Of a stretch of DNA of 64,000 nucleotides, positions 1 through 64,000 are shown piece by piece. The translations under genes and the position numbers were made by a program. Numbering within the stretch: the stretch's first letter is position 1; the number at the start of each line of letters is the position of its first letter. The notes under the pieces are model-generated. The model ran no database searches, was not told where the DNA came from, and saw only the letters and a list, made by a program, of their open reading frames with translations. Source of the DNA: Bacillota bacterium (GTDB lineage Bacteria; Bacillota_I; Bacilli_A; Izemoplasmatales; Hujiaoplasmataceae); assembly GCA_018816905.1 (NCBI GenBank), contig JAHIVB010000010.1, positions 62,001 through 126,000 on the forward strand. The letters are read 5' to 3'.

Positions 1-476
1 TCTTGACTTGCTTCTATTGCTGCATCCACCGCTGCTCTGACATTACTGACGTCCCCGGTTAAAATTGTAAATGCTTTTCCACCAAGCCCTCGTCCTAGTC
101 TGATTTCCAGCAGTTCGACATCCGCTGCTTTGACAGCTGCATCTGAAACCAATACCGCTGTTGCGAGTGAATAAGTTTCGATGATTCCAACCGCCCCTTT
201 TGGGACGATTTCAGTCGTGCAGCTTAAGGCTTTAAATACTTGGTCGTGAAGGTTGGGAATCATAATGTCTTTGACAAGTGACTTCCCTGCTGTTTTTGCG
301 CCAACTTCGATTGCGCTTTTCACTGCAGAAACAGACCCGCGGACAATGACGACATATTTTCCTGGACAAGAGGCGTATGCGCCTACCAGTTTGACTTCAG
401 CTGTTTTTATGATGGCATCTCCAGCTTCAATCCCTCTGGCGATACTGTTCAGTTCTATCATACCTAATGCTTCCAT
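1..476 (-). CDS. pduT: PduT-like tandem-BMC shell protein (C-terminus cut by window edge)
   Basis: Trimeric tandem-domain microcompartment shell protein of the PduT type. The visible part begins MEALGMIELNSIARGIEAGD, the classic start of a BMC domain, and a second BMC domain begins about residue 90 (AVGIIETYSLATAVLVSDAA). Cys37, in ASCPGKY, sits where PduT carries the cysteine that holds a [4Fe-4S] cluster at the trimer threefold axis, so electron transfer across the shell is expected from family knowledge. It follows pduS by 11 nt in the same operon, as in Salmonella pduST. The start is the ATG at 476. The last part of domain 2 lies beyond coordinate 1, so full length cannot be judged. Confidence 0.9.
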   Translation of the reverse strand, partial: MEALGMIELNSIARGIEAGDAIIKTAEVKLVGAYASCPGKYVVIVRGSVSAVKSAIEVGAKTAGKSLVKDIMIPNLHDQVFKALSCTTEIVPKGAVGIIETYSLATAVLVSDAAVKAADVELLEIRLGRGLGGKAFTILTGDVSNVRAAVDAAIEASQ

Positions 477-487
477 ATCGTTTCTCC

Positions 488-1801
488 TTAAGCCTTGATT
501 TCGATATAATCTGGTGTTACTGAGATGATTTTACCACTGATGCTCGCATGGATGTTCGCACCTAACAAATCACCGCAGGAACCAACTAAAGTGCCTTTTG
601 TTACGGTATCTCCTTGGGAAACCAAAGGAGAAGCAACCACGCCAATATGTTGTTTTAACAATATCTTCACTGAATACGATTCAAATAGTGTTTGATTCAG
701 CGGTGCCGGAACATCATAATCTGATAAGTCCAGTCTTGCGATTAAACGTTTTGTCGGAACGAGTTTGCTTTCTCGTAACGAATCGACTTCATGAGGGATT
801 ATTTTTTCTGTCTTTACGCCCTTTTTCAGTAAACTTTGCTTCACCATATTGGTAATTTTCCCAGGGTCTAGATCCATTGGACATGCATAGAGACTACATA
901 ATTGACAGTCGCAGCAAGATACAACGGACGAGATTGCGCCAAGGGCGCTTGGATCTTCATTTGCGAGACCTCTCATTACTTTGTGAGGTTCTGTATTGAG
1001 CCCATTGATATTTCGCGGACATAGATCTGTACAATAACTGCATTGGCAGCAAATAGCTTTCGTCAGTTGTAAGTCAGTCTGTGTTTTTCTCGTTTTTTTC
1101 GCGATAAGATGATGTTCTTTTGGTAGGATGATGATTGCCCCAGTCAGTTTGGTGACGGGTGCATCCCAGTCTTCTTCGACATGTCCCATCATCGGACCTC
1201 CGACAATCATGCTGTAACGACTCTCATCTCTGGGTCCTTCACAGAATTCGATCAGTTTTCGAAACGAAGTACCAATTGGAACAATCAATGTTTGTGGATT
1301 TTTGACCTCTCCGGTGACTGTAATGACTCTTTCTGTCACAGGGACGTTTCTTGCGATGTTCATCGCCGTTAAGACGTTAATGACAACGGCTCCGACATCG
1401 AGTGGAATACCCATTAAAGGTACAATCTTCTTTGTGACTTCATAAACGAGTTGTTGCTCGTCTCCTGCAGGATAGTAATCTTTAATGATTTTGATCTCGA
1501 TTTGTTTGTCGTTTTTCGTCAATTCTTTTAGATTTGAAATTGCAGAATGATGTTTTCCTTTTAAACAAATGACACCTTTTTCAGCGCCGGTTTGGATTAA
1601 GGCAATTTTCAGTCCTTCGACAACGTCTTCGCCGTAGAATTCCATCAATTGTTGATCAACCCTTAATAGAGGCTCACACTCCGCACCATTGACAATCACG
1701 ATTTCAGGAGTGCTATTTAGTTTTACATGTGTCGGAAAACCGGCTCCACCGGCACCGACAATGCCTTGTTCTTTAATTCTATCGATATAGTTTGAAGGCA
1801 T
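488..1801 (-). CDS. pduS: PduS-like BMC flavo-iron-sulfur reductase (RnfC family)
   Basis: Electron-transfer flavoprotein of the PduS/RnfC family, 437 aa. In Pdu systems PduS reduces cobalamin and binds PduT. The N-terminal glycine-rich nucleotide site GIVGAGGAGFPTHVKL is present. Two ferredoxin-type cysteine clusters lie near residues 251-261 (CCQCSYCTDLCP) and 295-308 (CCDCQLCSLYACP). The C-terminal part looks like a biotinyl/barrel-sandwich hybrid fold. I chose the ATG at 1801 because it is preceded by AAGGAGTG; an upstream in-frame start would read into the dehydrogenase gene. Since no B12 enzyme is visible, its role here may be NADH recycling through PduT rather than cobalamin reduction (inference). 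Confidence 0.9.
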   Translation of the reverse strand: MPSNYIDRIKEQGIVGAGGAGFPTHVKLNSTPEIVIVNGAECEPLLRVDQQLMEFYGEDVVEGLKIALIQTGAEKGVICLKGKHHSAISNLKELTKNDKQIEIKIIKDYYPAGDEQQLVYEVTKKIVPLMGIPLDVGAVVINVLTAMNIARNVPVTERVITVTGEVKNPQTLIVPIGTSFRKLIEFCEGPRDESRYSMIVGGPMMGHVEEDWDAPVTKLTGAIIILPKEHHLIAKKTRKTQTDLQLTKAICCQCSYCTDLCPRNINGLNTEPHKVMRGLANEDPSALGAISSVVSCCDCQLCSLYACPMDLDPGKITNMVKQSLLKKGVKTEKIIPHEVDSLRESKLVPTKRLIARLDLSDYDVPAPLNQTLFESYSVKILLKQHIGVVASPLVSQGDTVTKGTLVGSCGDLLGANIHASISGKIISVTPDYIEIKA

Positions 1802-1827
1802 AAATTTCACTCCTTGTGATGGTTTGA

Positions 1828-3282
1828 TTATACAATTCTGAAAGCACCTGATAAAGTACATCTTCTAATCCTTGAAAAACTTCTTGCGGATGTCAATCCT
1901 TCTCCGGTCGGCGTTGCAATCGTTAAAGTAGTGAATCCTTCTCCTTCGATGCCAAGCGCAGCGAAGGATGGGGCGTTTTTAACGAAAATAGAGGTATCAA
2001 GCGCTCTGGCTGCTTTCGTTAAGTTCGTTACGCTTTCCGAATGCATCATCGCGGAATGACGATTTCCATTTTCTGCGATGACCGCTTTTTCTATGGCTTC
2101 GTCAATGGAATAGACTCGAACCATTCCAAGAACAGGCATTAACATTTCAACGGTAATGAAAGGATGTGTCTCTGGGACTTCTGCAATAATCAGTTTAATG
2201 TCCTGAGGAGAATTGATTTTGCAAGCTTTTAAGATTTCTATTGCAGGTTTTCCAACATATTTTCGGTTTACAACGGTTTTACCTTGTTCATTGGTTTGGA
2301 ATACTTCTTTTGTGACGATATCAATTTCATGGCGTTTTAATTCATAACAACCATTCTTGATCATTTCGTTTCTGAATTCGTTATACACACTGTTTAGAAT
2401 GAATGCTTCTTTCTCAGCGATGCAGATGATGTTGTTATCAAAAGAGGCTCCGCGAAATACATCATTTGCGGCTTTTTTAATATTTGCTGTTTCATCAATG
2501 ATGACCGGAGGATTTCCAGGACCAGCAGCTATCACTTTTTTTCCGCTTTTCATTGCGACTGAGACAACCCCTTCTCCGCCTGTAACGACGAGAATTCTGA
2601 TGTCTTTATGGGTCATGATGACTTTTCCGGAGTCTATCGTTGGATTCAGTGGCGCTGTCAGCAATTCTTTCGGACCGCCCACTTCATGGATTGCTTTATT
2701 CAGTATCGAAATGGACTCTGAAGTGACTCTTTTTGCGCTAGGGTGAGGATTGAATACGACTCCGTTTCCTGCAGCTACCATGCTGATCGAGTTGTTGATG
2801 ATTGTGGAACTGGGGTTTGTCGAGGGTGTAATCGAACCAATGACTCCATAGGGGGCCATTTCGACTAATGTCATTCCATCATCCCCAGTATATGTCGTTG
2901 CGTATAGATCTTCTGTACCGGGTGTTTTCTCAGCCGCAAGCACATTTTTGATGATTTTGTCTTCGACTCTGCCCATGCCTGTTTCTTCATATGCCAAGAT
3001 TGCAAGTTTTTCAGCGTTTTCAAGACTTGCTTTTCTCATCGATGCTATAATCTCATTTCTCTTTTTCATCGATAGTTTTATCAGTTGTTTTTGAGATTCT
3101 TTTGCGGCGTGAATGGCATCTTCAACGTTTTCATATATCCCAATGTAATTCGATTTGACGTTGGGAACTCTTGAAACGGTTGGGGCTTGAGTCTGGACTG
3201 GAGTTTGAGAGGTTGCTTTATTGTTTCCGTATTTTTGTTCCATTTCGGCAGTCAATTTTTTGATTAGATCGTTTGTACTCAT
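1828..3282 (-). CDS. pduP: CoA-acylating aldehyde dehydrogenase, PduP/EutE type
   Basis: Converts an aldehyde plus CoA and NAD+ to acyl-CoA plus NADH inside microcompartments; 484 aa, the usual size for the family. The catalytic cysteine lies in FDNNIICIAEKE, and the cofactor-binding region around ITPSTNPSS is intact. Residues 1-18 (MSTNDLIKKLTAEMEQKY) form an amphipathic helix, followed by a Gln/Thr/Pro-rich linker to about residue 40. That is the arrangement of the PduP encapsulation peptide. The ATG overlaps the stop of the preceding gene (ATGA), implying translational coupling. Acetaldehyde is the likely substrate if the signature enzyme is an aldolase, but propionaldehyde cannot be excluded from sequence alone. 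Confidence 0.93.
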   Translation of the reverse strand: MSTNDLIKKLTAEMEQKYGNNKATSQTPVQTQAPTVSRVPNVKSNYIGIYENVEDAIHAAKESQKQLIKLSMKKRNEIIASMRKASLENAEKLAILAYEETGMGRVEDKIIKNVLAAEKTPGTEDLYATTYTGDDGMTLVEMAPYGVIGSITPSTNPSSTIINNSISMVAAGNGVVFNPHPSAKRVTSESISILNKAIHEVGGPKELLTAPLNPTIDSGKVIMTHKDIRILVVTGGEGVVSVAMKSGKKVIAAGPGNPPVIIDETANIKKAANDVFRGASFDNNIICIAEKEAFILNSVYNEFRNEMIKNGCYELKRHEIDIVTKEVFQTNEQGKTVVNRKYVGKPAIEILKACKINSPQDIKLIIAEVPETHPFITVEMLMPVLGMVRVYSIDEAIEKAVIAENGNRHSAMMHSESVTNLTKAARALDTSIFVKNAPSFAALGIEGEGFTTLTIATPTGEGLTSARSFSRIRRCTLSGAFRIV

Positions 3283-3998
3283 TGTTTTGCCTCCTCAATA
3301 AATTCAACTTTTATCTTGTACTCGCTCAACTTGTCTTTTGCGAGTGGCGTAATGACTTGACGTTTGTTCAATAGCAATGTTTTAAGTCCTTGTTTTTTCA
3401 TATCCATGACATATCGCTCTGTAATCAAGATGTTTGCGTCAATCACTTTATCCGGGTTATTCTGTATGTTTATAATGGAGATTCCCATATTTTCTAAGAG
3501 AGTGATCGTCGATGAAATCTTCGCCAAGACAGTCGCGTTTGAATTGATTAAAAATACGATGTTCTGATTGGTCATCAATCCATTTAAAATGATGTGATTG
3601 ATGTCTTCAGAATCATTTGTTTCAGTAATCGCCTTCATCTGAGATACTTTGGGGCTGACAATCAAGAGAGTGCCTGCACTATTGAGAAGCGATAGAAATT
3701 CAGGGTTTTTTAAATCGAAATTGATTGTATTGTACTGATCTTTTATTTCTTTTTCATGCGTTTTGTTGAAGTGATCGTTGAATACCAAATAGCTTGGTCC
3801 ATCTGAATAATTCTTTCTGATGTATGAATGATACTGGGAGAATCCAATCGTGTTTTCAGGGAGAATGATCAGGATGGATTTCGATTTTTTAATTGAACTG
3901 GAAGCTGTTTTTTGATTCGCAGATGGCAATTGATCGATTTTTTCGAGGATGCTATCCGTTACCATTTTGGCAAGTTTATCCAAGTTGTTGATTTCCAA
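3279..3998 (-). CDS. BMC-associated flavoprotein-like protein with N-terminal targeting helix
   Basis: 239 aa, not confidently recognised. The middle (roughly residues 45-190) has alternating beta/alpha hydrophobicity. The stretch LLIVSPKVSQMKAITETND, followed by INHIILNGLMTNQNIVFLI, resembles the flavin-binding core of PF02441 flavoproteins, a family found in some BMC loci. The C-terminus contains VITPLAKDKLSEYKIKV, a motif type I associate with several BMC accessory proteins. Residues 1-24, starting MEINNLDKLAKMVTDSILEK, form an amphipathic helix like an encapsulation peptide. The start chosen is TTG at 3998, with AAAGGAGG seven bases upstream. It sits between tpiA and pduP in the BMC operon. 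No enzymatic activity can be named. Confidence 0.72.
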   Translation of the reverse strand: MEINNLDKLAKMVTDSILEKIDQLPSANQKTASSSIKKSKSILIILPENTIGFSQYHSYIRKNYSDGPSYLVFNDHFNKTHEKEIKDQYNTINFDLKNPEFLSLLNSAGTLLIVSPKVSQMKAITETNDSEDINHIILNGLMTNQNIVFLINSNATVLAKISSTITLLENMGISIINIQNNPDKVIDANILITERYVMDMKKQGLKTLLLNKRQVITPLAKDKLSEYKIKVEFIEEAKQ

Positions 3999-4034
3999 TG
4001 TTCTCCCTCCTTTCACAGATGGTTCTTTCGTATT

Positions 4035-4853
4035 TTATTTCCCGTTTAAAATATCATTGATTTGAGTGAGTGTCTTTGCACTTAAACTAGCGCCGCCAAT
4101 CAAGAATCCGGATACGCTTTGCGCAAGTGCAAGTTCTTTGACGTTTTCGGCGGTGACGGATCCACCATACAGCAATGGAATTTTTCTTCCGGTTTCAAAT
4201 CCATATTCGTCAATGAGATAATTTCTTAAAAACATGTGTACTTCTTCCACTTGTGAGGGTGTTGCGGTTACGCCAGTCCCAATGGCCCAAATCGGTTCGT
4301 AAGCGACAATCACTTTGGAACGGAGGGACTCATCAAGCAAGGATAAGCCTTCTTTAATCTGAGTTTTCAAAAAGGATTTATAATCTTCTTTTTCTCTTTG
4401 GATGAGGGACTCACCGATACATAGAATTGGTTTCATTTGATTTTTTATCGAAGAAAGGACTTTTTTCGCTGAGAAGTCATTGCATTCATTAAAAATGTTT
4501 CTTCTTTCGGAATGACCGATGATTGCATATTTACTGCCAAAATCTCGAGCCATTGTGATGGATATCTCGCCTGTGAAAGCACCGTTTTCTTTTGGATAGA
4601 AATTTTGGACTCCGTAGAAGACTCTAGTGTAACGAAGTTTCGATTCGAATAGATATAGATAGGGGCTTGGCGGAATGATCACAATCGTATTTTTTGTGCC
4701 AAGATCAGCTTTTGAGATTTCATCCAAGAATTCATTGACTTCACGTTTTGTCTTATTCATCTTCCAGTTTCCTACGACAAGAAAATCCTGGTTTTTCAGG
4801 ACGCTTTGTACGATTTCTTTTCTAACGATTTCTTCGATCTCGATTTTATTCAT
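4035..4853 (-). CDS. tpiA: Triose-phosphate isomerase with BMC-targeting-like N-terminal extension
   Basis: Interconverts dihydroxyacetone phosphate and glyceraldehyde-3-phosphate. Complete TIM barrel: Lys31 in GNWKMN, His114 in IIGHSERR, Glu186 in AYEPIWAIGTG, and the phosphate-binding LYGGSV and FLIGGASL loops. The protein is 272 aa, about 20 more than usual. The extra residues are N-terminal, MNKIEIEEIVRKEIVQSVLK, an amphipathic helix of encapsulation-peptide type. The start at 4853 is fixed by AAGGAG seven bases upstream; an in-frame TTG at 4874 lacks a ribosome site. It is the second gene of the BMC operon. It may be a compartment-specific isozyme, with the glycolytic tpiA elsewhere (inference). 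Confidence 0.95.
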   Translation of the reverse strand: MNKIEIEEIVRKEIVQSVLKNQDFLVVGNWKMNKTKREVNEFLDEISKADLGTKNTIVIIPPSPYLYLFESKLRYTRVFYGVQNFYPKENGAFTGEISITMARDFGSKYAIIGHSERRNIFNECNDFSAKKVLSSIKNQMKPILCIGESLIQREKEDYKSFLKTQIKEGLSLLDESLRSKVIVAYEPIWAIGTGVTATPSQVEEVHMFLRNYLIDEYGFETGRKIPLLYGGSVTAENVKELALAQSVSGFLIGGASLSAKTLTQINDILNGK

Positions 4854-4863
4854 TCTTGTCTCC

Positions 4864-5889
4864 TTATTTTGCAATAAGTTTTTCAGATCCTCTGAGGACG
4901 AGTTTGGTTTCTAGGAGCACTTCTTTAATCGCTTTGCTTTTCACTTGTTTTCGTTCAATCAGGTCAAATAGCATTTCAGCCGCGACTTCGCCCATCAAAT
5001 CGGTTGGTCTCGATACGGTTGAGATGTTCAAGTTCATGATTTCAAACATATCAACGTCATCAAAACTGATGAATGCCATGTCTTTTGGAATCGACATTTT
5101 GTTTTCTATTAACGCTTTGACACATCCGAGCGCCATCATGTTGTTGGCAGCGAATATAGCTGTGGGACGTTTTTCAAGTTTTAGAATTTTTTTTGTGATT
5201 TCATATCCACTTTCAAGTTTGAAATTACCATAAAACACGTAATTTTGATTGACTGACATGTTATTGCTGCGAATGGCATTTTCATAACCGTAGAAACGCT
5301 CTCTACCTGGTTTTGAAGACATTGGCCCCGAGATGATGGCAATATCCTTGTGTCCTTCTTTAATCAATGCGTTCACCGCATCGAAGGAACCGGATAGATT
5401 ATTGACGAATACGGAATTGAAATGAGAAATGTTGATGCCTCTATCGAGCAAAACGACTGGAACGCCTAACTCTTCAAGCTGGTAAAGGTACTTCGAGTTA
5501 TAACCAACTTGATCAGTATTCGGAGTGATAATCAGTCCGATGATATTATTCGTTTTAAAAAGAGTAAGATATTTTAATTCTTTTTCTAGTTGTTCTTCGG
5601 TGTTGCATACCAGCAGGCTTGCAGAGTATTGATCCGCTATTTTTGAAATCCCTTTAATGACTTCACCAAAAAAAGGATTTGAGATGTCAGGAATGACAAT
5701 GCCGATGATATTTGCTTTTTGTGTTGAGATGGACTGTCCTAATATTTTATCTTCATTCGCAAGTTCACCATAGGTTTGCATTACCAGTTCTTTGGTTTCT
5801 TCTTTGACATAGCCACTTTGATTCATGACCCTGGAAACGGTAGCTACTGATACGCCAGCCTTTGCTGCAATGTCTTTATTTTTAACCAT
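4864..5889 (-). CDS. LacI-family transcriptional regulator of the BMC operon
   Basis: 341 aa, the standard LacI/GalR length. The helix-turn-helix is at residues 4-23 (NKDIAAKAGVSVATVSRVMN), followed by a hinge and a periplasmic-binding-protein-like effector domain (NIIGIVIPDISNPFFGEVIK, AIFAANNMMALG, ISFDDVDMFEIM). It is the first gene of the operon and lies 10 nt from tpiA. It therefore probably controls the microcompartment genes and itself, sensing a pentose or deoxyribose-type sugar or its phosphate (inference). A LacI/cre-type operator overlaps the promoter at 5953-5966. It lacks nothing expected of the family. Confidence 0.93.
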   Translation of the reverse strand: MVKNKDIAAKAGVSVATVSRVMNQSGYVKEETKELVMQTYGELANEDKILGQSISTQKANIIGIVIPDISNPFFGEVIKGISKIADQYSASLLVCNTEEQLEKELKYLTLFKTNNIIGLIITPNTDQVGYNSKYLYQLEELGVPVVLLDRGINISHFNSVFVNNLSGSFDAVNALIKEGHKDIAIISGPMSSKPGRERFYGYENAIRSNNMSVNQNYVFYGNFKLESGYEITKKILKLEKRPTAIFAANNMMALGCVKALIENKMSIPKDMAFISFDDVDMFEIMNLNISTVSRPTDLMGEVAAEMLFDLIERKQVKSKAIKEVLLETKLVLRGSEKLIAK

Positions 5890-5950
5890 TTATGACACCT
5901 CATTGATGAAATGTGTAATTTTCTTTCATATAATTACTGCTTTTTCTTTG

Positions 5951-5979
5951 ATTATAAACGCTTTCATTCGTTTTGTCAA
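5951..5979 (-). promoter_or_regulatory. Promoter of the BMC operon with overlapping cre/LacI-type operator
   Basis: Consensus housekeeping promoter read leftward: -35 TTGACA at 5974-5979, 17-nt spacer, -10 TATAAT at 5951-5956. The near-palindrome TGAAAGCGTTTATA (5953-5966) overlaps the -10. It matches the cre consensus TGWAANCGNTNWCA at 13 of 14 positions and could bind CcpA or the locus LacI protein. Repression by steric block is the likely mode. The leader of about 55 nt before the ATG shows nothing else, and the stretch 5980-6082 holds no gene. Confidence 0.85.
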
Positions 5980-6082
5980 ACGGTTTTTGTAATTTTCATA
6001 TTATTTATGTAATTTTATTCCATATTTAACAAGAAATATTTCATAATCATCTGCTTTTGTTTTAAGATTGATCTTTTCAAAG

Positions 6083-6110
6083 AAAAACCAGGAAAAAATT
6101 CCTGGTTTTT
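6083..6110 (-). terminator. Terminator of ruvB-queA
   Basis: Stem AAAAACCAGG / CCTGGTTTTT with an 8-nt loop and a following U-run on the minus strand. It begins at the last base of the queA stop codon. Confidence 0.85.
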
Positions 6111-7138
6111 TAATAGATGAACATGGCGTCGCCAAACGAGAAGAATCGATATTTTTCCTTAATCGCTTCTGAATATGCGTGCATGATGATGTCTTTCGTC
6201 GCAAATGCACTAACGAGCATCATCAGTGTCGATTTAGGTAGATGAAAATTAGTGATTAATGCATCGATTGCCTTAAACTCGAAGCCCGGATAAATAAAGA
6301 TGTCTGTAAAACCGGAGTCTGCTTCGAAACGTCCGAATTTTTTGTATAACGTTTCTAGCGTCCTTGTGGTGGTTGTACCAACGGAGACAATTCTTCGTCC
6401 TTCTTCTTTTGCTTTGTTTAATATCTTTGCGACCGAAGCGGAGAACGAATAGAATTCACTATGCATTTTGTGTTTGGTTACATCTTCGACACTGACAGGT
6501 CGAAAGGTACCTAGGCCAACATGAAGAGTCAAATATACGATTTCAATCCCTTTGGACTGAATTTCTTTTAATAATTCATTGGTAAAGTGTAGCCCGGCAG
6601 TAGGCGCGGCTGCACTACCTAGCACTTTGGAATAGACCGTTTGATAGCGATCTTTTTCCAACAGGTACTCATGAATATAAGGCGGAAGTGGCATTTCGCC
6701 CAATTGATCTAGGATTTCTATGAATATCCCTTCATAGATCATTTCGAAATGACGAATTCCTTCCTCGCCAAGTTTAACGCATTTTGCCTTAAGTAAGCCA
6801 TCGCCAAAGGAAATGATGTCTCCTATATGAACTCTTCTTGCAGGTTTGACGAGCGTTTCCCAGATGTGATCTCCACGTTCTTGTAATAACAACACTTCGA
6901 TGGAAGCGAGCGTCGATTCTTTCACTCCGATTAATCGAGCTGGTAATACTTTTGTGTCGTTAAGGACGAGTACGTCGCCTTCATGAAGAAAACTCGGGAG
7001 ATGATGAAATTCTTTATGTAATACGTCAAACGTGGTTCTTCTACACACGAGCAATCTTGATGAAGAACGTTTGTCTAGTGGTGTTTGTGCAATCAATTCA
7101 TCGGGCAATTTATAATCAAAATCATCTGTCTTCATCAT
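6110..7138 (-). CDS. queA: S-adenosylmethionine:tRNA ribosyltransferase-isomerase (queuosine synthesis)
   Basis: Transfers and isomerises the ribosyl moiety of SAM onto 7-aminomethyl-deazaguanine in tRNA to make epoxyqueuosine. 342 aa, full length. The family start [20 protein letters not shown] is followed by [13 protein letters not shown] and [20 protein letters not shown], both diagnostic of QueA. The ATG overlaps the ruvB stop (ATGA). Usual neighbours tgt and yajC are not downstream; the operon ends here in a terminator. No oddities. Confidence 0.97.
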
Positions 7139-8142
7139 TGAAATAACGTTCCTTGATAACCTTTTTTAAGATGTCTGTACGCTTTTTCCGTCACCACTCT
7201 ACCTCTTGGTGTACGGCTAATGAATCCTTTTTGAATCAAGAAAGGTTCATATACATCTTCCAGTGTTAATGGATCCTCGCTAATCGAGGTTGCGATGGTT
7301 TCCAGTCCGACAGGACCTCCGTGATATTTTTCGATGATAGAGAGAAGATACTCTCGATCTTTTCTGTCCAACCCTTGTTCATCGATTTTCAATTTGTCGA
7401 GTGCAAGCTTCGTTATATCAAGCGTTATCGTTCCGTCGCCGAGAATATCAGCATAATCTCGAACTCTTCTAAAAAGTCGGTTGACAATTCTAGGTGTTCC
7501 TCTGCTTCGCTTTGCAAGTTCGATAACTGCTAGATTTTCACTAGGGCATTCATAGATTTCAGATGTTCTTTTACAAATGGTTTCGAGTTCGTTGTCTGTA
7601 TAGAATTCTAGTTTGTGTACGATGCCAAATCGGTCTCTCAAAGGACCGGTCAAATCTCCGAATCTCGTTGTCGCACCAATCAAGGTAAATGGCGGTAAAT
7701 CAACGCGTATCGACTTTGCGCCAGAATCTTTTCCAACGACGATGTCAATCACAAAGTCTTCCATGGATGAATAGAGGATTTCTTCTACAATTTTAGGCAA
7801 TCGATGGATTTCGTCGATGAAAAGTACGTCGCCGGGTTCTAGTGAAGTCAAAATCGCTGCCAGATCGCCTGTCCGTTCTACCGTTGGTCCAGAGACAACT
7901 TTGATGTTGACACCTAGTTCATTGGCGATTACCTGAGCCAAGGTAGTTTTACCCAATCCTGGCGGTCCGTATAGAAGAACGTGATCAAGAGATTCATTTC
8001 TTTTTTTCGCGGCTTCTACTGCAACCTGAATCATTTCCTTGACACTGGTTTGTCCGATGTATTCTTGAAAAAATCTAGGCCGTAAAGTGGCCTCCATTTC
8101 GTCGTCGATTAATAGATTGTTTGCGATAATCCGTTTGTCCAT
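7135..8142 (-). CDS. ruvB: Holliday junction branch-migration ATPase RuvB
   Basis: Hexameric AAA+ motor that drives branch migration with RuvA. 335 aa. Walker A is [11 protein letters not shown], Walker B is [10 protein letters not shown], sensor 1 lies in LIGATTRFG, the arginine finger region is GPLRDRFG, and the C-terminal winged helix ends GYQGTLFQ. I place the start at the second ATG (8142, MDKRIIAN), which has AGAGGTG eight bases upstream; the ATG at 8148 is only two bases from that site. ruvA, usually immediately upstream, is not in the window. Confidence 0.97.
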
Positions 8143-8162
8143 ACACATAACACCTCTTGTCT

Positions 8163-8168
8163 ATTATA
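8163..8168 (-). promoter_or_regulatory. Extended -10 of the ruvB-queA promoter
   Basis: On the minus strand TGGTATAAT: a perfect -10 hexamer with an upstream TG. No convincing -35. It is divergent from the coiled-coil operon promoter about 50 bp away. Confidence 0.6.
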
Positions 8169-8212
8169 CCAAATTTTTAAGGAAAATCATCCGATTTATT
8201 TTTGTTCTTGAG

Positions 8213-8241
8213 TTGAATAAAACACGCATCTATATTATAAT
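8213..8241 (+). promoter_or_regulatory. Promoter of the coiled-coil operon
   Basis: TTGAAT (8213-8218), 17-nt spacer, TATAAT (8236-8241). The transcript would start near 8248, giving a short leader that contains the GGAGGTG ribosome site before the TTG start at 8273. Confidence 0.75.
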
Positions 8242-8272
8242 GAATTTGTAGTATTTTTTAGGAGGTGGAAAA

Positions 8273-11200
8273 TTGGCAAAACTAGGCGATATCATATCAA
8301 AAACAATTGAATCGTATAAACCCAAGAAAACAAGTCATGAATTGACTTCTTCCCACCTTGAGGACGAACTCTATCAAGAATTGATGGAGAAAGAGAATGC
8401 ACTTCGTGAAATAGAGAAAAAATATCAACAAATCGAAGAAGACAAAGTTAAAGGATTTCTTACTCTAGAAGAAGAATATATCGAAGCAATCGATCACGTC
8501 AAGAGGGAGTATCAAGAAATCTTTGAACATCTTGATCTCGATGAAAACAATTTGAGACTTGAGATTGAATCCGCTTCAAAAAATGAAGATGAAACTTTTG
8601 ACAAAGTGATCAATAGCGTTTTTGATTTAAAAAATGAAGCTTATCAGCAGTTCTTGCGAATGGTACAAGCCTCCAATGATGCCATCGACGATGAAATGCG
8701 AGTTCACACCGAGTTTATCTCTTCCGAAACCGAGAAGTTCAATGAAGTTCAAAGAAATTATCAAGAGATGCAGACAGAGCAATCAAATAAATTGCTTTGG
8801 ACGATTGAACAATCAAGAAACGCATTGACTGACCTTTCAAATGAACTATTCGAAAAATCAAAAAATGAAACAGGTTTCGTCAATGAGTCGATTCTATCCA
8901 CTCTGAATAACCTCAGAACGACTAAAAACAAGATGTCTGCACTATTCAAGAGTGCAACTGACATGTATACAAAACAACGTGAACGGATCACTGCTCTCAG
9001 CAACCAAAGACAAAAACCACATACAATCATCAATCAGACCATCATTCATCAATTCGTCAAACAGATTAAAGAGGTCAATCAGAAGAAAGTCAGTTTCGAG
9101 AGACTCATTTTAAGCGAACTTAAAACTTCCAAAGAAATCATTGGCAAAAAAATCATTGAAAGCGACCAAGCTGGAGATTTAGTTTCTACTGAAAAATACA
9201 TTTTGCAATATGAAATCATACAGAATAAAGCGGATTACCTTTTAAGAAGAAACCAATCCATGGCTGACCTGCTGATTTCAAAATATCAAAACGAGATCAA
9301 GAAAATCAAAATTGATTCTTTTAAACGTGTCGAGGAAATTAAACTTGCGTACATGATGCCAGCAATGTTTTTCCAAAACAGCATCATTCTTTATTCCAAT
9401 TTTTCCTTCTATGTCAATGAATCTTTCGATGAACTTGATAACTTGTTGTCAGACTTGATTGTATTCAATTCTAAGTTTGCAGAAGCCAAAGTGGAATACA
9501 TTACTCAAGATGCGAAAGCAATGGAAGATTATCGAATTAATTTAATGGTTCGGGTAAGTAACGTTTGTTCAAATCTGACCGAATTGATTTCTAAAATTGA
9601 TTATTTCAGTAAAGAAATTATCACGCTTGAATCACAGAATCATTTGGAAATAGCTGAAGTAAGAAAACAAATGGAAAACGCCGAAATTCAGGGCGACTAC
9701 GATAAGTACATCCGATCCATCGAAGACGATCATTTCTTTGCAATATCGCAACATGAATCGAACCACGCAAAGATTATAAACCGATTTGAGAAAGACTATG
9801 GATACATTAGAATTCAAAGGGAAGTCGGTCAATTAAGACAGAATTTTGACTTCTTCCGAGCTAAAGCGGCATATTTAAAGGAGATCTCGGTCCTTGAGCA
9901 AGAAGTTCACCGAATTTCCTTTGAAAAGAATTTATCCGTATCCAGATCCAAAACTGAATATGAAATCAAACTCAATGACACCAAGTATCTCATGACTTTG
10001 GAAGCAATGCGCTCTGAGTCGAACAGACTCGCTTATCTATATGCGACTAGATATCTTGAAGAAGAGTCCGTTTATAAGGATAAGAAAGAAACGGGTAGTA
10101 AAGAAGTCATTGATTTCCTTCAACACTCTCAAAAACTAATTGACTACAATCGCGTCCAAACTGAACAAATCGTCAATGAGGTCGAATCTTCTACTTCTTC
10201 CAGAACCTATGCACACTATCTAGAGTATATGCGTTCACAAATCATCACTGCTTATGAAAATCAACTGAAGAATAAGATTAAGCTTAACGAGCAGGCAACG
10301 AAGCTAATCCATCATCCATTCTATGTAGCGAAATCAAGAATCGATTCGATTATCGATCCTTTCATGGTGCTTTTCAAACAGCGTCTTGTCTTGCTTGATC
10401 AATCCAATGTCAGCGTACTCAAATCCTATTTTGAGAATCAAGAATTCTTTGGTTACCGATTGATGAAAGCTTTTGATGAAGTTGAATCAGAACTTGAATC
10501 GTTGCTTGTTGAATTCAATCAACTTGATCAGTTATCAAACTTCAAAACTTTCATTGATAAGGCATTTGAAGAAACCGTCATTCTCATCCATAACGTCAAG
10601 ACCTCTTTTTCTCACAAGAAGCCTAAACACTATGTCAAACCATTGAATACATATTTGATTGAACAAATTCTCAATTTAAAACATCTGCTCAGATCATTGA
10701 ATGAATCGATGGATGTTCTTGAAGAAGAATTATTGGAAAATGATGTCATCTTTATTCAAAAATCAAAGGAAAAAGCTGAAAAAATCCAAAAAATCATCAA
10801 CCAAGAATATGACCGACTCATATTTTATGCGGTGAAATCTGACAAACACCGTACCCGTCAATCCAAAGAACTTTCAAAAGAAGCTTATGACATCGAATCT
10901 TCATTCAAAGATGAAGTCAAAAAAATTAACACAGTATATGTGAACTCACTAGAAAAAGAAACCGAGAAACTATCGTTCGTAAGAAAACAAATTTCGAAGC
11001 TGATTCTCAGTACCGAATCAAAATTGAAAAAGGATCTTAGTGTGTTAGAAAAAGCGTACCTGAATGAGCAACACGCCTTGCATCTCAAGTCTAGACTGTT
11101 CGAAAAAGCTTATCAAGACATACTCGAAATATTATCTGAAAATTTAGATGAAGAGTTCTATCTAATATCTAAAATGGAAGATCGGGAAAAAGAACAATTG

Positions 11201-11728
11201 CAAGTTTCTTTATCGATTCTTGAGAAAGAACTTCAAAACATTCCACTTAAATATGATGAAAAACTAAGACAGTTGAGTGAAAACAAGAATGCCTTGGTTA
11301 CCGAGAAAAAATCTCAATTGCTTGCAGATTATACGAAAATCGAAGAAAAGAAATTTTCTTCAAGGCCAGAATTGCTTGCGAAAATGGATGAGATCAAAAA
11401 TCGTTTGCCTTCGGACTATCTTGCAATGTATCAAAACATTTCGAAAGCTGAAGAGCAGTTCTTAACTCAGTATTTGAATATCACCACGGATTATACATCC
11501 GACTTTGAAGAATTCTTGAATCGTCAAAAATCATCCAGAGCCTTACTAAGTAATCAGGAGTTTCTATACCAACCGCTTCAAAGTTTCATCAACCTGGAAG
11601 AAACGCTCCTATCCAAGAACTTGGAAGCTTATGACGATACCTTATTTAAAGCAAAAGCCACAAAAGACCTTCTTCTATCCGAAGAAGCGAAGGCAAAGGA
11701 CAAGGAAAACAGAATTATAAACGATTAG
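8273..11728 (+). CDS. Giant coiled-coil protein 1, function unknown
   Basis: 1151 aa, start codon TTG at 8273 with GGAGGTG five bases upstream. I recognise no catalytic family. The protein is almost entirely charged alpha-helix with heptad-like spacing and long runs rich in Glu, Lys, Gln, Ser and Asn. It has one Cys, one Trp and very few Gly or Pro. It has no signal peptide, no membrane segment and no Walker motif, so it is not an SMC-type ATPase. A less charged, aromatic-richer patch near residues 355-395 (MMPAMFFQNSIILYSNFSF) and another around 690-720 (HHPFYVAKSRIDSIIDPFM) may be small globular or bending regions. It forms a two-gene operon with the next gene. A cytoskeletal or scaffold role is plausible but is inference. 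Confidence 0.88.
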   Translation: MAKLGDIISKTIESYKPKKTSHELTSSHLEDELYQELMEKENALREIEKKYQQIEEDKVKGFLTLEEEYIEAIDHVKREYQEIFEHLDLDENNLRLEIESASKNEDETFDKVINSVFDLKNEAYQQFLRMVQASNDAIDDEMRVHTEFISSETEKFNEVQRNYQEMQTEQSNKLLWTIEQSRNALTDLSNELFEKSKNETGFVNESILSTLNNLRTTKNKMSALFKSATDMYTKQRERITALSNQRQKPHTIINQTIIHQFVKQIKEVNQKKVSFERLILSELKTSKEIIGKKIIESDQAGDLVSTEKYILQYEIIQNKADYLLRRNQSMADLLISKYQNEIKKIKIDSFKRVEEIKLAYMMPAMFFQNSIILYSNFSFYVNESFDELDNLLSDLIVFNSKFAEAKVEYITQDAKAMEDYRINLMVRVSNVCSNLTELISKIDYFSKEIITLESQNHLEIAEVRKQMENAEIQGDYDKYIRSIEDDHFFAISQHESNHAKIINRFEKDYGYIRIQREVGQLRQNFDFFRAKAAYLKEISVLEQEVHRISFEKNLSVSRSKTEYEIKLNDTKYLMTLEAMRSESNRLAYLYATRYLEEESVYKDKKETGSKEVIDFLQHSQKLIDYNRVQTEQIVNEVESSTSSRTYAHYLEYMRSQIITAYENQLKNKIKLNEQATKLIHHPFYVAKSRIDSIIDPFMVLFKQRLVLLDQSNVSVLKSYFENQEFFGYRLMKAFDEVESELESLLVEFNQLDQLSNFKTFIDKAFEETVILIHNVKTSFSHKKPKHYVKPLNTYLIEQILNLKHLLRSLNESMDVLEEELLENDVIFIQKSKEKAEKIQKIINQEYDRLIFYAVKSDKHRTRQSKELSKEAYDIESSFKDEVKKINTVYVNSLEKETEKLSFVRKQISKLILSTESKLKKDLSVLEKAYLNEQHALHLKSRLFEKAYQDILEILSENLDEEFYLISKMEDREKEQLQVSLSILEKELQNIPLKYDEKLRQLSENKNALVTEKKSQLLADYTKIEEKKFSSRPELLAKMDEIKNRLPSDYLAMYQNISKAEEQFLTQYLNITTDYTSDFEEFLNRQKSSRALLSNQEFLYQPLQSFINLEETLLSKNLEAYDDTLFKAKATKDLLLSEEAKAKDKENRIIND

Positions 11729-11740
11729 CAGGAGGTAGTG

Positions 11741-14698
11741 ATGGCTAAGACAGATAAATCGATCCAAAAAGAATCAGACAATTTTACATCCTACCGCAAA
11801 TCAGTCGGTGAAGCCTTTCATAAGGAATTAAAACTTTATGAAGATTTTTACTCGAAGATCACTCATCGGGCAACAACTCACAGACAAATTACACTGAACA
11901 ATTTAACCGAGATTGAAGAAAAACTGGATCAACTAAAAAAAGATGCTTCTCAAATCAAACATAGCCTCTTCTTTCATGAGGAATATGAGATTGTGGACAG
12001 ACAGGAAATTATTTCGCATACCGAGATGTCCGCACAAAATCAAAATCAATCCTTCCTGGAATATCACTACCAAGATAAAAATGAGATTTTGAACTCCTTG
12101 GATTACTTGAACAAGGCTCTCATTCAAACAAGAACTTCCTTTTTTGATCAATTTCAAAGGACGTATTTGGAAAATATTTTTGAGAATGAATCTCTGTTCA
12201 ACTACTTTCTTGATTCTTCGAAAGAATTCAATCAAATACTCGACAGACACCAAAGTGAAATTTTGGAACTTTTCCTTAGTCTTGACGAAGAGATAAAAAA
12301 TATGGACGATTCGATTTCTCAAATTATCAAAAGAAAGAATCGTACTGTTTCCAAGTCCAACCATTTTTATGAAAATGAAATGAAGTTTTTTATTGACAAT
12401 CAACTTTTGTTCAGTGCCGAAGCGGATCCGACCAGTGTAGACATCCAAGCATTGATATCGGATAAGATTCGTCAATTTGAAGTATTTAAGAAACATGTCC
12501 AAGCTGAAGACGAAAAAATAACTCGTTTGTTAAACAACGAATATTGTAGTTTGTTTGATCAGGTTTTAGCTAGACAGTTAAATCAAAAATCAAATTTGAT
12601 CAGTAATTCTCTTCATTTTTTTGAGGATCCTGAAAAATCACTTGAAGAGCTCAAGATGGAAGTTTTGAGAGCTCAAGAAAAGAATGACAAAATCAAATTA
12701 AGAGAAGCGATACAGCTTTACCAAAAAGCTCAAAAATACATTGAAATCAAAAAACAATCCGAAAAACGGACTGAATCGATGCTCAAGAAATTTGAAAAAG
12801 AAAAGAAAGCGATCCTTTTAGAATATCGAATCAACTCCAATAAGATCACAACAGAGCTTGAAAGGTATTTGACCCTTTTTGAAGAATTGATGGATAAAGA
12901 TACTTTCCTTGCCCAGGCAATCGGAGACTCGTCGTCCAAAATAATCAAAGACGAACTCAATCGACTTTCCATTCTTCAACTTAACAAAGAACTCAAAACC
13001 AACATTAACTATGATATCGAGTCTTTGAAAATCAAATCAAGAATCAATGAAATCGAAATGGAAATGTCTTTCATGGTGAAGAAACAAATGCTTCTCCAGG
13101 AAATCGAACTGCTTGAAACCGTCAACAAAGTGCAGTTATTCCTTTTGAATCATAAGGCTTCTTATGTTCACGCCAAAATGGATATCCAAAAAGAATCGAA
13201 ATACATCGGTCGTCTTGAACGTGCACTCAATGTCCATCTGGCTTTTCTTCATGAGACATCCGATATTTCAAGGAAAATACAATCGGAATTCTATGAGAAA
13301 GTCATTCGTCAAATTCGGAGCGAAGAGACACACCACATTCACGTCCAGGAAGCTTCGTCGAAGCTGAAGTTCGCTCTCAAAGAATACGATATTAAGGCCA
13401 TCCATTTTAAAACAATGATGGAAAATGAACTTGCATACATCGTCATGCAGTCATCCAGAGTCAGTGAGGAAAATCAAATTCATCATGAATTCATCCTCAC
13501 AACTTATGAGAACCAAATGCGATTTTCAAAAGAACAGATTGAACTTGCTGAAAGTGAATACCGAATCAGAATTGAAGCGCTTCAGAGAACGGTGAATGAA
13601 GAAAAGACCTATTTTGATGATTTGATTCGAAATAAGATGCAAAAATACGAGAAAAACAGAAAACAAGCGGAACACGAATATGAATCGAAATTGTATCAAA
13701 ACCGTCACCTTCTTTCGGAAACCTCCGATCCCAAGATTCATAAAATTTTAGAAAAAGAAGCGAAGGATCTAAAGAAAAACCATGAGGAGTTTTTGACAAA
13801 GTGGTCAAAAGAAATGATGAAGGATCCTTTGGTAGAATCCGCTAAAAACCGCATTCAAGAATTGGAAGAAGATTTTCTCGACGCGATGGAAGACGCTAAA
13901 AAACTTCGTGATGAAACCCTCCTTCAGATGGTGGAAATCTATGAAGATGCCAAAAACCATTTTGAAGTCTTGAAACCATTTTTGGATAACAAAATGAACG
14001 TACTGGATCCTGAGTTTTACCATATGCTTGAAAGAATCAACGAAAGGTACCATTATAAATTAAAACTTGCTGAAGCTATCCTTGACCAAGATACCCAAGA
14101 ACTGCTTGACGCCTATGTTAAGGTCTATTTTGAACCTCAAGTGCTGGCAGATCCGGAGAACTATCGTCCCCTTCTGAATTCTCTCATTAGTGCACGTGAA
14201 GAAGCACGTCAGAGATATGAAGAAAAAATGAAACAAATAGAAAACGATTTTCTTCAAGAAACTTCTTTGCTCGAACAAGAAGAAATTCGATTCGACGAGT
14301 CTCTCAATAATACCAAATTGACTCAAAAAGCAAAATATGAATCTTCAAGGAAATCACTTGAAACGGAAGTCGACCAACTCTCTTTGGAATATGAAACGGC
14401 TCAATCAGATCATTCCTTAAAAAGAACGACGTCCATAAATACTTTGACTGAAGAATACGAATCCGCACTCATCAATAATCAAAAGTACATTAAATCCCTG
14501 ACCATCGATTTCAATAAGATTTTAAAGAGTTATCAACCTTACATTAAAATCCAAAAAAAGAACAAAGATATTCGTAAAATTCTGTCCACAAACAGAATGA
14601 TCTTCAAAACTCAACTCAAAAAAACAAAAAAAGAACTGAAGAAAAGAACCAAGGCTTTCGAATTCACAAAGAAACATAAGACAAAAACGGATGATTAA
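11741..14698 (+). CDS. Giant coiled-coil protein 2, function unknown
   Basis: 985 aa, ATG at 11741 with AGGAGGT just upstream, 12 nt after gene 1. It has the same character as its neighbour: continuous charged helix, one Cys, one Trp, no signal peptide, no membrane segment and no nucleotide-binding motif. A less regular, possibly globular insert lies near residues 755-815 (HFEVLKPFLDNKMNVLDPE and VYFEPQVLADPENYRP). The C-terminal 60 residues are strongly basic (KKTKKELKKRTKAFEFTKKH), which could bind nucleic acid or acidic membrane. Tight linkage and shared composition suggest the two proteins work together or are diverged paralogues. No function can be assigned. Confidence 0.88.
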   Translation: MAKTDKSIQKESDNFTSYRKSVGEAFHKELKLYEDFYSKITHRATTHRQITLNNLTEIEEKLDQLKKDASQIKHSLFFHEEYEIVDRQEIISHTEMSAQNQNQSFLEYHYQDKNEILNSLDYLNKALIQTRTSFFDQFQRTYLENIFENESLFNYFLDSSKEFNQILDRHQSEILELFLSLDEEIKNMDDSISQIIKRKNRTVSKSNHFYENEMKFFIDNQLLFSAEADPTSVDIQALISDKIRQFEVFKKHVQAEDEKITRLLNNEYCSLFDQVLARQLNQKSNLISNSLHFFEDPEKSLEELKMEVLRAQEKNDKIKLREAIQLYQKAQKYIEIKKQSEKRTESMLKKFEKEKKAILLEYRINSNKITTELERYLTLFEELMDKDTFLAQAIGDSSSKIIKDELNRLSILQLNKELKTNINYDIESLKIKSRINEIEMEMSFMVKKQMLLQEIELLETVNKVQLFLLNHKASYVHAKMDIQKESKYIGRLERALNVHLAFLHETSDISRKIQSEFYEKVIRQIRSEETHHIHVQEASSKLKFALKEYDIKAIHFKTMMENELAYIVMQSSRVSEENQIHHEFILTTYENQMRFSKEQIELAESEYRIRIEALQRTVNEEKTYFDDLIRNKMQKYEKNRKQAEHEYESKLYQNRHLLSETSDPKIHKILEKEAKDLKKNHEEFLTKWSKEMMKDPLVESAKNRIQELEEDFLDAMEDAKKLRDETLLQMVEIYEDAKNHFEVLKPFLDNKMNVLDPEFYHMLERINERYHYKLKLAEAILDQDTQELLDAYVKVYFEPQVLADPENYRPLLNSLISAREEARQRYEEKMKQIENDFLQETSLLEQEEIRFDESLNNTKLTQKAKYESSRKSLETEVDQLSLEYETAQSDHSLKRTTSINTLTEEYESALINNQKYIKSLTIDFNKILKSYQPYIKIQKKNKDIRKILSTNRMIFKTQLKKTKKELKKRTKAFEFTKKHKTKTDD

Positions 14699-14705
14699 AT
14701 CATCA

Positions 14706-14740
14706 AAAAATCCCGATTCATTGAATGAGTCGGGATTTTT
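14706..14740. terminator. Bidirectional terminator between coiled-coil operon and deoB
   Basis: Long inverted repeat with arms AAAAATCCCGATTCATT and AATGAGTCGGGATTTTT (one G-U pair). It has A-runs and T-runs on both sides, so it can serve both convergent units. Confidence 0.9.
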
Positions 14741-14741
14741 A

Positions 14742-15920
14742 TTATCTCAGAAGCTTTAAATACGACTTTCCAATCGCTGTTTGGCGAACATTGAAGTTCT
14801 CAGCGACTGTTGCGCCAATATTCGCAAAAGTATCTCCTATGGGCAAATAACTACCGTTAAGGTCATGATTATAGATGAAGAGCGGAATATATTCTCTAGT
14901 ATGATCCGTTCCTCTAAAGGTCGGGTCATTTCCATGGTCTGCCGTAATCATCAATAGATCATCACTATGAAGCATAGAAATCATTTCAGTCAAATCTTTA
15001 TCGAATTCTTCCATGGCTTGCTTGTATCCAATGACGTCTCTTCTGTGTCCATAAAGCGCATCAAAATCAACGAGGTTGGTAAATGCCAATCCAGTAAAAT
15101 CTTTTTCCACTAGTTCCATGGTCTTGACCATTCCGTCATGATTCGATACAATCGAATGATGATCGGTGATTCCACTTCCATTGAATATATCTTTGATTTT
15201 ACCAACTGAAATCACATCAAACTTGGATTCTTCCAAGTAATTCAAGACGGTTGCGGATGAAGGAGAGAGTGCATAGTCATGACGGTTAGGTGTTCTCTTG
15301 AACCCGTCTTTTTTATTTCCAAGATAAGGTCTGGCGATAATTCTGCCAACCTTCCATTCGTCTTTCATGCATAGGTCCCTGGCGATATGACAGATATCGT
15401 AGAGTTCTTCTAGCGGAATAATCTCTTCATGAGCAGCGATTTGAAGAACGGAGTCCGCACTGGTATAGACAATCAAATCTCCCGTATTCATTTGATGCTC
15501 GCCAAGCTCTTCAAGGATAACTGTGCCTGAAGCGGCTTTGTTTCCAACGACTTTTCTACCGGTTCTTTTTTCCAGTTCGTCAATCAATTCTTTAGGGAAA
15601 CCGTGATCCGTGAAAGTTTGAAATGGTTTTTCTGTCAGAATCCCCATAATTTCCCAGTGTCCGGTCATCGTGTCTTTTCCGTTAGAAAGTTCCGCAAGTT
15701 TTGTCGTATTCGCAATTGGGAAGTTGGTTGGTTCCACCCCTTGGATCGAAGTCAGGTTTCCATAACCAAATTTCTCCAGTGTCGGAAGGTGAATTCCACC
15801 CGCTGCTTTGGCGATGTTTCCGATTGTATTCGCTCCTTCGTCGTCGAATTTTTTGGCATCGGGCATTTCCCCGACACCAACGGAATCGATAACGATTAAA
15901 AATATTCTTTTGAATTTCAT
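14742..15920 (-). CDS. deoB: Phosphopentomutase
   Basis: Interconverts (deoxy)ribose-1-phosphate and 5-phosphate, the step that feeds nucleoside-derived deoxyribose to deoxyribose-5-phosphate aldolase. 392 aa, full length. Alkaline-phosphatase-fold metal sites are FLIVIDSVGVGEMPD and ITADHGNDPTFRGTDHTRE; the phosphorylated Thr is in NGKDTMTGHWE. The start at 15920 has AGAGGAA upstream and sits 1 nt from the xerD stop, so it is the last gene of hemW-xerD-deoB. It would supply substrate for the type of microcompartment suspected at the left end, though it is not in that operon. Confidence 0.97.
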   Translation of the reverse strand: MKFKRIFLIVIDSVGVGEMPDAKKFDDEGANTIGNIAKAAGGIHLPTLEKFGYGNLTSIQGVEPTNFPIANTTKLAELSNGKDTMTGHWEIMGILTEKPFQTFTDHGFPKELIDELEKRTGRKVVGNKAASGTVILEELGEHQMNTGDLIVYTSADSVLQIAAHEEIIPLEELYDICHIARDLCMKDEWKVGRIIARPYLGNKKDGFKRTPNRHDYALSPSSATVLNYLEESKFDVISVGKIKDIFNGSGITDHHSIVSNHDGMVKTMELVEKDFTGLAFTNLVDFDALYGHRRDVIGYKQAMEEFDKDLTEMISMLHSDDLLMITADHGNDPTFRGTDHTREYIPLFIYNHDLNGSYLPIGDTFANIGATVAENFNVRQTAIGKSYLKLLR

Positions 15921-15921
15921 G

Positions 15922-16830
15922 CTATTCCTCTTTTCTATTCGCTCTTGGATGAGCAAATGTATATACTTCTTGTAAATGGTGTTTGCTGATGTGGGTGTAG
16001 TTTTCAGTCGTCAGAATGTCTTCATGTCCAAGTAACTCCTGTACGGCCCGAAGATCAGCGCCATTTTCAAGCATATGTGTCGCAAATGAATGTCTTAACG
16101 TGTGTGGTGATATCTTTTTTTCAATGCCGGCTTTGATCGCAAGATTCTGAATGATCTTATAAAAACCTATTCTAGAAATTCGGGCACCGGACTTATTTAA
16201 AAACAATACTTCTCGTTCAATTGGATGAAGAAAAGGTCTTCCTTCGACGATATATTTTCTGATTGCCTTGATGCTTTTATCACCCAAGGGAACGATTCTT
16301 TCTTTGTTTCCCTTTCCAGTGATATTGACTAAAGACATATTCAAATGAATGTCTGAAATATTAAGATTGATAAGTTCACTGACGCGTAGTCCTGCGCCGT
16401 ATGCGAGTTCTATCATGGCATTGTTTCGATATCCGAGAGGCGTTTTTTCAGTAGCGCTCGCGTCTAACAATCTTAAAGTCTCTTCTAGATTCAACACGGT
16501 TGGTAGTGGCTTTTGAGTTTTCGGTTTTGGTATTTTTGAGACAATGTTCTCATCAATGATTTTTTCTCCCATTAAATACTGGTGAAAACTTCGAATCGAA
16601 GAAAGTTTTCTTGAAATGCTTCTAGGTACCATATCTTGACGCTTTAATCTGGATATATAATTGACGACATGTTCTTTTTTTACTTGATCCATTCTTTTGA
16701 AATGATAATTGGTTTCCAAAAATAAGAGATAGTCCTTCAAATCGTTTTGATAGGAAGATATCGTATTTTTAGAAAGGTTTTTGGTAATTCTCAAGTAATA
16801 AACGTATTCTTTCAATAGTGGTTCTAACAA
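15922..16830 (-). CDS. xerD: Tyrosine recombinase XerD/XerC
   Basis: Site-specific recombinase that resolves chromosome dimers at dif. 302 aa. The N-terminal SAM-like domain starts near YLRITKNLSKNTISSYQ. The catalytic tetrad is visible: Arg in YGAGLRVSELINL, Lys in TGKGNKERIVPLG, His-x-x-Arg in SPHTLRHSFATHML, His in ELLGHEDILTT, and Tyr in ENYTHIS. The start is TTG at 16830 behind GAAGGTGA. It sits 11 nt after hemW and just before deoB. The order xerD-deoB is also known from Bacillus-type genomes, which supports a housekeeping role rather than a mobile-element integrase. Confidence 0.95.
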   Translation of the reverse strand: MLEPLLKEYVYYLRITKNLSKNTISSYQNDLKDYLLFLETNYHFKRMDQVKKEHVVNYISRLKRQDMVPRSISRKLSSIRSFHQYLMGEKIIDENIVSKIPKPKTQKPLPTVLNLEETLRLLDASATEKTPLGYRNNAMIELAYGAGLRVSELINLNISDIHLNMSLVNITGKGNKERIVPLGDKSIKAIRKYIVEGRPFLHPIEREVLFLNKSGARISRIGFYKIIQNLAIKAGIEKKISPHTLRHSFATHMLENGADLRAVQELLGHEDILTTENYTHISKHHLQEVYTFAHPRANRKEE

Positions 16831-16841
16831 AATATCACCTT

Positions 16842-17954
16842 CTAAAATAATTCAATAAAAACTTGATTCGACAATAAAAATCCTTTTTCTGTCAGATGGA
16901 CTCGATCGTCCGATTCTCTAAGAAGCCCATGATCAAGATGTTGTATCAAACCAGGGTACCTTTCAAAAGGGGTTTGACCGAATTTCTTCAAGAAATCTGA
17001 TTTTGAGATTCCTTCTGCTTTTCTTAAACCGAGGAGAATCGTTTCTTGTATTTCGTCAACGGGTTCAGAAGTATCAATCCCGTTGGAGTTTTTGTTCACG
17101 CTCTCAATATATTTTCGAATGGTCTTCTGGTTTGTGGTTCTTATATTTTCAATCATAGATGCCGCCCCTAGCCCGATGCCTAGATAGTCATCCATGTTCC
17201 AGTATAGGAGATTATGTTTTGAGAAATGGCCAACTAATCCATAGTTTGAGATTTCGTAATGAACGTAAGGCGAAAGATGGATGCGTGACTGTATCCATAA
17301 AGCCATCCGTTCTTCTTCCTCTTCTGATGGCATTTCAAGCCCTAATTGATGAACTTGGTGATATAGAAGAGTTTTCTCTTCTAAAATCAATGAATAAATC
17401 GATAGATGATCCATTTCCAAACTCAAAGCAGTATCAAGGTCGGATTTGAGATTTTGAAGCGTCTCGTTCGGAAGCGAATAGATTAAATCGATGGATAAAG
17501 AAAAAGTGTTTTCCTTTTTCAAAAGTTCAATCGCTTCCAGCGCTTGTTTTGAAGTATGAGTTCTACCAATCGATATAAGTAACGAATCGTTAAAAGATTG
17601 GACTCCAACCGATACTCTAGTGACGTGGAATTCTTTGATCAGTTCAATCCATTCTTGTGTCACGTCCTGAGGGTTCGCTTCGATGGTGAACTCTTCCAAA
17701 GAGGGTAAGTCAACGACTTGTTTAAGCATTGTCAAGAAAGCCCTCATCAATGAAATCGAAATACTGGAAGGTGTTCCTCCACCAATGTATATGGTTTGTA
17801 GAGAATCTAATTGTTCACGATGAAACAACAATTCCTTTTCAAGCGCAACCATGTATTCTTCTTGCAAAGAGGCGCTTCCCACAAGCTTTGCAAAATCGCA
17901 GTATGTGCAAATCGTCTTACAAAAAGGGATATGAATATAAAGTCCTTTTATCAT
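16842..17954 (-). CDS. hemW: HemW-type radical SAM heme chaperone
   Basis: Radical SAM protein of the coproporphyrinogen-oxidase-like HemW family, 370 aa. The [4Fe-4S] site is IHIPFCKTICTYCDF (CX3CX2C), followed by YIGGGTPSSIS and SVGVQSFND. HemW lacks the extended N-terminus of true HemN, which fits its proposed heme-binding chaperone function rather than porphyrin synthesis. First gene of the hemW-xerD-deoB operon. Many fermentative relatives retain it without a heme pathway, so the physiological role here is open. Confidence 0.93.
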   Translation of the reverse strand: MIKGLYIHIPFCKTICTYCDFAKLVGSASLQEEYMVALEKELLFHREQLDSLQTIYIGGGTPSSISISLMRAFLTMLKQVVDLPSLEEFTIEANPQDVTQEWIELIKEFHVTRVSVGVQSFNDSLLISIGRTHTSKQALEAIELLKKENTFSLSIDLIYSLPNETLQNLKSDLDTALSLEMDHLSIYSLILEEKTLLYHQVHQLGLEMPSEEEEERMALWIQSRIHLSPYVHYEISNYGLVGHFSKHNLLYWNMDDYLGIGLGAASMIENIRTTNQKTIRKYIESVNKNSNGIDTSEPVDEIQETILLGLRKAEGISKSDFLKKFGQTPFERYPGLIQHLDHGLLRESDDRVHLTEKGFLLSNQVFIELF

Positions 17955-17982
17955 TTTCTCACCAGTATTATGTTAACATAAT

Positions 17983-18017
17983 CCTTAAAAAAAGTATAGC
18001 GATATACTCTTTTTAGG
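17983..18017. promoter_or_regulatory. Imperfect inverted repeat upstream of hemW
   Basis: Near-palindrome centred on AGTATA-GCGA-TATACT, extending outward to CCT...AGG arms. TATACT on the minus strand could also be the hemW -10, so this may be a promoter with an embedded operator. No U-run follows, so a terminator is unlikely. Confidence 0.45.
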
Positions 18018-18029
18018 AGACTGTGAAAG

Positions 18030-18057
18030 AAAAAATCGTCCTGGTGGGCGATTTTTT
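18030..18057 (-). terminator. lepA terminator
   Basis: Stem AAAAATCGCCC / GGACGATTTTT (one G-U pair) with loop ACCA and a U-run on the minus strand, directly after the lepA stop. Confidence 0.88.
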
Positions 18058-19883
18058 TATTCATCATCAAGCGATAAGACCGACATGAAAGCCGATTGAG
18101 GTATCTCAACGGAACCAACGGACTTCATTCTTTTCTTTCCCTTTTTCTGTTTTTCAAGTAATTTTTTCTTTCTCGAAATGTCTCCGCCATAGCATTTGGC
18201 AAGGACGTCTTTTCGCATGGCCTTGATGTTGGTTCTGGCAATGACTTTCGAGCCAATCGCCGCTTGAACGGGTATTTCGAAAAGTTGTCGAGGGATCAAT
18301 TCTTTCAATTTTACGCATATTTTGTTCGATCTGCTATAGGCAAAATCCTGATGTACAATCATCGCAAGTGCATCGACGGGTTCCCCGTTTAAAAGGATGT
18401 CGACTTTAAGAAGTTTGGACTCTCGATACCCAATCAGTTCATAATCCAATGAGGCATACCCTTTGGAAGAGGATTTCAATTTGTTGAAAAAATCAAATAT
18501 GATTTCGGATAAAGGCATTTCGTAAATGATTTCAACACGGATGTCACTTAAGTATTTCATATCTTTGAAAATGCCTCGTTTGTACTGGCAAATCTCCATG
18601 ATGTTACCGACATATTCGGAAGGGGAAATGATGACGGCCAAAACATAAGGTTCTTCAATCGATTTGATTCTTTGGACCGTCGGCATCATCGCAGGATTGT
18701 CGACTTCAACTTGTGTTCCGTCGGTTAAATTGACTTTCAAGTTAACGGATGGTGCGGTAGCGATGACGTTTTGATTAAATTCTCGTTCGATTCTTTCTTG
18801 GAAAATTTCCATGTGAAGCATTCCCAAAAATCCTATTCTGAAGCCAAAACCAAGTGCTTGTGAAGATTCAGGTTCATAGATTAATGAAGCATCGGAAAGT
18901 TTTAGTTTTTCAAGCGATTCTTTCAAATCTTGATAATCGTCCGCATCGACAGGATAGATTCCAGAATAGACCATCGGAGTCATTTTTCGGTATCCGGGAA
19001 GGGGTTCCTTCGCAGGATTGATTTGATTCGTTACCGTATCTCCAACATGGACTTTCTCAACGCTTTTGATTGTCGCACCAAACCACCCAACATCTCCGGT
19101 TGCTAGATATTCTCTTGGTTCTTCTTTGGGCGTATAAACACCGACTTCATTCACTTCAAATACGGCATTCGTCGCCATGAACCGGATTTTATCCCCTACT
19201 TTGAGAATGCCATTGACAACTCTGATTAATGGAATGACCCCACGGTAGCTATCATAAAAGGAATCGAATATCAATGCTTGTAAAGGACTCTCGACATCTC
19301 CGGAAGGTGCAGGAATACTTTTGACGATTTCTTCCAGTATTTCTTCAATTCCGATTCCTTCCTTCGCAGAAGCGAGAATCGCATTCGATGTGTCTAATCC
19401 GATGGTTTCTTCTATTTCTGCTTTCACTGCTTCAGGGTTCGCGGAAGGAAGGTCTATTTTGTTGATCACAGGGATGATTTCCAAGTCATGATCCAGAGCC
19501 AAGTAGACGTTCGCAAGTGTTTGTGCTTCAATCCCTTGGGAGGCGTCCACAACCAGAATCGCGCCTTCGCAAGCCGCGAGAGATCTCGATACTTCATAAG
19601 TAAAATCGACGTGTCCTGGCGTATCAATCAAATGGAAAATATAATCCTGATGATTTTTAGCTCGATATTTCAGTTCCACTGAGTTCAGTTTGATGGTAAT
19701 TCCACGTTCTCTCTCTAAATCCATGGAATCGAGAATTTGATTTTTCATGTCTCTTGTCGCAACGCTTTCCGTTCGCTCCAAGATGCGATCAGCCAAGGTG
19801 GATTTTCCATGATCGATGTGCGCGATAATCGAAAAATTACGAATATGTTGTTGCCGTTTTTTTAATTCATCTATCGTTGACAA
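18057..19883 (-). CDS. lepA: Elongation factor 4 (LepA) GTPase
   Basis: Ribosome-binding GTPase related to EF-G. 608 aa. G1 is [11 protein letters not shown]3 is DTPGHVDF, G4 is NKIDLP. The LepA-specific C-terminal domain is present ([25 protein letters not shown]). I choose the TTG at 19883 ([18 protein letters not shown]) because AGGTGG lies five bases upstream and the length then matches the family; a longer reading from 19913 has no ribosome site. Single-gene unit with its own promoter and terminator. Confidence 0.96.
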
Positions 19884-19914
19884 AAGAACCACCTGCCTTT
19901 CATAAGCTCTCATT

Positions 19915-19943
19915 ATTTTACACTAAAACGCATCTTCTTTCAA
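19915..19943 (-). promoter_or_regulatory. lepA promoter
   Basis: TTGAAA (19938-19943), 17-nt spacer, TAAAAT (19915-19920) on the minus strand, with an upstream TG near the -10. Confidence 0.75.
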
Positions 19944-19962
19944 GATGGTTTTCTCTGTTAAG

Positions 19963-19993
19963 AAAAAAAGCATATGTTTTCAATATGCTTTTT
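19963..19993 (-). terminator. rnpB terminator
   Basis: Stem of AAAAGCATAT type pairing with ATATGCTTTT, then a U-run on the minus strand. It lies immediately after the P1 helix of RNase P RNA. Confidence 0.85.
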
Positions 19994-20337
19994 GATAACC
20001 CGGAATCTGTAAGCCATGTTCTGTACACTTGCGTGCGGTAATCATCTATCTACAGCGATGTCGGAATTGCAATTGAGTTCTTGCTTTTCCGTGCCCCTAC
20101 CTAAATTTGGGTTTCTAGCTTGCGGGGTTTACCAACGTTTCATTCATATATATTTTATATGACTCGTCTCTGTGGCACTTTATGGATACTTTGACCTTTG
20201 ACATTCATTTCTCCGCCGTCGCCTTGAAAGGCGCCTAAACTTATTTTTTCGTTTAGCACAATCACTACAAGCATCTCAGCTTGTGCTAGCATGGACTTTC
20301 CTAACACTTGCGTGCTCGATTACCCGATTCGGATTAT
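19990..20337 (-). ncRNA. rnpB: RNase P RNA, bacterial type B
   Basis: Catalytic RNA of RNase P, which matures tRNA 5' ends. About 348 nt. The minus-strand sequence shows GGGTAATCG and AGGAAAGTCCATGCT near the 5' end. AGTGCCACAGAGACGAG and the tRNA-CCA-binding loop region GGTAAACCCC sit in the middle. The 3' end is ACAGAACATGGCTTACAG. The terminal P1 helix pairs ATAATCCG (20330-20337) with CGGGTTAT (19995-20002). The ends are set by P1 and the promoter and may be off by a few bases. It fills the 430-nt gap between lepA and pnp. Type B matches Firmicutes and Mollicutes. Confidence 0.95.
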
Positions 20338-20341
20338 TCAG

Positions 20342-20370
20342 TTTTTATCATTATTGTTTGATCTCGTCAA
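20342..20370 (-). promoter_or_regulatory. rnpB promoter overlapping the pnp 3' end
   Basis: TTGACG (20365-20370), 17-nt spacer, TAAAAA (20342-20347). The -35 lies inside the last codons of pnp. The predicted start, about 20335, coincides with the first base of P1. Confidence 0.65.
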
Positions 20371-22474
20371 GTACTGCTTTTCTAGAAAGGTCCACACGAC
20401 CCTTTTCGTCGACACCGATGACTTTGACCGTGATGACATCGCCTAAACTGACAACGTCTTCTGTTTTATTGACGCGTTCTTTGGCTAGTTTGGAAATGTG
20501 GCATAAGCCTTCTTGACCTGGCCAAAGTTCAACGAAACATCCAAACTTTTCAATTCTTGTGACTTTTCCGGCATACACTTCACCAATTTCAACTGAACGG
20601 ATGATATCTTGAATCATCTTCATTGCTTTGTCGATAAAGTAAGAGTCCAAATGCATAACGGTGATTCTTCCATCGTCTTCGATGTCAATCTTCACGTCAC
20701 CGCAAGCTTCGATGATACCGTTGATAGTCTTTCCTCCGCCACCGATAACCTCACGAATCTTGTCGACTGGGACAATCATCATTTTGACTTTTGGCGCGTA
20801 TTTAGATAGTTCTGTTCTTGGCTTGGAGATGGTTTTGTTCATGGTCTCAAGAATTTCTAAACGTGCTTTTTTGGCTTGAGACAACGCTTCTTTGAAGATT
20901 TCTCTCGTGATACCGGAAATCTTGATGTCCATCTGTAAAGCTGTAATTCCGCTTTCTGTTCCGGCGACTTTGAAATCCATGTCTCCGAAATGATCTTCCA
21001 ATCCTTGAATGTCTGTTAGAATCGTATAGTTTTCACCTTTTTTGACGAGACCCATCGCAATTCCAGCAACTGGAGCCTTAATTGGAACTCCGGCAGCCAT
21101 CAATGCGAGCGAACCTGCGCAGATCGTTGCTTGAGAAGAGGAACCATTCGATTCCAAAATTTCAGATACGACGCGAAGTGTATATGGGAATTCTTCTTCA
21201 GAAGGCATGACTTGAAGTAATGCTCTTTCTCCTAAAGCGCCATGTCCGATTTCACGACGTCCCGGTGAACCGTAACGTCCTGTGGATCCTACGCTATATT
21301 GTGGAAAGTTGTAATGTAACATAAAACGTTTGTCGTCTTCGATGGTGACACCGTCGATGATTTGCGCTTCTCTTAAAGCTCCTAGAGTCACAGTCGCCAA
21401 AGCTTGAGTTTGTCCTCTTTGGAATAAAGCGGATCCGTGAGTTCTTTCAAATAGATCGATTTCAGTTTCCAAATCGCGAATTTCGTCGACTTTTCTTCCG
21501 TCAGGACGAATTTTGTCTACGGTAATCAAACGTCTGACTTCATCGACTTGAATATCTTCCAATACCATGTTGACGAATTTAAGTTGTTCTTTTCTTTCGT
21601 CTTTTTCTAGCCCTTGTGATTTAAATTTCGCTTCGAAATGCGTTCTGATTTCGTCTTCGACGACACCGACTTTCTCAATTCTTTCTAGCTTATCTTTTGT
21701 GGAAATGGCTTTAACGATTCTGCCAGCTTCCATCTCATATACTTCTGTTCTGATTTCTTTTGGAACGGATACCAGTGGAATTTCCATTTTCGGTTTTCCG
21801 CATTCCTTGATGATTTGTTCTTGGAAAGCAACCAATTCTTTGATTTTTTCATGCGCAAACATGATAGCGTCAAGCATGGTGTCTTCATCGATTTCTTTTG
21901 CGCCGGCTTCGACCATGTTAATTGCGTCTTTCGTTCCCGCAACCGTTAAGTCCAGTGGGGAGAGTGCCAGTTGTTCTGCACCGGGGTTGACGACGAACTG
22001 CCCATCAATCATACCGACGACAACACCTGCTACAGGCCCGTTGAACGGAACTCCACCGAGTCCTAAAGACAAAGAAGATCCAAGCAATGCAGACATCTCA
22101 GGTGAGAAATCTGGGTTGACGGACATGACGGTGTTGATGATTTGAACTTCATTTCTGAAGTCATCGTCAAACAATGGTCTGATTGGTCTGTCTATGGCTC
22201 TTGCGGCCAATGTTTCATGTTCGGAAGGACGTCCTTCTCTGCGGAAAAATCCTCCGGGGATTTTACCGACGGAATACATTTTTTCCTGGTATAGTACCAT
22301 TAATGGAAAATAATCTAAAGAACTTGGTTCGTCCCCAGCGACGCTGACGGACAAGACGGCTGTGTCTTCATAACGAACCAATGCCGCTCCGGTAGCTTGT
22401 TTTGCCAGTTGTCCTACTTCAATTGTCAGTGGATGTCCTGCAAAATCTAATGTAAATACTCGTTTTTCACTCAT
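20351..22474 (-). CDS. pnp: Polyribonucleotide nucleotidyltransferase (PNPase)
   Basis: Phosphorolytic 3'-5' exoribonuclease of the RNA degradation machinery. 707 aa, full length. It contains two RNase PH domains ([20 protein letters not shown] in the first; [19 protein letters not shown] in the second), then a KH domain with [15 protein letters not shown] near residue 565. A C-terminal S1 domain begins at about residue 625 ([20 protein letters not shown]). It lies downstream of rpsO, the classical pair, but has its own extended -10 at 22518-22523. Confidence 0.97.
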
Positions 22475-22517
22475 TTATAGTTTCCTCTTTTCGTGGTTCA
22501 TGAAAGTACTCAATGGT

Positions 22518-22523
22518 ATTATA
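22518..22523 (-). promoter_or_regulatory. Extended -10 of a pnp promoter
   Basis: TGGTATAAT on the minus strand, about 44 nt upstream of the pnp start. No clear -35. It lets pnp be expressed independently of rpsO. Confidence 0.6.
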
Positions 22524-22565
22524 CCATAAACCTGGTTTGAAATGCATCATTTTTGGACAAGAAAT

Positions 22566-22588
22566 AAGCACCCAAAACTTGGGTGCTT
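22566..22588 (-). terminator. Terminator or attenuator after rpsO
   Basis: Hairpin GCACCCAAG / TTTGGGTGC (minus strand) just past the rpsO stop. The U-tract is short and interrupted, so read-through into pnp is likely. Confidence 0.7.
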
Positions 22589-22594
22589 TCCTCT

Positions 22595-22864
22595 TTACCT
22601 ACGTAGTCCGAGCTTTTGAATCAATGCTAAATAGCGTTCTGCCGAAACAGATTGCAAGTAGTTAAGCATACTTCTACGCTTACCAACTTTAATCAAAAGT
22701 CCTCTTTTTGAATGGAAATCATGCTTATGCGATTTCAAGTGTTCATTCAGAAGAAGAATTTCTTCTGTAAGAAGCGCAATTTGGATTTCCGGAGAACCTG
22801 TGTCCCCCTCTTTGAATCCATATTCCTTGACGATTTCCTTCGTTCTTACTTTGGATAGAGCCAT
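22595..22864 (-). CDS. rpsO: 30S ribosomal protein S15
   Basis: Binds 16S rRNA at the central-domain three-way junction and nucleates platform assembly. 89 aa, exact family length. Diagnostic segments are [33 protein letters not shown] and [16 protein letters not shown] precedes the ATG. The 85-nt leader can fold several ways and may host S15 autoregulation as in other bacteria, but I could not identify a known S15 leader type. Confidence 0.98.
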
Positions 22865-22950
22865 TGTTGTTTCCTCCTTTTAATTCAAACTTACCTTAGT
22901 CCGGAAAAAGCGTTGGAGTTTCGCTAATTTCAGAGGAAGGCGCGATAGAT

Positions 22951-22979
22951 ATTATAACATAGTTGAGTTCAAGATGCAA
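22951..22979 (-). promoter_or_regulatory. rpsO promoter
   Basis: TTGCAT (22974-22979), 17-nt spacer, extended -10 TGTTATAAT with TATAAT at 22951-22956. The same -35 variant and spacing occur at the tig promoter. Confidence 0.8.
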
Positions 22980-22988
22980 GCGATAAAT

Positions 22989-24722
22989 TTACAGCCGTTT
23001 TGAGATTTCATTGAGAATGGTAACCATGGATAGAGTATCTTGTTTACAATACGCTTTGAGAGACTCCATCGCTTTTTCTTTCATCGGCTGATCCAAGGTT
23101 GGAATCCTTAAATATTGACTGTATGCCATGACTCCATTTTGGACTTCTAGCTTCTCGTAACGATCTTCTCCCAAAGCCTTTAGTACCCGTTTGATGGAAT
23201 AGGAACCTGATTGAAGGGGGTGGTAAAAATTATATGCTTTTGCCTCTTCTTCAGGATATCCGAGCGCAAGAAAAAAGTGTAGGTCCGTTTTTAAAAGTTT
23301 CAAAAGATCGAAAAGTCGTCCTTCTATGTTCTTTAAATGATGAAGATATTCTGGAAAAAAAGTTTGAAATTCTTGTAGTCTCGATTGCTCAAAAGTCATG
23401 TTGTAGACCACGATCGGAGATTTTCCAATCGGAATAGATTCAAGCAAGTCTTCTACAAGTTCTCTTCGGTGATCTTGATGATCCGTCATCAGGTACTCTT
23501 TGTGAATCAGATTCTTTGAGGATGAATCCATTTTGATGTGAAGCGAATATTGGAAGACGCTTTGACTGTATGGTGATTCACCTGGAAAGCGTGGAATCGG
23601 ACTTGGATAAGATTCAAAATCAAGAAAATAGAGTGGATAACTCAGTCTTTTCAAGTAATCCTTCATCTTCTTAACGTTGATGAAAGTATAGTCGTTTTCT
23701 ACACAATACCTTTGCATCAAGTTTTTTTGTCTTTGGAGCCAAGAAATCGGTACGTCCAGCATATCGACGATTCCTTCATTAATCAAATCATAGGTTTCAT
23801 GAACCGGATCCGATTTGTGTGGTCCTTCTTTGAATCCCAAATGGCTGGAAAAGTAATCGAGTACCGAATTCACTTTGGGTATATGAGAAAAACAGAAATC
23901 GGTATATTCACACTCGAATGGGTGTTTCAACAAACATTCATCTCTCACGAGAAGACATCTGGAATCGTCATTTAATTCGATTAAATTGGCCATTCGATAC
24001 AGGTCAGCCTGTATCTTGCTCTGGAGCGAGATGACTAGATCGGTAAAATCGAATATCACAAATAACTCTTTGCCAATCTCCGATTCGTCGGTTCTGATGT
24101 AATCAGCGTTCAACATTGCGCATAGATATCTGCGATTTTCAGTCGGGTGGCTCGGACCAATCACAAACTCTGAAAATCCTAGGTCATAAACCAACCGTCC
24201 CGTGTCGAAATGTCTCGATAGACATCGTTTCAGCTTATCGTAATAATTCGTTCGGTCTCCTTCAACGACACGTTGAAGTCTTGGTTGATAAATACCGTCT
24301 GAGTCTTTTTCGAAAAGTGGATATTTATGCTTTTCGAATGAATATTTTATTTTTAGAAAATGGGAAGCAGAGGATGGATTGATTTTAACGAAAGTGGTCT
24401 CGTCGATCGATTCGTTCACAAAATCAATCTTTGATTCTAAAGTAAAATCGTCATTGAAAGGCGCGCTGTATTGAACATTTGCGATTGCCTCTGGAAGAAG
24501 GTCTTGATAATGTTTGAAGAAAAGAGACCGAAGCACTGAAATGCTTTCGGAATAGGTGCTTAAATATTCAGAAGACTCCTCATCTGAAAGAAGGTCTTCG
24601 ATGTCCTCGTTCAAGCCGAGAAAGAGGTCCTCATCCTTCGAATGGGATAAGCTCTTCGCATGTAATGCTCCAAATCTTCGGCATCTGAGATGGTTTAACA
24701 AATCGATTGTTCTTACAATCAT
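22989..24722 (-). CDS. DUF2779 protein: Cas4/RecB-like N-terminus fused to a DnaQ-like exonuclease domain
   Basis: 577 aa, DUF2779 family, common in Mollicutes. The C-terminal half has exonuclease-like signatures: FLDFES at 366-371 (DxE motif), VVYNMTFEQSRL in the ExoII position, and a final YCKQDTLSMV like the ExoIII Yx3D motif. The N-terminal half has the layout of a RecB/Cas4 nuclease: Cys14 plus Cys263, Cys271 and Cys277 could hold an iron-sulfur cluster, and IQADLYRMANLI resembles motif QxxxY. The expected (D/E)xK acidic residue appears replaced (TFVKINPS, about 110-117), so the nuclease core may be dead. AAGGGG precedes the ATG. Substrate unknown; a role in DNA repair or RNA turnover is inference. 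Confidence 0.82.
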   Translation of the reverse strand: MIVRTIDLLNHLRCRRFGALHAKSLSHSKDEDLFLGLNEDIEDLLSDEESSEYLSTYSESISVLRSLFFKHYQDLLPEAIANVQYSAPFNDDFTLESKIDFVNESIDETTFVKINPSSASHFLKIKYSFEKHKYPLFEKDSDGIYQPRLQRVVEGDRTNYYDKLKRCLSRHFDTGRLVYDLGFSEFVIGPSHPTENRRYLCAMLNADYIRTDESEIGKELFVIFDFTDLVISLQSKIQADLYRMANLIELNDDSRCLLVRDECLLKHPFECEYTDFCFSHIPKVNSVLDYFSSHLGFKEGPHKSDPVHETYDLINEGIVDMLDVPISWLQRQKNLMQRYCVENDYTFINVKKMKDYLKRLSYPLYFLDFESYPSPIPRFPGESPYSQSVFQYSLHIKMDSSSKNLIHKEYLMTDHQDHRRELVEDLLESIPIGKSPIVVYNMTFEQSRLQEFQTFFPEYLHHLKNIEGRLFDLLKLLKTDLHFFLALGYPEEEAKAYNFYHPLQSGSYSIKRVLKALGEDRYEKLEVQNGVMAYSQYLRIPTLDQPMKEKAMESLKAYCKQDTLSMVTILNEISKRL

Positions 24723-24757
24723 GTCATTACCCCTTGATGGTGGATTCTCACAATTCG

Positions 24758-24763
24758 ATTATA
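24758..24763 (-). promoter_or_regulatory. Extended -10 upstream of the DUF2779 gene
   Basis: TGGTATAAT on the minus strand, 36 nt before the start codon; no clear -35. Confidence 0.6.
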
Positions 24764-24833
24764 CCATAGGAGCGATAATATTTTTAAGGTAAATTCGTGT
24801 AATTTTAAAGAAATTTAAAAATGTTTATTCCAA

Positions 24834-24860
24834 TAAAAAAAGCCATCTTTGAAAGATGGC
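24834..24860 (-). terminator. Terminator of the YczE-Nudix operon
   Basis: GCCATCTTTCAAAGATGGC stem followed by seven U on the minus strand. Confidence 0.93.
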
Positions 24861-24868
24861 CAAGATGT

Positions 24869-25354
24869 TTAGATGCTGTTGAAGAAACCAATGAATTCAC
24901 GTTCGTGAATATTGGCACCATAGGGATTTTTACTTACATAGGAATCAAGCAATTCAAGCACGACGGGTTGTTCGAGCCAAAGATATTCAATGTTTCCATA
25001 CTCTTTTTCTTCTTCCGTCAAATCAGGCGTTCTTTGAGGTATCGATTCGTTCAGTTCACATACAAAATAAGTATTTTTCCAAGTCGAGTCGAGGAAATAC
25101 TCAGTGACCGTTACTTTTGGTTCGTATTTTGAAAGATGATACCCTGTTTCTTCCAATATTTCTCTCTCTAGGCAGTGTTCCAACGTTTCTTTTGGTTCAA
25201 TGCCACCTCCTGGGAATACGTAGATGTCAAGCACCGGGTAATAAAGTATAAGCACTTTTGAATCTCTAAGAATGATTCCTCTCGAAGCTTGTCTTGGAAC
25301 ATGACGATTTCGGTCTCTTTTATCAAGACCGTCTGAAAAAAGTTCGATATTCAT
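24869..25354 (-). CDS. Nudix hydrolase
   Basis: 161 aa. Hydrolyses a nucleoside-diphosphate-linked compound. The complete Nudix box spans about residues 50-72: GGGIEPKETLEHCLEREI followed by LEETGY, matching GX5EX7REUXEEXGU. It resembles MutT/ADP-ribose-pyrophosphatase-sized members, but the substrate cannot be read from sequence. The ATG overlaps the stop of the preceding membrane protein gene (ATGA), so both are translated from one message controlled by the leader at 26010-26150. A strong terminator follows. Confidence 0.92.
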   Translation of the reverse strand: MNIELFSDGLDKRDRNRHVPRQASRGIILRDSKVLILYYPVLDIYVFPGGGIEPKETLEHCLEREILEETGYHLSKYEPKVTVTEYFLDSTWKNTYFVCELNESIPQRTPDLTEEEKEYGNIEYLWLEQPVVLELLDSYVSKNPYGANIHEREFIGFFNSI

Positions 25355-25995
25355 CGTTGATATTTGTCCAATCCTTTCTGAATCGGTTTTTTAAAGAAAT
25401 CGACAAAGAACCCTATGAATAGCCCAAAAATGAGTGTCGTAGGTCCAATGTAGAACCACTGCGTTTGATGTTGAAACAACAAACCAGTGAGTATTGCCAA
25501 AACGATGGCGATGAGTTCTCCCATCAACTTCCCTTTGCCAAAGGTTGTTTTCATTTTTTTGGAAATCGCTAGACATAATTGATCGAGTGCAGGCAAAGGA
25601 TAATCACAATACAATAGAAAATTCAACCCGATGGCACAAATGAGTATAGCGAGTAAAAGGTATCCTAAATTCCATAATAACCCCAGCCCCACGACAGACG
25701 GTAAAAATAGCAATAAAGAATCAATCACGAGTCCAATGTAAAAACTGATAACGAGCGGAAACAACATCCATAAATCGGGTTTTTTCTTTTCGAGCAAGTA
25801 TGCAAATCCGACTAGTACGACTGCGACTGCAGGATTCAAATATTTGTATTCTAATGGAATGCCTTCGTACATGTTACGATTAAACGCATCCCATGCGGCC
25901 ATTCCTAAATTTGTCTGTTGAATCAAAGAAACACAGATACCTAAAAAAGTAAGGCCAATCAGATAGTAAATATTTTTTCTAAGTGTAAATTTCAT
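25351..25995 (-). CDS. YczE/YitT-like multi-pass membrane protein
   Basis: About 214 aa with five or six hydrophobic segments (approximately 10-27, 48-66, 76-100, 105-128, 160-178, 185-202). The signature NLGMAAWDAFNRN after the first segment, and the mid-protein YPLPALDQLCLAISKK, fit the YczE/DUF6198-type family. These proteins have no established biochemical function. The start is ambiguous: ATG at 25995 or GTG at 26004, neither with a strong ribosome site, which suggests coupling to the short upstream ORF or regulation in the leader. Confidence 0.75.
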   Translation of the reverse strand: MKFTLRKNIYYLIGLTFLGICVSLIQQTNLGMAAWDAFNRNMYEGIPLEYKYLNPAVAVVLVGFAYLLEKKKPDLWMLFPLVISFYIGLVIDSLLLFLPSVVGLGLLWNLGYLLLAILICAIGLNFLLYCDYPLPALDQLCLAISKKMKTTFGKGKLMGELIAIVLAILTGLLFQHQTQWFYIGPTTLIFGLFIGFFVDFFKKPIQKGLDKYQR

Positions 25996-26039
25996 CTTAC
26001 GCACTTAAAATCAGTCCTGAGTACTGAGGTGACACAGTC

Positions 26040-26063
26040 TCAAGCGATTTGGTTCTCCTTCAT
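26040..26063 (-). CDS. Seven-codon leader ORF (MKENQIA)
   Basis: ATG at 26063 with an ideal GGAGGA seven bases upstream, stop TGA at 26040-26042. It lies between the promoter and the YczE gene, which itself lacks a good ribosome site. A small hairpin (TCAGT / ACTGA arms) lies between the leader stop and the YczE start, near 26010-26026. This looks like a leader peptide or translational-coupling element. It is not a known amino-acid attenuator, since its codons are mixed. Confidence 0.5.
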   Translation of the reverse strand: MKENQIA

Positions 26064-26117
26064 GTCAAATTCCTCCGAAAAGCTGTTTGAAAGTTTTCAT
26101 ACACAATCAACTTCAAA

Positions 26118-26150
26118 CACAAGCGTTTCGAAACGATTGTGTCCATTATA
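26118..26150 (-). promoter_or_regulatory. Promoter -10 with adjacent 24-bp palindromic operator
   Basis: TATAAT at 26145-26150 (minus strand) followed four bases later by a palindrome at 26118-26141. The arms are CACAAGCGTTTC and GAAACGATTGTG, with one mismatched pair. The position at about +1 to +24 is typical of a repressor roadblock. The cognate regulator is not adjacent. Confidence 0.7.
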
Positions 26151-26155
26151 ACTTA

Positions 26156-26195
26156 ACTGGATGTTTTTCATCTTCAATTTGGAAAAAAATCCAGT
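26156..26195 (-). repeat. Inverted repeat ACTGGAT/ATCCAGT, possible terminator
   Basis: Perfect 7-bp arms with a 26-nt loop between the hydrolase stop and the next promoter. A U-run follows the first arm rather than the second, so terminator function is uncertain. Confidence 0.4.
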
Positions 26196-26206
26196 AAAAA
26201 CGTTTT

Positions 26207-26941
26207 CTATGCCATTTCTTTGTCAATAAAATCAAACAAGTCATGAATCATTTCTTCGGTGACCTGATGACCAACCGGATATTCCTTCATCTCTAAATGA
26301 ATGTGGTCTTTTCTTAATAATTCTTGATAGAAGGGTCTGACGTACTGAACTTCAACAATGGGATCTTCACTTCCATTATAGATTCCAATCACAGTATCCA
26401 AATAAGGATGGAGTTCTGTGATTGCCAAAGAGTCTACTTGTTCTCTGCACAAGCGAATCTTTTCCCCAAGGAACGCTCTTTTTGTTTCATAGTAATGACT
26501 CCGGAAATCCGGGGTACCGATGATGGGGAATATGGCTGTGACTTCTTCATAATATTTAGGTATTTGAAAAGCGATGTGTCCACCCATGGAGGTTCCGGAT
26601 ACAATCAAAGTTTTGCTGATTCTAGAGTAGACAGACTCAAATAGATCAAGGATGTCTTGGATGGTATGGAGGATGACTTCAGGCATTGCTACCGTCATTT
26701 CAGTATTTGATTTTGTTAGATAAGGTTCTTCCATTCTCTCTCCATGTTTGTATGCATCGATCGAGACGACAAAATAGCCACGATTCATAAACCCGAGAGG
26801 AAGTGACTGCAAATCATAGAATTCTTTATTTCCGGTATGACCATGAATAAGAAATACGACTCCTTTATATGTTTTTAACAATTCGTCATAATATTCTAGA
26901 AGCGGAACATTCAATACGATTCTTTTGTTTATCAATTTCAT
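26207..26941 (-). CDS. Alpha/beta hydrolase (serine esterase/peptidase type)
   Basis: 244 aa, soluble. Alpha/beta-hydrolase fold: oxyanion segment VVFLIHGHTGNKE, nucleophile elbow GTSMGGH, acid in YNGSEDPIVEV, and His in YPVGHQVTEEM. It resembles prolyl-oligopeptidase-like or YitV/dienelactone-hydrolase-type esterases; the substrate is unknown. No strong ribosome site precedes the ATG at 26941 (GTG at 26944 is an alternative). It stands alone between the lon terminator and the YczE promoter. Confidence 0.85.
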   Translation of the reverse strand: MKLINKRIVLNVPLLEYYDELLKTYKGVVFLIHGHTGNKEFYDLQSLPLGFMNRGYFVVSIDAYKHGERMEEPYLTKSNTEMTVAMPEVILHTIQDILDLFESVYSRISKTLIVSGTSMGGHIAFQIPKYYEEVTAIFPIIGTPDFRSHYYETKRAFLGEKIRLCREQVDSLAITELHPYLDTVIGIYNGSEDPIVEVQYVRPFYQELLRKDHIHLEMKEYPVGHQVTEEMIHDLFDFIDKEMA

Positions 26942-26970
26942 CACCCGGTAGTAGTATAACTCATTTGAAA

Positions 26971-27000
26971 GAAAAACGCCATCCTTTTCAGGATGACGTC
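26971..27000 (-). terminator. lon terminator
   Basis: Stem GACGTCATCC / GGATGGCGTT with loop TGAAAA, then a U-run on the minus strand, just after the lon stop. Confidence 0.88.
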
Positions 27001-27001
27001 T

Positions 27002-29323
27002 CTAGGCAATCAATGCTATTTTTAATACTTCATCTATGGTTTCGGCATAATGAATTTGTAAGGCGTCTTTGACTTCTCTCGGGATGTCGTCAACATCTTT
27101 TTCATTGCCTTTGGGAATCACAATCGTGGTTAATCCGCTTCTTGCGGCCGCAATGGATTTCTCTTTCAATCCTCCAATTGGAAGGACTCGACCTTTTAAA
27201 GTAATCTCACCGGTCATGCCAACGAATCGACTCACTTTTTTTCCTGAAAGAACACTGACAAGCGCTGTCGTCAAAGTGACTCCTGCGGAAGGACCGTCTT
27301 TGGGGATGGCTCCCTCTGGAACATGAATGTGAATGTCCGCTTTTTCAAAGATGGACTGATCGATTCCAAGTGTATCTGCATTTGTTCTGACATAAGATAG
27401 AGCCGCCATGGCGGATTCTTTCATGACATTTCCGAGATTACCTGTCAAGACAAGCTGATTCTTTCCTTCATAGTAAGTGGCTTCCACATCCAAAGTGTCG
27501 CCTCCAGCCATCGTAAATGCAAGTCCGGTGACGATACCGACCATATCTTCTTTTTGAATTTTGTTGTTATGGAAAATCGGCTTGCCAAGATAATTGTGAA
27601 GATTCTCAGGCGTAATTTCGACCTTGTCAAGTTTATTCACTAAGATTTCTTTGATTGCCTTACGAACAATCGAACCGAACAGACGTTCTAACTGTCTGAC
27701 ACCGGCTTCTCTGGTATATTCCTTAATCATCAGACGAATGGCTTCGTCTGTTACAATCAATCTGTTTTCTTCTAAGCCATGACTCTTGATTTGTTTGGAT
27801 ACAAGGAACTTCTTGGCAATGTAGAATTTTTCAATTTCGGTATAAGAACTGAGTTCGATGATTTCCATTCTGTCCCTCAGTGGTGCAGGAACGTTTTCCA
27901 AGTAATTGGCAGTCGCAATGAAGATGACTTTGGACAAGTCGTAGTCTTCTTCTACATAGTGATCACTGAAAAATTGGTTTTGTTCAGGATCAAGTACTTC
28001 CAACAAGGAAGCCGAAGGGTCGTTTCTTTCATTCATTACGAGTTTATCGATTTCATCAATCAAGAAAACCGGATTGGATACTTTTGCCTTAATCATTCCA
28101 TTGATGATTCTTCCGGGAAGTGCTCCCACGTAGGTCCTTCGATGTCCTCTAATTTCAGCCTCGTCATGAACGCCACCCAGACTCGTTTTGACAAATTCGC
28201 GGTTCAGTGCATTTGCGATTGATTTGGCGAGTGAAGTCTTTCCAACTCCTGGAGGACCTGAAAGGCATAGAATGGTTTGTGGGTTCTTGCCAGTCAACAT
28301 TTTGACTGATAGATATTCAATAATACGCTCTTTCACTTTTTCAAGTCCATAATGACTCGATTCCAGTTTTTCAATAGCGATATTGATGTCTTTTTCGTCT
28401 TCCGTTTGTTTTTGCCAAGGAATGGAAATCAATGTTTCAAGATAAGTTCTAACCACATTGGATTCACTGGAGTTTGCGGATAAATATTCGTATCTCTTCA
28501 GTTCTTTCAATGCTTTCGTACGAACGTGATCAGGCATATCAGATTCTTCGATTTGTTGGAGAAGTTTTGACGCGTCGTCTTGTTTGGAATCTCCGAGCTC
28601 TTCTTGAATCGCTCTCATCTTTTCACGAAGATAATATTCTTTTTGGTTTTGATCTGCCGACTTACGGACGGATTCATTGATTTTAGATTCGATTGTTTGT
28701 AGGTTTTTCTCTTTTTGAATGTCTTCCAAAATCATTTGAAGGCGAGTATTGATTGAAATCGTCCTGAGGTATTTGATTCGTTCCGTTTCTGAAATTCTCA
28801 TGTCAGAAGCAATTAGGTCACATAATTTGTCACTTGTGATTCCTTGGTGCATCGCATCGAGGATTTTTTTCGAGTCACGGAATAAAAACGAAGCATTTTC
28901 AATCGCTTCTTTCGAGACCATTTTGAGAAGGACTTGTTCTTCTTCAATGTTTTCCGGACGAAGAACCATCGATGTAAAGTCGATGAGATAATAAGGCTCT
29001 CTTGCGATTAAATCATTGAGATGAACACGCATTAATGGTTCAAATTTAATTTTGTAATTGCCATTCGGCAATTTGATTTTCACTGAGATTCTAGCTAAAA
29101 GACCGACTTCGACTAAATCATCGAACTCAGGATCTTGGATTTCTGGATTTTCTTGAAAAACAAGAAGAACGTGTCCGTCCCGATTGTTTTCTGCTTCATA
29201 AATGGCATTTTTGGAAAAATCTCTGCCAACTTCTACTCTGACATCGGATCCAGGAAGGAATATGACTCCTCTGACTGGTACGACGGGAAGGGAATCGGTA
29301 AATACTTTATTGATTTCGTACAT
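27002..29323 (-). CDS. lon: ATP-dependent protease Lon
   Basis: Hexameric AAA+ serine-lysine protease for misfolded and regulatory proteins. 773 aa. The N-terminal substrate domain begins LPVVPVRGVIFLPGSD. Walker A is GPPGVGKTSLA and Walker B is VFLIDEIDK. The protease Ser is in PKDGPSAGVTLTTAL and the Lys in GGLKEKSIAAARSG. The start at 29323 (MYEINKVF) has AGAGGTG upstream; the reading frame is open to 29404 but without a ribosome site. No CIRCE or CtsR box is visible, so heat control, if any, is of another type. Confidence 0.97.
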   Translation of the reverse strand: MYEINKVFTDSLPVVPVRGVIFLPGSDVRVEVGRDFSKNAIYEAENNRDGHVLLVFQENPEIQDPEFDDLVEVGLLARISVKIKLPNGNYKIKFEPLMRVHLNDLIAREPYYLIDFTSMVLRPENIEEEQVLLKMVSKEAIENASFLFRDSKKILDAMHQGITSDKLCDLIASDMRISETERIKYLRTISINTRLQMILEDIQKEKNLQTIESKINESVRKSADQNQKEYYLREKMRAIQEELGDSKQDDASKLLQQIEESDMPDHVRTKALKELKRYEYLSANSSESNVVRTYLETLISIPWQKQTEDEKDINIAIEKLESSHYGLEKVKERIIEYLSVKMLTGKNPQTILCLSGPPGVGKTSLAKSIANALNREFVKTSLGGVHDEAEIRGHRRTYVGALPGRIINGMIKAKVSNPVFLIDEIDKLVMNERNDPSASLLEVLDPEQNQFFSDHYVEEDYDLSKVIFIATANYLENVPAPLRDRMEIIELSSYTEIEKFYIAKKFLVSKQIKSHGLEENRLIVTDEAIRLMIKEYTREAGVRQLERLFGSIVRKAIKEILVNKLDKVEITPENLHNYLGKPIFHNNKIQKEDMVGIVTGLAFTMAGGDTLDVEATYYEGKNQLVLTGNLGNVMKESAMAALSYVRTNADTLGIDQSIFEKADIHIHVPEGAIPKDGPSAGVTLTTALVSVLSGKKVSRFVGMTGEITLKGRVLPIGGLKEKSIAAARSGLTTIVIPKGNEKDVDDIPREVKDALQIHYAETIDEVLKIALIA

Positions 29324-29381
29324 TTTCTTCACCTCTTTATCTTTGTGATGCAAGTTGTAAACCAAGGTTTCTTTATGATAA

Positions 29382-29413
29382 TATATTTTATCACATGTAA
29401 ACATAAACTACAA
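29382..29413 (-). promoter_or_regulatory. lon promoter
   Basis: TTGTAG (29408-29413), 17-nt spacer, extended -10 TGATAAAAT (TAAAAT at 29385-29390). The 17-mer ACATGTGATAAAATATA at 29382-29398 recurs exactly in the rnhC promoter. Confidence 0.65.
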
Positions 29414-29441
29414 AGCAAATGAATGTTTTAAACAAAAGAAA

Positions 29442-29493
29442 AAAACCCCGACGATCGGTTGAAAAATAAATTTCAAATCAAGATCAGGGTTTT
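29442..29493 (-). terminator. tig terminator
   Basis: Arms AAAACCCTGATC and GATCGTCGGGGTTTT separated by an AU-rich loop, followed by a U-run on the minus strand. Confidence 0.75.
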
Positions 29494-29500
29494 AAGTGTT

Positions 29501-30793
29501 TTACAGAATAACGGCTTTTTCAACCAACAGGTCAATGGCTTTTTTGTAGATGACTTCATCTTTGATTGCGTTGACTGGAATGGCCGCTTTCGCTTGTTCC
29601 AAGGAAACATTTTGAGATTTGTATTGTTCAACGATTTCAAGATATTTAGTTTCTACTTCTTCGTCAGTGACTTCAATGGCTTCTTTTTTCCCAATCGCTT
29701 CCACTACTAATTGTTGGCGAAGGTTTCTTTCAGCTTCCGTTTTTAGCTCTTCATCATAAGCTTCTCTTGTTTTGCCCATATATTGAAGATAAGTATCGAA
29801 GTCAAGTCCGTATTGTTTGATTTGACGTTCTGAATTTTCATGCATTCTTGCAGTCTCATCTTTAACCATTTCTTCTGGCAAATCAAAAGATGCGTTTTCA
29901 GTCGCCTTTTCAATCACGGTCTTCAATACGTGATTCTTATTTTGAGCTTCTTTTTGAGATTTAAGATTTTCTGCGATGTGAGCTTTATATTCTGAAATGG
30001 TTCCAACGTTTTCAATCTTCAAGTCCTTGACGAACTCTTCAGTCAACACTGGAACTTCTCTAACCTTGATTTCATGCAATCTAACCGCAAATACTGCTTC
30101 TTTGCCTGCTAAAGTTTTTTCTTGATAGTCTTCAGGGAACGTGACGACTACATCTTTCGCTTCTTCCGTTTTCATTCCGACCATTTGAGTTTCAAATCCA
30201 GGAATGAATTGGTTGGAACCGATGACTAGTTCATGGTTCTCAGCTGTTCCACCATCAAATTTGACTCCGTCGACCGAGCCTGAAAAATCGAATACTGCCG
30301 TATCTCCTTCTTCAAGAACGCCTTCTTCTTTTAATACCATTTCAGCGTTTTTGTCGAGTTCTTTTTGGATTTCTTGATCCACTTCCAAATCGGATACTTC
30401 GTTGCCTAAAACAACGACTTCGATTCCGAGGTAATCTCCTAAAGTGATTTCCGGTTTGACCGCCACTGTCACAGAGTAGGTGAATTCTTCCCCTCTTTTT
30501 ACTTTTTGAATGTCTAAATCAATTTTCGGTTGTGCGACAACTTCGATGTTGTTGCTGGTTACTGCATCATAATATGTGTCTTGCAATGCATGGTTGACTG
30601 CTTCCTCATATAGTGATTCAACGCCATATTTTGCTTCATAGACGTTTCTTGGTGCTTTTCCTTTGCGGAAACCTTTGATTTCCACATTTTTGTTTACTTC
30701 TTCAAAAGCGTGGTCTAGTGCATGTTCGAATAATTCTACAGACACAGTTACGTCAAAACGTACTCTTGAACCACTGATTTTATCAATAATCAT
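29501..30793 (-). CDS. tig: Trigger factor, ribosome-associated chaperone
   Basis: 430 aa. Ribosome-binding N-terminal domain with the signature loop IKGFRKGKAPRNV, a central FKBP-type PPIase domain from about residue 160 (EEGDTAVFDFSGSVDG), and a helical C-terminal substrate-cradling domain. GGAGG precedes the ATG by six bases. A monocistronic unit with its own strong promoter at 30827-30855. Confidence 0.97.
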   Translation of the reverse strand: MIIDKISGSRVRFDVTVSVELFEHALDHAFEEVNKNVEIKGFRKGKAPRNVYEAKYGVESLYEEAVNHALQDTYYDAVTSNNIEVVAQPKIDLDIQKVKRGEEFTYSVTVAVKPEITLGDYLGIEVVVLGNEVSDLEVDQEIQKELDKNAEMVLKEEGVLEEGDTAVFDFSGSVDGVKFDGGTAENHELVIGSNQFIPGFETQMVGMKTEEAKDVVVTFPEDYQEKTLAGKEAVFAVRLHEIKVREVPVLTEEFVKDLKIENVGTISEYKAHIAENLKSQKEAQNKNHVLKTVIEKATENASFDLPEEMVKDETARMHENSERQIKQYGLDFDTYLQYMGKTREAYDEELKTEAERNLRQQLVVEAIGKKEAIEVTDEEVETKYLEIVEQYKSQNVSLEQAKAAIPVNAIKDEVIYKKAIDLLVEKAVIL

Positions 30794-30826
30794 TTTTTTC
30801 CTCCATGTTCAATAATCACTTTCACT

Positions 30827-30855
30827 ATTATAGCAAACGAGCGTGAATAATGCAA
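30827..30855 (-). promoter_or_regulatory. tig promoter
   Basis: TTGCAT (30850-30855), 17-nt spacer, extended -10 TGCTATAAT with TATAAT at 30827-30832. Confidence 0.8.
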
Positions 30856-30868
30856 ACTTTTTGCGCGT

Positions 30869-31783
30869 TTAAAAGACTTTTTCAAAGATGGTTTTCAGTC
30901 TGCTGGGGAGTTTTTTTACCGATTCGGCAATGAGACTCGGCAAAAGTGTGATTGCTTCCGCAAAAGCCATCTTTCTAACGTCGTTTTTAGAAATACCTTT
31001 TAAATTCATAAATAGATAATTTCTACAGATAATCCCGACTCTCAAAGATAATAATGCATTTCCAACCCCTTGAGCCAGGGAACCGGTGATTAATTTCAAG
31101 AATGGAACTTCAGACAAGACATTAATCCCTTTGGAAGGAAATAATTCATTGAAATCGATATTTTCTAAGCTTTCCGCGATGACAGCGGAAGTCATCACGT
31201 TGAATGATAATTTCCCTAATGCCGGGTAGCTGGGTCTAAACCCACATTTCAAGACGAGTTCTTTGATTAATTTCAAATTGATCGTAAACACGGCAAGAGC
31301 ATCTAATCTTCCATTTTGAGAAATCGCAGTAGAAAGGAACACTGTTTCCGCATGCTTCACGATAATCTTGTTGATTTCTTTTTTGATTGTCTTGTCAAAA
31401 ACAATCGACAACGTTTGCTTGAGTTCGACTGGAGAATCCAAGCTATCATTTACAGATGCTTTTTCGTCTTCTGATAAATAGGGCTCCAATACAATGTTTT
31501 TTGCGACTTTCTTGTACATCAGGTAGTTCTTCTTCGCATTGGTCTCTTCATCGAATAACGTATCCATCGAAAACGTCGGTGAAAAAACTACTTGAAGAAT
31601 AGGACGTACAATCAGAAGAATAAACAGAATCGCCGCAACCACGTAAAATGCGTAACTGACGTACGGATGAATTAAAGCGAGTCTTTCCCCCAGTTGCAGC
31701 ACACTGGAAAGAATGACTAGTATTGCGAATAGTAAGGATCCGATTCCAAGTGTAATCCAAAATCCTTTTCCAAATTTTTTCAT
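30869..31783 (-). CDS. DUF697 (YcjF-like) membrane protein
   Basis: 304 aa. Two N-terminal membrane segments (about 10-30 and 42-62) precede a DUF697 domain (roughly 140-275) recognised from AETVFLSTAISQNGRLDALA, FRPSYPALGKLSFN and GSLAQGVGNALLSLRVG. DUF697 proteins are often paired with Era-like GTPases, but none is next to it here. Its ATG overlaps the ribF stop, making it the last gene of mutS2-trx-truB-ribF. Function unknown. Confidence 0.85.
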   Translation of the reverse strand: MKKFGKGFWITLGIGSLLFAILVILSSVLQLGERLALIHPYVSYAFYVVAAILFILLIVRPILQVVFSPTFSMDTLFDEETNAKKNYLMYKKVAKNIVLEPYLSEDEKASVNDSLDSPVELKQTLSIVFDKTIKKEINKIIVKHAETVFLSTAISQNGRLDALAVFTINLKLIKELVLKCGFRPSYPALGKLSFNVMTSAVIAESLENIDFNELFPSKGINVLSEVPFLKLITGSLAQGVGNALLSLRVGIICRNYLFMNLKGISKNDVRKMAFAEAITLLPSLIAESVKKLPSRLKTIFEKVF

Positions 31784-32694
31784 AGGTTATTCCTTTCTTC
31801 GAAATAGTTTCTCGAAACTATTTCGTCTTCTTTCATTTTTTCAATCAATTCCTCAACCGAGGAAAATTTAATCTCAGGACGGATATAGTGAAGAAAAGAA
31901 AGTTCGATATGTTGTCCGTATAAATGTCCATCAAAATCCATCACATAGACTTCAATTGTCTCTTGATTATCTCCAAATGTTGGATTCTTCCCAACATTCG
32001 AAATTCCGTTGTACTGACGTTTTCCAATTTTCACTGTAGAGATATAGACTCCTTGTTTCGGAGCCAAATAGCCCGTATTTTTGATGTTAGCGGTAGGAAA
32101 ACCCATGGCTTTTCCGCGATTCTTTCCTGGAACGACTTTTCCTTTGATGGTATACGGTTTTCCCATCAAAGCTGCCACTTCTTCCATGTTCCCGCCTTTG
32201 GTACATTGTCTGATTCGAGTGGTACCTATCTTTTCATCTTCAAAATCCATCTCTTCAATGACAATCGTTTCAAATGAATTCTGTTCTTTTAGAAAAGACG
32301 CATTCCCTTTTCCTCGATTTCCAAAAGTAAAATCGAACCCGACAATCACAACTGCTTGATTTTTCAAAAACCTGTCAATGAAGTCGATAGGCTCCATTTG
32401 GACCAGTTTTTCTGATACGTCCAAGACATAAAAATAATCAAAACCAAGTTTTCTAGCGGCTAAAATTTTGTCCTTTAGAGAGGTGATGAATGAAAAAGGT
32501 TCTTTCTTCAAAAAAGAAAGGATATGATCCGAAAAAGTAAGCATTGCCGTTTTAAGACCACGTTTTCTTCCTTCTTCGATGGTTTTGTTCATCAAGGTTT
32601 GATGAGCAATGTGCAAACCATCAAAAAAGCCAAGGCAAATGGCAAGTTCTGATTGCTTTGCATAATCACTCGATTTGTAGTGGATGGTTTTCAA
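31780..32694 (-). CDS. ribF: Bifunctional riboflavin kinase / FAD synthetase
   Basis: Makes FMN then FAD from riboflavin. 304 aa. The N-terminal nucleotidyltransferase domain shows CLGFFDGLHIAHQ and VGFDFTFGNRGKG. The C-terminal riboflavin kinase domain starts at about residue 180 with KGKVVPGKNRGKAMGFPTAN. The start codon overlaps the truB stop (ATGA); truB-ribF is a common pair. Full length, no oddities. Confidence 0.96.
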   Translation of the reverse strand: MKTIHYKSSDYAKQSELAICLGFFDGLHIAHQTLMNKTIEEGRKRGLKTAMLTFSDHILSFLKKEPFSFITSLKDKILAARKLGFDYFYVLDVSEKLVQMEPIDFIDRFLKNQAVVIVGFDFTFGNRGKGNASFLKEQNSFETIVIEEMDFEDEKIGTTRIRQCTKGGNMEEVAALMGKPYTIKGKVVPGKNRGKAMGFPTANIKNTGYLAPKQGVYISTVKIGKRQYNGISNVGKNPTFGDNQETIEVYVMDFDGHLYGQHIELSFLHYIRPEIKFSSVEELIEKMKEDEIVSRNYFEERNNL

Positions 32695-33566
32695 TTGAGC
32701 ATCACCGACATTCTCATCACGTTTTTTTCCTCGTCGTAGGTATAGATGGCGATGGGTATTTGTAGTTGATTGTAAAGAATCGTGTCGCTTTTCGTTTTGA
32801 AAAGTTCGTTTGGAAGAAAACGTCCATTTTCAACCAATTTGGCAAACTCGTCATCAATCACTAGTTTGTCTAGATTCATGTGATCAATCGGATTCATGAA
32901 TTTATAATCTAGCGTATGAAGACACTCTAGACAGACAGCATCAGAAATGGAGAAGGTTCCGACTTTGGTTCTTCTCAGTTCAGATAAACAACCGACGCTG
33001 CCCAAAGCAATACCTACGTCTCTTGCGAACGCGCGAATGTAGGTTCCCTTTGATACTTCCATTGAAATTGAAAATTTGACTAAACCTTCTTCGATTCTAA
33101 AATTGGAAGGCTCTGAACAAGAATAGATTTCAATGTCTCTTGGTTCTATGTCAGGAATTTCTTTGTTTTTTCTTGCTAGATCGACAAGTTTTTTCCCATC
33201 TTTTTTTATGGCGGAATACATTGGTGGCATTTGCTTTTGCTTTCCAATGAAAGATTTCAATACCTTGGATACGTTGAAAGCGTTAATACCTTCCACACTT
33301 TTTCTGGAAGTCACTTTTCCGGTGATATCCAAAGAATCGGTTTCGATTCCCAAGGTGATTTCTGCGTCATAAGTTTTATCGTGTTCAACAAAGTATTTGG
33401 ATAATTTCGTCGCTTTGTCGATAAGCATGACCATCAGTCCGGTTGCGAAAGGATCAAGCGTACCCGTATGGCCGATTCTTCTCAACTTCAAATGTCTTCT
33501 CAAATCATTGACGACGTCATGACTGGTATAGCCTTTGGCCTTGTCAATCAATAGAATCTGATACAT
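32691..33566 (-). CDS. truB: tRNA pseudouridine-55 synthase
   Basis: Forms pseudouridine 55 in the T-loop of tRNAs. 291 aa. Start MYQILLIDKAKGYTSHDVVN. The catalytic Asp is in RRIGHTGTLDPFATGLM. Further family blocks are SKGTYIRAFARDVG and LRRTKVGTFS. It lies 28 nt after the thioredoxin-like gene and is coupled to ribF. Confidence 0.97.
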   Translation of the reverse strand: MYQILLIDKAKGYTSHDVVNDLRRHLKLRRIGHTGTLDPFATGLMVMLIDKATKLSKYFVEHDKTYDAEITLGIETDSLDITGKVTSRKSVEGINAFNVSKVLKSFIGKQKQMPPMYSAIKKDGKKLVDLARKNKEIPDIEPRDIEIYSCSEPSNFRIEEGLVKFSISMEVSKGTYIRAFARDVGIALGSVGCLSELRRTKVGTFSISDAVCLECLHTLDYKFMNPIDHMNLDKLVIDDEFAKLVENGRFLPNELFKTKSDTILYNQLQIPIAIYTYDEEKNVMRMSVMLN

Positions 33567-33594
33567 CAGGACCCTCCTCTCTCAAACAGATTGA

Positions 33595-33894
33595 TTATAA
33601 CACTGAATCCAGAAACTCTTTGAATTCTTCAACATTCATGGATTCGCTTTTTCGAATGATTTCGATTCCGTCTCTGATGATAATAACGGTAGGAATCGCA
33701 GTAACTTGATATTTTGTGGTGATTTCTTTTTCGTGTTCTGTGTCGATTTTGATGAACTCTGCATTGTATTGAGGTTCGAGTGCCTCAAAGGATTTCGAGA
33801 CTTGTCTACAAGTACCACACCATCTCGCGAAAAATTCAAGAACGAATGTTCCGTGAGATAAATCAATGTTTTGGTCCGCTTTGATGTTTACCAC
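33595..33894 (-). CDS. trxA: Thioredoxin
   Basis: 99 aa, one thioredoxin fold. Redox motif FFARWCGTCRQVSK (CGTC rather than the usual CGPC), cis-Pro region VTAIPTVIIIRDG. Cytoplasmic, no signal peptide. The Thr for Pro in the active-site pair is known in some thioredoxins and usually shifts the redox potential upward, a family-level expectation. It sits 17 nt from the mutS2 stop, in the same operon. Confidence 0.92.
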   Translation of the reverse strand: MVNIKADQNIDLSHGTFVLEFFARWCGTCRQVSKSFEALEPQYNAEFIKIDTEHEKEITTKYQVTAIPTVIIIRDGIEIIRKSESMNVEEFKEFLDSVL

Positions 33895-33911
33895 TCTTCT
33901 TGCCTCCTCGA

Positions 33912-36230
33912 CTATTTAAAATAGATGACTGTCACTCCGGAACCGCCTTCATTCATTCCGCCTGGACGATGACTTTTAACGATTTGATTGGTTTTAAGAT
34001 AACTTTGAACCCCTTTTCGAAGTGCTCCAGTCCCGTATCCGTGAATGATATAGGCAAATTCAAGATGATTCATCAGACAAATGTCGATGTATTTATCCAA
34101 TTCTTCCATGGCTTCTTCAAAACGCATTCCTCTTAAATCAAGCTCAGCTTTCACCTGAGAAACCGTAGATACTTTAACACTGCTTTTCAGTTCTGTTTGT
34201 TCTTCTCTGGAAACGAATTCCAGATCTTTTTCTTTGAAAACTGCAGAGAGGGTTCCCATTTGAACTAGGTATTCGCCAGTCGATCGTTCTTTAAGGATGA
34301 CACCGTTTCTTTGATAAGGAACAACATTGACCGTGTCACCTATTTGAATGGAAGACTGATTGGTTTTTTGAAATTTGGAATCTTTAGCCCCAAGATTTTT
34401 TACCTGATGTTTCAAGGTCGCAAGTTCATGTTCTTTAAAGGATGCTGATTTCTTCAGTTCATTGAGTTCTTCAATCAGTTTTTCCGCTTCTTTTTTGGCT
34501 TTCTCTATCTCTTGTTCTTTGTCGATTTGAGTCGATTCAATCAGCCTGTTAATCTTTTGCCTTCCCGAAATCATCTGTTGTTCAAGTTCAGATTTTTTCT
34601 GCTCAAGTTCTTGGTTTCTCTTTTCGACTTCATCAATCTTGTCTTGTAATAACAAAGATTGTTTTTCAAGTTTTTTCATTAAAACCACGGTATCATTATC
34701 AAACGACATCGAAACCGTTCTGGCATGGTTGATAATTTCATCCATCAACCCGAGTCGTTGGGCGATGTCCAGGGCATTTGATGTTCCTGGAACACCTATT
34801 TTGAGACGATAAGTCGGTTTTAATGATTCAATGTCAAATTCAACAGAGGCATTGACGGTATCTTCTAGATCGTAGGCATAGACTTTCAGTTCCGGATAAT
34901 GGGTGGTTACCATGGAGTAGACATTTTGAGTTCGGATGTAGTCTAAAATACTGATGGCTAAGCTTGCGCCTTCTTTTGGATCCGTTCCGCTTCCAAGCTC
35001 ATCGAGCAATATTAAAGAATTCGGTTCTAAATGGCGTAAAATATAGATGATTTTTGTAATGTGTGATGAAAAAGTCGATAGTGATTGTTCAATCGATTGT
35101 TCATCTCCGATGTCTGCGTATATATTTTTGAAGACCATCGTTTTCGAAAGTGGCGCAACCGGAATGAGTAATCCGGATTGGACCATCAATGAAAGGAGTC
35201 CCAATGTTTTCAAGGCGACAGTTTTTCCGCCCGTGTTAGGTCCGGTAATAACAATTGTTTTATACTGAAAAAATGATATGGTATTGGCAACGACGGTTTC
35301 TCTTGGAATTAAAGGGTGTCTTGCTTGACGCAACTCGATTTCATTCTTTGTAATTTCAGGTCGATGATGGTCATTTTTTAAAGCGTATTTTGCTTTGGCA
35401 AATATAATATCAAGTTCAGTAAATATTCTCAAGTTGTTCTGAAGTTCTAAAGACACTTCGCTGACAAGAAAAGACAGTTTTTGTAAAATCTTTTCAATTT
35501 CGTTTTGTTCTTCTACTTGCAAGGTCGAAAGAAGATTATTAATCTCTACACAACTCATCGGTTCGATGAATACCGTTTCCTTTGATGAAGATTGGTCGTG
35601 GATGATTCCTTTAAAAGAATTCTTATATTCCGCCTTGACTGGAAGAACGAGCCGATTGTTTCTAATCGTAATAATCGAGTCGGTTAATTTGGTTTGTTCA
35701 CTCCGAAGAAGTTGTGACATCCGTTCTTCCACTCTCTTTTCAGAGATGTGAATTTTTTTTCTGATTTGAGACAATTCCATAGACGCATCATCGACAACCG
35801 TTCCCTTATCATCAATGCATTCTTCGATTGCACGTTTGAGTAAAGGATGATTCGTGATGTCTTCGTAATAATGATACAATATCTCTGATGGAATCTCTAG
35901 TTGTTTGATTTTCTTGATGTAGGCGACGCTTCTGGAAGAAGCATCGATTAAAGAAACGATTCTTAAAAGTTCCTCAATCGAAAGCGTCGATCCGATGCTA
36001 CTTCTGATGAGAGCCTCCTTGACATTTAACACACCAGAAAGTGGCGTTTCATCATATCGTTCTATCATCGTTAGGGCTTCTTCGACTTCTTTTAACATCA
36101 ATTCAATCGCTTCTAAATGGTTGGAGGGACGGATGGAAGGAATCGTTTGTTTAGCCAAATCGGTGACGGCATCTTTTTTCAATCGTTCTAGTATCTTGTC
36201 AAATTCCAACAAGGTAATGTCTGTATTCAT
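33912..36230 (-). CDS. mutS2: MutS2 (Smr-domain recombination/ribosome-rescue ATPase)
   Basis: 772 aa. It lacks the mismatch-recognition domain of MutS. The clamp region lies in the first half and the ATPase follows: Walker A VITGPNTGGKTVALKTLG, then LLDELGSGTDPKEGASL. A long coiled coil comes next (about 505-610) and a C-terminal Smr endonuclease domain (about 695-772) with LDLRGMRFEEAMEEL and IIHGYGTGALRKG. MutS2 suppresses recombination and, in Bacillus, acts on collided ribosomes. First gene of its operon, divergent from rnhC; AAGGTGA precedes the ATG. Confidence 0.97.
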   Translation of the reverse strand: MNTDITLLEFDKILERLKKDAVTDLAKQTIPSIRPSNHLEAIELMLKEVEEALTMIERYDETPLSGVLNVKEALIRSSIGSTLSIEELLRIVSLIDASSRSVAYIKKIKQLEIPSEILYHYYEDITNHPLLKRAIEECIDDKGTVVDDASMELSQIRKKIHISEKRVEERMSQLLRSEQTKLTDSIITIRNNRLVLPVKAEYKNSFKGIIHDQSSSKETVFIEPMSCVEINNLLSTLQVEEQNEIEKILQKLSFLVSEVSLELQNNLRIFTELDIIFAKAKYALKNDHHRPEITKNEIELRQARHPLIPRETVVANTISFFQYKTIVITGPNTGGKTVALKTLGLLSLMVQSGLLIPVAPLSKTMVFKNIYADIGDEQSIEQSLSTFSSHITKIIYILRHLEPNSLILLDELGSGTDPKEGASLAISILDYIRTQNVYSMVTTHYPELKVYAYDLEDTVNASVEFDIESLKPTYRLKIGVPGTSNALDIAQRLGLMDEIINHARTVSMSFDNDTVVLMKKLEKQSLLLQDKIDEVEKRNQELEQKKSELEQQMISGRQKINRLIESTQIDKEQEIEKAKKEAEKLIEELNELKKSASFKEHELATLKHQVKNLGAKDSKFQKTNQSSIQIGDTVNVVPYQRNGVILKERSTGEYLVQMGTLSAVFKEKDLEFVSREEQTELKSSVKVSTVSQVKAELDLRGMRFEEAMEELDKYIDICLMNHLEFAYIIHGYGTGALRKGVQSYLKTNQIVKSHRPGGMNEGGSGVTVIYFK

Positions 36231-36296
36231 GAACTCACCTTCATTCTCTTCTATTTTAACATAACATGTGATAAAATATACACAGGAGTTGACACT
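36231..36296. promoter_or_regulatory. Divergent promoter region mutS2 / rnhC
   Basis: In 66 bp both strands carry a TAAAAT-type -10. For rnhC it is TGATAAAAT (hexamer 36272-36277), inside the 17-mer ACATGTGATAAAATATA shared with the lon promoter. For mutS2 it is TGTTAAAAT on the minus strand. The two overlap closely enough to compete for polymerase. Confidence 0.55.
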
Positions 36297-37220
36297 ATGA
36301 CTTATGTTTTTTCAATTCAAAAAGAGCAGTTGGAACAATTCTTGGATTTTTATCAAGATTCGCTTCAAGAACCGAAGGCTCCCCATGTATTAGCTTTTAT
36401 ATCGGCCCCGGACTTGACGATTACCGTCTTTTCCTCGCTTAAAGTCAGTCTTCAAGGCAAGAATGCCTATGAAGATTATTTGATGTGGTCCGCAATCTTT
36501 GATTTTGAACCTGTGGAAAAAGAAATTACCGTTCAGGTTGCTTTGGAAAGAAAATTGATGTTTTTGAATGAATCGACGATAGGATCCGATGAAGTGGGAA
36601 CCGGTGATTTCTATGGTCCGGTTGTCGTTTGTGCCGCGTTCGTAGAACGCTCTCAAATCGATCAAATCCGTGCACTTGGCGTCGCTGATTCGAAAAAGCT
36701 CAATGATGAAGTCATTCAGAAAATCGCTCATGACTTAGAAAAGTACATTCAGTATCATGTCTTGGTTCTCCCAAATCCAAAATACAATGAATTAGTGAAT
36801 GAAGGATTCAATCTCAATAAAATCAAAGCTTATTTGCATAACCACGCCATACTTAAATTAAAACAAAGCCTGTCTTTAAAAGTTGATCGGGTCATCATCG
36901 ATGAATTCTGTTCTAAAAAACTATATTTTGAGTATTTGAAAGAAAGAGAATATTATTCGGATATCACTTTCCTTCAAAAAGCAGAAGATCAATCGATTAG
37001 CGTAGCTTGCGCCTCTATTCTTGCAAGAAACAGGTTTTTACAAGAGATGGAAAAGCTTTCTTCTACACTGGGAATATTGTTGCCAAAAGGTGCTTCTATT
37101 GCGGTCGATATGATAGGAAAACGAATTGCACTTGAAAAAGGATTTGAAATTTTCAAAGAAATAGCCAAAGTTCACTTTAAAAATTACGATAAGATTAAAG
37201 AATTGATGAATATAAAATAG
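36297..37220 (+). CDS. rnhC: Ribonuclease HIII
   Basis: Cleaves RNA of RNA-DNA hybrids. 307 aa. The N-terminal substrate-binding (DUF3378) domain covers about 1-80, then the RNase HII-like core begins STIGSDEVGTGDFYGPVVV with the catalytic Asp and Glu. Further acidic residues lie in ALGVADSKKL and RVIIDEFCS. AGGAG precedes the ATG by eight bases. A plus-strand single gene with its own terminator. Confidence 0.96.
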   Translation: MTYVFSIQKEQLEQFLDFYQDSLQEPKAPHVLAFISAPDLTITVFSSLKVSLQGKNAYEDYLMWSAIFDFEPVEKEITVQVALERKLMFLNESTIGSDEVGTGDFYGPVVVCAAFVERSQIDQIRALGVADSKKLNDEVIQKIAHDLEKYIQYHVLVLPNPKYNELVNEGFNLNKIKAYLHNHAILKLKQSLSLKVDRVIIDEFCSKKLYFEYLKEREYYSDITFLQKAEDQSISVACASILARNRFLQEMEKLSSTLGILLPKGASIAVDMIGKRIALEKGFEIFKEIAKVHFKNYDKIKELMNIK

Positions 37221-37247
37221 CCACGGTTAGCCGTGGCTAACTTTTTA
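37218..37247 (+). terminator. rnhC terminator
   Basis: TAGCCACGG / CCGTGGCTA stem starting at the stop codon, followed by ACTTTTT. Confidence 0.9.
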
Positions 37248-37281
37248 GAGCAAATCATTATATTTCCTCCCTCAATAAGCA

Positions 37282-37321
37282 TATAATATAAGTGTATCAA
37301 CAAACTTATTTATAGGAGGAA
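37282..37321 (+). promoter_or_regulatory. sod promoter -10, inverted repeat and ribosome site
   Basis: TATAAT at 37282-37287. A small inverted repeat, ATAAGT / ACTTAT (37288-37309), covers the start point. GGAGGAA (37315-37321) is eight bases before the ATG. No clear -35 and no PerR box are seen. Confidence 0.5.
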
Positions 37322-37328
37322 TTTATAT

Positions 37329-37931
37329 ATGAAATTCGCTTTTGAACCCTTAGGCTTTCCCTATGATGGACTTGAACCACACATTGACAAAGAAACCATG
37401 ATAATCCATCATACGAAACACCACCAAGGCTATGTGAACAATCTAAATGCCGCGCTTGAAAAGCATCCCGAGATTCAATATGATAATCTCGAATCAATGA
37501 TGCTTGACAACATCAAACTCCCTTTTGACATCAGGACGGCGGTTATTAACAATGGTGGAGGAGTATTCAACCACAACTTCTTTTTCTCGACTTTGAAACT
37601 CAATGAAAATGGTCGTCCCAGTGGCAAATTGCTTGAAGACATTGAAACGACTTTTGGTAGTTTTGAAGCTTTTAAGGATGCATTCTCAAATGCAGCCAAA
37701 ACGAGATTTGGCTCAGGTTGGGCATGGTTGATTCAAAATCACCAAGGTGGTCTCGAGGTCGTATCGACTCCGAACCAGGATCCCGTCCTACCCTTAGGCA
37801 AACCACTTCTTGGACTTGATGTTTGGGAACATGCCTATTACTTGAAATATCAAAACAGACGTCCTGAGTACATTGAAAATTTTTTCCATGTCATCGATTG
37901 GGACAAAGTGGCTACTCGTTATCAATCCTAA
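37329..37931 (+). CDS. sodA: Superoxide dismutase, Fe/Mn family
   Basis: Dismutates superoxide; 200 aa, cytoplasmic. The four metal ligands are visible: His in MIIHHTKHHQGYVNNL (first ligand), His in GGGVFNHNFFF, and Asp and His in LLGLDVWEHAYYLKYQNRRP. The family signature DVWEHAYY is intact. Fe or Mn preference cannot be settled from motifs alone. Single gene with its own promoter and a shared downstream terminator. Its presence shows at least transient exposure to oxygen. Confidence 0.96.
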   Translation: MKFAFEPLGFPYDGLEPHIDKETMIIHHTKHHQGYVNNLNAALEKHPEIQYDNLESMMLDNIKLPFDIRTAVINNGGGVFNHNFFFSTLKLNENGRPSGKLLEDIETTFGSFEAFKDAFSNAAKTRFGSGWAWLIQNHQGGLEVVSTPNQDPVLPLGKPLLGLDVWEHAYYLKYQNRRPEYIENFFHVIDWDKVATRYQS

Positions 37932-37934
37932 TAG

Positions 37935-37968
37935 AAAAGAACTGGTACTCGACCAGTTCTTTTTTTTA
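37935..37968. terminator. Terminator between sod and the convergent ABC operon
   Basis: AAAAGAACTGG / CCAGTTCTTTT stem with T-run on plus. The reverse strand also has a U-run and overlaps the stop codon of the 48-aa gene, so it can work in both directions. Confidence 0.88.
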
Positions 37969-38112
37969 TTCGTCTTCTTCTTTGTATTTCGGTTTCTTTT
38001 CACTTTTTTCCTTCATTTTTTTGAAGAACCAAAGTTTGAGCCAACCAATGAAACCAACGCCGAGAATAATCAATAACCACCAATACCATTCTAAACCAAA
38101 TATTGCTAACAT
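37966..38112 (-). CDS. Small membrane protein, 48 aa, in the ABC exporter operon
   Basis: ATG at 38112 with an excellent AAAGGAGG seven bases upstream; stop TAA at 37966-37968. The protein starts MLAIFGLEWYWWLLIILGVG. It has one membrane helix (about 10-24, Trp-rich on the outer side) and a charged Lys/Glu tail ending KYKEEDE, so an N-out/C-in topology is expected. It follows the last permease by 13 nt and is the final gene of the TetR-ABC operon. I recognise no family. It may be a small accessory subunit of the transporter (inference). Confidence 0.8.
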   Translation of the reverse strand: MLAIFGLEWYWWLLIILGVGFIGWLKLWFFKKMKEKSEKKPKYKEEDE

Positions 38113-38125
38113 TGTAAATCCTCCT

Positions 38126-38953
38126 TTATTTTAAATTTGACTTTTTGATAAAGAAACGTAGACATACATAACCAATCAGTATGGTATACACCGCACCTAT
38201 AACCATGTACCAGTAAAAATTGAGATTGGACGAATTCGTTATCCCCATGACGGTATTGACTTCATTCATCAATTCGTTCAGAAGAGCCTTCATTGCCCAA
38301 AAGTTCGGAACGATTCCAAGGATGTATTGTTTTGCATCTTTAAACATATTAAGTAATGCAAGCAAAGGAATCAAAATGATGATTCCGCTTGATTTCATAA
38401 ATGCAAAGCCTTCGACTTTGTTCTTTGCGACGGCTCCAATCACCAATGCAATCATCGGAACAACCAAGCTGGCTACAAATGAGAAAGCAAGCATTTCTCC
38501 GATGTTGATGGTATCAAGTAATTTAATCGTCGTCGTACCAATCGTAATGACATACTTGTTAACCGCAACCAATTTGAGTCCTCCAACCATGAACAAGTTC
38601 GCTAAAAATGCAATGACGGTTGTATAAATCACCTTGAAGGTTGCATATCCAGATACGGTAACCGGAGTGACGGCGATGTTGATTAAGGTGTTTTCGTCTT
38701 TGTTTTCAAGCAAACTGAATCCAAGCATCGCTCCCATGACGAAACCACCCATCGATAAAGTAATCACAAACCCTATCAGAAGTGTATTCATAGAGGCCGT
38801 GGATGATGAATCGGTGGTTCTTTCCAAAATGGCAGGGATGATAAATCCCGTGATGAAAACAATCAGAAATGGATATAGAATCATGATGACGCTCATCGAA
38901 TCCTTCATGATCGTTTTCATTTCATATTTTAATAAACTAGTATATTTTTTCAT
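38126..38953 (-). CDS. ABC-2 type transporter permease (second)
   Basis: 275 aa. One N-terminal helix (about 20-42), a loop of about 40 residues, then five more membrane segments (about 60-85, 105-125, 148-175, 185-205, 250-268): the six-helix ABC-2 permease layout. The start is ATG 38953 (MKKYTSLLKYEMKTI), whose GAGGGG ribosome site overlaps the end of the previous gene. It probably pairs with the neighbouring permease to form a heterodimeric exporter driven by the ATPase upstream. The substrate is unknown; the TetR regulator suggests a drug, peptide or lipid-like compound. Confidence 0.85.
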   Translation of the reverse strand: MKKYTSLLKYEMKTIMKDSMSVIMILYPFLIVFITGFIIPAILERTTDSSSTASMNTLLIGFVITLSMGGFVMGAMLGFSLLENKDENTLINIAVTPVTVSGYATFKVIYTTVIAFLANLFMVGGLKLVAVNKYVITIGTTTIKLLDTINIGEMLAFSFVASLVVPMIALVIGAVAKNKVEGFAFMKSSGIIILIPLLALLNMFKDAKQYILGIVPNFWAMKALLNELMNEVNTVMGITNSSNLNFYWYMVIGAVYTILIGYVCLRFFIKKSNLK

Positions 38954-38957
38954 AATA

Positions 38958-39674
38958 TTACCCCTCAATAGCGACTTTCACAAATTGTTTGTATACAAGA
39001 AGCGGATAGAGTAATCCTGGTATCAATGCCAAGTAAGAAACAGAGAATATTACCTTCCAAGTTTCCACTGTTTTGACGGTTGATTGAAACAACACCTGAC
39101 CTGCATAGCTTGGAGAAAGCAATGTCAAGAACTCATATTCATCAGGAACCACATTGACCGCCACCAATAATACTGGCAACATGAACAAAAGCACCATCCC
39201 CATGTATTTCACAAGCATTGCCATGAAATCCCTTGAGTGAAGAATCAAAAGAAAACCGATGGCCGTATGAGTCAATATCACTAAAAATGTATAGAAAATA
39301 ATTGGTAATATCGATATCATCGGTCCATGGAAAATCAGAATGGAGCCAGCAACGATAATCAATGAAAGAAAGCCCATGAACATCGCTGAACAAATTTTGG
39401 CAATCAATACTTTATATAGTTGCACAGGAGTTACGAGCAATGCATGGAGCGTGCCTTCTTGTTGTTCCAGAAAGAACGAGGATCCTAGCAAGATGACACT
39501 CATCAATCCGGCATCCATCAAAATGAGACTGGGGCCAAGTGCAAGTGCTGTTGCTTCATCGGATAAAGCAATGATAATGACCCAAATAGCTGAAACCAAA
39601 ACTGCGAAAAAAATGATTTTATACCGAACCAAACGAAGAATTTCACCTTTGATCAAATGAAGCATTTTATTCAT
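38958..39674 (-). CDS. ABC-2 type transporter permease (first)
   Basis: 238 aa with six predicted membrane helices (about 18-36, 48-65, 95-120, 125-145, 155-178, 208-225). EQQEGTLHALLVTPVQLYK after helix 2 is the conserved ABC-2 coupling segment seen in NatB/YhaP-like permeases. The start codon overlaps the ATPase stop. It has low sequence similarity to its neighbour but the same topology, consistent with a heterodimer. Confidence 0.87.
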   Translation of the reverse strand: MNKMLHLIKGEILRLVRYKIIFFAVLVSAIWVIIIALSDEATALALGPSLILMDAGLMSVILLGSSFFLEQQEGTLHALLVTPVQLYKVLIAKICSAMFMGFLSLIIVAGSILIFHGPMISILPIIFYTFLVILTHTAIGFLLILHSRDFMAMLVKYMGMVLLFMLPVLLVAVNVVPDEYEFLTLLSPSYAGQVLFQSTVKTVETWKVIFSVSYLALIPGLLYPLLVYKQFVKVAIEG

Positions 39675-40530
39675 TGTCTACGTCACCCGTCACTTTGATA
39701 AAGATGTCTTCAAGCGTCGTTTCGCCGCTATGGATGGTTTCGATTTCATTCTTTTTCAGCGCATTCAAGAAAGCTTCGTTTGTACCGATTTTATCAAGAG
39801 GATAGGTTTCTGATTTCAAACCGTCTGGATTGTAATACTCGATTTTAAGTTCTTTTTTTCCGTATTTCATCTTTAAATCTCGTACGGTCGACGTCTCGGT
39901 AATCCGGCCTTTGTGCATAAATACGACATAATCACAAAGTTGCTCGACATCTCCCATGAGATGAGTCGTAACGAAAATTGTTTTTCCTTGTTTTTTGAAT
40001 TCCAAAATCATGTCTTTAATGATTTTTGCATTTTTTGGATCAAGACCAGCCGTTGGTTCGTCAAGGAAAATCATTTTCGGATCGTTTAAAAGAGCTCTGA
40101 CGAAATTGAGTCTGACCTTCATTCCTTTAGAAAATTCTCCAACCAGTTGATTTCTTGCCTCATAGAGCCCGACTCTTGTCAAAAGTTCGATATAATCAAT
40201 GTTCGTTTTGTAAAGTCCGGCAAAATATTTCAAATTTTCAAGTGCTGTTAGTTTGTTGAAATGAACGGGCATTTCAAATCCGACACCAACTTCTTCATAA
40301 AACTCCTTATGGTAATTCTTTAAATCTTTTCCATAATAGGATATTTCTCCGGAGTAATCTTCAAGAAGCTTGGAAAGTATTTTTTGTGTTGTCGACTTTC
40401 CTGCCCCACTAGGCCCAAGGAGTCCGAAGATTTTCCCCTCTTCTACTTGGAAAGAAATCCCTTGAATCGTATCATCGTTGTTTTTGGGATACTTAAATCT
40501 TAGTTCTTTGACTACAAATGCGTTTGACAT
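39667..40530 (-). CDS. ABC transporter ATP-binding protein
   Basis: 287 aa. Walker A is GLLGPSGAGKSTTQKIL, signature is GEFSKGMKVRLNFVRAL, Walker B is MIFLDEPTAGLDP, and the switch His is in IFVTTHLMGDVEQL. The SKGM form of the signature is usual in ABC-2 exporters of the NatA/CcmA-like group. About 70 residues follow the core, a small C-terminal regulatory part. Its ATG abuts the tetR stop. It powers the two permeases downstream. Confidence 0.94.
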   Translation of the reverse strand: MSNAFVVKELRFKYPKNNDDTIQGISFQVEEGKIFGLLGPSGAGKSTTQKILSKLLEDYSGEISYYGKDLKNYHKEFYEEVGVGFEMPVHFNKLTALENLKYFAGLYKTNIDYIELLTRVGLYEARNQLVGEFSKGMKVRLNFVRALLNDPKMIFLDEPTAGLDPKNAKIIKDMILEFKKQGKTIFVTTHLMGDVEQLCDYVVFMHKGRITETSTVRDLKMKYGKKELKIEYYNPDGLKSETYPLDKIGTNEAFLNALKKNEIETIHSGETTLEDIFIKVTGDVDNE

Positions 40531-41129
40531 TATTTTTTCTCCATTCCTTTTAGTATCGTATTTAAAAATTTCAAGCCCAAATCTTTAAAAGATTCCATAT
40601 CATCCAACGTCATTTTTTGTGACAAATACTTTTCTTGAAGTCCAATCATCCCAATTTCAAGATTTGTCAAGACATCTTCTTTTGTATATTCATCCCTGAT
40701 ATTTTCCATTGAGATATCTGAGAAGAAAGACCTTGTGGATAAAACAGTGAGTTCTCTAATATGTTCCTGAAGATATAATTGTACTTCCTTTGGAGGTGAA
40801 TTGAATCCTTCCATCATCACCAAAGTATCCTGTGGATGAGAAGTCGCGTATTTCAATTTCCAGGCAACGACGGCCATCATTTTTTCTATCATATCATGTG
40901 AGTCGGTAATTTTAGTCAATTCCATTTCAGAAAGCATTCTGCCAAGAGAGCGCTTGAATACTTCCGTGAATAGATTGTCTTTGGATTGAAAAATTTTGAA
41001 AATCAAACCTTTTGACACTTTTGCTTCCTGATAAATTCGATTGGTTGACGCCTTGGTATAGCCGTGTGTACCAAACTCAACCAAAGCCGCATCGAGTATT
41101 TTATCTCTTGCAGAATATTCTTTTTCCAA
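40530..41129 (-). CDS. TetR/AcrR family transcriptional regulator
   Basis: About 199 aa. The N-terminal HTH covers ILDAALVEFGTHGYTKAS through VSKGLIFKIFQSKDNLF, the TetR fingerprint. The C-terminal ligand domain is not recognisable further. I choose the TTG at 41129 (MEKEYSARDK), six bases after GGAGGG; an ATG at 41135 and GTG at 41153 are in frame but badly spaced. It leads the ABC exporter operon and most likely represses it through the palindrome at 41146-41161, just downstream of the -10. Confidence 0.9.
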   Translation of the reverse strand: MEKEYSARDKILDAALVEFGTHGYTKASTNRIYQEAKVSKGLIFKIFQSKDNLFTEVFKRSLGRMLSEMELTKITDSHDMIEKMMAVVAWKLKYATSHPQDTLVMMEGFNSPPKEVQLYLQEHIRELTVLSTRSFFSDISMENIRDEYTKEDVLTNLEIGMIGLQEKYLSQKMTLDDMESFKDLGLKFLNTILKGMEKK

Positions 41130-41145
41130 AAGCATCCCTCCGAAC

Positions 41146-41194
41146 GTGACCACATGGTCACTTCTATTTTATTCCTTTCAATAACGATTGTCAA
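41146..41194 (-). promoter_or_regulatory. Promoter and TetR-type operator of the ABC exporter operon
   Basis: TTGACA (41189-41194), 17-nt spacer, TAAAAT (41166-41171), then at 41146-41161 the palindrome GTGACCA-TG-TGGTCAC with perfect 7-bp arms. Its placement at the start of transcription fits autorepression by the first gene. Confidence 0.85.
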
Positions 41195-41199
41195 CACCA

Positions 41200-41233
41200 A
41201 AAAAAGAAAAAAACCGATAAATTTATCGGTTTC
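41200..41233 (-). terminator. Terminator of the ten-gene operon ending in rluD
   Basis: AAACCGATAAATTTATCGGTTT hairpin core (ACCGATAA / TTATCGGT) overlapping the rluD stop, followed by a long U-run on the minus strand. Confidence 0.92.
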
Positions 41234-42143
41234 TCAATTCTTCTATTTTTTGGATGAAATAATCTGGTAGTAACGAATCAAACTCCATCCACTTTTTCGT
41301 TCTTGGATGAGTAAATCCTAGTGATTTTGCATGAAGATACTGACCTGTAGAAGCGACGTGTCTTGTTTTTCCGTACACGGGATCTCCAAGCAAGGGGAAG
41401 TTGATATAAGCCATGTGAACCCTGATTTGGTGTGTTCTTCCGGTTTCTAGTCGACAAGCCACCAAAGTCGCTTTTTCAAATCGTTCCAACACTTCAAAAT
41501 GTGTTTTTGCTTCTTTTCCGTCCTCGACTACAGTCATTTTTTTGCGATCGGTGCGACTTCTACCAATGGGCGCGTTAATCGACCCCATCTGATTCAAAAT
41601 CACGCCATCGACAATGGCAACGTATTCCCTTTTGGTTGTTTTATCTTTCAGTTCTTCAGAAAGAGCTCGATGAGAAAAATCATTTTTTGCCACCATCAAG
41701 AGCCCTGAAGTATCCTTGTCAATACGATGTACGATTCCTGGTCGCTCTTCTTCACTACCTGATGATAAATGGTCGATATGATAGAGAAGTGCATTCACGA
41801 GCGTTCCAGTGTAGTGACCTGGCGCTGGATGTACTACCATTCCGGAAGGTTTATTGACTACTAGCAAGTCATCGTCTTCATAAACAATCTCGAGCGGAAT
41901 GTTTTCAGGCAAGGCATCCTGCAACGTAATCGGAAGTTCTTCGATTTGGATAAGGTCTCCAACCTTGACTTGATAATTCGGTTTTACTTTTTGATGATTA
42001 CAGACGATGTATTCTTCTGAAATCATTTTTTGAACTAGTGTTCTTGAGAATTCTTCAAACCCAGCGGAAACAAATTTGTCGATTCTGGTGAGTTCATCAA
42101 AACTAGACACTGTCCATTCATATTGAAAATCGTTAGGCCGCAT
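41223..42143 (-). CDS. rluD: RluD-family 23S rRNA pseudouridine synthase
   Basis: 306 aa. The N-terminal S4-like RNA-binding domain (about 15-80, with SRTLVQKMISEEYIVCNHQK) is followed by the synthase core, catalytic Asp in IVHRIDKDTSGLLMVAKN. Later blocks are RTHQIRVHMAYINFPLLGDP and HAKSLGFTHP. The start overlaps the lspA stop; lspA-rluD adjacency is common in Firmicutes. The exact rRNA position modified (RluD or RluC type) cannot be assigned. Confidence 0.93.
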   Translation of the reverse strand: MRPNDFQYEWTVSSFDELTRIDKFVSAGFEEFSRTLVQKMISEEYIVCNHQKVKPNYQVKVGDLIQIEELPITLQDALPENIPLEIVYEDDDLLVVNKPSGMVVHPAPGHYTGTLVNALLYHIDHLSSGSEEERPGIVHRIDKDTSGLLMVAKNDFSHRALSEELKDKTTKREYVAIVDGVILNQMGSINAPIGRSRTDRKKMTVVEDGKEAKTHFEVLERFEKATLVACRLETGRTHQIRVHMAYINFPLLGDPVYGKTRHVASTGQYLHAKSLGFTHPRTKKWMEFDSLLPDYFIQKIEELRNR

Positions 42144-42627
42144 TTTTTTTCACCCGTTTCGGTTCTAGAATGAATTGATCGAAGATGAAAAGTGCAATTC
42201 CGACGTTAAGACACATGTCCGCAAAGTTGAACACGTAGACCCAGATTCCTCTGAAATCGATGAAATCAACAACGCTATGATCCAATTGAAACAAGCGATC
42301 AATTCCATTTCCTAACGCACCAGCAATCAACATCGATAAGCTGAGGGTATACCAAAATCTTTTTTTATCAGAAAAATCATTGGTGAAAAGCATATACCCA
42401 AAGATGCCGGTGGCCAAGACTGCAAATCCAACACCGATTAAATAACTAAACCCTATATCGCTTCCAAGCCCAAACACGGCGCCTGAATTCCTGACATAAG
42501 TAAAGTGAAAGAAATCTTGAATGATTGGAAAAGTATCTCCAACATAATCAAAAGATTGAACGACGATGAGTTTTGTCACTTGGTCCACCGCCAAAAGCAA
42601 TAATGTAATCAAAATCCATTTTTTCAT
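42133..42627 (-). CDS. lspA: Lipoprotein signal peptidase
   Basis: 164 aa, four membrane helices. Aspartyl protease that cleaves prolipoproteins after lipid attachment. Family signatures are FFHFTYVRNSGAVFGLG, the catalytic Asp in ALGNGIDRLFQLDHSVVDF, and the second Asp in FNFADMCLNVG. It would process the lipoprotein encoded at 57549-58808, which has a lipobox. Part of the long operon. Confidence 0.96.
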   Translation of the reverse strand: MKKWILITLLLLAVDQVTKLIVVQSFDYVGDTFPIIQDFFHFTYVRNSGAVFGLGSDIGFSYLIGVGFAVLATGIFGYMLFTNDFSDKKRFWYTLSLSMLIAGALGNGIDRLFQLDHSVVDFIDFRGIWVYVFNFADMCLNVGIALFIFDQFILEPKRVKKNAA

Positions 42628-42643
42628 AAGTAGAATAGCTCCT

Positions 42644-43018
42644 TTATACCATTAAGATAGGAATCCACCATAAGAGAAAACAAAGTCCAATGATTACAAT
42701 GATGGAATTAATAACGATTTGATGTATGAACAATAATGATTTTACAGTTGAATCATTCACGAGTTCTGGTTTTTTCAAGAACAAAGCCTTTTTTTCCAGA
42801 TGACTTGCGACTGCAGAAAAAGCCAATCCAATGAAAATCGCAAGAACGGTCAAAGTATAAATCATGTAAATGTAAACGACCATGACTTCAGCCAAAAGAA
42901 TTATCAGAGGCATAAAGATTAAAAAAGAAAATAGTAACCCGCCAAACATAGCGGAAAGTCTTTCTTTCAGCGTAAATAGTTGATGAAATGATTTGAGGAT
43001 TTCAAGATATTTTTTCAT
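42644..43018 (-). CDS. Small multi-pass membrane protein, unknown
   Basis: 124 aa with three predicted membrane helices (about 27-52, 54-78, 100-122), starting MKKYLEILKSFHQLFTLKER. The start at 43018 has GGGGG six bases upstream, overlapping the end of the previous gene. No family recognised. Its place between the SepM-like protease and lspA suggests an envelope role, but nothing in the sequence proves it. Confidence 0.7.
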   Translation of the reverse strand: MKKYLEILKSFHQLFTLKERLSAMFGGLLFSFLIFMPLIILLAEVMVVYIYMIYTLTVLAIFIGLAFSAVASHLEKKALFLKKPELVNDSTVKSLLFIHQIVINSIIVIIGLCFLLWWIPILMV

Positions 43019-43019
43019 C

Positions 43020-44075
43020 TTAGTCCCCCAAACCATTCAGATGATTGATGGCATCGTCAAAACTGGAAACAGGAACCAGCCATCCGGTAGGATCGATTCC
43101 CAGTTCCTCACAACTTCTTAATGCTTCCATATAGTTGTCATAGTAATAATTTTCATCTAGGAATGGAATGAAAAATACGTCTACATGGTTTAAATAAGCC
43201 GTCGCAATCTTTTGTTTTACTCCGCCGATGTATCCGACCGAGCCATCATAGTTGATGGTGCCGGTTCCAGCAATTTTAAGTCCGTGGGTAATGTCTTCGT
43301 CTGAAAGCATGTTGTAAATCGATAATGTCTGTAACAACCCACCAGAAGGTCCGCCAATATTAGAGTCGCCTTCATGATAAATCGGATATGTGAGGGAAGA
43401 ATCAACGAGATAGTAAGTTTTCAATGTGATTCCAAAAAGGCCTGTTTCAGGACTTTTTGTAAGTTCTACATCGTATTCCTCTCCATCTTCATTTTTGAAT
43501 GTGAAAGTGTAGGTATCCGATAAAGAGGAATTCAAGGAGATGCCTTCCAGTGTGGTGACGATGACATCGGAATCACCTATCATTTGAATGAATATATCCC
43601 CAAATTCAATTTCATCATAATGTGAGAGATAGGTCGCTTTTCCGTAGACCATGACGGATTGATTGTATTCAATGTGAATTTCTGAGTTTGTAAGGGATGC
43701 TTTATTGTAAGCCACAATGATTGCCGCATCCACCGAGGTGGCTTTATCAAGATAACTGATTTGGTTGATTTCTTCATTGGTATAGTCCAGGTTGGATCCT
43801 GCGAGGATTCCAATCGTTGAAAACTTACTGAACGTCCCTAGAATGAATTCTAGATAAGTGGGACGATTGATTGCCATAATGTAGGTCGACGATATGGAAC
43901 CTTCCGTGACTTTATCTTGATTGTAATCAATCGTAATCAAGTCTTCTACTTCCGTCAACCCACCTGGTGTATTTAGATAAAATCCAATTGGCATGAAAGC
44001 TAAGAACAAAAAGATGAAGTATGGAATGATTAATACGACAATTCTTTTCCAGTAATGTTCAATCAGTTCATTCAT
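43020..44075 (-). CDS. SepM/YlbL-like membrane-anchored Lon-type protease
   Basis: 351 aa. One N-terminal membrane helix (about 10-30), a PDZ-like region (about 150-215) and a C-terminal Lon-type serine protease domain with Ser in [14 protein letters not shown] and Lys in [14 protein letters not shown]. The architecture is helix-PDZ-S16, as in SepM, which trims a competence peptide in streptococci, and YlbL of Bacillus. The protease domain faces outside. The substrate here is unknown. The ATG overlaps the stop of the deaminase gene. Confidence 0.9.
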
Positions 44076-44544
44076 CTTTGATCACCTTTAAACGATAATC
44101 TTCTAATTTTCGATACTTGATTTTAGCAGAATTGAATAAACGTTTTGAGGCTTGGTCTATTTCAGTGCCTTCATACTTATCAGACAGGTAAATCACTTCC
44201 TTGATTCCTGATTGAATGATTAATTTGGCACATTCGTTGCATGGAAACAAAGTAACATACATTTTCGACCCTTCAAGGTCGACATTGGAATTGAGAATCG
44301 CATTGGGTTCAGCATGGACGACATAAGGATATTTCGTATCCAAGAATTTTCCTTCTCTTTCCCATGGAAAATCATCATCGTCGCATCCAATTGGAAAACC
44401 ATTGTATCCAATTCCTACGATTCTGTTTTTTGGGTTGACGATACACGCTCCCACTTGAGAGGAATCGTCTTTACTTCTCATGCTCGATAAATCGGCAACA
44501 CCCATAAAGTATTCGTCCCAGGATAGATAATCATTCCGTTTCAT
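44068..44544 (-). CDS. dCMP deaminase (ComEB type)
   Basis: 158 aa zinc enzyme converting dCMP to dUMP for thymidylate synthesis. The zinc and proton-shuttle motifs are [12 protein letters not shown] (HAE) and [13 protein letters not shown] (PCxxC). The long loop with [15 protein letters not shown] before the HAE motif is typical of dCMP deaminases rather than tRNA or cytidine deaminases. It overlaps both neighbours, psuG upstream and the protease downstream. Confidence 0.92.
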
Positions 44545-45457
44545 ATGGAAAATTCTCCTTGAAGTAGATTTTTGCTATATTAGCCGCGACATAAGCGTTA
44601 TTGAAGACGAGTTCCATATTTGCGACCAAGGAAGCGCCTTCGGTAATTTCGGTTATTCTTTTCAAAAGATAAGGGGTAATCTCTTTTCCTTTGATGGAAT
44701 AAGCATCACATTCGATTAAAGCCTGTTCAATCGCCGCGTCTATGGCTTGTTTGTCATAACTAAATTCTTTGGGAATCGGATTGGCAATCAAGACACCTCC
44801 AGGAAGTGGTAAATCCCATTTTGCTTTTAAAAAAGATGCGACTTCTTCAAAAGAAGATAAACTGATGGGTACGTCGAAATCAGAGTCTCTTGTGTAAAAC
44901 GCTGGCATTTCAGTGACGCCAAAGCCGATGACTGGAACGCCAAGGGTTTCAAGGTACTCTAGTGTTTTTCCTATGTCTAGAATCGATTTCACGCCAGCGG
45001 ATACGACACATACGCTGGTTGTTTTGAGTTCTTCCAAATCTGCGGAGATATCCATCGTCGTTTCACCGTGACGATGCACCCCACCAATTCCTCCGGTCGC
45101 AAAAAACCGAATACCTGCAAGCTGTGAAGCAATCATCGTCGCTGCGACGGTCAATGCACCGTTTTTCTTTTTGCTTAAAGCCAATGGAAGATCTCTTCTT
45201 GATACTTTCATAACGGTTGCGTCCGGCTTGGCTATCGCTTCGATTTCCGATTTGGACAGTCCTACTTTGATGATGCCGTCGATGATGGCAATTGTTGCTG
45301 GAATCGCTCCGTTTTCTCGAATGATTTCTTCGCATCTCAATGCGGTTTCAATATTTTTCGGATAAGGCATTCCATGAGAAATAATGGTCGATTCCAAGGC
45401 GACGACAGGTTGATTGGATTCAATTGCTTTTCTGACTTCATCTGAGATCATTAACAT
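44531..45457 (-). CDS. psuG: Pseudouridine-5'-phosphate glycosidase
   Basis: Splits pseudouridine 5'-phosphate into uracil and ribose 5-phosphate. 308 aa. Family blocks are [57 protein letters not shown] and [12 protein letters not shown]. The start is ATG 45457 with AGGTGA upstream, overlapping the end of msrA. The partner kinase psuK is not adjacent in this window, so phosphorylation must come from elsewhere. It indicates scavenging of modified RNA nucleosides. Confidence 0.95.
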
Positions 45458-45458
45458 C

Positions 45459-45962
45459 TTATTCACCTGATTTCAATTCTTCTTTTTTTGCAAGAGACAT
45501 GTTGACATGGCAATATCCCGAAGGATTCTTTTCTAAATAGTGTTGATGATAGGTTTCTGCATCGTAAAAGTCACTGGCTTGCTTGACAAACGTCGATAAT
45601 GGTTTGGTGTAGTTCTTTCTTGCCCCTTCGATGAATGTAAGCACTCGATCTTCGTCTTCTTTTGTAAACAAGAAGAATCCATTTCGGTATTGCACGCCGA
45701 AGTCGTGTCCTTGACGATTTCTTTGAGTCGGGTCCACGATTCTGAAAAAGTGTTCACAGATTTTATCTAAAGAAATGACTTCTTCGTCATATTCAATCCA
45801 GACGGCCTCTACGTGACCTGAATTATCGCATACATCCTTGTAAGTAGGATTTTCAGTCGGTCCGTCCGTATACCCTACTCTTGTGTTCATAATTCCTTTG
45901 AGTCTTTTATAATAATGTTCAACGCCCCAGAAACACCCTGCAGCGACAATGATTTTTTTCAT
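45459..45962 (-). CDS. msrA: Peptide methionine-S-sulfoxide reductase A
   Basis: Repairs oxidised methionine (S-epimer). 167 aa. The catalytic Cys is in AAGCFWGVEHYY; further signatures are TRVGYTDGPTENPTYKDVC and HDFGVQYRNGFFL. No MsrB domain is fused. Its ATG overlaps the tcdA stop. Confidence 0.96.
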   Translation of the reverse strand: MKKIIVAAGCFWGVEHYYKRLKGIMNTRVGYTDGPTENPTYKDVCDNSGHVEAVWIEYDEEVISLDKICEHFFRIVDPTQRNRQGHDFGVQYRNGFFLFTKEDEDRVLTFIEGARKNYTKPLSTFVKQASDFYDAETYHQHYLEKNPSGYCHVNMSLAKKEELKSGE

Positions 45963-46651
45963 GATGATGAACCTTCTTTCCGATAATGATTGAATACATG
46001 AGCCGCCAGCATCAAGCCTGCAACACTGGGGACAAAAGCGGTTGAACCTAATTTTACAGATTCATTGGATGACTTCGAGGGCGTTTCCGTTGAAAAGATG
46101 ACTTCTCGTTTCAATGACAACCCGGATTCTCTTGATAAAGCGCGATATCTTCTTGCCAAAGGACAAACGTTGGTCTTGTCAAGTGGTGCAATTTTAATTT
46201 TATCTGGTTCAAATTTGTTTGCGAATCCCATCGAGGAAATCATCTCGATATTTCGTTTTTCTATTTCTTTGGCAATCGCGATTTTCGCAGCCATATCATC
46301 AATGCATTCAATGACATAGTCGACTTTTTCTTCAAAAAAGATGAACAGATTTTCTTCGGTTGCTTTTTCGGTATGGATGATGACTTTACAATAGGGATTG
46401 ATTTTATGAATCCGCTCTTCCATTACTTCTGTCTTAAAAAGACCGAGTGTATCATCGAGTGCGATGATTTGACGGTTGATGTTGGATTCTGCGACTTGAT
46501 CGAAGTCGACAAGGATGATTCGTTGAAACCCGCTTCTAGCAATCGCTTCCGCTGCGAAAGACCCAACGCCGCCTAACCCAAAGATTAGAATCGTATGGTT
46601 GGTTATCGTATCGAAATCATTCGTGATAGCCTTTAATCGATCGAATCTCAT
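45959..46651 (-). CDS. tcdA: tRNA threonylcarbamoyladenosine dehydratase
   Basis: E1-like ATP-dependent enzyme that cyclises t6A37 in tRNA. 230 aa. The nucleotide-binding GLGGVGSFAAEAIARSGF is followed by LVDFDQVAESNINRQ and VIECIDDMAAK. MoeB/ThiF homologues need a ubiquitin-like partner, which is absent here, and the segment VCPLARRYRALSRE is typical of TcdA. The start at 46651 is set by GAGGAA; the frame is open to 46690 but would overlap the upstream gene. Confidence 0.9.
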   Translation of the reverse strand: MRFDRLKAITNDFDTITNHTILIFGLGGVGSFAAEAIARSGFQRIILVDFDQVAESNINRQIIALDDTLGLFKTEVMEERIHKINPYCKVIIHTEKATEENLFIFFEEKVDYVIECIDDMAAKIAIAKEIEKRNIEMISSMGFANKFEPDKIKIAPLDKTNVCPLARRYRALSRESGLSLKREVIFSTETPSKSSNESVKLGSTAFVPSVAGLMLAAHVFNHYRKEGSSS

Positions 46652-46689
46652 AAATTCCTCGCTAACAAATAAGGCTGCATCGGCAGCCA

Positions 46690-47130
46690 TTATTTTTTCT
46701 TCATATAATCAAACTTAAAAAATTTACGGCCTAAAAAGATAAGTGTGAATAGTAAGACTGCAAAAATCAAGACAAGAATGTTTGCAATGTAGTCTCGATT
46801 TCCACCCATGTAGTCATAAAATACCACGACGCCCAATATTCCAAAAATCGATATCAGACCCAAGAAAAAGAATTCATTCCTGTAGTTCGCTTTGACGACA
46901 CGTTTCAAATGGTCTTTTCTTAATAATAAAACAACGGTTCCAATCAACGAGATTGTAAAGTTTACAATCACAGTCCAAAGAATGAACTTGTTGATGTCAA
47001 GGTAAGAATCGACGTCAAAAATATAAGTGAATACCAAAACCAAAGGAAGAAATAAAATCATCATCCCATAAAACAAAATCGTGTTGATTTCATATTGAGA
47101 ATAGATTGGAGTTATTTTTTTCCCTTTCAT
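46690..47130 (-). CDS. Four-helix membrane protein, unknown
   Basis: 146 aa with four predicted membrane helices (about 20-40, 48-70, 86-106, 118-136) and a basic C-terminus (FKFDYMKKK). ATG at 47130 with GGAGGGAAG upstream. No family recognised. It overlaps the AI-2E transporter stop by one base, so it is cotranscribed. Confidence 0.68.
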   Translation of the reverse strand: MKGKKITPIYSQYEINTILFYGMMILFLPLVLVFTYIFDVDSYLDINKFILWTVIVNFTISLIGTVVLLLRKDHLKRVVKANYRNEFFFLGLISIFGILGVVVFYDYMGGNRDYIANILVLIFAVLLFTLIFLGRKFFKFDYMKKK

Positions 47131-48251
47131 CAAGTCTTCCCTCCACCTGGGGAAACAAGTACTTCGGTAGGCCGAGGTCTATTTTCTTTATAAAACTGGT
47201 AGAAGACCCGGATGCTCGCTGCCATTGGCGAAGCGAAGATAACACCAAGCGTACCGAACAAGCTTCCAAAGAATAGAATCGAAACGATGATGATGATTGG
47301 ATGCATCTCTAATTGTTGAGACATAATCAAAGGTTGGAAAATGTTTCCTTCGATGAACTGTAAAACCATGTTGATGGCTAGTACGAAAAATGGGTTGATC
47401 GAGCCTGAAATGAATGCGTATACGATGGGTGGGATGGCTGCTAATATACTTCCAAAATAAGGGATGATATTCGTTATTCCAACAATCAATCCAAATACAA
47501 GATAATACTGCATTCCAATCAATTTATAGACGATGACGGCAACAACACCAATCGCGCCCATCAAGAAAAGTTGTCCTCTCAAATATGAACCTACGGTCCG
47601 GTTCAGTCTATTGCCAAGGTCTGCGGCTTTCTTTTCCAGTTTTTGTGGGACGATCGAACGGAGACGGTCTCCGATTAATTCATAATCAAGTAGATAATAG
47701 ATCAGCAACATTGGTACAATCGCAACACTAGTGAATATTGGTAATGCAACGCTTGTAACATATGAAATTGCGGAAGGAACCAGAGTGCTTAGGAAATTAG
47801 CGATTAAATCGGTTTCGGAAATGTAAGTGTAGATTTGATCGTACAAGTCACGTCCTAAGATAAATTCGTCTCTCAAATCCGTTGTAAAATAATCAAGAAT
47901 TTTCTGGAAGTCGTTGTTAAAGAAGTTCGTGATTTCAGAAACGACAAAAGGTGTTACGAAATAAAAAATAGCGATGACGATAGCAATCGATACAATCAAC
48001 ACGATAGAAAGGGATAACCAACGAGGTCCAATACCTTTCCGCTCTAGTATTTTAATGAGTGGAAAAACAATCAAAGCGATTAAATAGGCAATCGCTATCG
48101 GTACAATCACACTTTTGATTGCCGATGTAATCCAATTCCAAAGCGATGAAAACTGAGTCGCCATGAAAAGGACAGCGAGTCCAAGAAGTGCAATCGCAAG
48201 AAATTTGATGATTCGATTGAGTTTCACGTCCGTAATCGGTGGTCTCTTCAA
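47130..48251 (-). CDS. AI-2E family transporter
   Basis: 373 aa, about eight membrane helices. Family hallmarks are the N-terminal helix pair, the amphipathic middle and the segment VGITNIIPYFGSILAAIPP near residue 270. Some family members export autoinducer-2; others are Na+/H+ antiporters or PerM-like, so the substrate is uncertain. First gene of the operon that runs to rluD, with a promoter at 48278-48283. Confidence 0.88.
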   Translation of the reverse strand: MKRPPITDVKLNRIIKFLAIALLGLAVLFMATQFSSLWNWITSAIKSVIVPIAIAYLIALIVFPLIKILERKGIGPRWLSLSIVLIVSIAIVIAIFYFVTPFVVSEITNFFNNDFQKILDYFTTDLRDEFILGRDLYDQIYTYISETDLIANFLSTLVPSAISYVTSVALPIFTSVAIVPMLLIYYLLDYELIGDRLRSIVPQKLEKKAADLGNRLNRTVGSYLRGQLFLMGAIGVVAVIVYKLIGMQYYLVFGLIVGITNIIPYFGSILAAIPPIVYAFISGSINPFFVLAINMVLQFIEGNIFQPLIMSQQLEMHPIIIIVSILFFGSLFGTLGVIFASPMAASIRVFYQFYKENRPRPTEVLVSPGGGKT

Positions 48252-48277
48252 ATAAAATCACTTCCTATCTATAGAAC

Positions 48278-48283
48278 ATTATA
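48278..48283 (-). promoter_or_regulatory. Extended -10 for the AI-2E to rluD operon
   Basis: TGCTATAAT on the minus strand, 27 nt before the start of the first gene; the -35 (GTTTCA at 17 nt) is poor. Confidence 0.6.
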
Positions 48284-48320
48284 GCATACTGTGGTTGAAA
48301 TGAAACAGGTGCCTCTAGAT

Positions 48321-49637
48321 TTATTCACAATCTTCAGCACAATCCGAGCAATGACCGGAGCATGATGAAGCGTTTTGAATTTTGCTGACTAGGGTGGAGT
48401 ATAAATTGTCCAAAGAGACACTTTCCTGTTCTCCGGAAACCGCGTCTTTGATGTTGATGGTTCTAGACTTCGCTTCTTCTTCACCAAATATTAAATAGAA
48501 TTTGGGATTTTGTCTTTCAGCTTGTTTGAACTGAGCCTTCAAGCTTCTATCAAAGAAGTCATAGTCCACAACCAATCCACCATGTCTTAAATTCATAATG
48601 AGTTCAAGGCCTTCCGATTTTACAGAGTCACCTAACATGATTAAGAAAGCATGGATGGATTCTTGTGGTCGTTTTCGGTTGAGACTCTCAAGTGCAAGCA
48701 ATAGTCTTTCCATTCCAAATGCAAAGCCAACTGCACTGAATTCTGGCCCTTCAAGCGTTTTGAATAAGTGGTTGTATCTTCCTCCACCACCGAGTGTAGC
48801 CTGGGCTCCCAAAGTTTCGAGATCAGCTTCTAGTTCAAATACGGTGTGGGTATAGTAATCTAAACCTCTGACCAAGTTTTTATCCACAATGTAGTCAATG
48901 TTCATACCATCGAGATAATCGAGCACTTTGTCGAAATGAGCTTTGTCCTTCTCGGATAAATCATCAATGGGCTTGGGAGCTTCTTTGATGGTAGGCGTGT
49001 CTCGATCGATTTTACAGTCGAGAACTCGATAAGGATTTTCAAGATATCTACGTTTACAGTCGTCGCAGAGATTCTCGACGTGTTTATCAAGATAACTGAC
49101 AAGCTTTTCTCTGTAAACGGCTTTGGAGTCGGTGTCACCCAAAGAATTGATTTTAACATATACATTTTGAAGATGAAGTGCTTTCAAAAGCGTATAGGAA
49201 TAAGCAATCATTTCAGCGTCGACAAGTGGAGAGTCCGAACCCAAGGCTTCAGCTCCAAACTGGTGAAACTGTCTTTGTCTGCCTTTTGCAGGACGTTCAT
49301 AACGAAACATTGGACCATAGTAATAATATTTAAGAGGCAGATTGGCATCTGCATATAATTTATTTTCAATAACGCTTCTTACAACGGAGGCAGTACCTTC
49401 CGGACGGAGTGTCAAAGAACGATCTCCCCTATCGAGAAAATCGTATGTTTCCTTTTTGACAATGTCGGTCGTGTCGCCAACACCACGGTGGAATAATTCA
49501 CTCGCCTCAAAAATCGGCGTTCTGATTTCCTTGAAATGATAAAGTTTTGAAACTTGATAGATGACGTCTTCCAGTTCTTGCCATTTTTCGACTTCACAGG
49601 GAAGAATGTCATAGGTTCCTCTGATTTTTGATATCAT
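48321..49637 (-). CDS. hisS: Histidyl-tRNA synthetase with Cys-rich C-terminal tail
   Basis: Class II synthetase charging tRNA-His. 438 aa. Motif 1 region RGTYDILPCE, motif 2 TLRPEGTASVVR and FRYERPAKGRQRQFHQFG, His-binding VRGLDYYTHTVFE, motif 3 AVGFAFGMERLLLALE. The anticodon domain follows from about residue 335. After the normal end come about 15 extra residues, SSCSGHCSDCAEDCE, with Cys426, Cys430, Cys433 and Cys437 and a His, which could bind a metal. Not a HisZ, since the HisRS catalytic motifs are complete. Confidence 0.97.
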   Translation of the reverse strand: MISKIRGTYDILPCEVEKWQELEDVIYQVSKLYHFKEIRTPIFEASELFHRGVGDTTDIVKKETYDFLDRGDRSLTLRPEGTASVVRSVIENKLYADANLPLKYYYYGPMFRYERPAKGRQRQFHQFGAEALGSDSPLVDAEMIAYSYTLLKALHLQNVYVKINSLGDTDSKAVYREKLVSYLDKHVENLCDDCKRRYLENPYRVLDCKIDRDTPTIKEAPKPIDDLSEKDKAHFDKVLDYLDGMNIDYIVDKNLVRGLDYYTHTVFELEADLETLGAQATLGGGGRYNHLFKTLEGPEFSAVGFAFGMERLLLALESLNRKRPQESIHAFLIMLGDSVKSEGLELIMNLRHGGLVVDYDFFDRSLKAQFKQAERQNPKFYLIFGEEEAKSRTINIKDAVSGEQESVSLDNLYSTLVSKIQNASSCSGHCSDCAEDCE

Positions 49638-49677
49638 TTTGCCTTTTCCCCAAACAAAACGGGTTTGGGAACTCCTT
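49635..49677 (-). promoter_or_regulatory. hisS translation-initiation region with intervening hairpin
   Basis: A strong AAGGAG (49672-49677) lies 34 bases before the ATG. Between them the hairpin CCCAAAC / GTTTGGG (49649-49669) could bring it closer. A weaker AAAAGG lies right before the ATG. No T-box sequence (AGGGTGG-type) is present in 49638-49761. Confidence 0.5.
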
Positions 49678-49761
49678 TCAACTGCATGAATTCATTATTT
49701 TAAGTTAAGACCATTGTAAAAAAATCTGAGACAATAAAATTCTCAATGAAAGCAATTTTAA

Positions 49762-49791
49762 GAAAAAATCGTCCTCTTTAAAAGGACGATA
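49762..49791 (-). terminator. acpP terminator
   Basis: ATCGTCCTTTTAAAGAGGACGAT stem region (ATCGTCCT / AGGACGAT arms) followed by a U-run on the minus strand. Confidence 0.9.
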
Positions 49792-49824
49792 TCCTACTGT
49801 AAGAGAGGTGGTTCACACATTCTT

Positions 49825-50085
49825 TTACTCGAAATATTTGTCGCTTACTTTTTCAACGACATAGTCAACCAAATCTTGTACATCTTTCATTTTAGTCGCT
49901 GCTTCATCTGAAATTGAAACTAAGAATTCGCTTTCGATTTGGTTGAATAATTCTAGTGCATCAAGTGAGTCCGCACCGAAATCATCTGCCAATGCAGCAT
50001 TCATCACGACTTTTTCAGCTTTTACGCCTAATTCTTCGACGATGATTTCTTTGATTTTTTCAAAGATTACTTGTACTTTATCCAT
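49825..50085 (-). CDS. acpP: Acyl carrier protein
   Basis: 86 aa acidic four-helix protein. The phosphopantetheine serine is in DDFGADSLDALEL. CGGAGG precedes the ATG by five bases. It has its own consensus promoter and a terminator, and no fatty-acid synthesis gene is adjacent. It could supply acyl groups for phospholipid synthesis together with plsY at the right end. Confidence 0.96.
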   Translation of the reverse strand: MDKVQVIFEKIKEIIVEELGVKAEKVVMNAALADDFGADSLDALELFNQIESEFLVSISDEAATKMKDVQDLVDYVVEKVSDKYFE

Positions 50086-50121
50086 TGTAGCCTCCGAGAT
50101 TTGTTTATTTCTACTGAAATA

Positions 50122-50150
50122 ATTATAGTTTATTTATTGATGTAAGTCAA
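50122..50150 (-). promoter_or_regulatory. acpP promoter
   Basis: TTGACT (50145-50150), 17-nt spacer, TATAAT (50122-50127): one base from consensus. Confidence 0.88.
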
Positions 50151-50166
50151 ACAAAAGCAGGAAATT

Positions 50167-50610
50167 TTATGTTCTTTCAAGTAAAATGGTGACCGGTCCG
50201 TCGTTGACTAGTGAAACTTGCATTTCAGCTTGAAAAATGCCCGTCTGAATCTCTTTGTTTAGAAGCATTTTTAGTTCTTGATTAAAGGCATCATAAAGCT
50301 TGTTTGCATTGATTGGATCCATGGAGGATGTAAAGGAAGGTCGGTTCCCGTCGGTAGTGTCTCCATAGAGTGTAAATTGTGAGACGGATAGAATCTCGCC
50401 GTCGATATCTTGGATCGATTTGTTCATCTTTCCTTCAGAATCAGAGAAAACTCTAAGTTTGGCGATTTTCCTTGCTAGATAAGACACTGTATTCATCGTA
50501 TCCGTTTGGTGAAAACCAACCAGTAGAAGGTATCCTTGATTAATCTTTGAAATGATTTTATCTTCTACTTGAACACTAGCTTGTGAAACTCGTTGAACCA
50601 CGACTTTCAT
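50167..50610 (-). CDS. dtd: D-aminoacyl-tRNA deacylase
   Basis: Removes D-amino acids mischarged on tRNA. 147 aa. Starts MKVVVQRVSQASVQVEDK. Catalytic motifs are SVSQFTLYGDT (SQFTL) and the C-terminal LVNDGPVTILLE (the NxGP-type motif appears as NDGPVT). ATG at 50610 with GAGGG seven bases upstream. The start overlaps the rel stop. Confidence 0.95.
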   Translation of the reverse strand: MKVVVQRVSQASVQVEDKIISKINQGYLLLVGFHQTDTMNTVSYLARKIAKLRVFSDSEGKMNKSIQDIDGEILSVSQFTLYGDTTDGNRPSFTSSMDPINANKLYDAFNQELKMLLNKEIQTGIFQAEMQVSLVNDGPVTILLERT

Positions 50611-52799
50611 CAGCATACCCTCTCAATCGAATAGATTCCTTTGATTTTTTGAAGATTGGCAATCACGTTATCTAGTTCCAACACATTTCCGATCTCGACC
50701 TTAAGACGGATTAATCCTTCTTTTACTTTATTGGTTTGTGCACTGACTTGATTGATTTTCGCCTTGGATGAAGTTGCGGTATTGATGATTTCTGCTAAGA
50801 TGTTGTCTCGATTCATGACAATGATCTTTAAATTCGTTTCGTATTTTTTGGTTACGTTTTGGCCCCAAAAAACATCCAATAATCGTTCTTTTTCAAATCC
50901 TTCGACATTTTTGCAGACATCTCTATGAACGACGATTCCAGCGTTTTTGGTGACATACCCGATGATTTCGTCTCCAAGTACGGGGTTGCAACAATTGGCA
51001 AGTTTGACGCTCGGATTGGTCAAACCTTCAACAATGATGTTGATATCAGAGTGAAGCGTTCTTAATTTTTGTTGTTTTCTCTCATCTGGGATTTTGTTGA
51101 TTTTATCAATCAACTCTTCTTCTGACAAGGTTTCTTTTCCGGTTAGAAGATTGATGGCTCCAATTGGAGATATGATGTTTTTTCCTATTTCATAATAGAA
51201 ATCTTCAACCGATTTGACACCTTTGTTTTCAAAGAATTCTTTACAGATTTTATCCGACAAAGGGATTTGAATTCTTCTGGACTGAATTTCTTTTTCAAAT
51301 TCGGATTGTCCTTTTTCAATTAAGAAATCTCGTCTTTGTTTATTCAAGAAGTTTTTGATTTTACTTCTAGCGTTTGAAGTTTTCGCTATTTTAAGCCAGT
51401 TATCATTTGGACCGACTGCATTCTGAGAAGTTTTGATTTCAACGACATCGCCCGTTTTCAAAGTGTAGTCGAGCGGCTGAATTTTACCGTTGACGATTGC
51501 GCCTACGGTTTTTTCGCCTACTTTGGTATGAATACGGAACGCGAAGTCAAGCGGAGTAGCTCCAGCAGATAAGTCGATGATGTCTCCATTTGGTGTAAAA
51601 ACATACACGTTGGCATTCAAAATGTCGTCAGTGAAAATGGAAAGAATTTCTTCTTCGGATTCGTTTTCTTCCGTAAATTTGATTAATTCGGAATACCATC
51701 TCAATTTAGAAGAAACGATGTCTTCGATATTTTTCCTTGTGGTTTGGCCCGTTTGAGATTCTTTGTATGCCCAATGAGCCGCAACGCCTTTTTCGGCTAT
51801 TTCATCCATTTCTTTGGTTCTAATCTGGATTTCATAGATCTTACCCTTATTGACAACCGTTGTATGCAACGATTGATACATATTCGGTTTTGGCATTGCA
51901 ATATAGTCTTTGAACCTTCCAGGAACCGGTATGAACCTGGAATGAACGATTCCTATCGCGCGATAACAATCGGATATCGTATCGACAATGACCCGTAAAG
52001 CAAGCAAGTCGTTGATTTCTTCAAAATCCAAGTGTTTTATTTTCATCTTTCTATAAACAGAATGAATGTTTTTGATTCTTCCGCTGATTTCAAAATGAAG
52101 CGTTTCTCTTTTAAGAATTTCTTCGAGCTCGCGTTCCATGACTTGTACGTCGGCTTCACGATTTCCTCTTTTATCGTTAATCATTCGAGCGATTTCAAGA
52201 TAGTCATTTGGATACAGATATTTGAATCCAAGATCTTCTAGTTCGGCTTTTAATCGATACATTCCCAGACGGTGTGCGATTGGAGCGAAAACGTCTAAGG
52301 TTTCTCTTGAAATTCTGATTTGTCTTTCTTCATCCAAATGATACAGCGTTCTCATATTATTCAGTCGGTCAGCGAGTTTGACAAAAATCACACGAATGTC
52401 TTTTGCCATCGCAAGAACCATTTTTTGATGATTCTTCACTTGCTGAGCAGCTTTTGAACCTTCATATGTCAACATATGCAATTTTGTAAGGCCTTCGACA
52501 ATGTCCGCTACTTCTTCTCCGAAAAGATTTTTGACTTCTTCATAATCGGTTTCGGTGTCTTCCAAGATATCATGAAGCAATCCAGCAACGATTGTATTTG
52601 GATCGACGCGATATTCTGCTAAAGTAATAGCGACTTGTACTGGATGAGTAATGTATTGATCTCCGGATTTTCTTAATTGACCCTCATGTTTCAAATAAGC
52701 AAAGTCAAAAGCGCGCCTGATGAAATCGAGGTGCTCTTTTTTGGATAGATAAGTTGATAGTTGTAACTCTAAGGGTTTATAAGCTTGATCGGGGGTCAA
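50610..52799 (-). CDS. rel: Bifunctional (p)ppGpp synthetase/hydrolase Rel
   Basis: Stringent-response enzyme. 729 aa. HD hydrolase domain with YITHPVQVAITLAEY and VAGLLHDILEDT; synthetase domain from about residue 230 with NMYQSLHTTVV. A TGS domain follows (about 395-455, VYVFTPNGDIIDLSAGATPL) and a C-terminal ACT domain. Both catalytic halves look intact, so it should make and degrade (p)ppGpp. Start TTG at 52799 behind GAAGGAAGG. It lies in the order recJ-apt-rel-dtd, as in Firmicutes. Confidence 0.97.
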   Translation of the reverse strand: MTPDQAYKPLELQLSTYLSKKEHLDFIRRAFDFAYLKHEGQLRKSGDQYITHPVQVAITLAEYRVDPNTIVAGLLHDILEDTETDYEEVKNLFGEEVADIVEGLTKLHMLTYEGSKAAQQVKNHQKMVLAMAKDIRVIFVKLADRLNNMRTLYHLDEERQIRISRETLDVFAPIAHRLGMYRLKAELEDLGFKYLYPNDYLEIARMINDKRGNREADVQVMERELEEILKRETLHFEISGRIKNIHSVYRKMKIKHLDFEEINDLLALRVIVDTISDCYRAIGIVHSRFIPVPGRFKDYIAMPKPNMYQSLHTTVVNKGKIYEIQIRTKEMDEIAEKGVAAHWAYKESQTGQTTRKNIEDIVSSKLRWYSELIKFTEENESEEEILSIFTDDILNANVYVFTPNGDIIDLSAGATPLDFAFRIHTKVGEKTVGAIVNGKIQPLDYTLKTGDVVEIKTSQNAVGPNDNWLKIAKTSNARSKIKNFLNKQRRDFLIEKGQSEFEKEIQSRRIQIPLSDKICKEFFENKGVKSVEDFYYEIGKNIISPIGAINLLTGKETLSEEELIDKINKIPDERKQQKLRTLHSDINIIVEGLTNPSVKLANCCNPVLGDEIIGYVTKNAGIVVHRDVCKNVEGFEKERLLDVFWGQNVTKKYETNLKIIVMNRDNILAEIINTATSSKAKINQVSAQTNKVKEGLIRLKVEIGNVLELDNVIANLQKIKGIYSIERVC

Positions 52800-52814
52800 A
52801 TGAAAACCTTCCTT

Positions 52815-53327
52815 CTAATATTGAATCAATACTTTAATTGGGAAATTCTTCAAACGTGCTCTTCCTTTTAATTCAGATAGTTCGATTAAAAATCCTAGTC
52901 CGACAACTTCTCCTCCGGCTGCTTCAACTAATTTGATCGTCGCTTCCATGGTTCCTCCGGTGGCGAGCAAGTCGTCCATAATGACGACTCTGTCCCCTTT
53001 AGAAATGGCGTCTTTATGCATACAGAGTGTATTATGACCATACTCTAAATCATAATCATAGGTCAAGACTTCTCTTGGAAGTTTTCCGGGTTTTCTTACG
53101 GGAATAAAACCAACCTGTAATAGAGCCGCTACGGGTGCACCTGTGATGAAACCTCTGGCATCTGGTCCAACTACTTTCGTTGCATTTAAAAGTCTTGAAA
53201 ATTCAGCCAATTCAGATATGGCAGCGTGAAAGGCTTCACCATCTCCAATCAGGCCTGTAATGTCTTTAAATTGGATTCCTTTGATTGGAAAATCAGGAAC
53301 GTTAATAATGTATTTTTCAAAATTCAT
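52815..53327 (-). CDS. apt: Adenine phosphoribosyltransferase
   Basis: Salvages adenine with PRPP to AMP. 170 aa, typical length. Starts MNFEKYIINVPDFPIKGIQF. The PRPP loop is VVIMDDLLATGGTMEA, and KLPREVLTYDYDLEYG precedes it. Start ATG at 53327 with GGAGG six bases upstream; it overlaps the end of recJ by 11 bases. Confidence 0.97.
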   Translation of the reverse strand: MNFEKYIINVPDFPIKGIQFKDITGLIGDGEAFHAAISELAEFSRLLNATKVVGPDARGFITGAPVAALLQVGFIPVRKPGKLPREVLTYDYDLEYGHNTLCMHKDAISKGDRVVIMDDLLATGGTMEATIKLVEAAGGEVVGLGFLIELSELKGRARLKNFPIKVLIQY

Positions 53328-55431
53328 AGTGGGCCTCCGTCCACGCATAAAGCGATGATTTTATGGTGCTAATGCTTTCTTGATAGAGCCAGTCTGCTGT
53401 CTCTTTCAAATCTTCTAACTCGTGATAAGTGGGGGATGTATGAAGGTCTGATTTCACACCTTCCGCCCCTTTTGAAAAACCGTCTTCCGTCTTTTTGATC
53501 AAACGTAGTTCCAGAAAGACTTCAAGGGCCTTTTTAATGATCCAAACCGGATATTTGGTCTTCTGTTCTAAATCAAACAGAGTGATGTCTCCGATTTCTG
53601 TAATTGCTTTATAAATTCTGATATATGTTTCTTTTGCCACGGATGCTTCAATCATGTCTTGATGAATTCGTGGTAATAAAACAATTGTTTTCGGTTTTTG
53701 CTCGAGTAGAGTCTGTTTCAAATTTCCATCGAGTAATGTTTCGTCGGAAATGGTGAAACTGGATGGTTTCATCCAAAGAACCCCGTCTGGAAATAAATTT
53801 TGATTTCTGAAATCAAGTACTTGAAACTTCAAACATTCCAAATCTTTGATCATAATTTGAATCGTGGTTCGTTTTCTCCACAAATTGATGTTCAACCCTC
53901 CCACGACGTTGATGATGTCTCCAACTTCGAGGAGGTAGAAATACTCAAGACTGTTAAATGAAAGAACATCAATCGATACCCCTTCTACCTCACAGATAAG
54001 CTTGGTATGTTTATCGCTCATCATCATTTTTTTTGTGATTGTAAGGTTCTTAAATAAAAATGAAGCGGTAAAGAAGGAGTTGTCCTGAAGTTTTTGAATG
54101 GTAGCGACTTTGACATCCGGAAGATGTACTTCCATGTCTATTTTAAGAATCGGTTGGTCATGACTTCCTTCTCTTTGTAATCCCATTCTTAACATATCAA
54201 TGTTTTCTTTTTTGATTTGCAGTCCAGCGGCTTGAGAATGCCCACCGAATTTGATTAACAAATCTTTATTGTGTTCCAGCATTTTAAGAATGTTGTCTCC
54301 ACCGAAGGAACGCATCGATCCTTTTCCAACGCCTTCTTCATCGAGAGTGATGATGACGGTGGATTTTTGATACTTCTCCGCAATTTTCTGGGCACAGATT
54401 CCGATGACTCCTTCATGAAGAAACGTAGAAGCGATGACGATGACATCTTCTTCCGGAGTGACTAATTTTTCACAGAGCTGGAATGCTTCTTCTGTCAAGT
54501 CTTTGCGGTTTGCATGATATTCTTCGATTTGAAGGATTAAATCATTGATTTCACGTTCAGAATCGCTTATTAGCAGTTTGACTGCTTCCTTTGCTTTTCC
54601 AAGCCGACCGGAACTGTTGATTTTCGGTGCGATTTTAAAGGCGATTGCCGTTTCATTGATTAATTCAAGGTGTGAGTATTCAATAATTTTTTTTAGTCCT
54701 AGATTGGTTGTCTTATTCATTTGTATCAGTCCAAGATTGACCATGGCTTGATTCTCTTTTTCAAGAGGCATTAAATCAGCAATGGTACCAATCATGACAA
54801 GGTCAAACAAATCTTCAAGGATAGAATCGGATAATGCAGAGGCAAGTTTATATGCGACCATCACTCCTGCAATCTCTTTAAAGGGATAGTTCGGTGAAAT
54901 TTTCGGATGAATAATCTCATAAGCATCCGGTAAAACTTCTTTCACTTCGTGATGGTCTGTGATGATGGTGTCAATCCCGTGCGCTTTCAATAAAGCGACT
55001 TCTTCAACGCATGTGATTCCATTATCGACGGTAATGACGAGTTCAACCTTATCGCCAATCATTTTTCTGGCAGCATTCATGTTCAGGCCATACCCATCGA
55101 CAAAACGGTTTGGTAGATCGAAGAAAACATTGGCTTTCATCTTTTTCAAGGTTCTATATAAGACGGAAATGGCTGTGATTCCATCACAGTCATAGTCTCC
55201 ATAAATAACGATTTTTTCATCCGCTGAAATGGCTTTGAGGATTCTAGAAACCGCCCTGTCCATTCCCTTCAGCAAATAAGGGTCGATTAAGACTTCCTTT
55301 CCCATGGAAAAAAAATGGTCTGGATCATCAATCCCTCTATTTTTTAATATGACTTCATAAATTTGATGGTCAGGAACGACCCCTTCAACGAGAGGAGCCC
55401 ATAAATACTTCGCTTTTAACAAGCCTATCAC
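53317..55431 (-). CDS. recJ: Single-stranded-DNA exonuclease RecJ
   Basis: 5'-3' ssDNA exonuclease of recombination and repair. 704 aa. DHH phosphoesterase motifs are VIYGDYDCDGITA, DTIITDHHEV and the DHHA1 segment IKFGGHSQAAGLQI. An OB-fold and a C-terminal extension of Firmicutes type follow to residue 704. The start codon is not certain: the GTG at 55431 and a nearby TTG at 55422 both lack a strong ribosome site. Promoter TATAAT at 55449-55454. Confidence 0.95.
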   Translation of the reverse strand: MIGLLKAKYLWAPLVEGVVPDHQIYEVILKNRGIDDPDHFFSMGKEVLIDPYLLKGMDRAVSRILKAISADEKIVIYGDYDCDGITAISVLYRTLKKMKANVFFDLPNRFVDGYGLNMNAARKMIGDKVELVITVDNGITCVEEVALLKAHGIDTIITDHHEVKEVLPDAYEIIHPKISPNYPFKEIAGVMVAYKLASALSDSILEDLFDLVMIGTIADLMPLEKENQAMVNLGLIQMNKTTNLGLKKIIEYSHLELINETAIAFKIAPKINSSGRLGKAKEAVKLLISDSEREINDLILQIEEYHANRKDLTEEAFQLCEKLVTPEEDVIVIASTFLHEGVIGICAQKIAEKYQKSTVIITLDEEGVGKGSMRSFGGDNILKMLEHNKDLLIKFGGHSQAAGLQIKKENIDMLRMGLQREGSHDQPILKIDMEVHLPDVKVATIQKLQDNSFFTASFLFKNLTITKKMMMSDKHTKLICEVEGVSIDVLSFNSLEYFYLLEVGDIINVVGGLNINLWRKRTTIQIMIKDLECLKFQVLDFRNQNLFPDGVLWMKPSSFTISDETLLDGNLKQTLLEQKPKTIVLLPRIHQDMIEASVAKETYIRIYKAITEIGDITLFDLEQKTKYPVWIIKKALEVFLELRLIKKTEDGFSKGAEGVKSDLHTSPTYHELEDLKETADWLYQESISTIKSSLYAWTEAHYEF

Positions 55432-55448
55432 TCATTTCTTAACAATCT

Positions 55449-55454
55449 ATTATA
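55449..55454 (-). promoter_or_regulatory. -10 of the recJ-apt-rel-dtd promoter
   Basis: TATAAT on the minus strand 18 nt upstream of the recJ start; the -35 (TATGCA at 17 nt) is weak. Confidence 0.55.
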
Positions 55455-55496
55455 CAGAATAAGACTGTTTTTGCATAGGCAAAGACAGAAAAAACC

Positions 55497-56315
55497 CTAG
55501 AATTTCAGTGAAATGTCCAAAGATTTGTAAGAATGCGTCAATGCGCCGACACTGATGTAATCTACACCGGTCTGTGCGACGTCTTTTATTCGATTTAGAG
55601 TCATGTTTCCGCTAGCCTCAATCTTTTTATTCCCTTGGTTCAGGAAAACGCAAGTTCTCATATCTTCAAGCGACATATTATCGAGCATGATGATGTCACA
55701 GTCGGTTAGAAGTGCTTCTTTGAACATGGATACACTTTCGACTTCGACTTCGATTTGAATCCCCGGGTCAATATTCTTTTTGACTTTATCAACGGCATCC
55801 TTGATGGAAACCGATGCTTTGAGATGATTGTCTTTTAACATCACCATATCCGAAAGGCTCATTCGATGATTTCTGCCCATGCCGTCTTTGACGGCTTGTT
55901 TTTCAAGAATTCTCAAAAGCGGCGTGGTCTTTCTTGTGTCGAGAATTTCTGCTTTGGTTCCTTCTGTTTCTCGGACGAATTCGCGAGTCATTGTCGCAAT
56001 CCCTGACATTCTTTGTAAAAAGTTCAAACCCACTCGCTCAGCTGCTAGAATCGATAGCGTTTTGCCTTTGACCGTAGCGATGACGTCGCCTTTGACGACG
56101 GAATCGCCGTCTTGTTTGAAGACATTAAAATAGACATTGGAATCCACGATTTCAAAAGTCCTTTTACAGACTTTCATCCCACTAATGATTCCATCTTCTT
56201 TTGCGATGAAATTAGCGATCGATTCCTGGTCTTCAAATAGATAAATACTCGAGATGTCCTTCGAGGGGATGTCCTCTTTCAATGCTTCGTTGATAATTAA
56301 ATCGATGTCTTTCAT
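55497..56315 (-). CDS. nadC: Nicotinate-nucleotide pyrophosphorylase (quinolinate PRTase)
   Basis: Converts quinolinate and PRPP to nicotinate mononucleotide. 272 aa. Family blocks are INEALKEDIPSKDIS, LNFLQRMSGIATMT, EILDTRKTTPLLRILEK and GGM-equivalent RNHRMSLSDMVMLKDNH. The start at 56315 has GGAGGGG six bases upstream. nadA and nadB are not in the window, so quinolinate may be imported or made elsewhere. It is translated in tight linkage with the Fic-like gene in front of it. Confidence 0.95.
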   Translation of the reverse strand: MKDIDLIINEALKEDIPSKDISSIYLFEDQESIANFIAKEDGIISGMKVCKRTFEIVDSNVYFNVFKQDGDSVVKGDVIATVKGKTLSILAAERVGLNFLQRMSGIATMTREFVRETEGTKAEILDTRKTTPLLRILEKQAVKDGMGRNHRMSLSDMVMLKDNHLKASVSIKDAVDKVKKNIDPGIQIEVEVESVSMFKEALLTDCDIIMLDNMSLEDMRTCVFLNQGNKKIEASGNMTLNRIKDVAQTGVDYISVGALTHSYKSLDISLKF

Positions 56316-56316
56316 A

Positions 56317-57408
56317 TTATTCCCCTCCAAGATCGAAATTGAGTTGTTCTTGAATTCTTGGCTTTTTCTCTTTCGTGTATAATTTAATCCATTTTGCACT
56401 GCGACCTTTTCCAAGCGGTCGAATCTTGTTTTCGTCAAATAATCGCTTCAGTGTTCTGTTGATTGTCGAGTCTGAAATCAAAGGATGACGATTTCTGATA
56501 TCTTCTTTTGAAAACACTTCTGGCAACTTGTCTATCGTGTTTTCGATGTAGTCGGATTTTGAGATTTCAAGATTGTTTTCATAATCGTAGTCTCTTGCTT
56601 TTTCTGCAAGTTCTAAATACATTTTATAATAAATGTTCAATATGAATCTCGATAAAGGCATCATTTCGGAAAAGCCTTCACTCCATCCGAAGCGAGACTT
56701 GTCGATGGCAAGTTTGAGCTCTTTCTCATACAAAAGCATTTTTTCAAAGAAGGAGATGTATTTGGAAACAATCAGACCTTCTTGCATTACCATGATATAA
56801 AATATCAAAATTGCGACGACGTCGTTTTCTTCAAACTTAAATATATCCATGTTGATAAAATCGACGATAAAGTTCAAATATAGAAATGTGGTTTCATATT
56901 CTTTCGTCTTTTTGATTTCATCGAGTTTTTTAATCAGTTCTTCTAACTTTTCCCTTTTGGAAGAGACTTCAGAAGAAATCAGCGTATGTTTCTGACGCTC
57001 GATTTTCTTATACTGTATTTTTTCGTTTGGGTGAAAGTCACTGAACAATATTTTGACCAAATCCGATATTTCAGTCACATTGAGCTGAAATGGCTCGGTG
57101 TCTTTATTATGAATGGTCTGAAAGATTCTAATGATGTTTTTGTATAGAGACTCCGCTCTATTTTTAGGGACAGTCGAGTCTAGTTGCAAAGTTCTCATTC
57201 TCGATTCAACGATTTTGTTGGATGAAAAAAAACACTTGTAAAACGAATAAGCTTCCTGGAAAGCGATTTGTTTTGCGAGGAACTCTTGATCGTTTTCAAA
57301 TAGTTTTAGATAATATTCATTTTTCCCCATTTGATAATAGAGATTTAGCGTCATCATGAATACGTCATTTGGTATCGGAGTTCTTACGAGATTGTTTAAG
57401 CATTTCAT
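56317..57408 (-). CDS. Degenerate Fic-family protein with C-terminal winged helix
   Basis: 363 aa. The order of segments matches Fic proteins: an N-terminal helical region, then the Fic core ending in GLIVSKYISFFEKM and WSEGFSEMMPLSRFIL, equivalents of the conserved segments after the Fic loop. A winged helix follows at about 299-343 (FSKEDIRNRHPLISDSTINR, KGRSAKWIKL). Where the catalytic loop HPFxDGNGR should be, I read DIFKFEEND (about 198-206), so the His, the Gly-Asn-Gly and the Arg are lost and AMP transfer is not expected. ATG at 57408 with GAGGTG. It overlaps the nadC ribosome region and may regulate it (inference). Confidence 0.68.
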   Translation of the reverse strand: MKCLNNLVRTPIPNDVFMMTLNLYYQMGKNEYYLKLFENDQEFLAKQIAFQEAYSFYKCFFSSNKIVESRMRTLQLDSTVPKNRAESLYKNIIRIFQTIHNKDTEPFQLNVTEISDLVKILFSDFHPNEKIQYKKIERQKHTLISSEVSSKREKLEELIKKLDEIKKTKEYETTFLYLNFIVDFINMDIFKFEENDVVAILIFYIMVMQEGLIVSKYISFFEKMLLYEKELKLAIDKSRFGWSEGFSEMMPLSRFILNIYYKMYLELAEKARDYDYENNLEISKSDYIENTIDKLPEVFSKEDIRNRHPLISDSTINRTLKRLFDENKIRPLGKGRSAKWIKLYTKEKKPRIQEQLNFDLGGE

Positions 57409-57426
57409 TCCCATCACCTCGGAATA

Positions 57427-57432
57427 ATTATA
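57427..57432 (-). promoter_or_regulatory. -10 of the Fic-like/nadC operon
   Basis: TATAAT on the minus strand. It overlaps an in-frame TTG that would otherwise lengthen the gene, which supports the shorter start at 57408. No good -35. Confidence 0.55.
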
Positions 57433-57518
57433 CTCCAAGATGAGTTAAAATGATATCGATTTTTTGGTAATTTTGAATTAAATTGAGTGTAAACATATTC
57501 AAATACCGTTTTTTGAGT

Positions 57519-57548
57519 TTAAAAAAACGGCTAAGCCGTTCTTTTTGG
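57519..57548 (-). terminator. Terminator of the lipoprotein gene
   Basis: AACGGCTTAGCCGTT hairpin followed by seven U on the minus strand, right after the stop codon. Confidence 0.9.
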
Positions 57549-58808
57549 TTATTCAGGTAAGTTCTCCATTAGCAGAGCGAAATCAAAGTAGGTTTCATCC
57601 CAGTTCAGGACCGTTGAATAGAATGTTTCGACGGATAGAGATGCCTTTGAAGTTTCTAATCCAAGGACGGTATCGATTGTAACGTTGGCGCTGATCAGAT
57701 AGTAATTCGTCTCTTGCGTAAACTCATCGTTCATAAAACCTGCAAGGCTGGACACAAACAAAGTTTGGTCTTCCTGGAGAGTGACAGATACATCCGTCAC
57801 TGATACAGAGTTTTCAAGCCTTCCATACCATCCTTCTCCAAGAAAAGCCCCAATATTCAAACTGGATCCGGAAACTGAAATCGTCGACACTGCGAAATTA
57901 TCAATCATAACACCAAATTGTGAGTATCCGATCAGGCCTCCGATGGATGCCTGAGTGCCGTTCGCAGACACTGTTATTTCAGAGATAATGGTATTGTCTG
58001 TAATCATGATGTCTGAAGTATCAACATAATCTTCGTATCCGATCAAGACTCCGCCATAATGGTGGCCAACCAATCCGCCAACATAAGCTCGGTAAATATC
58101 ACAACTCACGTCAATTTGAGCAAAGACTTCGTTGCCAATGATTTCTGTATTGTATGTTTTTCCTGCAAGTCCGCCAACATAGGCAAAATATTTCGATTGG
58201 ACATCGATAGAACCGATGACTTGATTTCCTGATATTGTGTTCGGAACGAATTCAGTCGCGGTCATTGTCGAAGTCACAGGTGCTTGAATCAACCCTGCTA
58301 ATAAACCGACATAGCTTGATGACATTGCATTGATGATGGTGATGTCACCGTCGACAAAAACGTTGGTAACGTCGCCAGACAGTTCACCTGCAAGCCCACC
58401 CGCAAATGTCAAGAAAGTGGATGTGTATGAAATGGAATAGTTTTCAATTGTAAGGTTGGAAACATCTCCGGTGATGGATGCAAACAGACCGTTGAAATCT
58501 GTATTTTTAAGCGTTATGGTCATATTGGATATGACATGTCCATTTCCATTGAAAGTACCTGCATAGGGGGATTCATGGCTACAGAGAGGCTCCCATTCAA
58601 CTCCTTGAAGGTCAATATCCGCCATTAATTCAACATCGTCCGAAGATGTGATGGATTGCAAGTCTTCGATGGTCCATATTTCAACCGGGTCAGTGTTTTC
58701 ATTATCGGTCGTCGTTACAGTCGTTGAAGTTGTGGTCGTCGTAAAAAAGGAACATCCTCCTAGGAATAAAGCTAGGGAAGCCACAAGCATTCCGGCTAAT
58801 TTTTTCAT
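57549..58808 (-). CDS. Surface lipoprotein with GLUG-like repeats
   Basis: 419 aa. Signal peptide with lipobox LFLGGC (Cys19), a Thr-rich linker (about 22-38), then a WTIEDLQSI opening and a beta-rich repeat region. Recurrent units such as AGTFNGNGHVISNMTI, FAGGLAGELSGDVTNVFVDG, AYVGGLAGKTYNTEI, AYVGGLVGHHYGG and SIGGLIGYSQFGV match the GLUG motif of bacterial adhesin-like proteins. It would be anchored on the outer face of the membrane after Lgt and LspA processing. The ligand is unknown. AAGGAG precedes the ATG; promoter TGATATACT with hexamer at 58836-58841. Confidence 0.85.
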   Translation of the reverse strand: MKKLAGMLVASLALFLGGCSFFTTTTTSTTVTTTDNENTDPVEIWTIEDLQSITSSDDVELMADIDLQGVEWEPLCSHESPYAGTFNGNGHVISNMTITLKNTDFNGLFASITGDVSNLTIENYSISYTSTFLTFAGGLAGELSGDVTNVFVDGDITIINAMSSSYVGLLAGLIQAPVTSTMTATEFVPNTISGNQVIGSIDVQSKYFAYVGGLAGKTYNTEIIGNEVFAQIDVSCDIYRAYVGGLVGHHYGGVLIGYEDYVDTSDIMITDNTIISEITVSANGTQASIGGLIGYSQFGVMIDNFAVSTISVSGSSLNIGAFLGEGWYGRLENSVSVTDVSVTLQEDQTLFVSSLAGFMNDEFTQETNYYLISANVTIDTVLGLETSKASLSVETFYSTVLNWDETYFDFALLMENLPE

Positions 58809-58835
58809 TATGTACTCCTTATTCGTTAAGTGATG

Positions 58836-58841
58836 AGTATA
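58836..58841 (-). promoter_or_regulatory. Extended -10 of the lipoprotein gene
   Basis: TGATATACT on the minus strand, 27 nt before the ATG, with no clear -35. Confidence 0.5.
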
Positions 58842-58871
58842 TCATAACTTAAACAAGTGAATTTTTTGTGA

Positions 58872-61553
58872 TTAAAACAAGGTTTGTTGAACGATGATTG
58901 AATCATCGTCTTCTTCCTCTTCTTCTTTTTCTTCGATTTCGAGTTTCGCCTTCAATACAGGCCGTTCCTGAGGAACGAAATCTGCTCTGCTTGATAGAAT
59001 TTTCTCCAGTTCAAGCATGACGTCTTCCGTTTCAACCTCTTCTTCCGATTCATCAAGTTCATCGGTTTGAACCTCTTCCTTGAAGAGTTTCATCAAGGAC
59101 TGATTGACAAGATAAGGTTGATTCTTGTCCATTTTAAAATCGACTGGACAATCTTCTTTTTCTAGGATTGGAACTCCATGCTCATATTTATCGGGTTTGA
59201 GATCATTTCCTGGGATGATGAATTCTCCGTCTTTGAGTATAATTCTAAAGGTGATGTAGTCTTTCAATCGGAAGACGTTTTCACTGATGAAACCAATGAA
59301 TTGATATGGATTTGTCTTTACGCTCTTCAGGAATAACTTTCCTTTTGCAGGGCGATGACTGATATCGATTGTGGAAGTGAAACAACGCTTGATTGCGCCT
59401 CTGTTGGTGAGCAATAAGATTTCATCCTTCGAAATCGAGTTGGTGTATCTTGCGCCGATGAGATCATCGTCTCGAAGATTGATTCCTTTCACACCTTTGG
59501 CAGAGAGTGATTGAGCCGGAATATCGGTTATATCATACTTGACGACGTATCCGTTTTTAGAAGCCATGGTGACAGACGTATCATAAGATTCTTTGATGTC
59601 GACACTGACCAAATGATTGATCTTCGATGCAGGCATGCAATTATAAGTTTTATTGAGTCTTATTTGTTGAAACTCGGAAAGAGTTACTTGTTTGATTGCG
59701 CCTTGTTGATTGGCTAAAAGAATCATTTTCTCGTCTTCAAAAGAATCGATGGTAATCATGTCCAAAACATCTTCAGAGTCTTTAAGCGGGGCGAAAACAC
59801 CGATGAACTCTCCTAAGTCACGCCATTTCATGTCAGGGACTTTATAGACTGGAATATTGATGTAATTTCCTAAAGTCGTGAAAATGAGAAGCGTGTCTCT
59901 GGTGTTGACTTCTTGTTGTTTCAACACGACGTCATTTTGTTTTAGACCCGTATTTCCTGGGGTCGCTTGATAACTTTTCATTGAAGTTCTCTTAATGTAG
60001 CCGTCTTTCGATAGAACAACCATGACATTTTCATTTTGAATCAATTCTTGTTCGTCGATTTCTAGTTTTCGAATCTCGTCTTTGATTTCGCTTCTTCTTG
60101 GTTGTGGTAAAGAAGCGGAGAGTTCAGAAAGTTCGCTGACGATGACGTTTTCTAATACAAGCTCATTGCTTAATATCTTGGATAATTGATTAATCTGCTT
60201 TTGAAGATCAAGGTTTTCTTTTTTCATTTCTTCAACGTCGGTTGAAGACAATCGGTATAATTGCAAACTAACGATGGCATCCGCTTGAATTTCGGTAAAG
60301 TTGAAGAGACTCATTAGTTTGTCAATCGAATCTTTTTTTCCATAGGAAGCCCTAATGGCGATGATGACATCATCCAAAATTTCGACCATCTTTAAAAATC
60401 CGTCGACAATATGACTACGTTTTTCAGCGCGTTGAAGTTCAAAGTTACTGCGGTTTCGAATGACTTCTTTTTGGTGAAGGATATAGGAATTCAATAAGTC
60501 GTTTAAACTGAGTTGTTTTGGACTCTTCTGATCGATGGCGACGACGTTATAATTGAAAGCAACTGATAAATCCGTGTTTTTCAATAGATATGCAAGAACG
60601 ACTTTCGAAGATATTTCTTTTTTTAGATCAATGACGATTCGTAATCCTTCTCGGTCGGATTCGTCACGAACTTCGATGATTCCGTCGATTTTCTTTTTCA
60701 ATCTGATCTCATCGATTTTCCGTACGAGTTCTGATTTATTGACTTCATAAGGAATTTCGGTCACAATCAAAGAAGTGTCTTTGACCTCCACTTTACTTTT
60801 GATGATGATTCGACCTTTGCCGGTTTCAAAGGCTTTTCGGATTTCGTCCGTTCCTTCGACAATCGCACCAGTTGGAAAGTCCGGTCCTTTGATAATCTTT
60901 GCAAGATCTTCGATGGTTGCTTCCGGGTGTCTGATTTTATGAATGACCGCTTCAATGACTTCGTTTAAGTTGTGCGGTGGGATATTGGTTGCGTATCCGG
61001 TAGCCATTCCCATTCCCCCATTGACAAGCAAGTTGGGAAACTTCGCTGGAAGAACAACGGGTTCGTATTCTTCGTCGTCGAAGTTTGGAATGAAATTGAC
61101 GGTTCTTTTATCGATGTCTTTCAGTAATTGCTCCGCATATACAGAAAGCCTAGCTTCCGTATAACGCATGGCGGCGGCAGGATCATTGTCAATCGATCCG
61201 TTGTTTCCGTGCATGTCGATGAGAAGTGTCCCCATCTTCCAGGTTTGACTCATTCTTACCATCGCGTCATAAACGGAAGTGTCTCCGTGAGGATGGTATT
61301 TACCAATGACTTCTCCAACGATTCTTGCGGATTTCTTGTAGGGTTTGGTCGAGCCCATGCCAAGTGCATGCATAGCATATAGAATTCTTCTTTGAACCGG
61401 TTTTAGGCCGTCTCTGACATCTGGGAGTGCCCGATCTTGAATAATGTATTTGGAGTACTTTCCAAATCGGTCACCGACAATCGTTTCAAGATTTTCGGGG
61501 ATGATCTTTTCGTCAAGAAAAACGTCAATTTTGTTTTTGACTGATTTTGCCAT
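58872..61553 (-). CDS. parC: DNA topoisomerase IV subunit A with acidic C-terminal tail
   Basis: Chromosome decatenation. 893 aa, longer than the usual 800-820. The breakage-reunion domain shows RALPDVRDGLKPVQRRILYA, VIGKYHPHGDTSVYDA (quinolone-resistance region) and catalytic Tyr in AAAMRYTEARLS. Beta-pinwheel repeats follow from about residue 500. The final roughly 70 residues are very acidic (DELDESEEEVETED, EEKEEEEEDDD) and end VQQTLF. The start overlaps the parE stop (TAATG). ParC rather than GyrA is inferred from its partner parE and plsY next door. Confidence 0.94.
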   Translation of the reverse strand: MAKSVKNKIDVFLDEKIIPENLETIVGDRFGKYSKYIIQDRALPDVRDGLKPVQRRILYAMHALGMGSTKPYKKSARIVGEVIGKYHPHGDTSVYDAMVRMSQTWKMGTLLIDMHGNNGSIDNDPAAAMRYTEARLSVYAEQLLKDIDKRTVNFIPNFDDEEYEPVVLPAKFPNLLVNGGMGMATGYATNIPPHNLNEVIEAVIHKIRHPEATIEDLAKIIKGPDFPTGAIVEGTDEIRKAFETGKGRIIIKSKVEVKDTSLIVTEIPYEVNKSELVRKIDEIRLKKKIDGIIEVRDESDREGLRIVIDLKKEISSKVVLAYLLKNTDLSVAFNYNVVAIDQKSPKQLSLNDLLNSYILHQKEVIRNRSNFELQRAEKRSHIVDGFLKMVEILDDVIIAIRASYGKKDSIDKLMSLFNFTEIQADAIVSLQLYRLSSTDVEEMKKENLDLQKQINQLSKILSNELVLENVIVSELSELSASLPQPRRSEIKDEIRKLEIDEQELIQNENVMVVLSKDGYIKRTSMKSYQATPGNTGLKQNDVVLKQQEVNTRDTLLIFTTLGNYINIPVYKVPDMKWRDLGEFIGVFAPLKDSEDVLDMITIDSFEDEKMILLANQQGAIKQVTLSEFQQIRLNKTYNCMPASKINHLVSVDIKESYDTSVTMASKNGYVVKYDITDIPAQSLSAKGVKGINLRDDDLIGARYTNSISKDEILLLTNRGAIKRCFTSTIDISHRPAKGKLFLKSVKTNPYQFIGFISENVFRLKDYITFRIILKDGEFIIPGNDLKPDKYEHGVPILEKEDCPVDFKMDKNQPYLVNQSLMKLFKEEVQTDELDESEEEVETEDVMLELEKILSSRADFVPQERPVLKAKLEIEEKEEEEEDDDSIIVQQTLF

Positions 61554-63493
61554 TATTCTTCCCCCTTAATCCGATAATTGTCTTCACTCTCAAAAGATAC
61601 AAAAGTATCAATCCATTCTTTTCTGGGTTCGACTTTGTCACCCATCAATACGCTGATACGTTGATCTGCATCCGCCATGTCTTCAATCCGAACTTGAATC
61701 AAAGTTCTGGTTTCCGGATTCATGGTGGTGTCCCAAAGTTGAGTGGCGTTCATTTCTCCAAGACCTTTATATCTTTGGATGTTATACATTTTATATTTTT
61801 TGCAAATTTGTTCTCTGTCTTCTTCGTTCCACGCATAAGTGATTTCTTCTCTTTTGGAGTTTTTCGTAATTTTATAGAGCGGAGGAAGTGCAATATATAG
61901 TTTTCCAGATTCGACGAGTGGCCTCATGTATCTGAAAAAGAAAGTAATCAAAAGAACTTGGATGTGGGCACCATCGGTGTCCGCATCGGTCATGATAATG
62001 ACTTTGTTGTATTGGGATTTATGAACTTGGAAGTCGCCTCCGAGTCCCGCTCCAATCGTTGAAATGATGGTTCCGATCTCTTCGTTTTTCAAGACGTCTT
62101 CCATCTTTTGTTTTTCAGAGTTGATGACTTTTCCACGAAGAGGTAGTATCGCTTGAAACTTTCGGTCTCTTCCTTGCTTTGCTGAACCGCCTGCCGAATC
62201 TCCTTCGACTAAAAACAATTCATTGATCTTCGGGTTTTTCGACGTTGCTGGAGATAGTTTTCCAGACAGAATCATATCCTGCTTCACTACTTTTTTCACA
62301 AGCCGTGCATCTTCTCTAGCTTTTCTTGCGGCTTCTCTTGCATTTCTAGCTCCAAGAGACTTTTCAATCAGGACTTGTGATATTTGTGGGTTCTCAGTGA
62401 GGTAAATGTTCAATTTCTCGGTAATGACGTTTTCAACTGCGGGTCTCGCTTCAGGACTTCCAAGTTTGTTTTTCGTTTGTCCTTCAAATTGCAATAGGTT
62501 TTCCGGAATCCGAATCGAGATGATGACAGTCAATCCTTCACGGATGTCCGCACCTTCCAAGGCAAGATCTTTTTCCTTCAATAAACTCATTCTTCTGGCG
62601 TAGTCGTTAAAGACCTTCGTGAAGGCAGACTTGAAGCCTGTCTCATGGGTTCCGCCATCTTTTGTCCTGACATTGTTCACAAAAGAGATGACATTGTCAG
62701 AATAGGCGTTGGTATACTGAAAAGCGACTTCGACTTCGATGGTTTGCGAAGCACCTTCAAAATAAACTGTTTCGTGCAAAGGTGTCTTTTGATTGTTGAT
62801 GTATTTGACATATTCAGAAATTCCGTCTTCATATACATAGACTTCTTTTTGTTTGCTTCTTTCGTCTTGCAAAATGACTTTGAGTCCTTTGATTAAAAAA
62901 GCACTTTCTCTCAATCTTTCTTCCAAGGTTTGAAAGTGAAACAAAGTCGTCGAAAAAATCGTTTGATCTGGTTTAAACCATACTTCGGTTCCTTGCTTTT
63001 TCGTTTCTCCGATGACGATCAGTTCATTGACTTTCTTTCCGCCATTCTCAAAACGCATTTTATACATCAGTCCGTCACGGTGAACCGTCACTTCCAAAAA
63101 TTCGGATAATGCATTGACCACAGAAGCTCCAACGCCGTGCAACCCACCGGAAACTTTATAAACTCCGGTGTTTCCAAATTTGCCACCTGCATGCAATTTA
63201 GAAAAAATGACTTCCACGCCGGAGAGTCCAGAAGAATGCATGTCAACAGGCATACCACGCCCATCGTCCGTGACCAAAATCGAGTTGTCCTCTTTGACAA
63301 CCACCTTGATGGTCTTTCCGTATCCTGCCAAAACTTCGTCAATCGAATTGTCAACGATTTCCCAGACGAGATGATGAAGTCCTCTAGCGTCGGTCGAACC
63401 GACGTACATTCCAGGTCTCTTCCGAACTGCTTCAAGACCTTCCAAGATTTGGATGGACTGTGCATTGTAGATTTCATTTCCTTTTGCGCTCAT
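61553..63493 (-). CDS. parE: DNA topoisomerase IV subunit B
   Basis: ATPase subunit of topoisomerase IV. 646 aa. GHKL ATPase motifs are EIVDNSIDEVLAGYG, VTDDGRGMPVDMH and GGLHGVGASVVNALS. The TOPRIM domain has ELFLVEGDSAGGSAKQGRD and IMTDADTDGAHIQ. The start at 63493 (MSAKGNEIYNAQS) has AAAGGGG eight bases upstream; an ATG at 63499 is two bases from it. The order plsY (divergent), parE, parC is typical of Firmicutes. Confidence 0.96.
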   Translation of the reverse strand: MSAKGNEIYNAQSIQILEGLEAVRKRPGMYVGSTDARGLHHLVWEIVDNSIDEVLAGYGKTIKVVVKEDNSILVTDDGRGMPVDMHSSGLSGVEVIFSKLHAGGKFGNTGVYKVSGGLHGVGASVVNALSEFLEVTVHRDGLMYKMRFENGGKKVNELIVIGETKKQGTEVWFKPDQTIFSTTLFHFQTLEERLRESAFLIKGLKVILQDERSKQKEVYVYEDGISEYVKYINNQKTPLHETVYFEGASQTIEVEVAFQYTNAYSDNVISFVNNVRTKDGGTHETGFKSAFTKVFNDYARRMSLLKEKDLALEGADIREGLTVIISIRIPENLLQFEGQTKNKLGSPEARPAVENVITEKLNIYLTENPQISQVLIEKSLGARNAREAARKAREDARLVKKVVKQDMILSGKLSPATSKNPKINELFLVEGDSAGGSAKQGRDRKFQAILPLRGKVINSEKQKMEDVLKNEEIGTIISTIGAGLGGDFQVHKSQYNKVIIMTDADTDGAHIQVLLITFFFRYMRPLVESGKLYIALPPLYKITKNSKREEITYAWNEEDREQICKKYKMYNIQRYKGLGEMNATQLWDTTMNPETRTLIQVRIEDMADADQRISVLMGDKVEPRKEWIDTFVSFESEDNYRIKGEE

Positions 63494-63521
63494 GTGCATA
63501 ACCCCTTTTGTCTCTTCTATT

Positions 63522-63527
63522 ATTATA
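63522..63527 (-). promoter_or_regulatory. Extended -10 of the parE-parC promoter
   Basis: TGGTATAAT on the minus strand, 29 nt before the start. Lacks a good -35. Confidence 0.6.
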
Positions 63528-63572
63528 CCAAACTTTTACATTTTTTTCCTTATCTTTTTGAAGTTATTATGA

Positions 63573-63578
63573 TATAAT
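63573..63578 (+). promoter_or_regulatory. Extended -10 of the plsY promoter
   Basis: TGATATAAT on plus, 26 nt before the ATG, divergent from the parE promoter. Confidence 0.6.
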
Positions 63579-63603
63579 TTTGTGGTATATCGGAGGTCGT
63601 AAT

Positions 63604-64000
63604 ATGGTAAATGTACTATTTCTTTTGCTTGCATATCTTCTAGGCTCGATTCCTTTCTCCTATCTCTTCGGAGAATTATTCAGACATCAGGATTTGAGAA
63701 AGCTTGGAAGTGGCAATTTAGGCGCTACGAACGCTTTTAGAGAGTTTGGAAAACCGATTGGGATTGCAGTCAGTCTGCTCGATGTTACAAAAAGTGGTCT
63801 CTTGGTGTTCTTGATGATCAACACCTCGTGGTTTGACAGTTTAGATTTAATCAGTCCTTTGTATTTTGGACTTGCTTCGGTCATTGGACATGTCTATCCT
63901 GTTTGGTTCAAATTCAAGGGTGGTAAAGGTGTTGCAACCTCATTTGGATTACTCCTTGCCTATGACTACAGAATCGCGATTGTCATGGTGCTTGTATTTT
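63604..64000 (+). CDS. plsY: Glycerol-3-phosphate acyltransferase PlsY (C-terminus cut by window edge)
   Basis: Membrane acyltransferase using acyl-phosphate to make lysophosphatidic acid. 132 residues visible of about 200. Motif 1 is LGSIPFSYLFGELF followed by RKLGSGNLGATNAFR, and motif 2 is GHVYPVWFKFKGGKGVATSFG. Several membrane helices are evident. GGAGGT precedes the ATG by six bases. It is part of the phospholipid pathway together with acpP. Confidence 0.96.
   Translation, partial: MVNVLFLLLAYLLGSIPFSYLFGELFRHQDLRKLGSGNLGATNAFREFGKPIGIAVSLLDVTKSGLLVFLMINTSWFDSLDLISPLYFGLASVIGHVYPVWFKFKGGKGVATSFGLLLAYDYRIAIVMVLVF

What the first reader, a model, noticed from the sequence alone, without database searches (positions are those of the whole stretch)
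4035..4853. Triose-phosphate isomerase with a microcompartment encapsulation helix
The TPI is catalytically complete but carries about 20 extra N-terminal residues (MNKIEIEEIVRKEIVQSVLK) with hydrophobic residues on one face. This is the pattern of BMC encapsulation peptides such as those of PduD and PduP. The gene lies inside the BMC operon. TPI is normally a cytosolic glycolytic enzyme. Packing it would pull glyceraldehyde-3-phosphate through inside or at the shell, and points to an aldolase-type core.
Basis: partly seen in the sequence, partly recalled or inferred. Interest (0 to 1): 0.82.

Follow-up and report, generated by a model that had tools for sequence, protein, structure and literature searches.

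The report
Shell-tagged triose-phosphate isomerase in DNA eater
A wall-less sediment bacterium of a DNA-eating group carries, besides its normal glycolytic triose-phosphate isomerase, a second copy whose extra front end looks like the tag that packs enzymes into a protein-shelled compartment for digesting DNA sugar.

Summary
Observation confirmed. The TPI at 4035-4853(-) has intact catalytic residues and a genuine 22-residue N-terminal extension: single start, Shine-Dalgarno, no internal start, and the same extension in 10 Izemoplasmatales-type genomes. It is the second gene, after a LacI-type regulator, of a conserved operon that continues left of the window: TPI, PduM-like, acetaldehyde dehydrogenase, PduS, PduT, BMC-H, DeoC, EutN, RpiB, Pta. 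This matches the known SPU (sugar-phosphate utilisation) BMC. An ordinary tpiA without the extension sits elsewhere beside pgk. Among 150 relatives the extended TPI occurs essentially only with this BMC; genomes without it have plain TPIs. A profile of the extension ranks the E. coli EutC encapsulation peptide first among 1,088 N-termini. I think it is a packaging peptide (about 0.73) that puts TPI beside DeoC, turning aldehydic G3P into DHAP inside the shell. Two caveats: it is not amphipathic on one face, because the hydrophobic stripe shifts mid-helix, and there is no flexible linker, unlike DeoC in the same operon. A non-targeting structural helix, as in PduE, is therefore not excluded. 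TIM in one Atribacteria SPU locus was noted in 2014. New here are the tag, the dedicated TPI clade and the link to isotope-labelled DNA degraders.

The parts
4035..4853 (-). BMC-associated triose-phosphate isomerase with N-terminal extension (272 aa)
   Evidence: PF00121 E 1.4e-80; catalytic N29, K31, H114, E186; solved TPIs are the best fold matches
4788..4853 (-). N-terminal extension, residues 1-22 (MNKIEIEEIVRKEIVQSVLKNQ), putative encapsulation peptide
   Evidence: conserved pattern in 10 genomes; AF2 helix 3-21; profile match to EutC and other BMC cargo N-termini
4860..4866 (-). Shine-Dalgarno TAAGGAG of the TPI gene, overlapping the stop codon of the upstream LacI-type gene
   Evidence: sequence
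4864..5889 (-). LacI-family regulator, first gene of the conserved cluster; nearest NCBIfam models RbsR, PurR, CytR (all below their cut-offs)
   Evidence: conserved next to TPI in the homologous loci
3279..3998 (-). PduM-like protein with its own EP-like N-terminus; start is probably the TTG at 3998
   Evidence: TIGR04493 PduM E 1e-4 and PF15953 E 3.5e-4, both below curated cut-offs
1828..3282 (-). CoA-acylating acetaldehyde dehydrogenase (EutE/PduP type) with EP-like N-terminus and long linker
   Evidence: NF011927, 629 bits against a cut-off of 403
488..1861 (-). PduS/RnfC-like Fe-S flavoprotein
1..476 (-). BMC-T shell protein (PduT type), cut by the window edge; the operon continues at G000:C4 with BMC-H x3, DeoC, EutN x3, RpiB, Pta
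   Evidence: L003; BMC domains; EutN
14742..15920 (-). DeoB phosphopentomutase, which supplies deoxyribose-5-phosphate to DeoC
   Evidence: TIGR01696 552 bits, above cut-off

Best explanation
The gene encodes a dedicated second TPI of an SPU-type metabolosome that degrades the deoxyribose of DNA. Its 22-residue N-terminal helix is an encapsulation peptide that co-packs TPI with DeoC, aldehyde dehydrogenase and the PduM-like protein. Proposed working: nucleoside phosphorylase and DeoB make deoxyribose-5-phosphate, which enters the shell; DeoC splits it into acetaldehyde and glyceraldehyde-3-phosphate; the dehydrogenase and Pta turn acetaldehyde into acetyl-CoA and acetyl phosphate; TPI converts glyceraldehyde-3-phosphate into dihydroxyacetone phosphate on the spot, which draws the reversible DeoC reaction forward and lets the triose leave as a non-aldehyde; the ordinary cytosolic TpiA converts it back for glycolysis. 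Shown here: gene content, intact active-site residues, conserved extension, association with the BMC, EP-like profile, second tpiA. Inferred: targeting by the helix, location inside the shell, flux direction and the shuttle.
For: Operon content and order are conserved, as far as the contigs reach, in 10 genomes. The extended TPI occurs in 10 of 150 relatives, 9 of which have BMC domains; the tenth is a 4.8-kb contig with the same neighbours; one other BMC genome has a plain TPI. Nine hosts keep an ordinary TPI; the extended ones form a separate 100/100 clade. The hydrophobic/polar pattern is 95% conserved although the extension diverges faster than the body (47% against 71% identity). In the profile search EutC ranks 1st, and three other N-termini from BMC loci are in the top 11, of 1,088; EutC is never first with shuffled columns. 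Positions critical in PduP (E7, I10, R11, L14; PMC12339742, PMC11157265) match: R11 10/10, V/I10, I/L14, E7 7/10. DeoC, DeoB, a pyrimidine-phosphorylase-type gene and lamin-tail proteins are present.
Against: No localisation data. Helical moment at 100 degrees is low and the hydrophobic phase shifts after residue 10. There is no flexible linker: AF2 joins the helix to beta-1 in about three residues, while DeoC of relative zrk6 has a low-confidence linker. The PduE extension resembles an EP but does not target (PMC12108088). In the same profile test the window operon's DeoC ranks only 54th and its dehydrogenase 537th.
Confidence: 0.73

Rival explanations
1. The extension is a structural helix of a BMC-specific TPI lineage: it packs under the barrel or at the dimer and stabilises the enzyme, as the PduE extension does, and TPI is carried along with other cargo or stays in the cytosol.
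For: No linker and confident helix placement (pLDDT 81-91 through the junction); hydrophobic stripe not on one face; conserved group-specific hydrophobics at the barrel bottom such as F24, F51, Y75, L243; PduE precedent (PMC12108088).
Against: Fast sequence divergence with pattern kept, profile kinship with EutC and other BMC cargo N-termini, R11 and V/I10 conserved as in PduP, and strict association with the BMC operon.
Confidence: 0.18
2. The extension is an encapsulation peptide but the compartment runs in the synthetic direction: TPI makes glyceraldehyde-3-phosphate from dihydroxyacetone phosphate so that DeoC can condense it with acetaldehyde, as a carbon or redox store.
For: DeoC is reversible and its equilibrium favours condensation (established enzymology); aldehyde condensation and storage was proposed for Atribacteria BMCs with DeoC and RpiB (PMC6281690).
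Against: Operon has acetaldehyde dehydrogenase and phosphotransacetylase; the genome has DeoB, a pyrimidine-phosphorylase-type gene and lamin-tail proteins of the kind found in DNA-degradation loci; close relatives belong to an isotope-labelled DNA-degrading lineage (PMC8289736).
Confidence: 0.07
3. Start-codon artefact: the real protein begins just before the barrel and the extension is untranslated.
For: Some ordinary TPIs get false extensions from upstream start codons (L068, L040, L043).
Against: Shine-Dalgarno at this ATG in all 10 genomes, no internal start in the window gene, conserved pattern, and absence of the extension from the hosts' own second TPIs.
Confidence: 0.02

Closest known systems
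SPU (sugar-phosphate utilisation) BMC loci (Axen 2014 PMC4207490; Sutter 2021 PMC8217296)
   Same: DeoC plus RpiB plus aldehyde dehydrogenase with BMC shell genes and EutN; a TIM was noted in one Atribacteria locus in 2014.
   Different: Here TPI is a constant operon member with an EP-like extension and forms its own clade; a Pta (PF01515) is in the operon and a PduL-type PTAC lies about 1 kb beyond. Subtype (SPU1-7) not assigned.
Metabolosome encapsulation peptides (EutC, PduD, PduP, PduM)
   Same: N-terminal helix of about 20 residues, alternating hydrophobic pairs, R11 and the hydrophobics at 10 and 14 in the same positions as PduP; best profile match is EutC.
   Different: An extra residue shifts the hydrophobic phase, and there is no disordered linker to the enzyme.
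PduE N-terminal extension (PMC12108088)
   Same: EP-like pattern, absent from homologues outside compartments, attached closely to the protein body.
   Different: PduE does not target cargo; whether this one does is unknown.
TPI loaded into Haliangium ochraceum shells (PMC13185154)
   Same: TPI is active inside BMC shells, so its substrate and product can cross those shells.
   Different: Synthetic cargo attached by SpyCatcher; here the packaging appears natural.

Membership tests
SPU BMC | DeoC-type aldolase (pfam01791) in the BMC locus | tested here: met
   TIGR00126 280 bits, above cut-off; PF01791
SPU BMC | RpiB-type isomerase (pfam02502) in the BMC locus | tested here: met
   PF02502 E 2.8e-53; TIGR01120 above cut-off
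SPU BMC | Shell proteins BMC-H, BMC-T and BMC-P | tested here: met
   PF00936 and PF03319
SPU BMC | Acylating aldehyde dehydrogenase and phosphotransacylase | tested here: met
   NF011927 and Pta TIGR00651 above cut-off; PduL-type PTAC nearby
SPU BMC | Assembles a shell and degrades deoxyribose phosphate | not testable with these tools
   needs experiment
Encapsulation peptide | Terminal helix of 15-20 residues | tested here: met
   AF2 helix, residues 3-21
[quoted passage not shown]
   moment 0.10 at 100 degrees, shuffle p 0.89; best periodicity 80 degrees; the first half alone is closer to it
[quoted passage not shown]
   pairs 9-10, 14-15, 18-19 hydrophobic in 10/10, plus 6; one spacing is longer than usual
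Encapsulation peptide | Flexible linker to the cargo | tested here: not met
   about three residues to beta-1, high pLDDT; contrast DeoC of zrk6
Encapsulation peptide | Absent from homologues outside compartments | tested here: met
   ordinary TPIs in the hosts and in relatives lack it
Encapsulation peptide | Directs cargo to the shell or core | not testable with these tools
   needs a reporter fusion
Triose-phosphate isomerase | TIM barrel with the Asn/Lys, His, Glu catalytic set and loop 6 | tested here: met

The most novel reading that the evidence does not exclude
A glycolytic enzyme has a natural, dedicated, shell-packed paralogue whose targeting helix is fused rigidly, without a linker, with one half facing the shell or other EPs and the other half docking on the enzyme. 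Two TPIs on either side of the shell then act as a G3P/DHAP shuttle that keeps the aldehyde inside.
Probability: 0.35. Interest if true: 0.72.

Novelty: new variant of a known kind. Interest (0 to 1): 0.55.

Why it matters
SPU compartments are among the commonest BMC types, but their predicted role in eating DNA sugar rests on gene content in the papers read here. This locus adds a step (aldehyde triose to ketone triose) to the proposed pathway and places it in a lineage that includes an isotope-labelled DNA degrader (Ca. Izemoplasma acidinucleici, L007) and strain zrk6 with a complete genome (L010), so the idea becomes directly testable. It also offers a natural counterpart to the engineered TPI-in-shell systems and a test of whether an encapsulation peptide needs a flexible linker.

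Tried and rejected
Simple amphipathic-moment test: failed at 100 degrees, so that argument was dropped in favour of pattern conservation and profile matching. KSB1 genomes rich in BMCs were checked for BMC-linked TPIs: 61 with EutN, no TPI seen beside the shell genes, and the one KSB1 locus read is a class II aldolase type rather than SPU. Wider phylum sample: only the window genome and G141 of 392 carry EutN. PDB sequence search with the extension alone: no hit. Barrel-bottom residue analysis: suggestive but weak, since the long stem branch gives many group-specific residues. Model coordinates and PAE were not available, so helix orientation could not be measured. Atribacteria could not be reached with the remaining search options, and supplements of the BMC catalogues were not available. 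Duplication of the host's own tpiA: disfavoured by the tree.

Full report
What is there. The window is G000:C4:62001-126000 of a 1.67-Mb, about 86% complete genome. The gene at 4035-4853(-) is a TPI with all catalytic residues and 27 residues before GNWK, against 7-10 in most ordinary TPIs. The start is secure: an ATG with TAAGGAG upstream, no internal start codon before the barrel in the window gene, and a Shine-Dalgarno-like site in all ten homologues. The Shine-Dalgarno overlaps the stop codon of the upstream LacI-type gene.

Surroundings. The operon runs left out of the window. In order of transcription: LacI-type regulator, TPI, PduM-like protein, EutE/PduP-type aldehyde dehydrogenase, PduS, PduT, three BMC-H, DeoC, EutN, RpiB, two EutN, Pta. 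A PduL-type PTAC lies about 1 kb further on, past an opposite-strand gene. DeoC carries its own EP-like helix (moment 0.69, shuffle p 0.002), followed by what AF2 on the zrk6 relative makes a low-confidence linker. This gene set is the SPU metabolosome of Axen 2014 (PMC4207490) and Sutter 2021 (PMC8217296), proposed there to degrade products of DNA. Axen 2014 already noted a TIM in one Atribacteria SPU locus; the passages read do not mention a targeting extension on it. DeoB is in the window; a pyrimidine-phosphorylase-type gene and two lamin-tail-domain proteins are elsewhere in the genome.

Who has it. The closest homologues come from Tenericutes/Mycoplasmatota genomes, among them Ca. Izemoplasma acidinucleici MAG-BB-5 and strain zrk6. 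The former was named in a study where 13C-DNA labelling identified DNA degraders (PMC8289736); a word search of the text held here found neither 'compartment' nor 'deoxyribose'. Among 150 relatives, ten have the extended TPI and ten have BMC domains. Nine are the same genomes. The tenth extended TPI (G076) sits on a 4.8-kb contig with the same neighbours. The tenth BMC genome (G141) has a plain TPI. Two congeneric genomes lack both. Fisher p is 1e-12, but the genomes are related, so this is not an independent-sample probability. Nine of the ten hosts, including the window genome, were confirmed to keep an ordinary TPI. The extended TPIs are one clade (100/100) on a long stem, separate from the hosts' own TPIs. 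DeoC behaves differently: in most BMC genomes the tagged DeoC is the only convincing one found.

Is the extension an encapsulation peptide? For: it is BMC-specific; it diverges in sequence (47% pairwise identity against 71% in the body) but keeps hydrophobics at 6, 9, 10, 14, 15, 18, 19 in 10/10; R11 is invariant, V/I10 and I/L14 are kept and E7 is present in 7/10, the positions found critical in PduP (PMC12339742, PMC11157265). A position-specific profile from the ten extensions, run over 1,088 scored N-termini from all loci fetched (including L157, the E. coli eut region that I added for this purpose), puts E. coli EutC first, a KSB1 BMC aldehyde dehydrogenase third, a PduD-like protein tenth and a PduM-like protein eleventh; with shuffled columns EutC is never first in 100 trials. 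The PduD-like and PduM-like labels of those rows are my reading of sequence and context. The same test places the window operon's DeoC 54th and its dehydrogenase 537th, so it supports kinship with the EutC type without being a general EP detector. Against: the helix is joined to beta-1 by about three residues with no disordered linker; its hydrophobic periodicity is 80-85 degrees, so the face turns between residues 10 and 14; and PduE shows that such an extension can be structural (PMC12108088). A reading that fits both sides is that the N-terminal half faces the shell or other EPs and the C-terminal half docks on the barrel; group-specific hydrophobics at the barrel bottom are compatible but weak.

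Mechanism. From established enzymology (own knowledge, not tested here), DeoC cleavage is reversible and favours condensation, while TPI favours DHAP about 20 to 1. Placing TPI beside DeoC would drain G3P and leave a ketone to exit the shell; the cytosolic TpiA would restore G3P for glycolysis. This direction is inferred. The reverse, aldehyde condensation, was proposed for Atribacteria (PMC6281690) and is less likely here given the DNA-catabolism genes.

Controls. A tpiA-rpiB-deoC cluster in an Elusimicrobia bacterium, where no shell genes were detected in the stretch examined, has neither a TPI nor a DeoC extension. In 61 KSB1 genomes with EutN, no TPI was seen beside the shell genes. So a BMC-linked, extended TPI is not a general BMC feature.

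Known or new. The compartment type is known; TIM in such a locus was noted once; TPI has been packed into shells artificially (PMC13185154). The tagged, dedicated TPI clade in Izemoplasmatales and its unusual linker-free helix were not found in the papers searched, which cover open-licence literature only.

Noticed in passing
window 3279-3998 (-): A PduM-like protein with an EP-like N-terminus in an SPU-type operon. PduM has been described as having no known sequence homologues outside Pdu compartments (PMC12108088); the match here is weak and below curated cut-offs.
   Followed up: partly
L003:15165-15950 (-) and homologues: In most BMC genomes the tagged DeoC is the only DeoC found, while relatives without the BMC have an untagged one; G028 has both.
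   Followed up: partly
window 8273-11728 and 11738-14698 (+): Two adjacent very large proteins (1151 and 986 aa) that read as coiled-coil throughout, without any NCBIfam match.
   Followed up: no
window 44531-45466 (-): Reads like a pseudouridine-5'-phosphate glycosidase, which would yield ribose-5-phosphate for RpiB; NCBIfam gave no match, so this is a reading from sequence only.
   Followed up: no
L033:10010-11917 (+): Elusimicrobia cluster tpiA-rpiB-deoC, with deoB further on and no shell genes detected in the stretch: an apparently unencapsulated version of the same enzyme set.
   Followed up: partly
L100 (G141:C221:60000-76000): A different BMC locus (BMC-H, EutN, aldehyde dehydrogenase) in a genome of the same class whose TPI is plain; its type was not identified.
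   Followed up: no
L003:11140-11712 (-): A PduL-type PTAC about 1 kb beyond the end of the operon, in addition to the Pta inside it.
   Followed up: no
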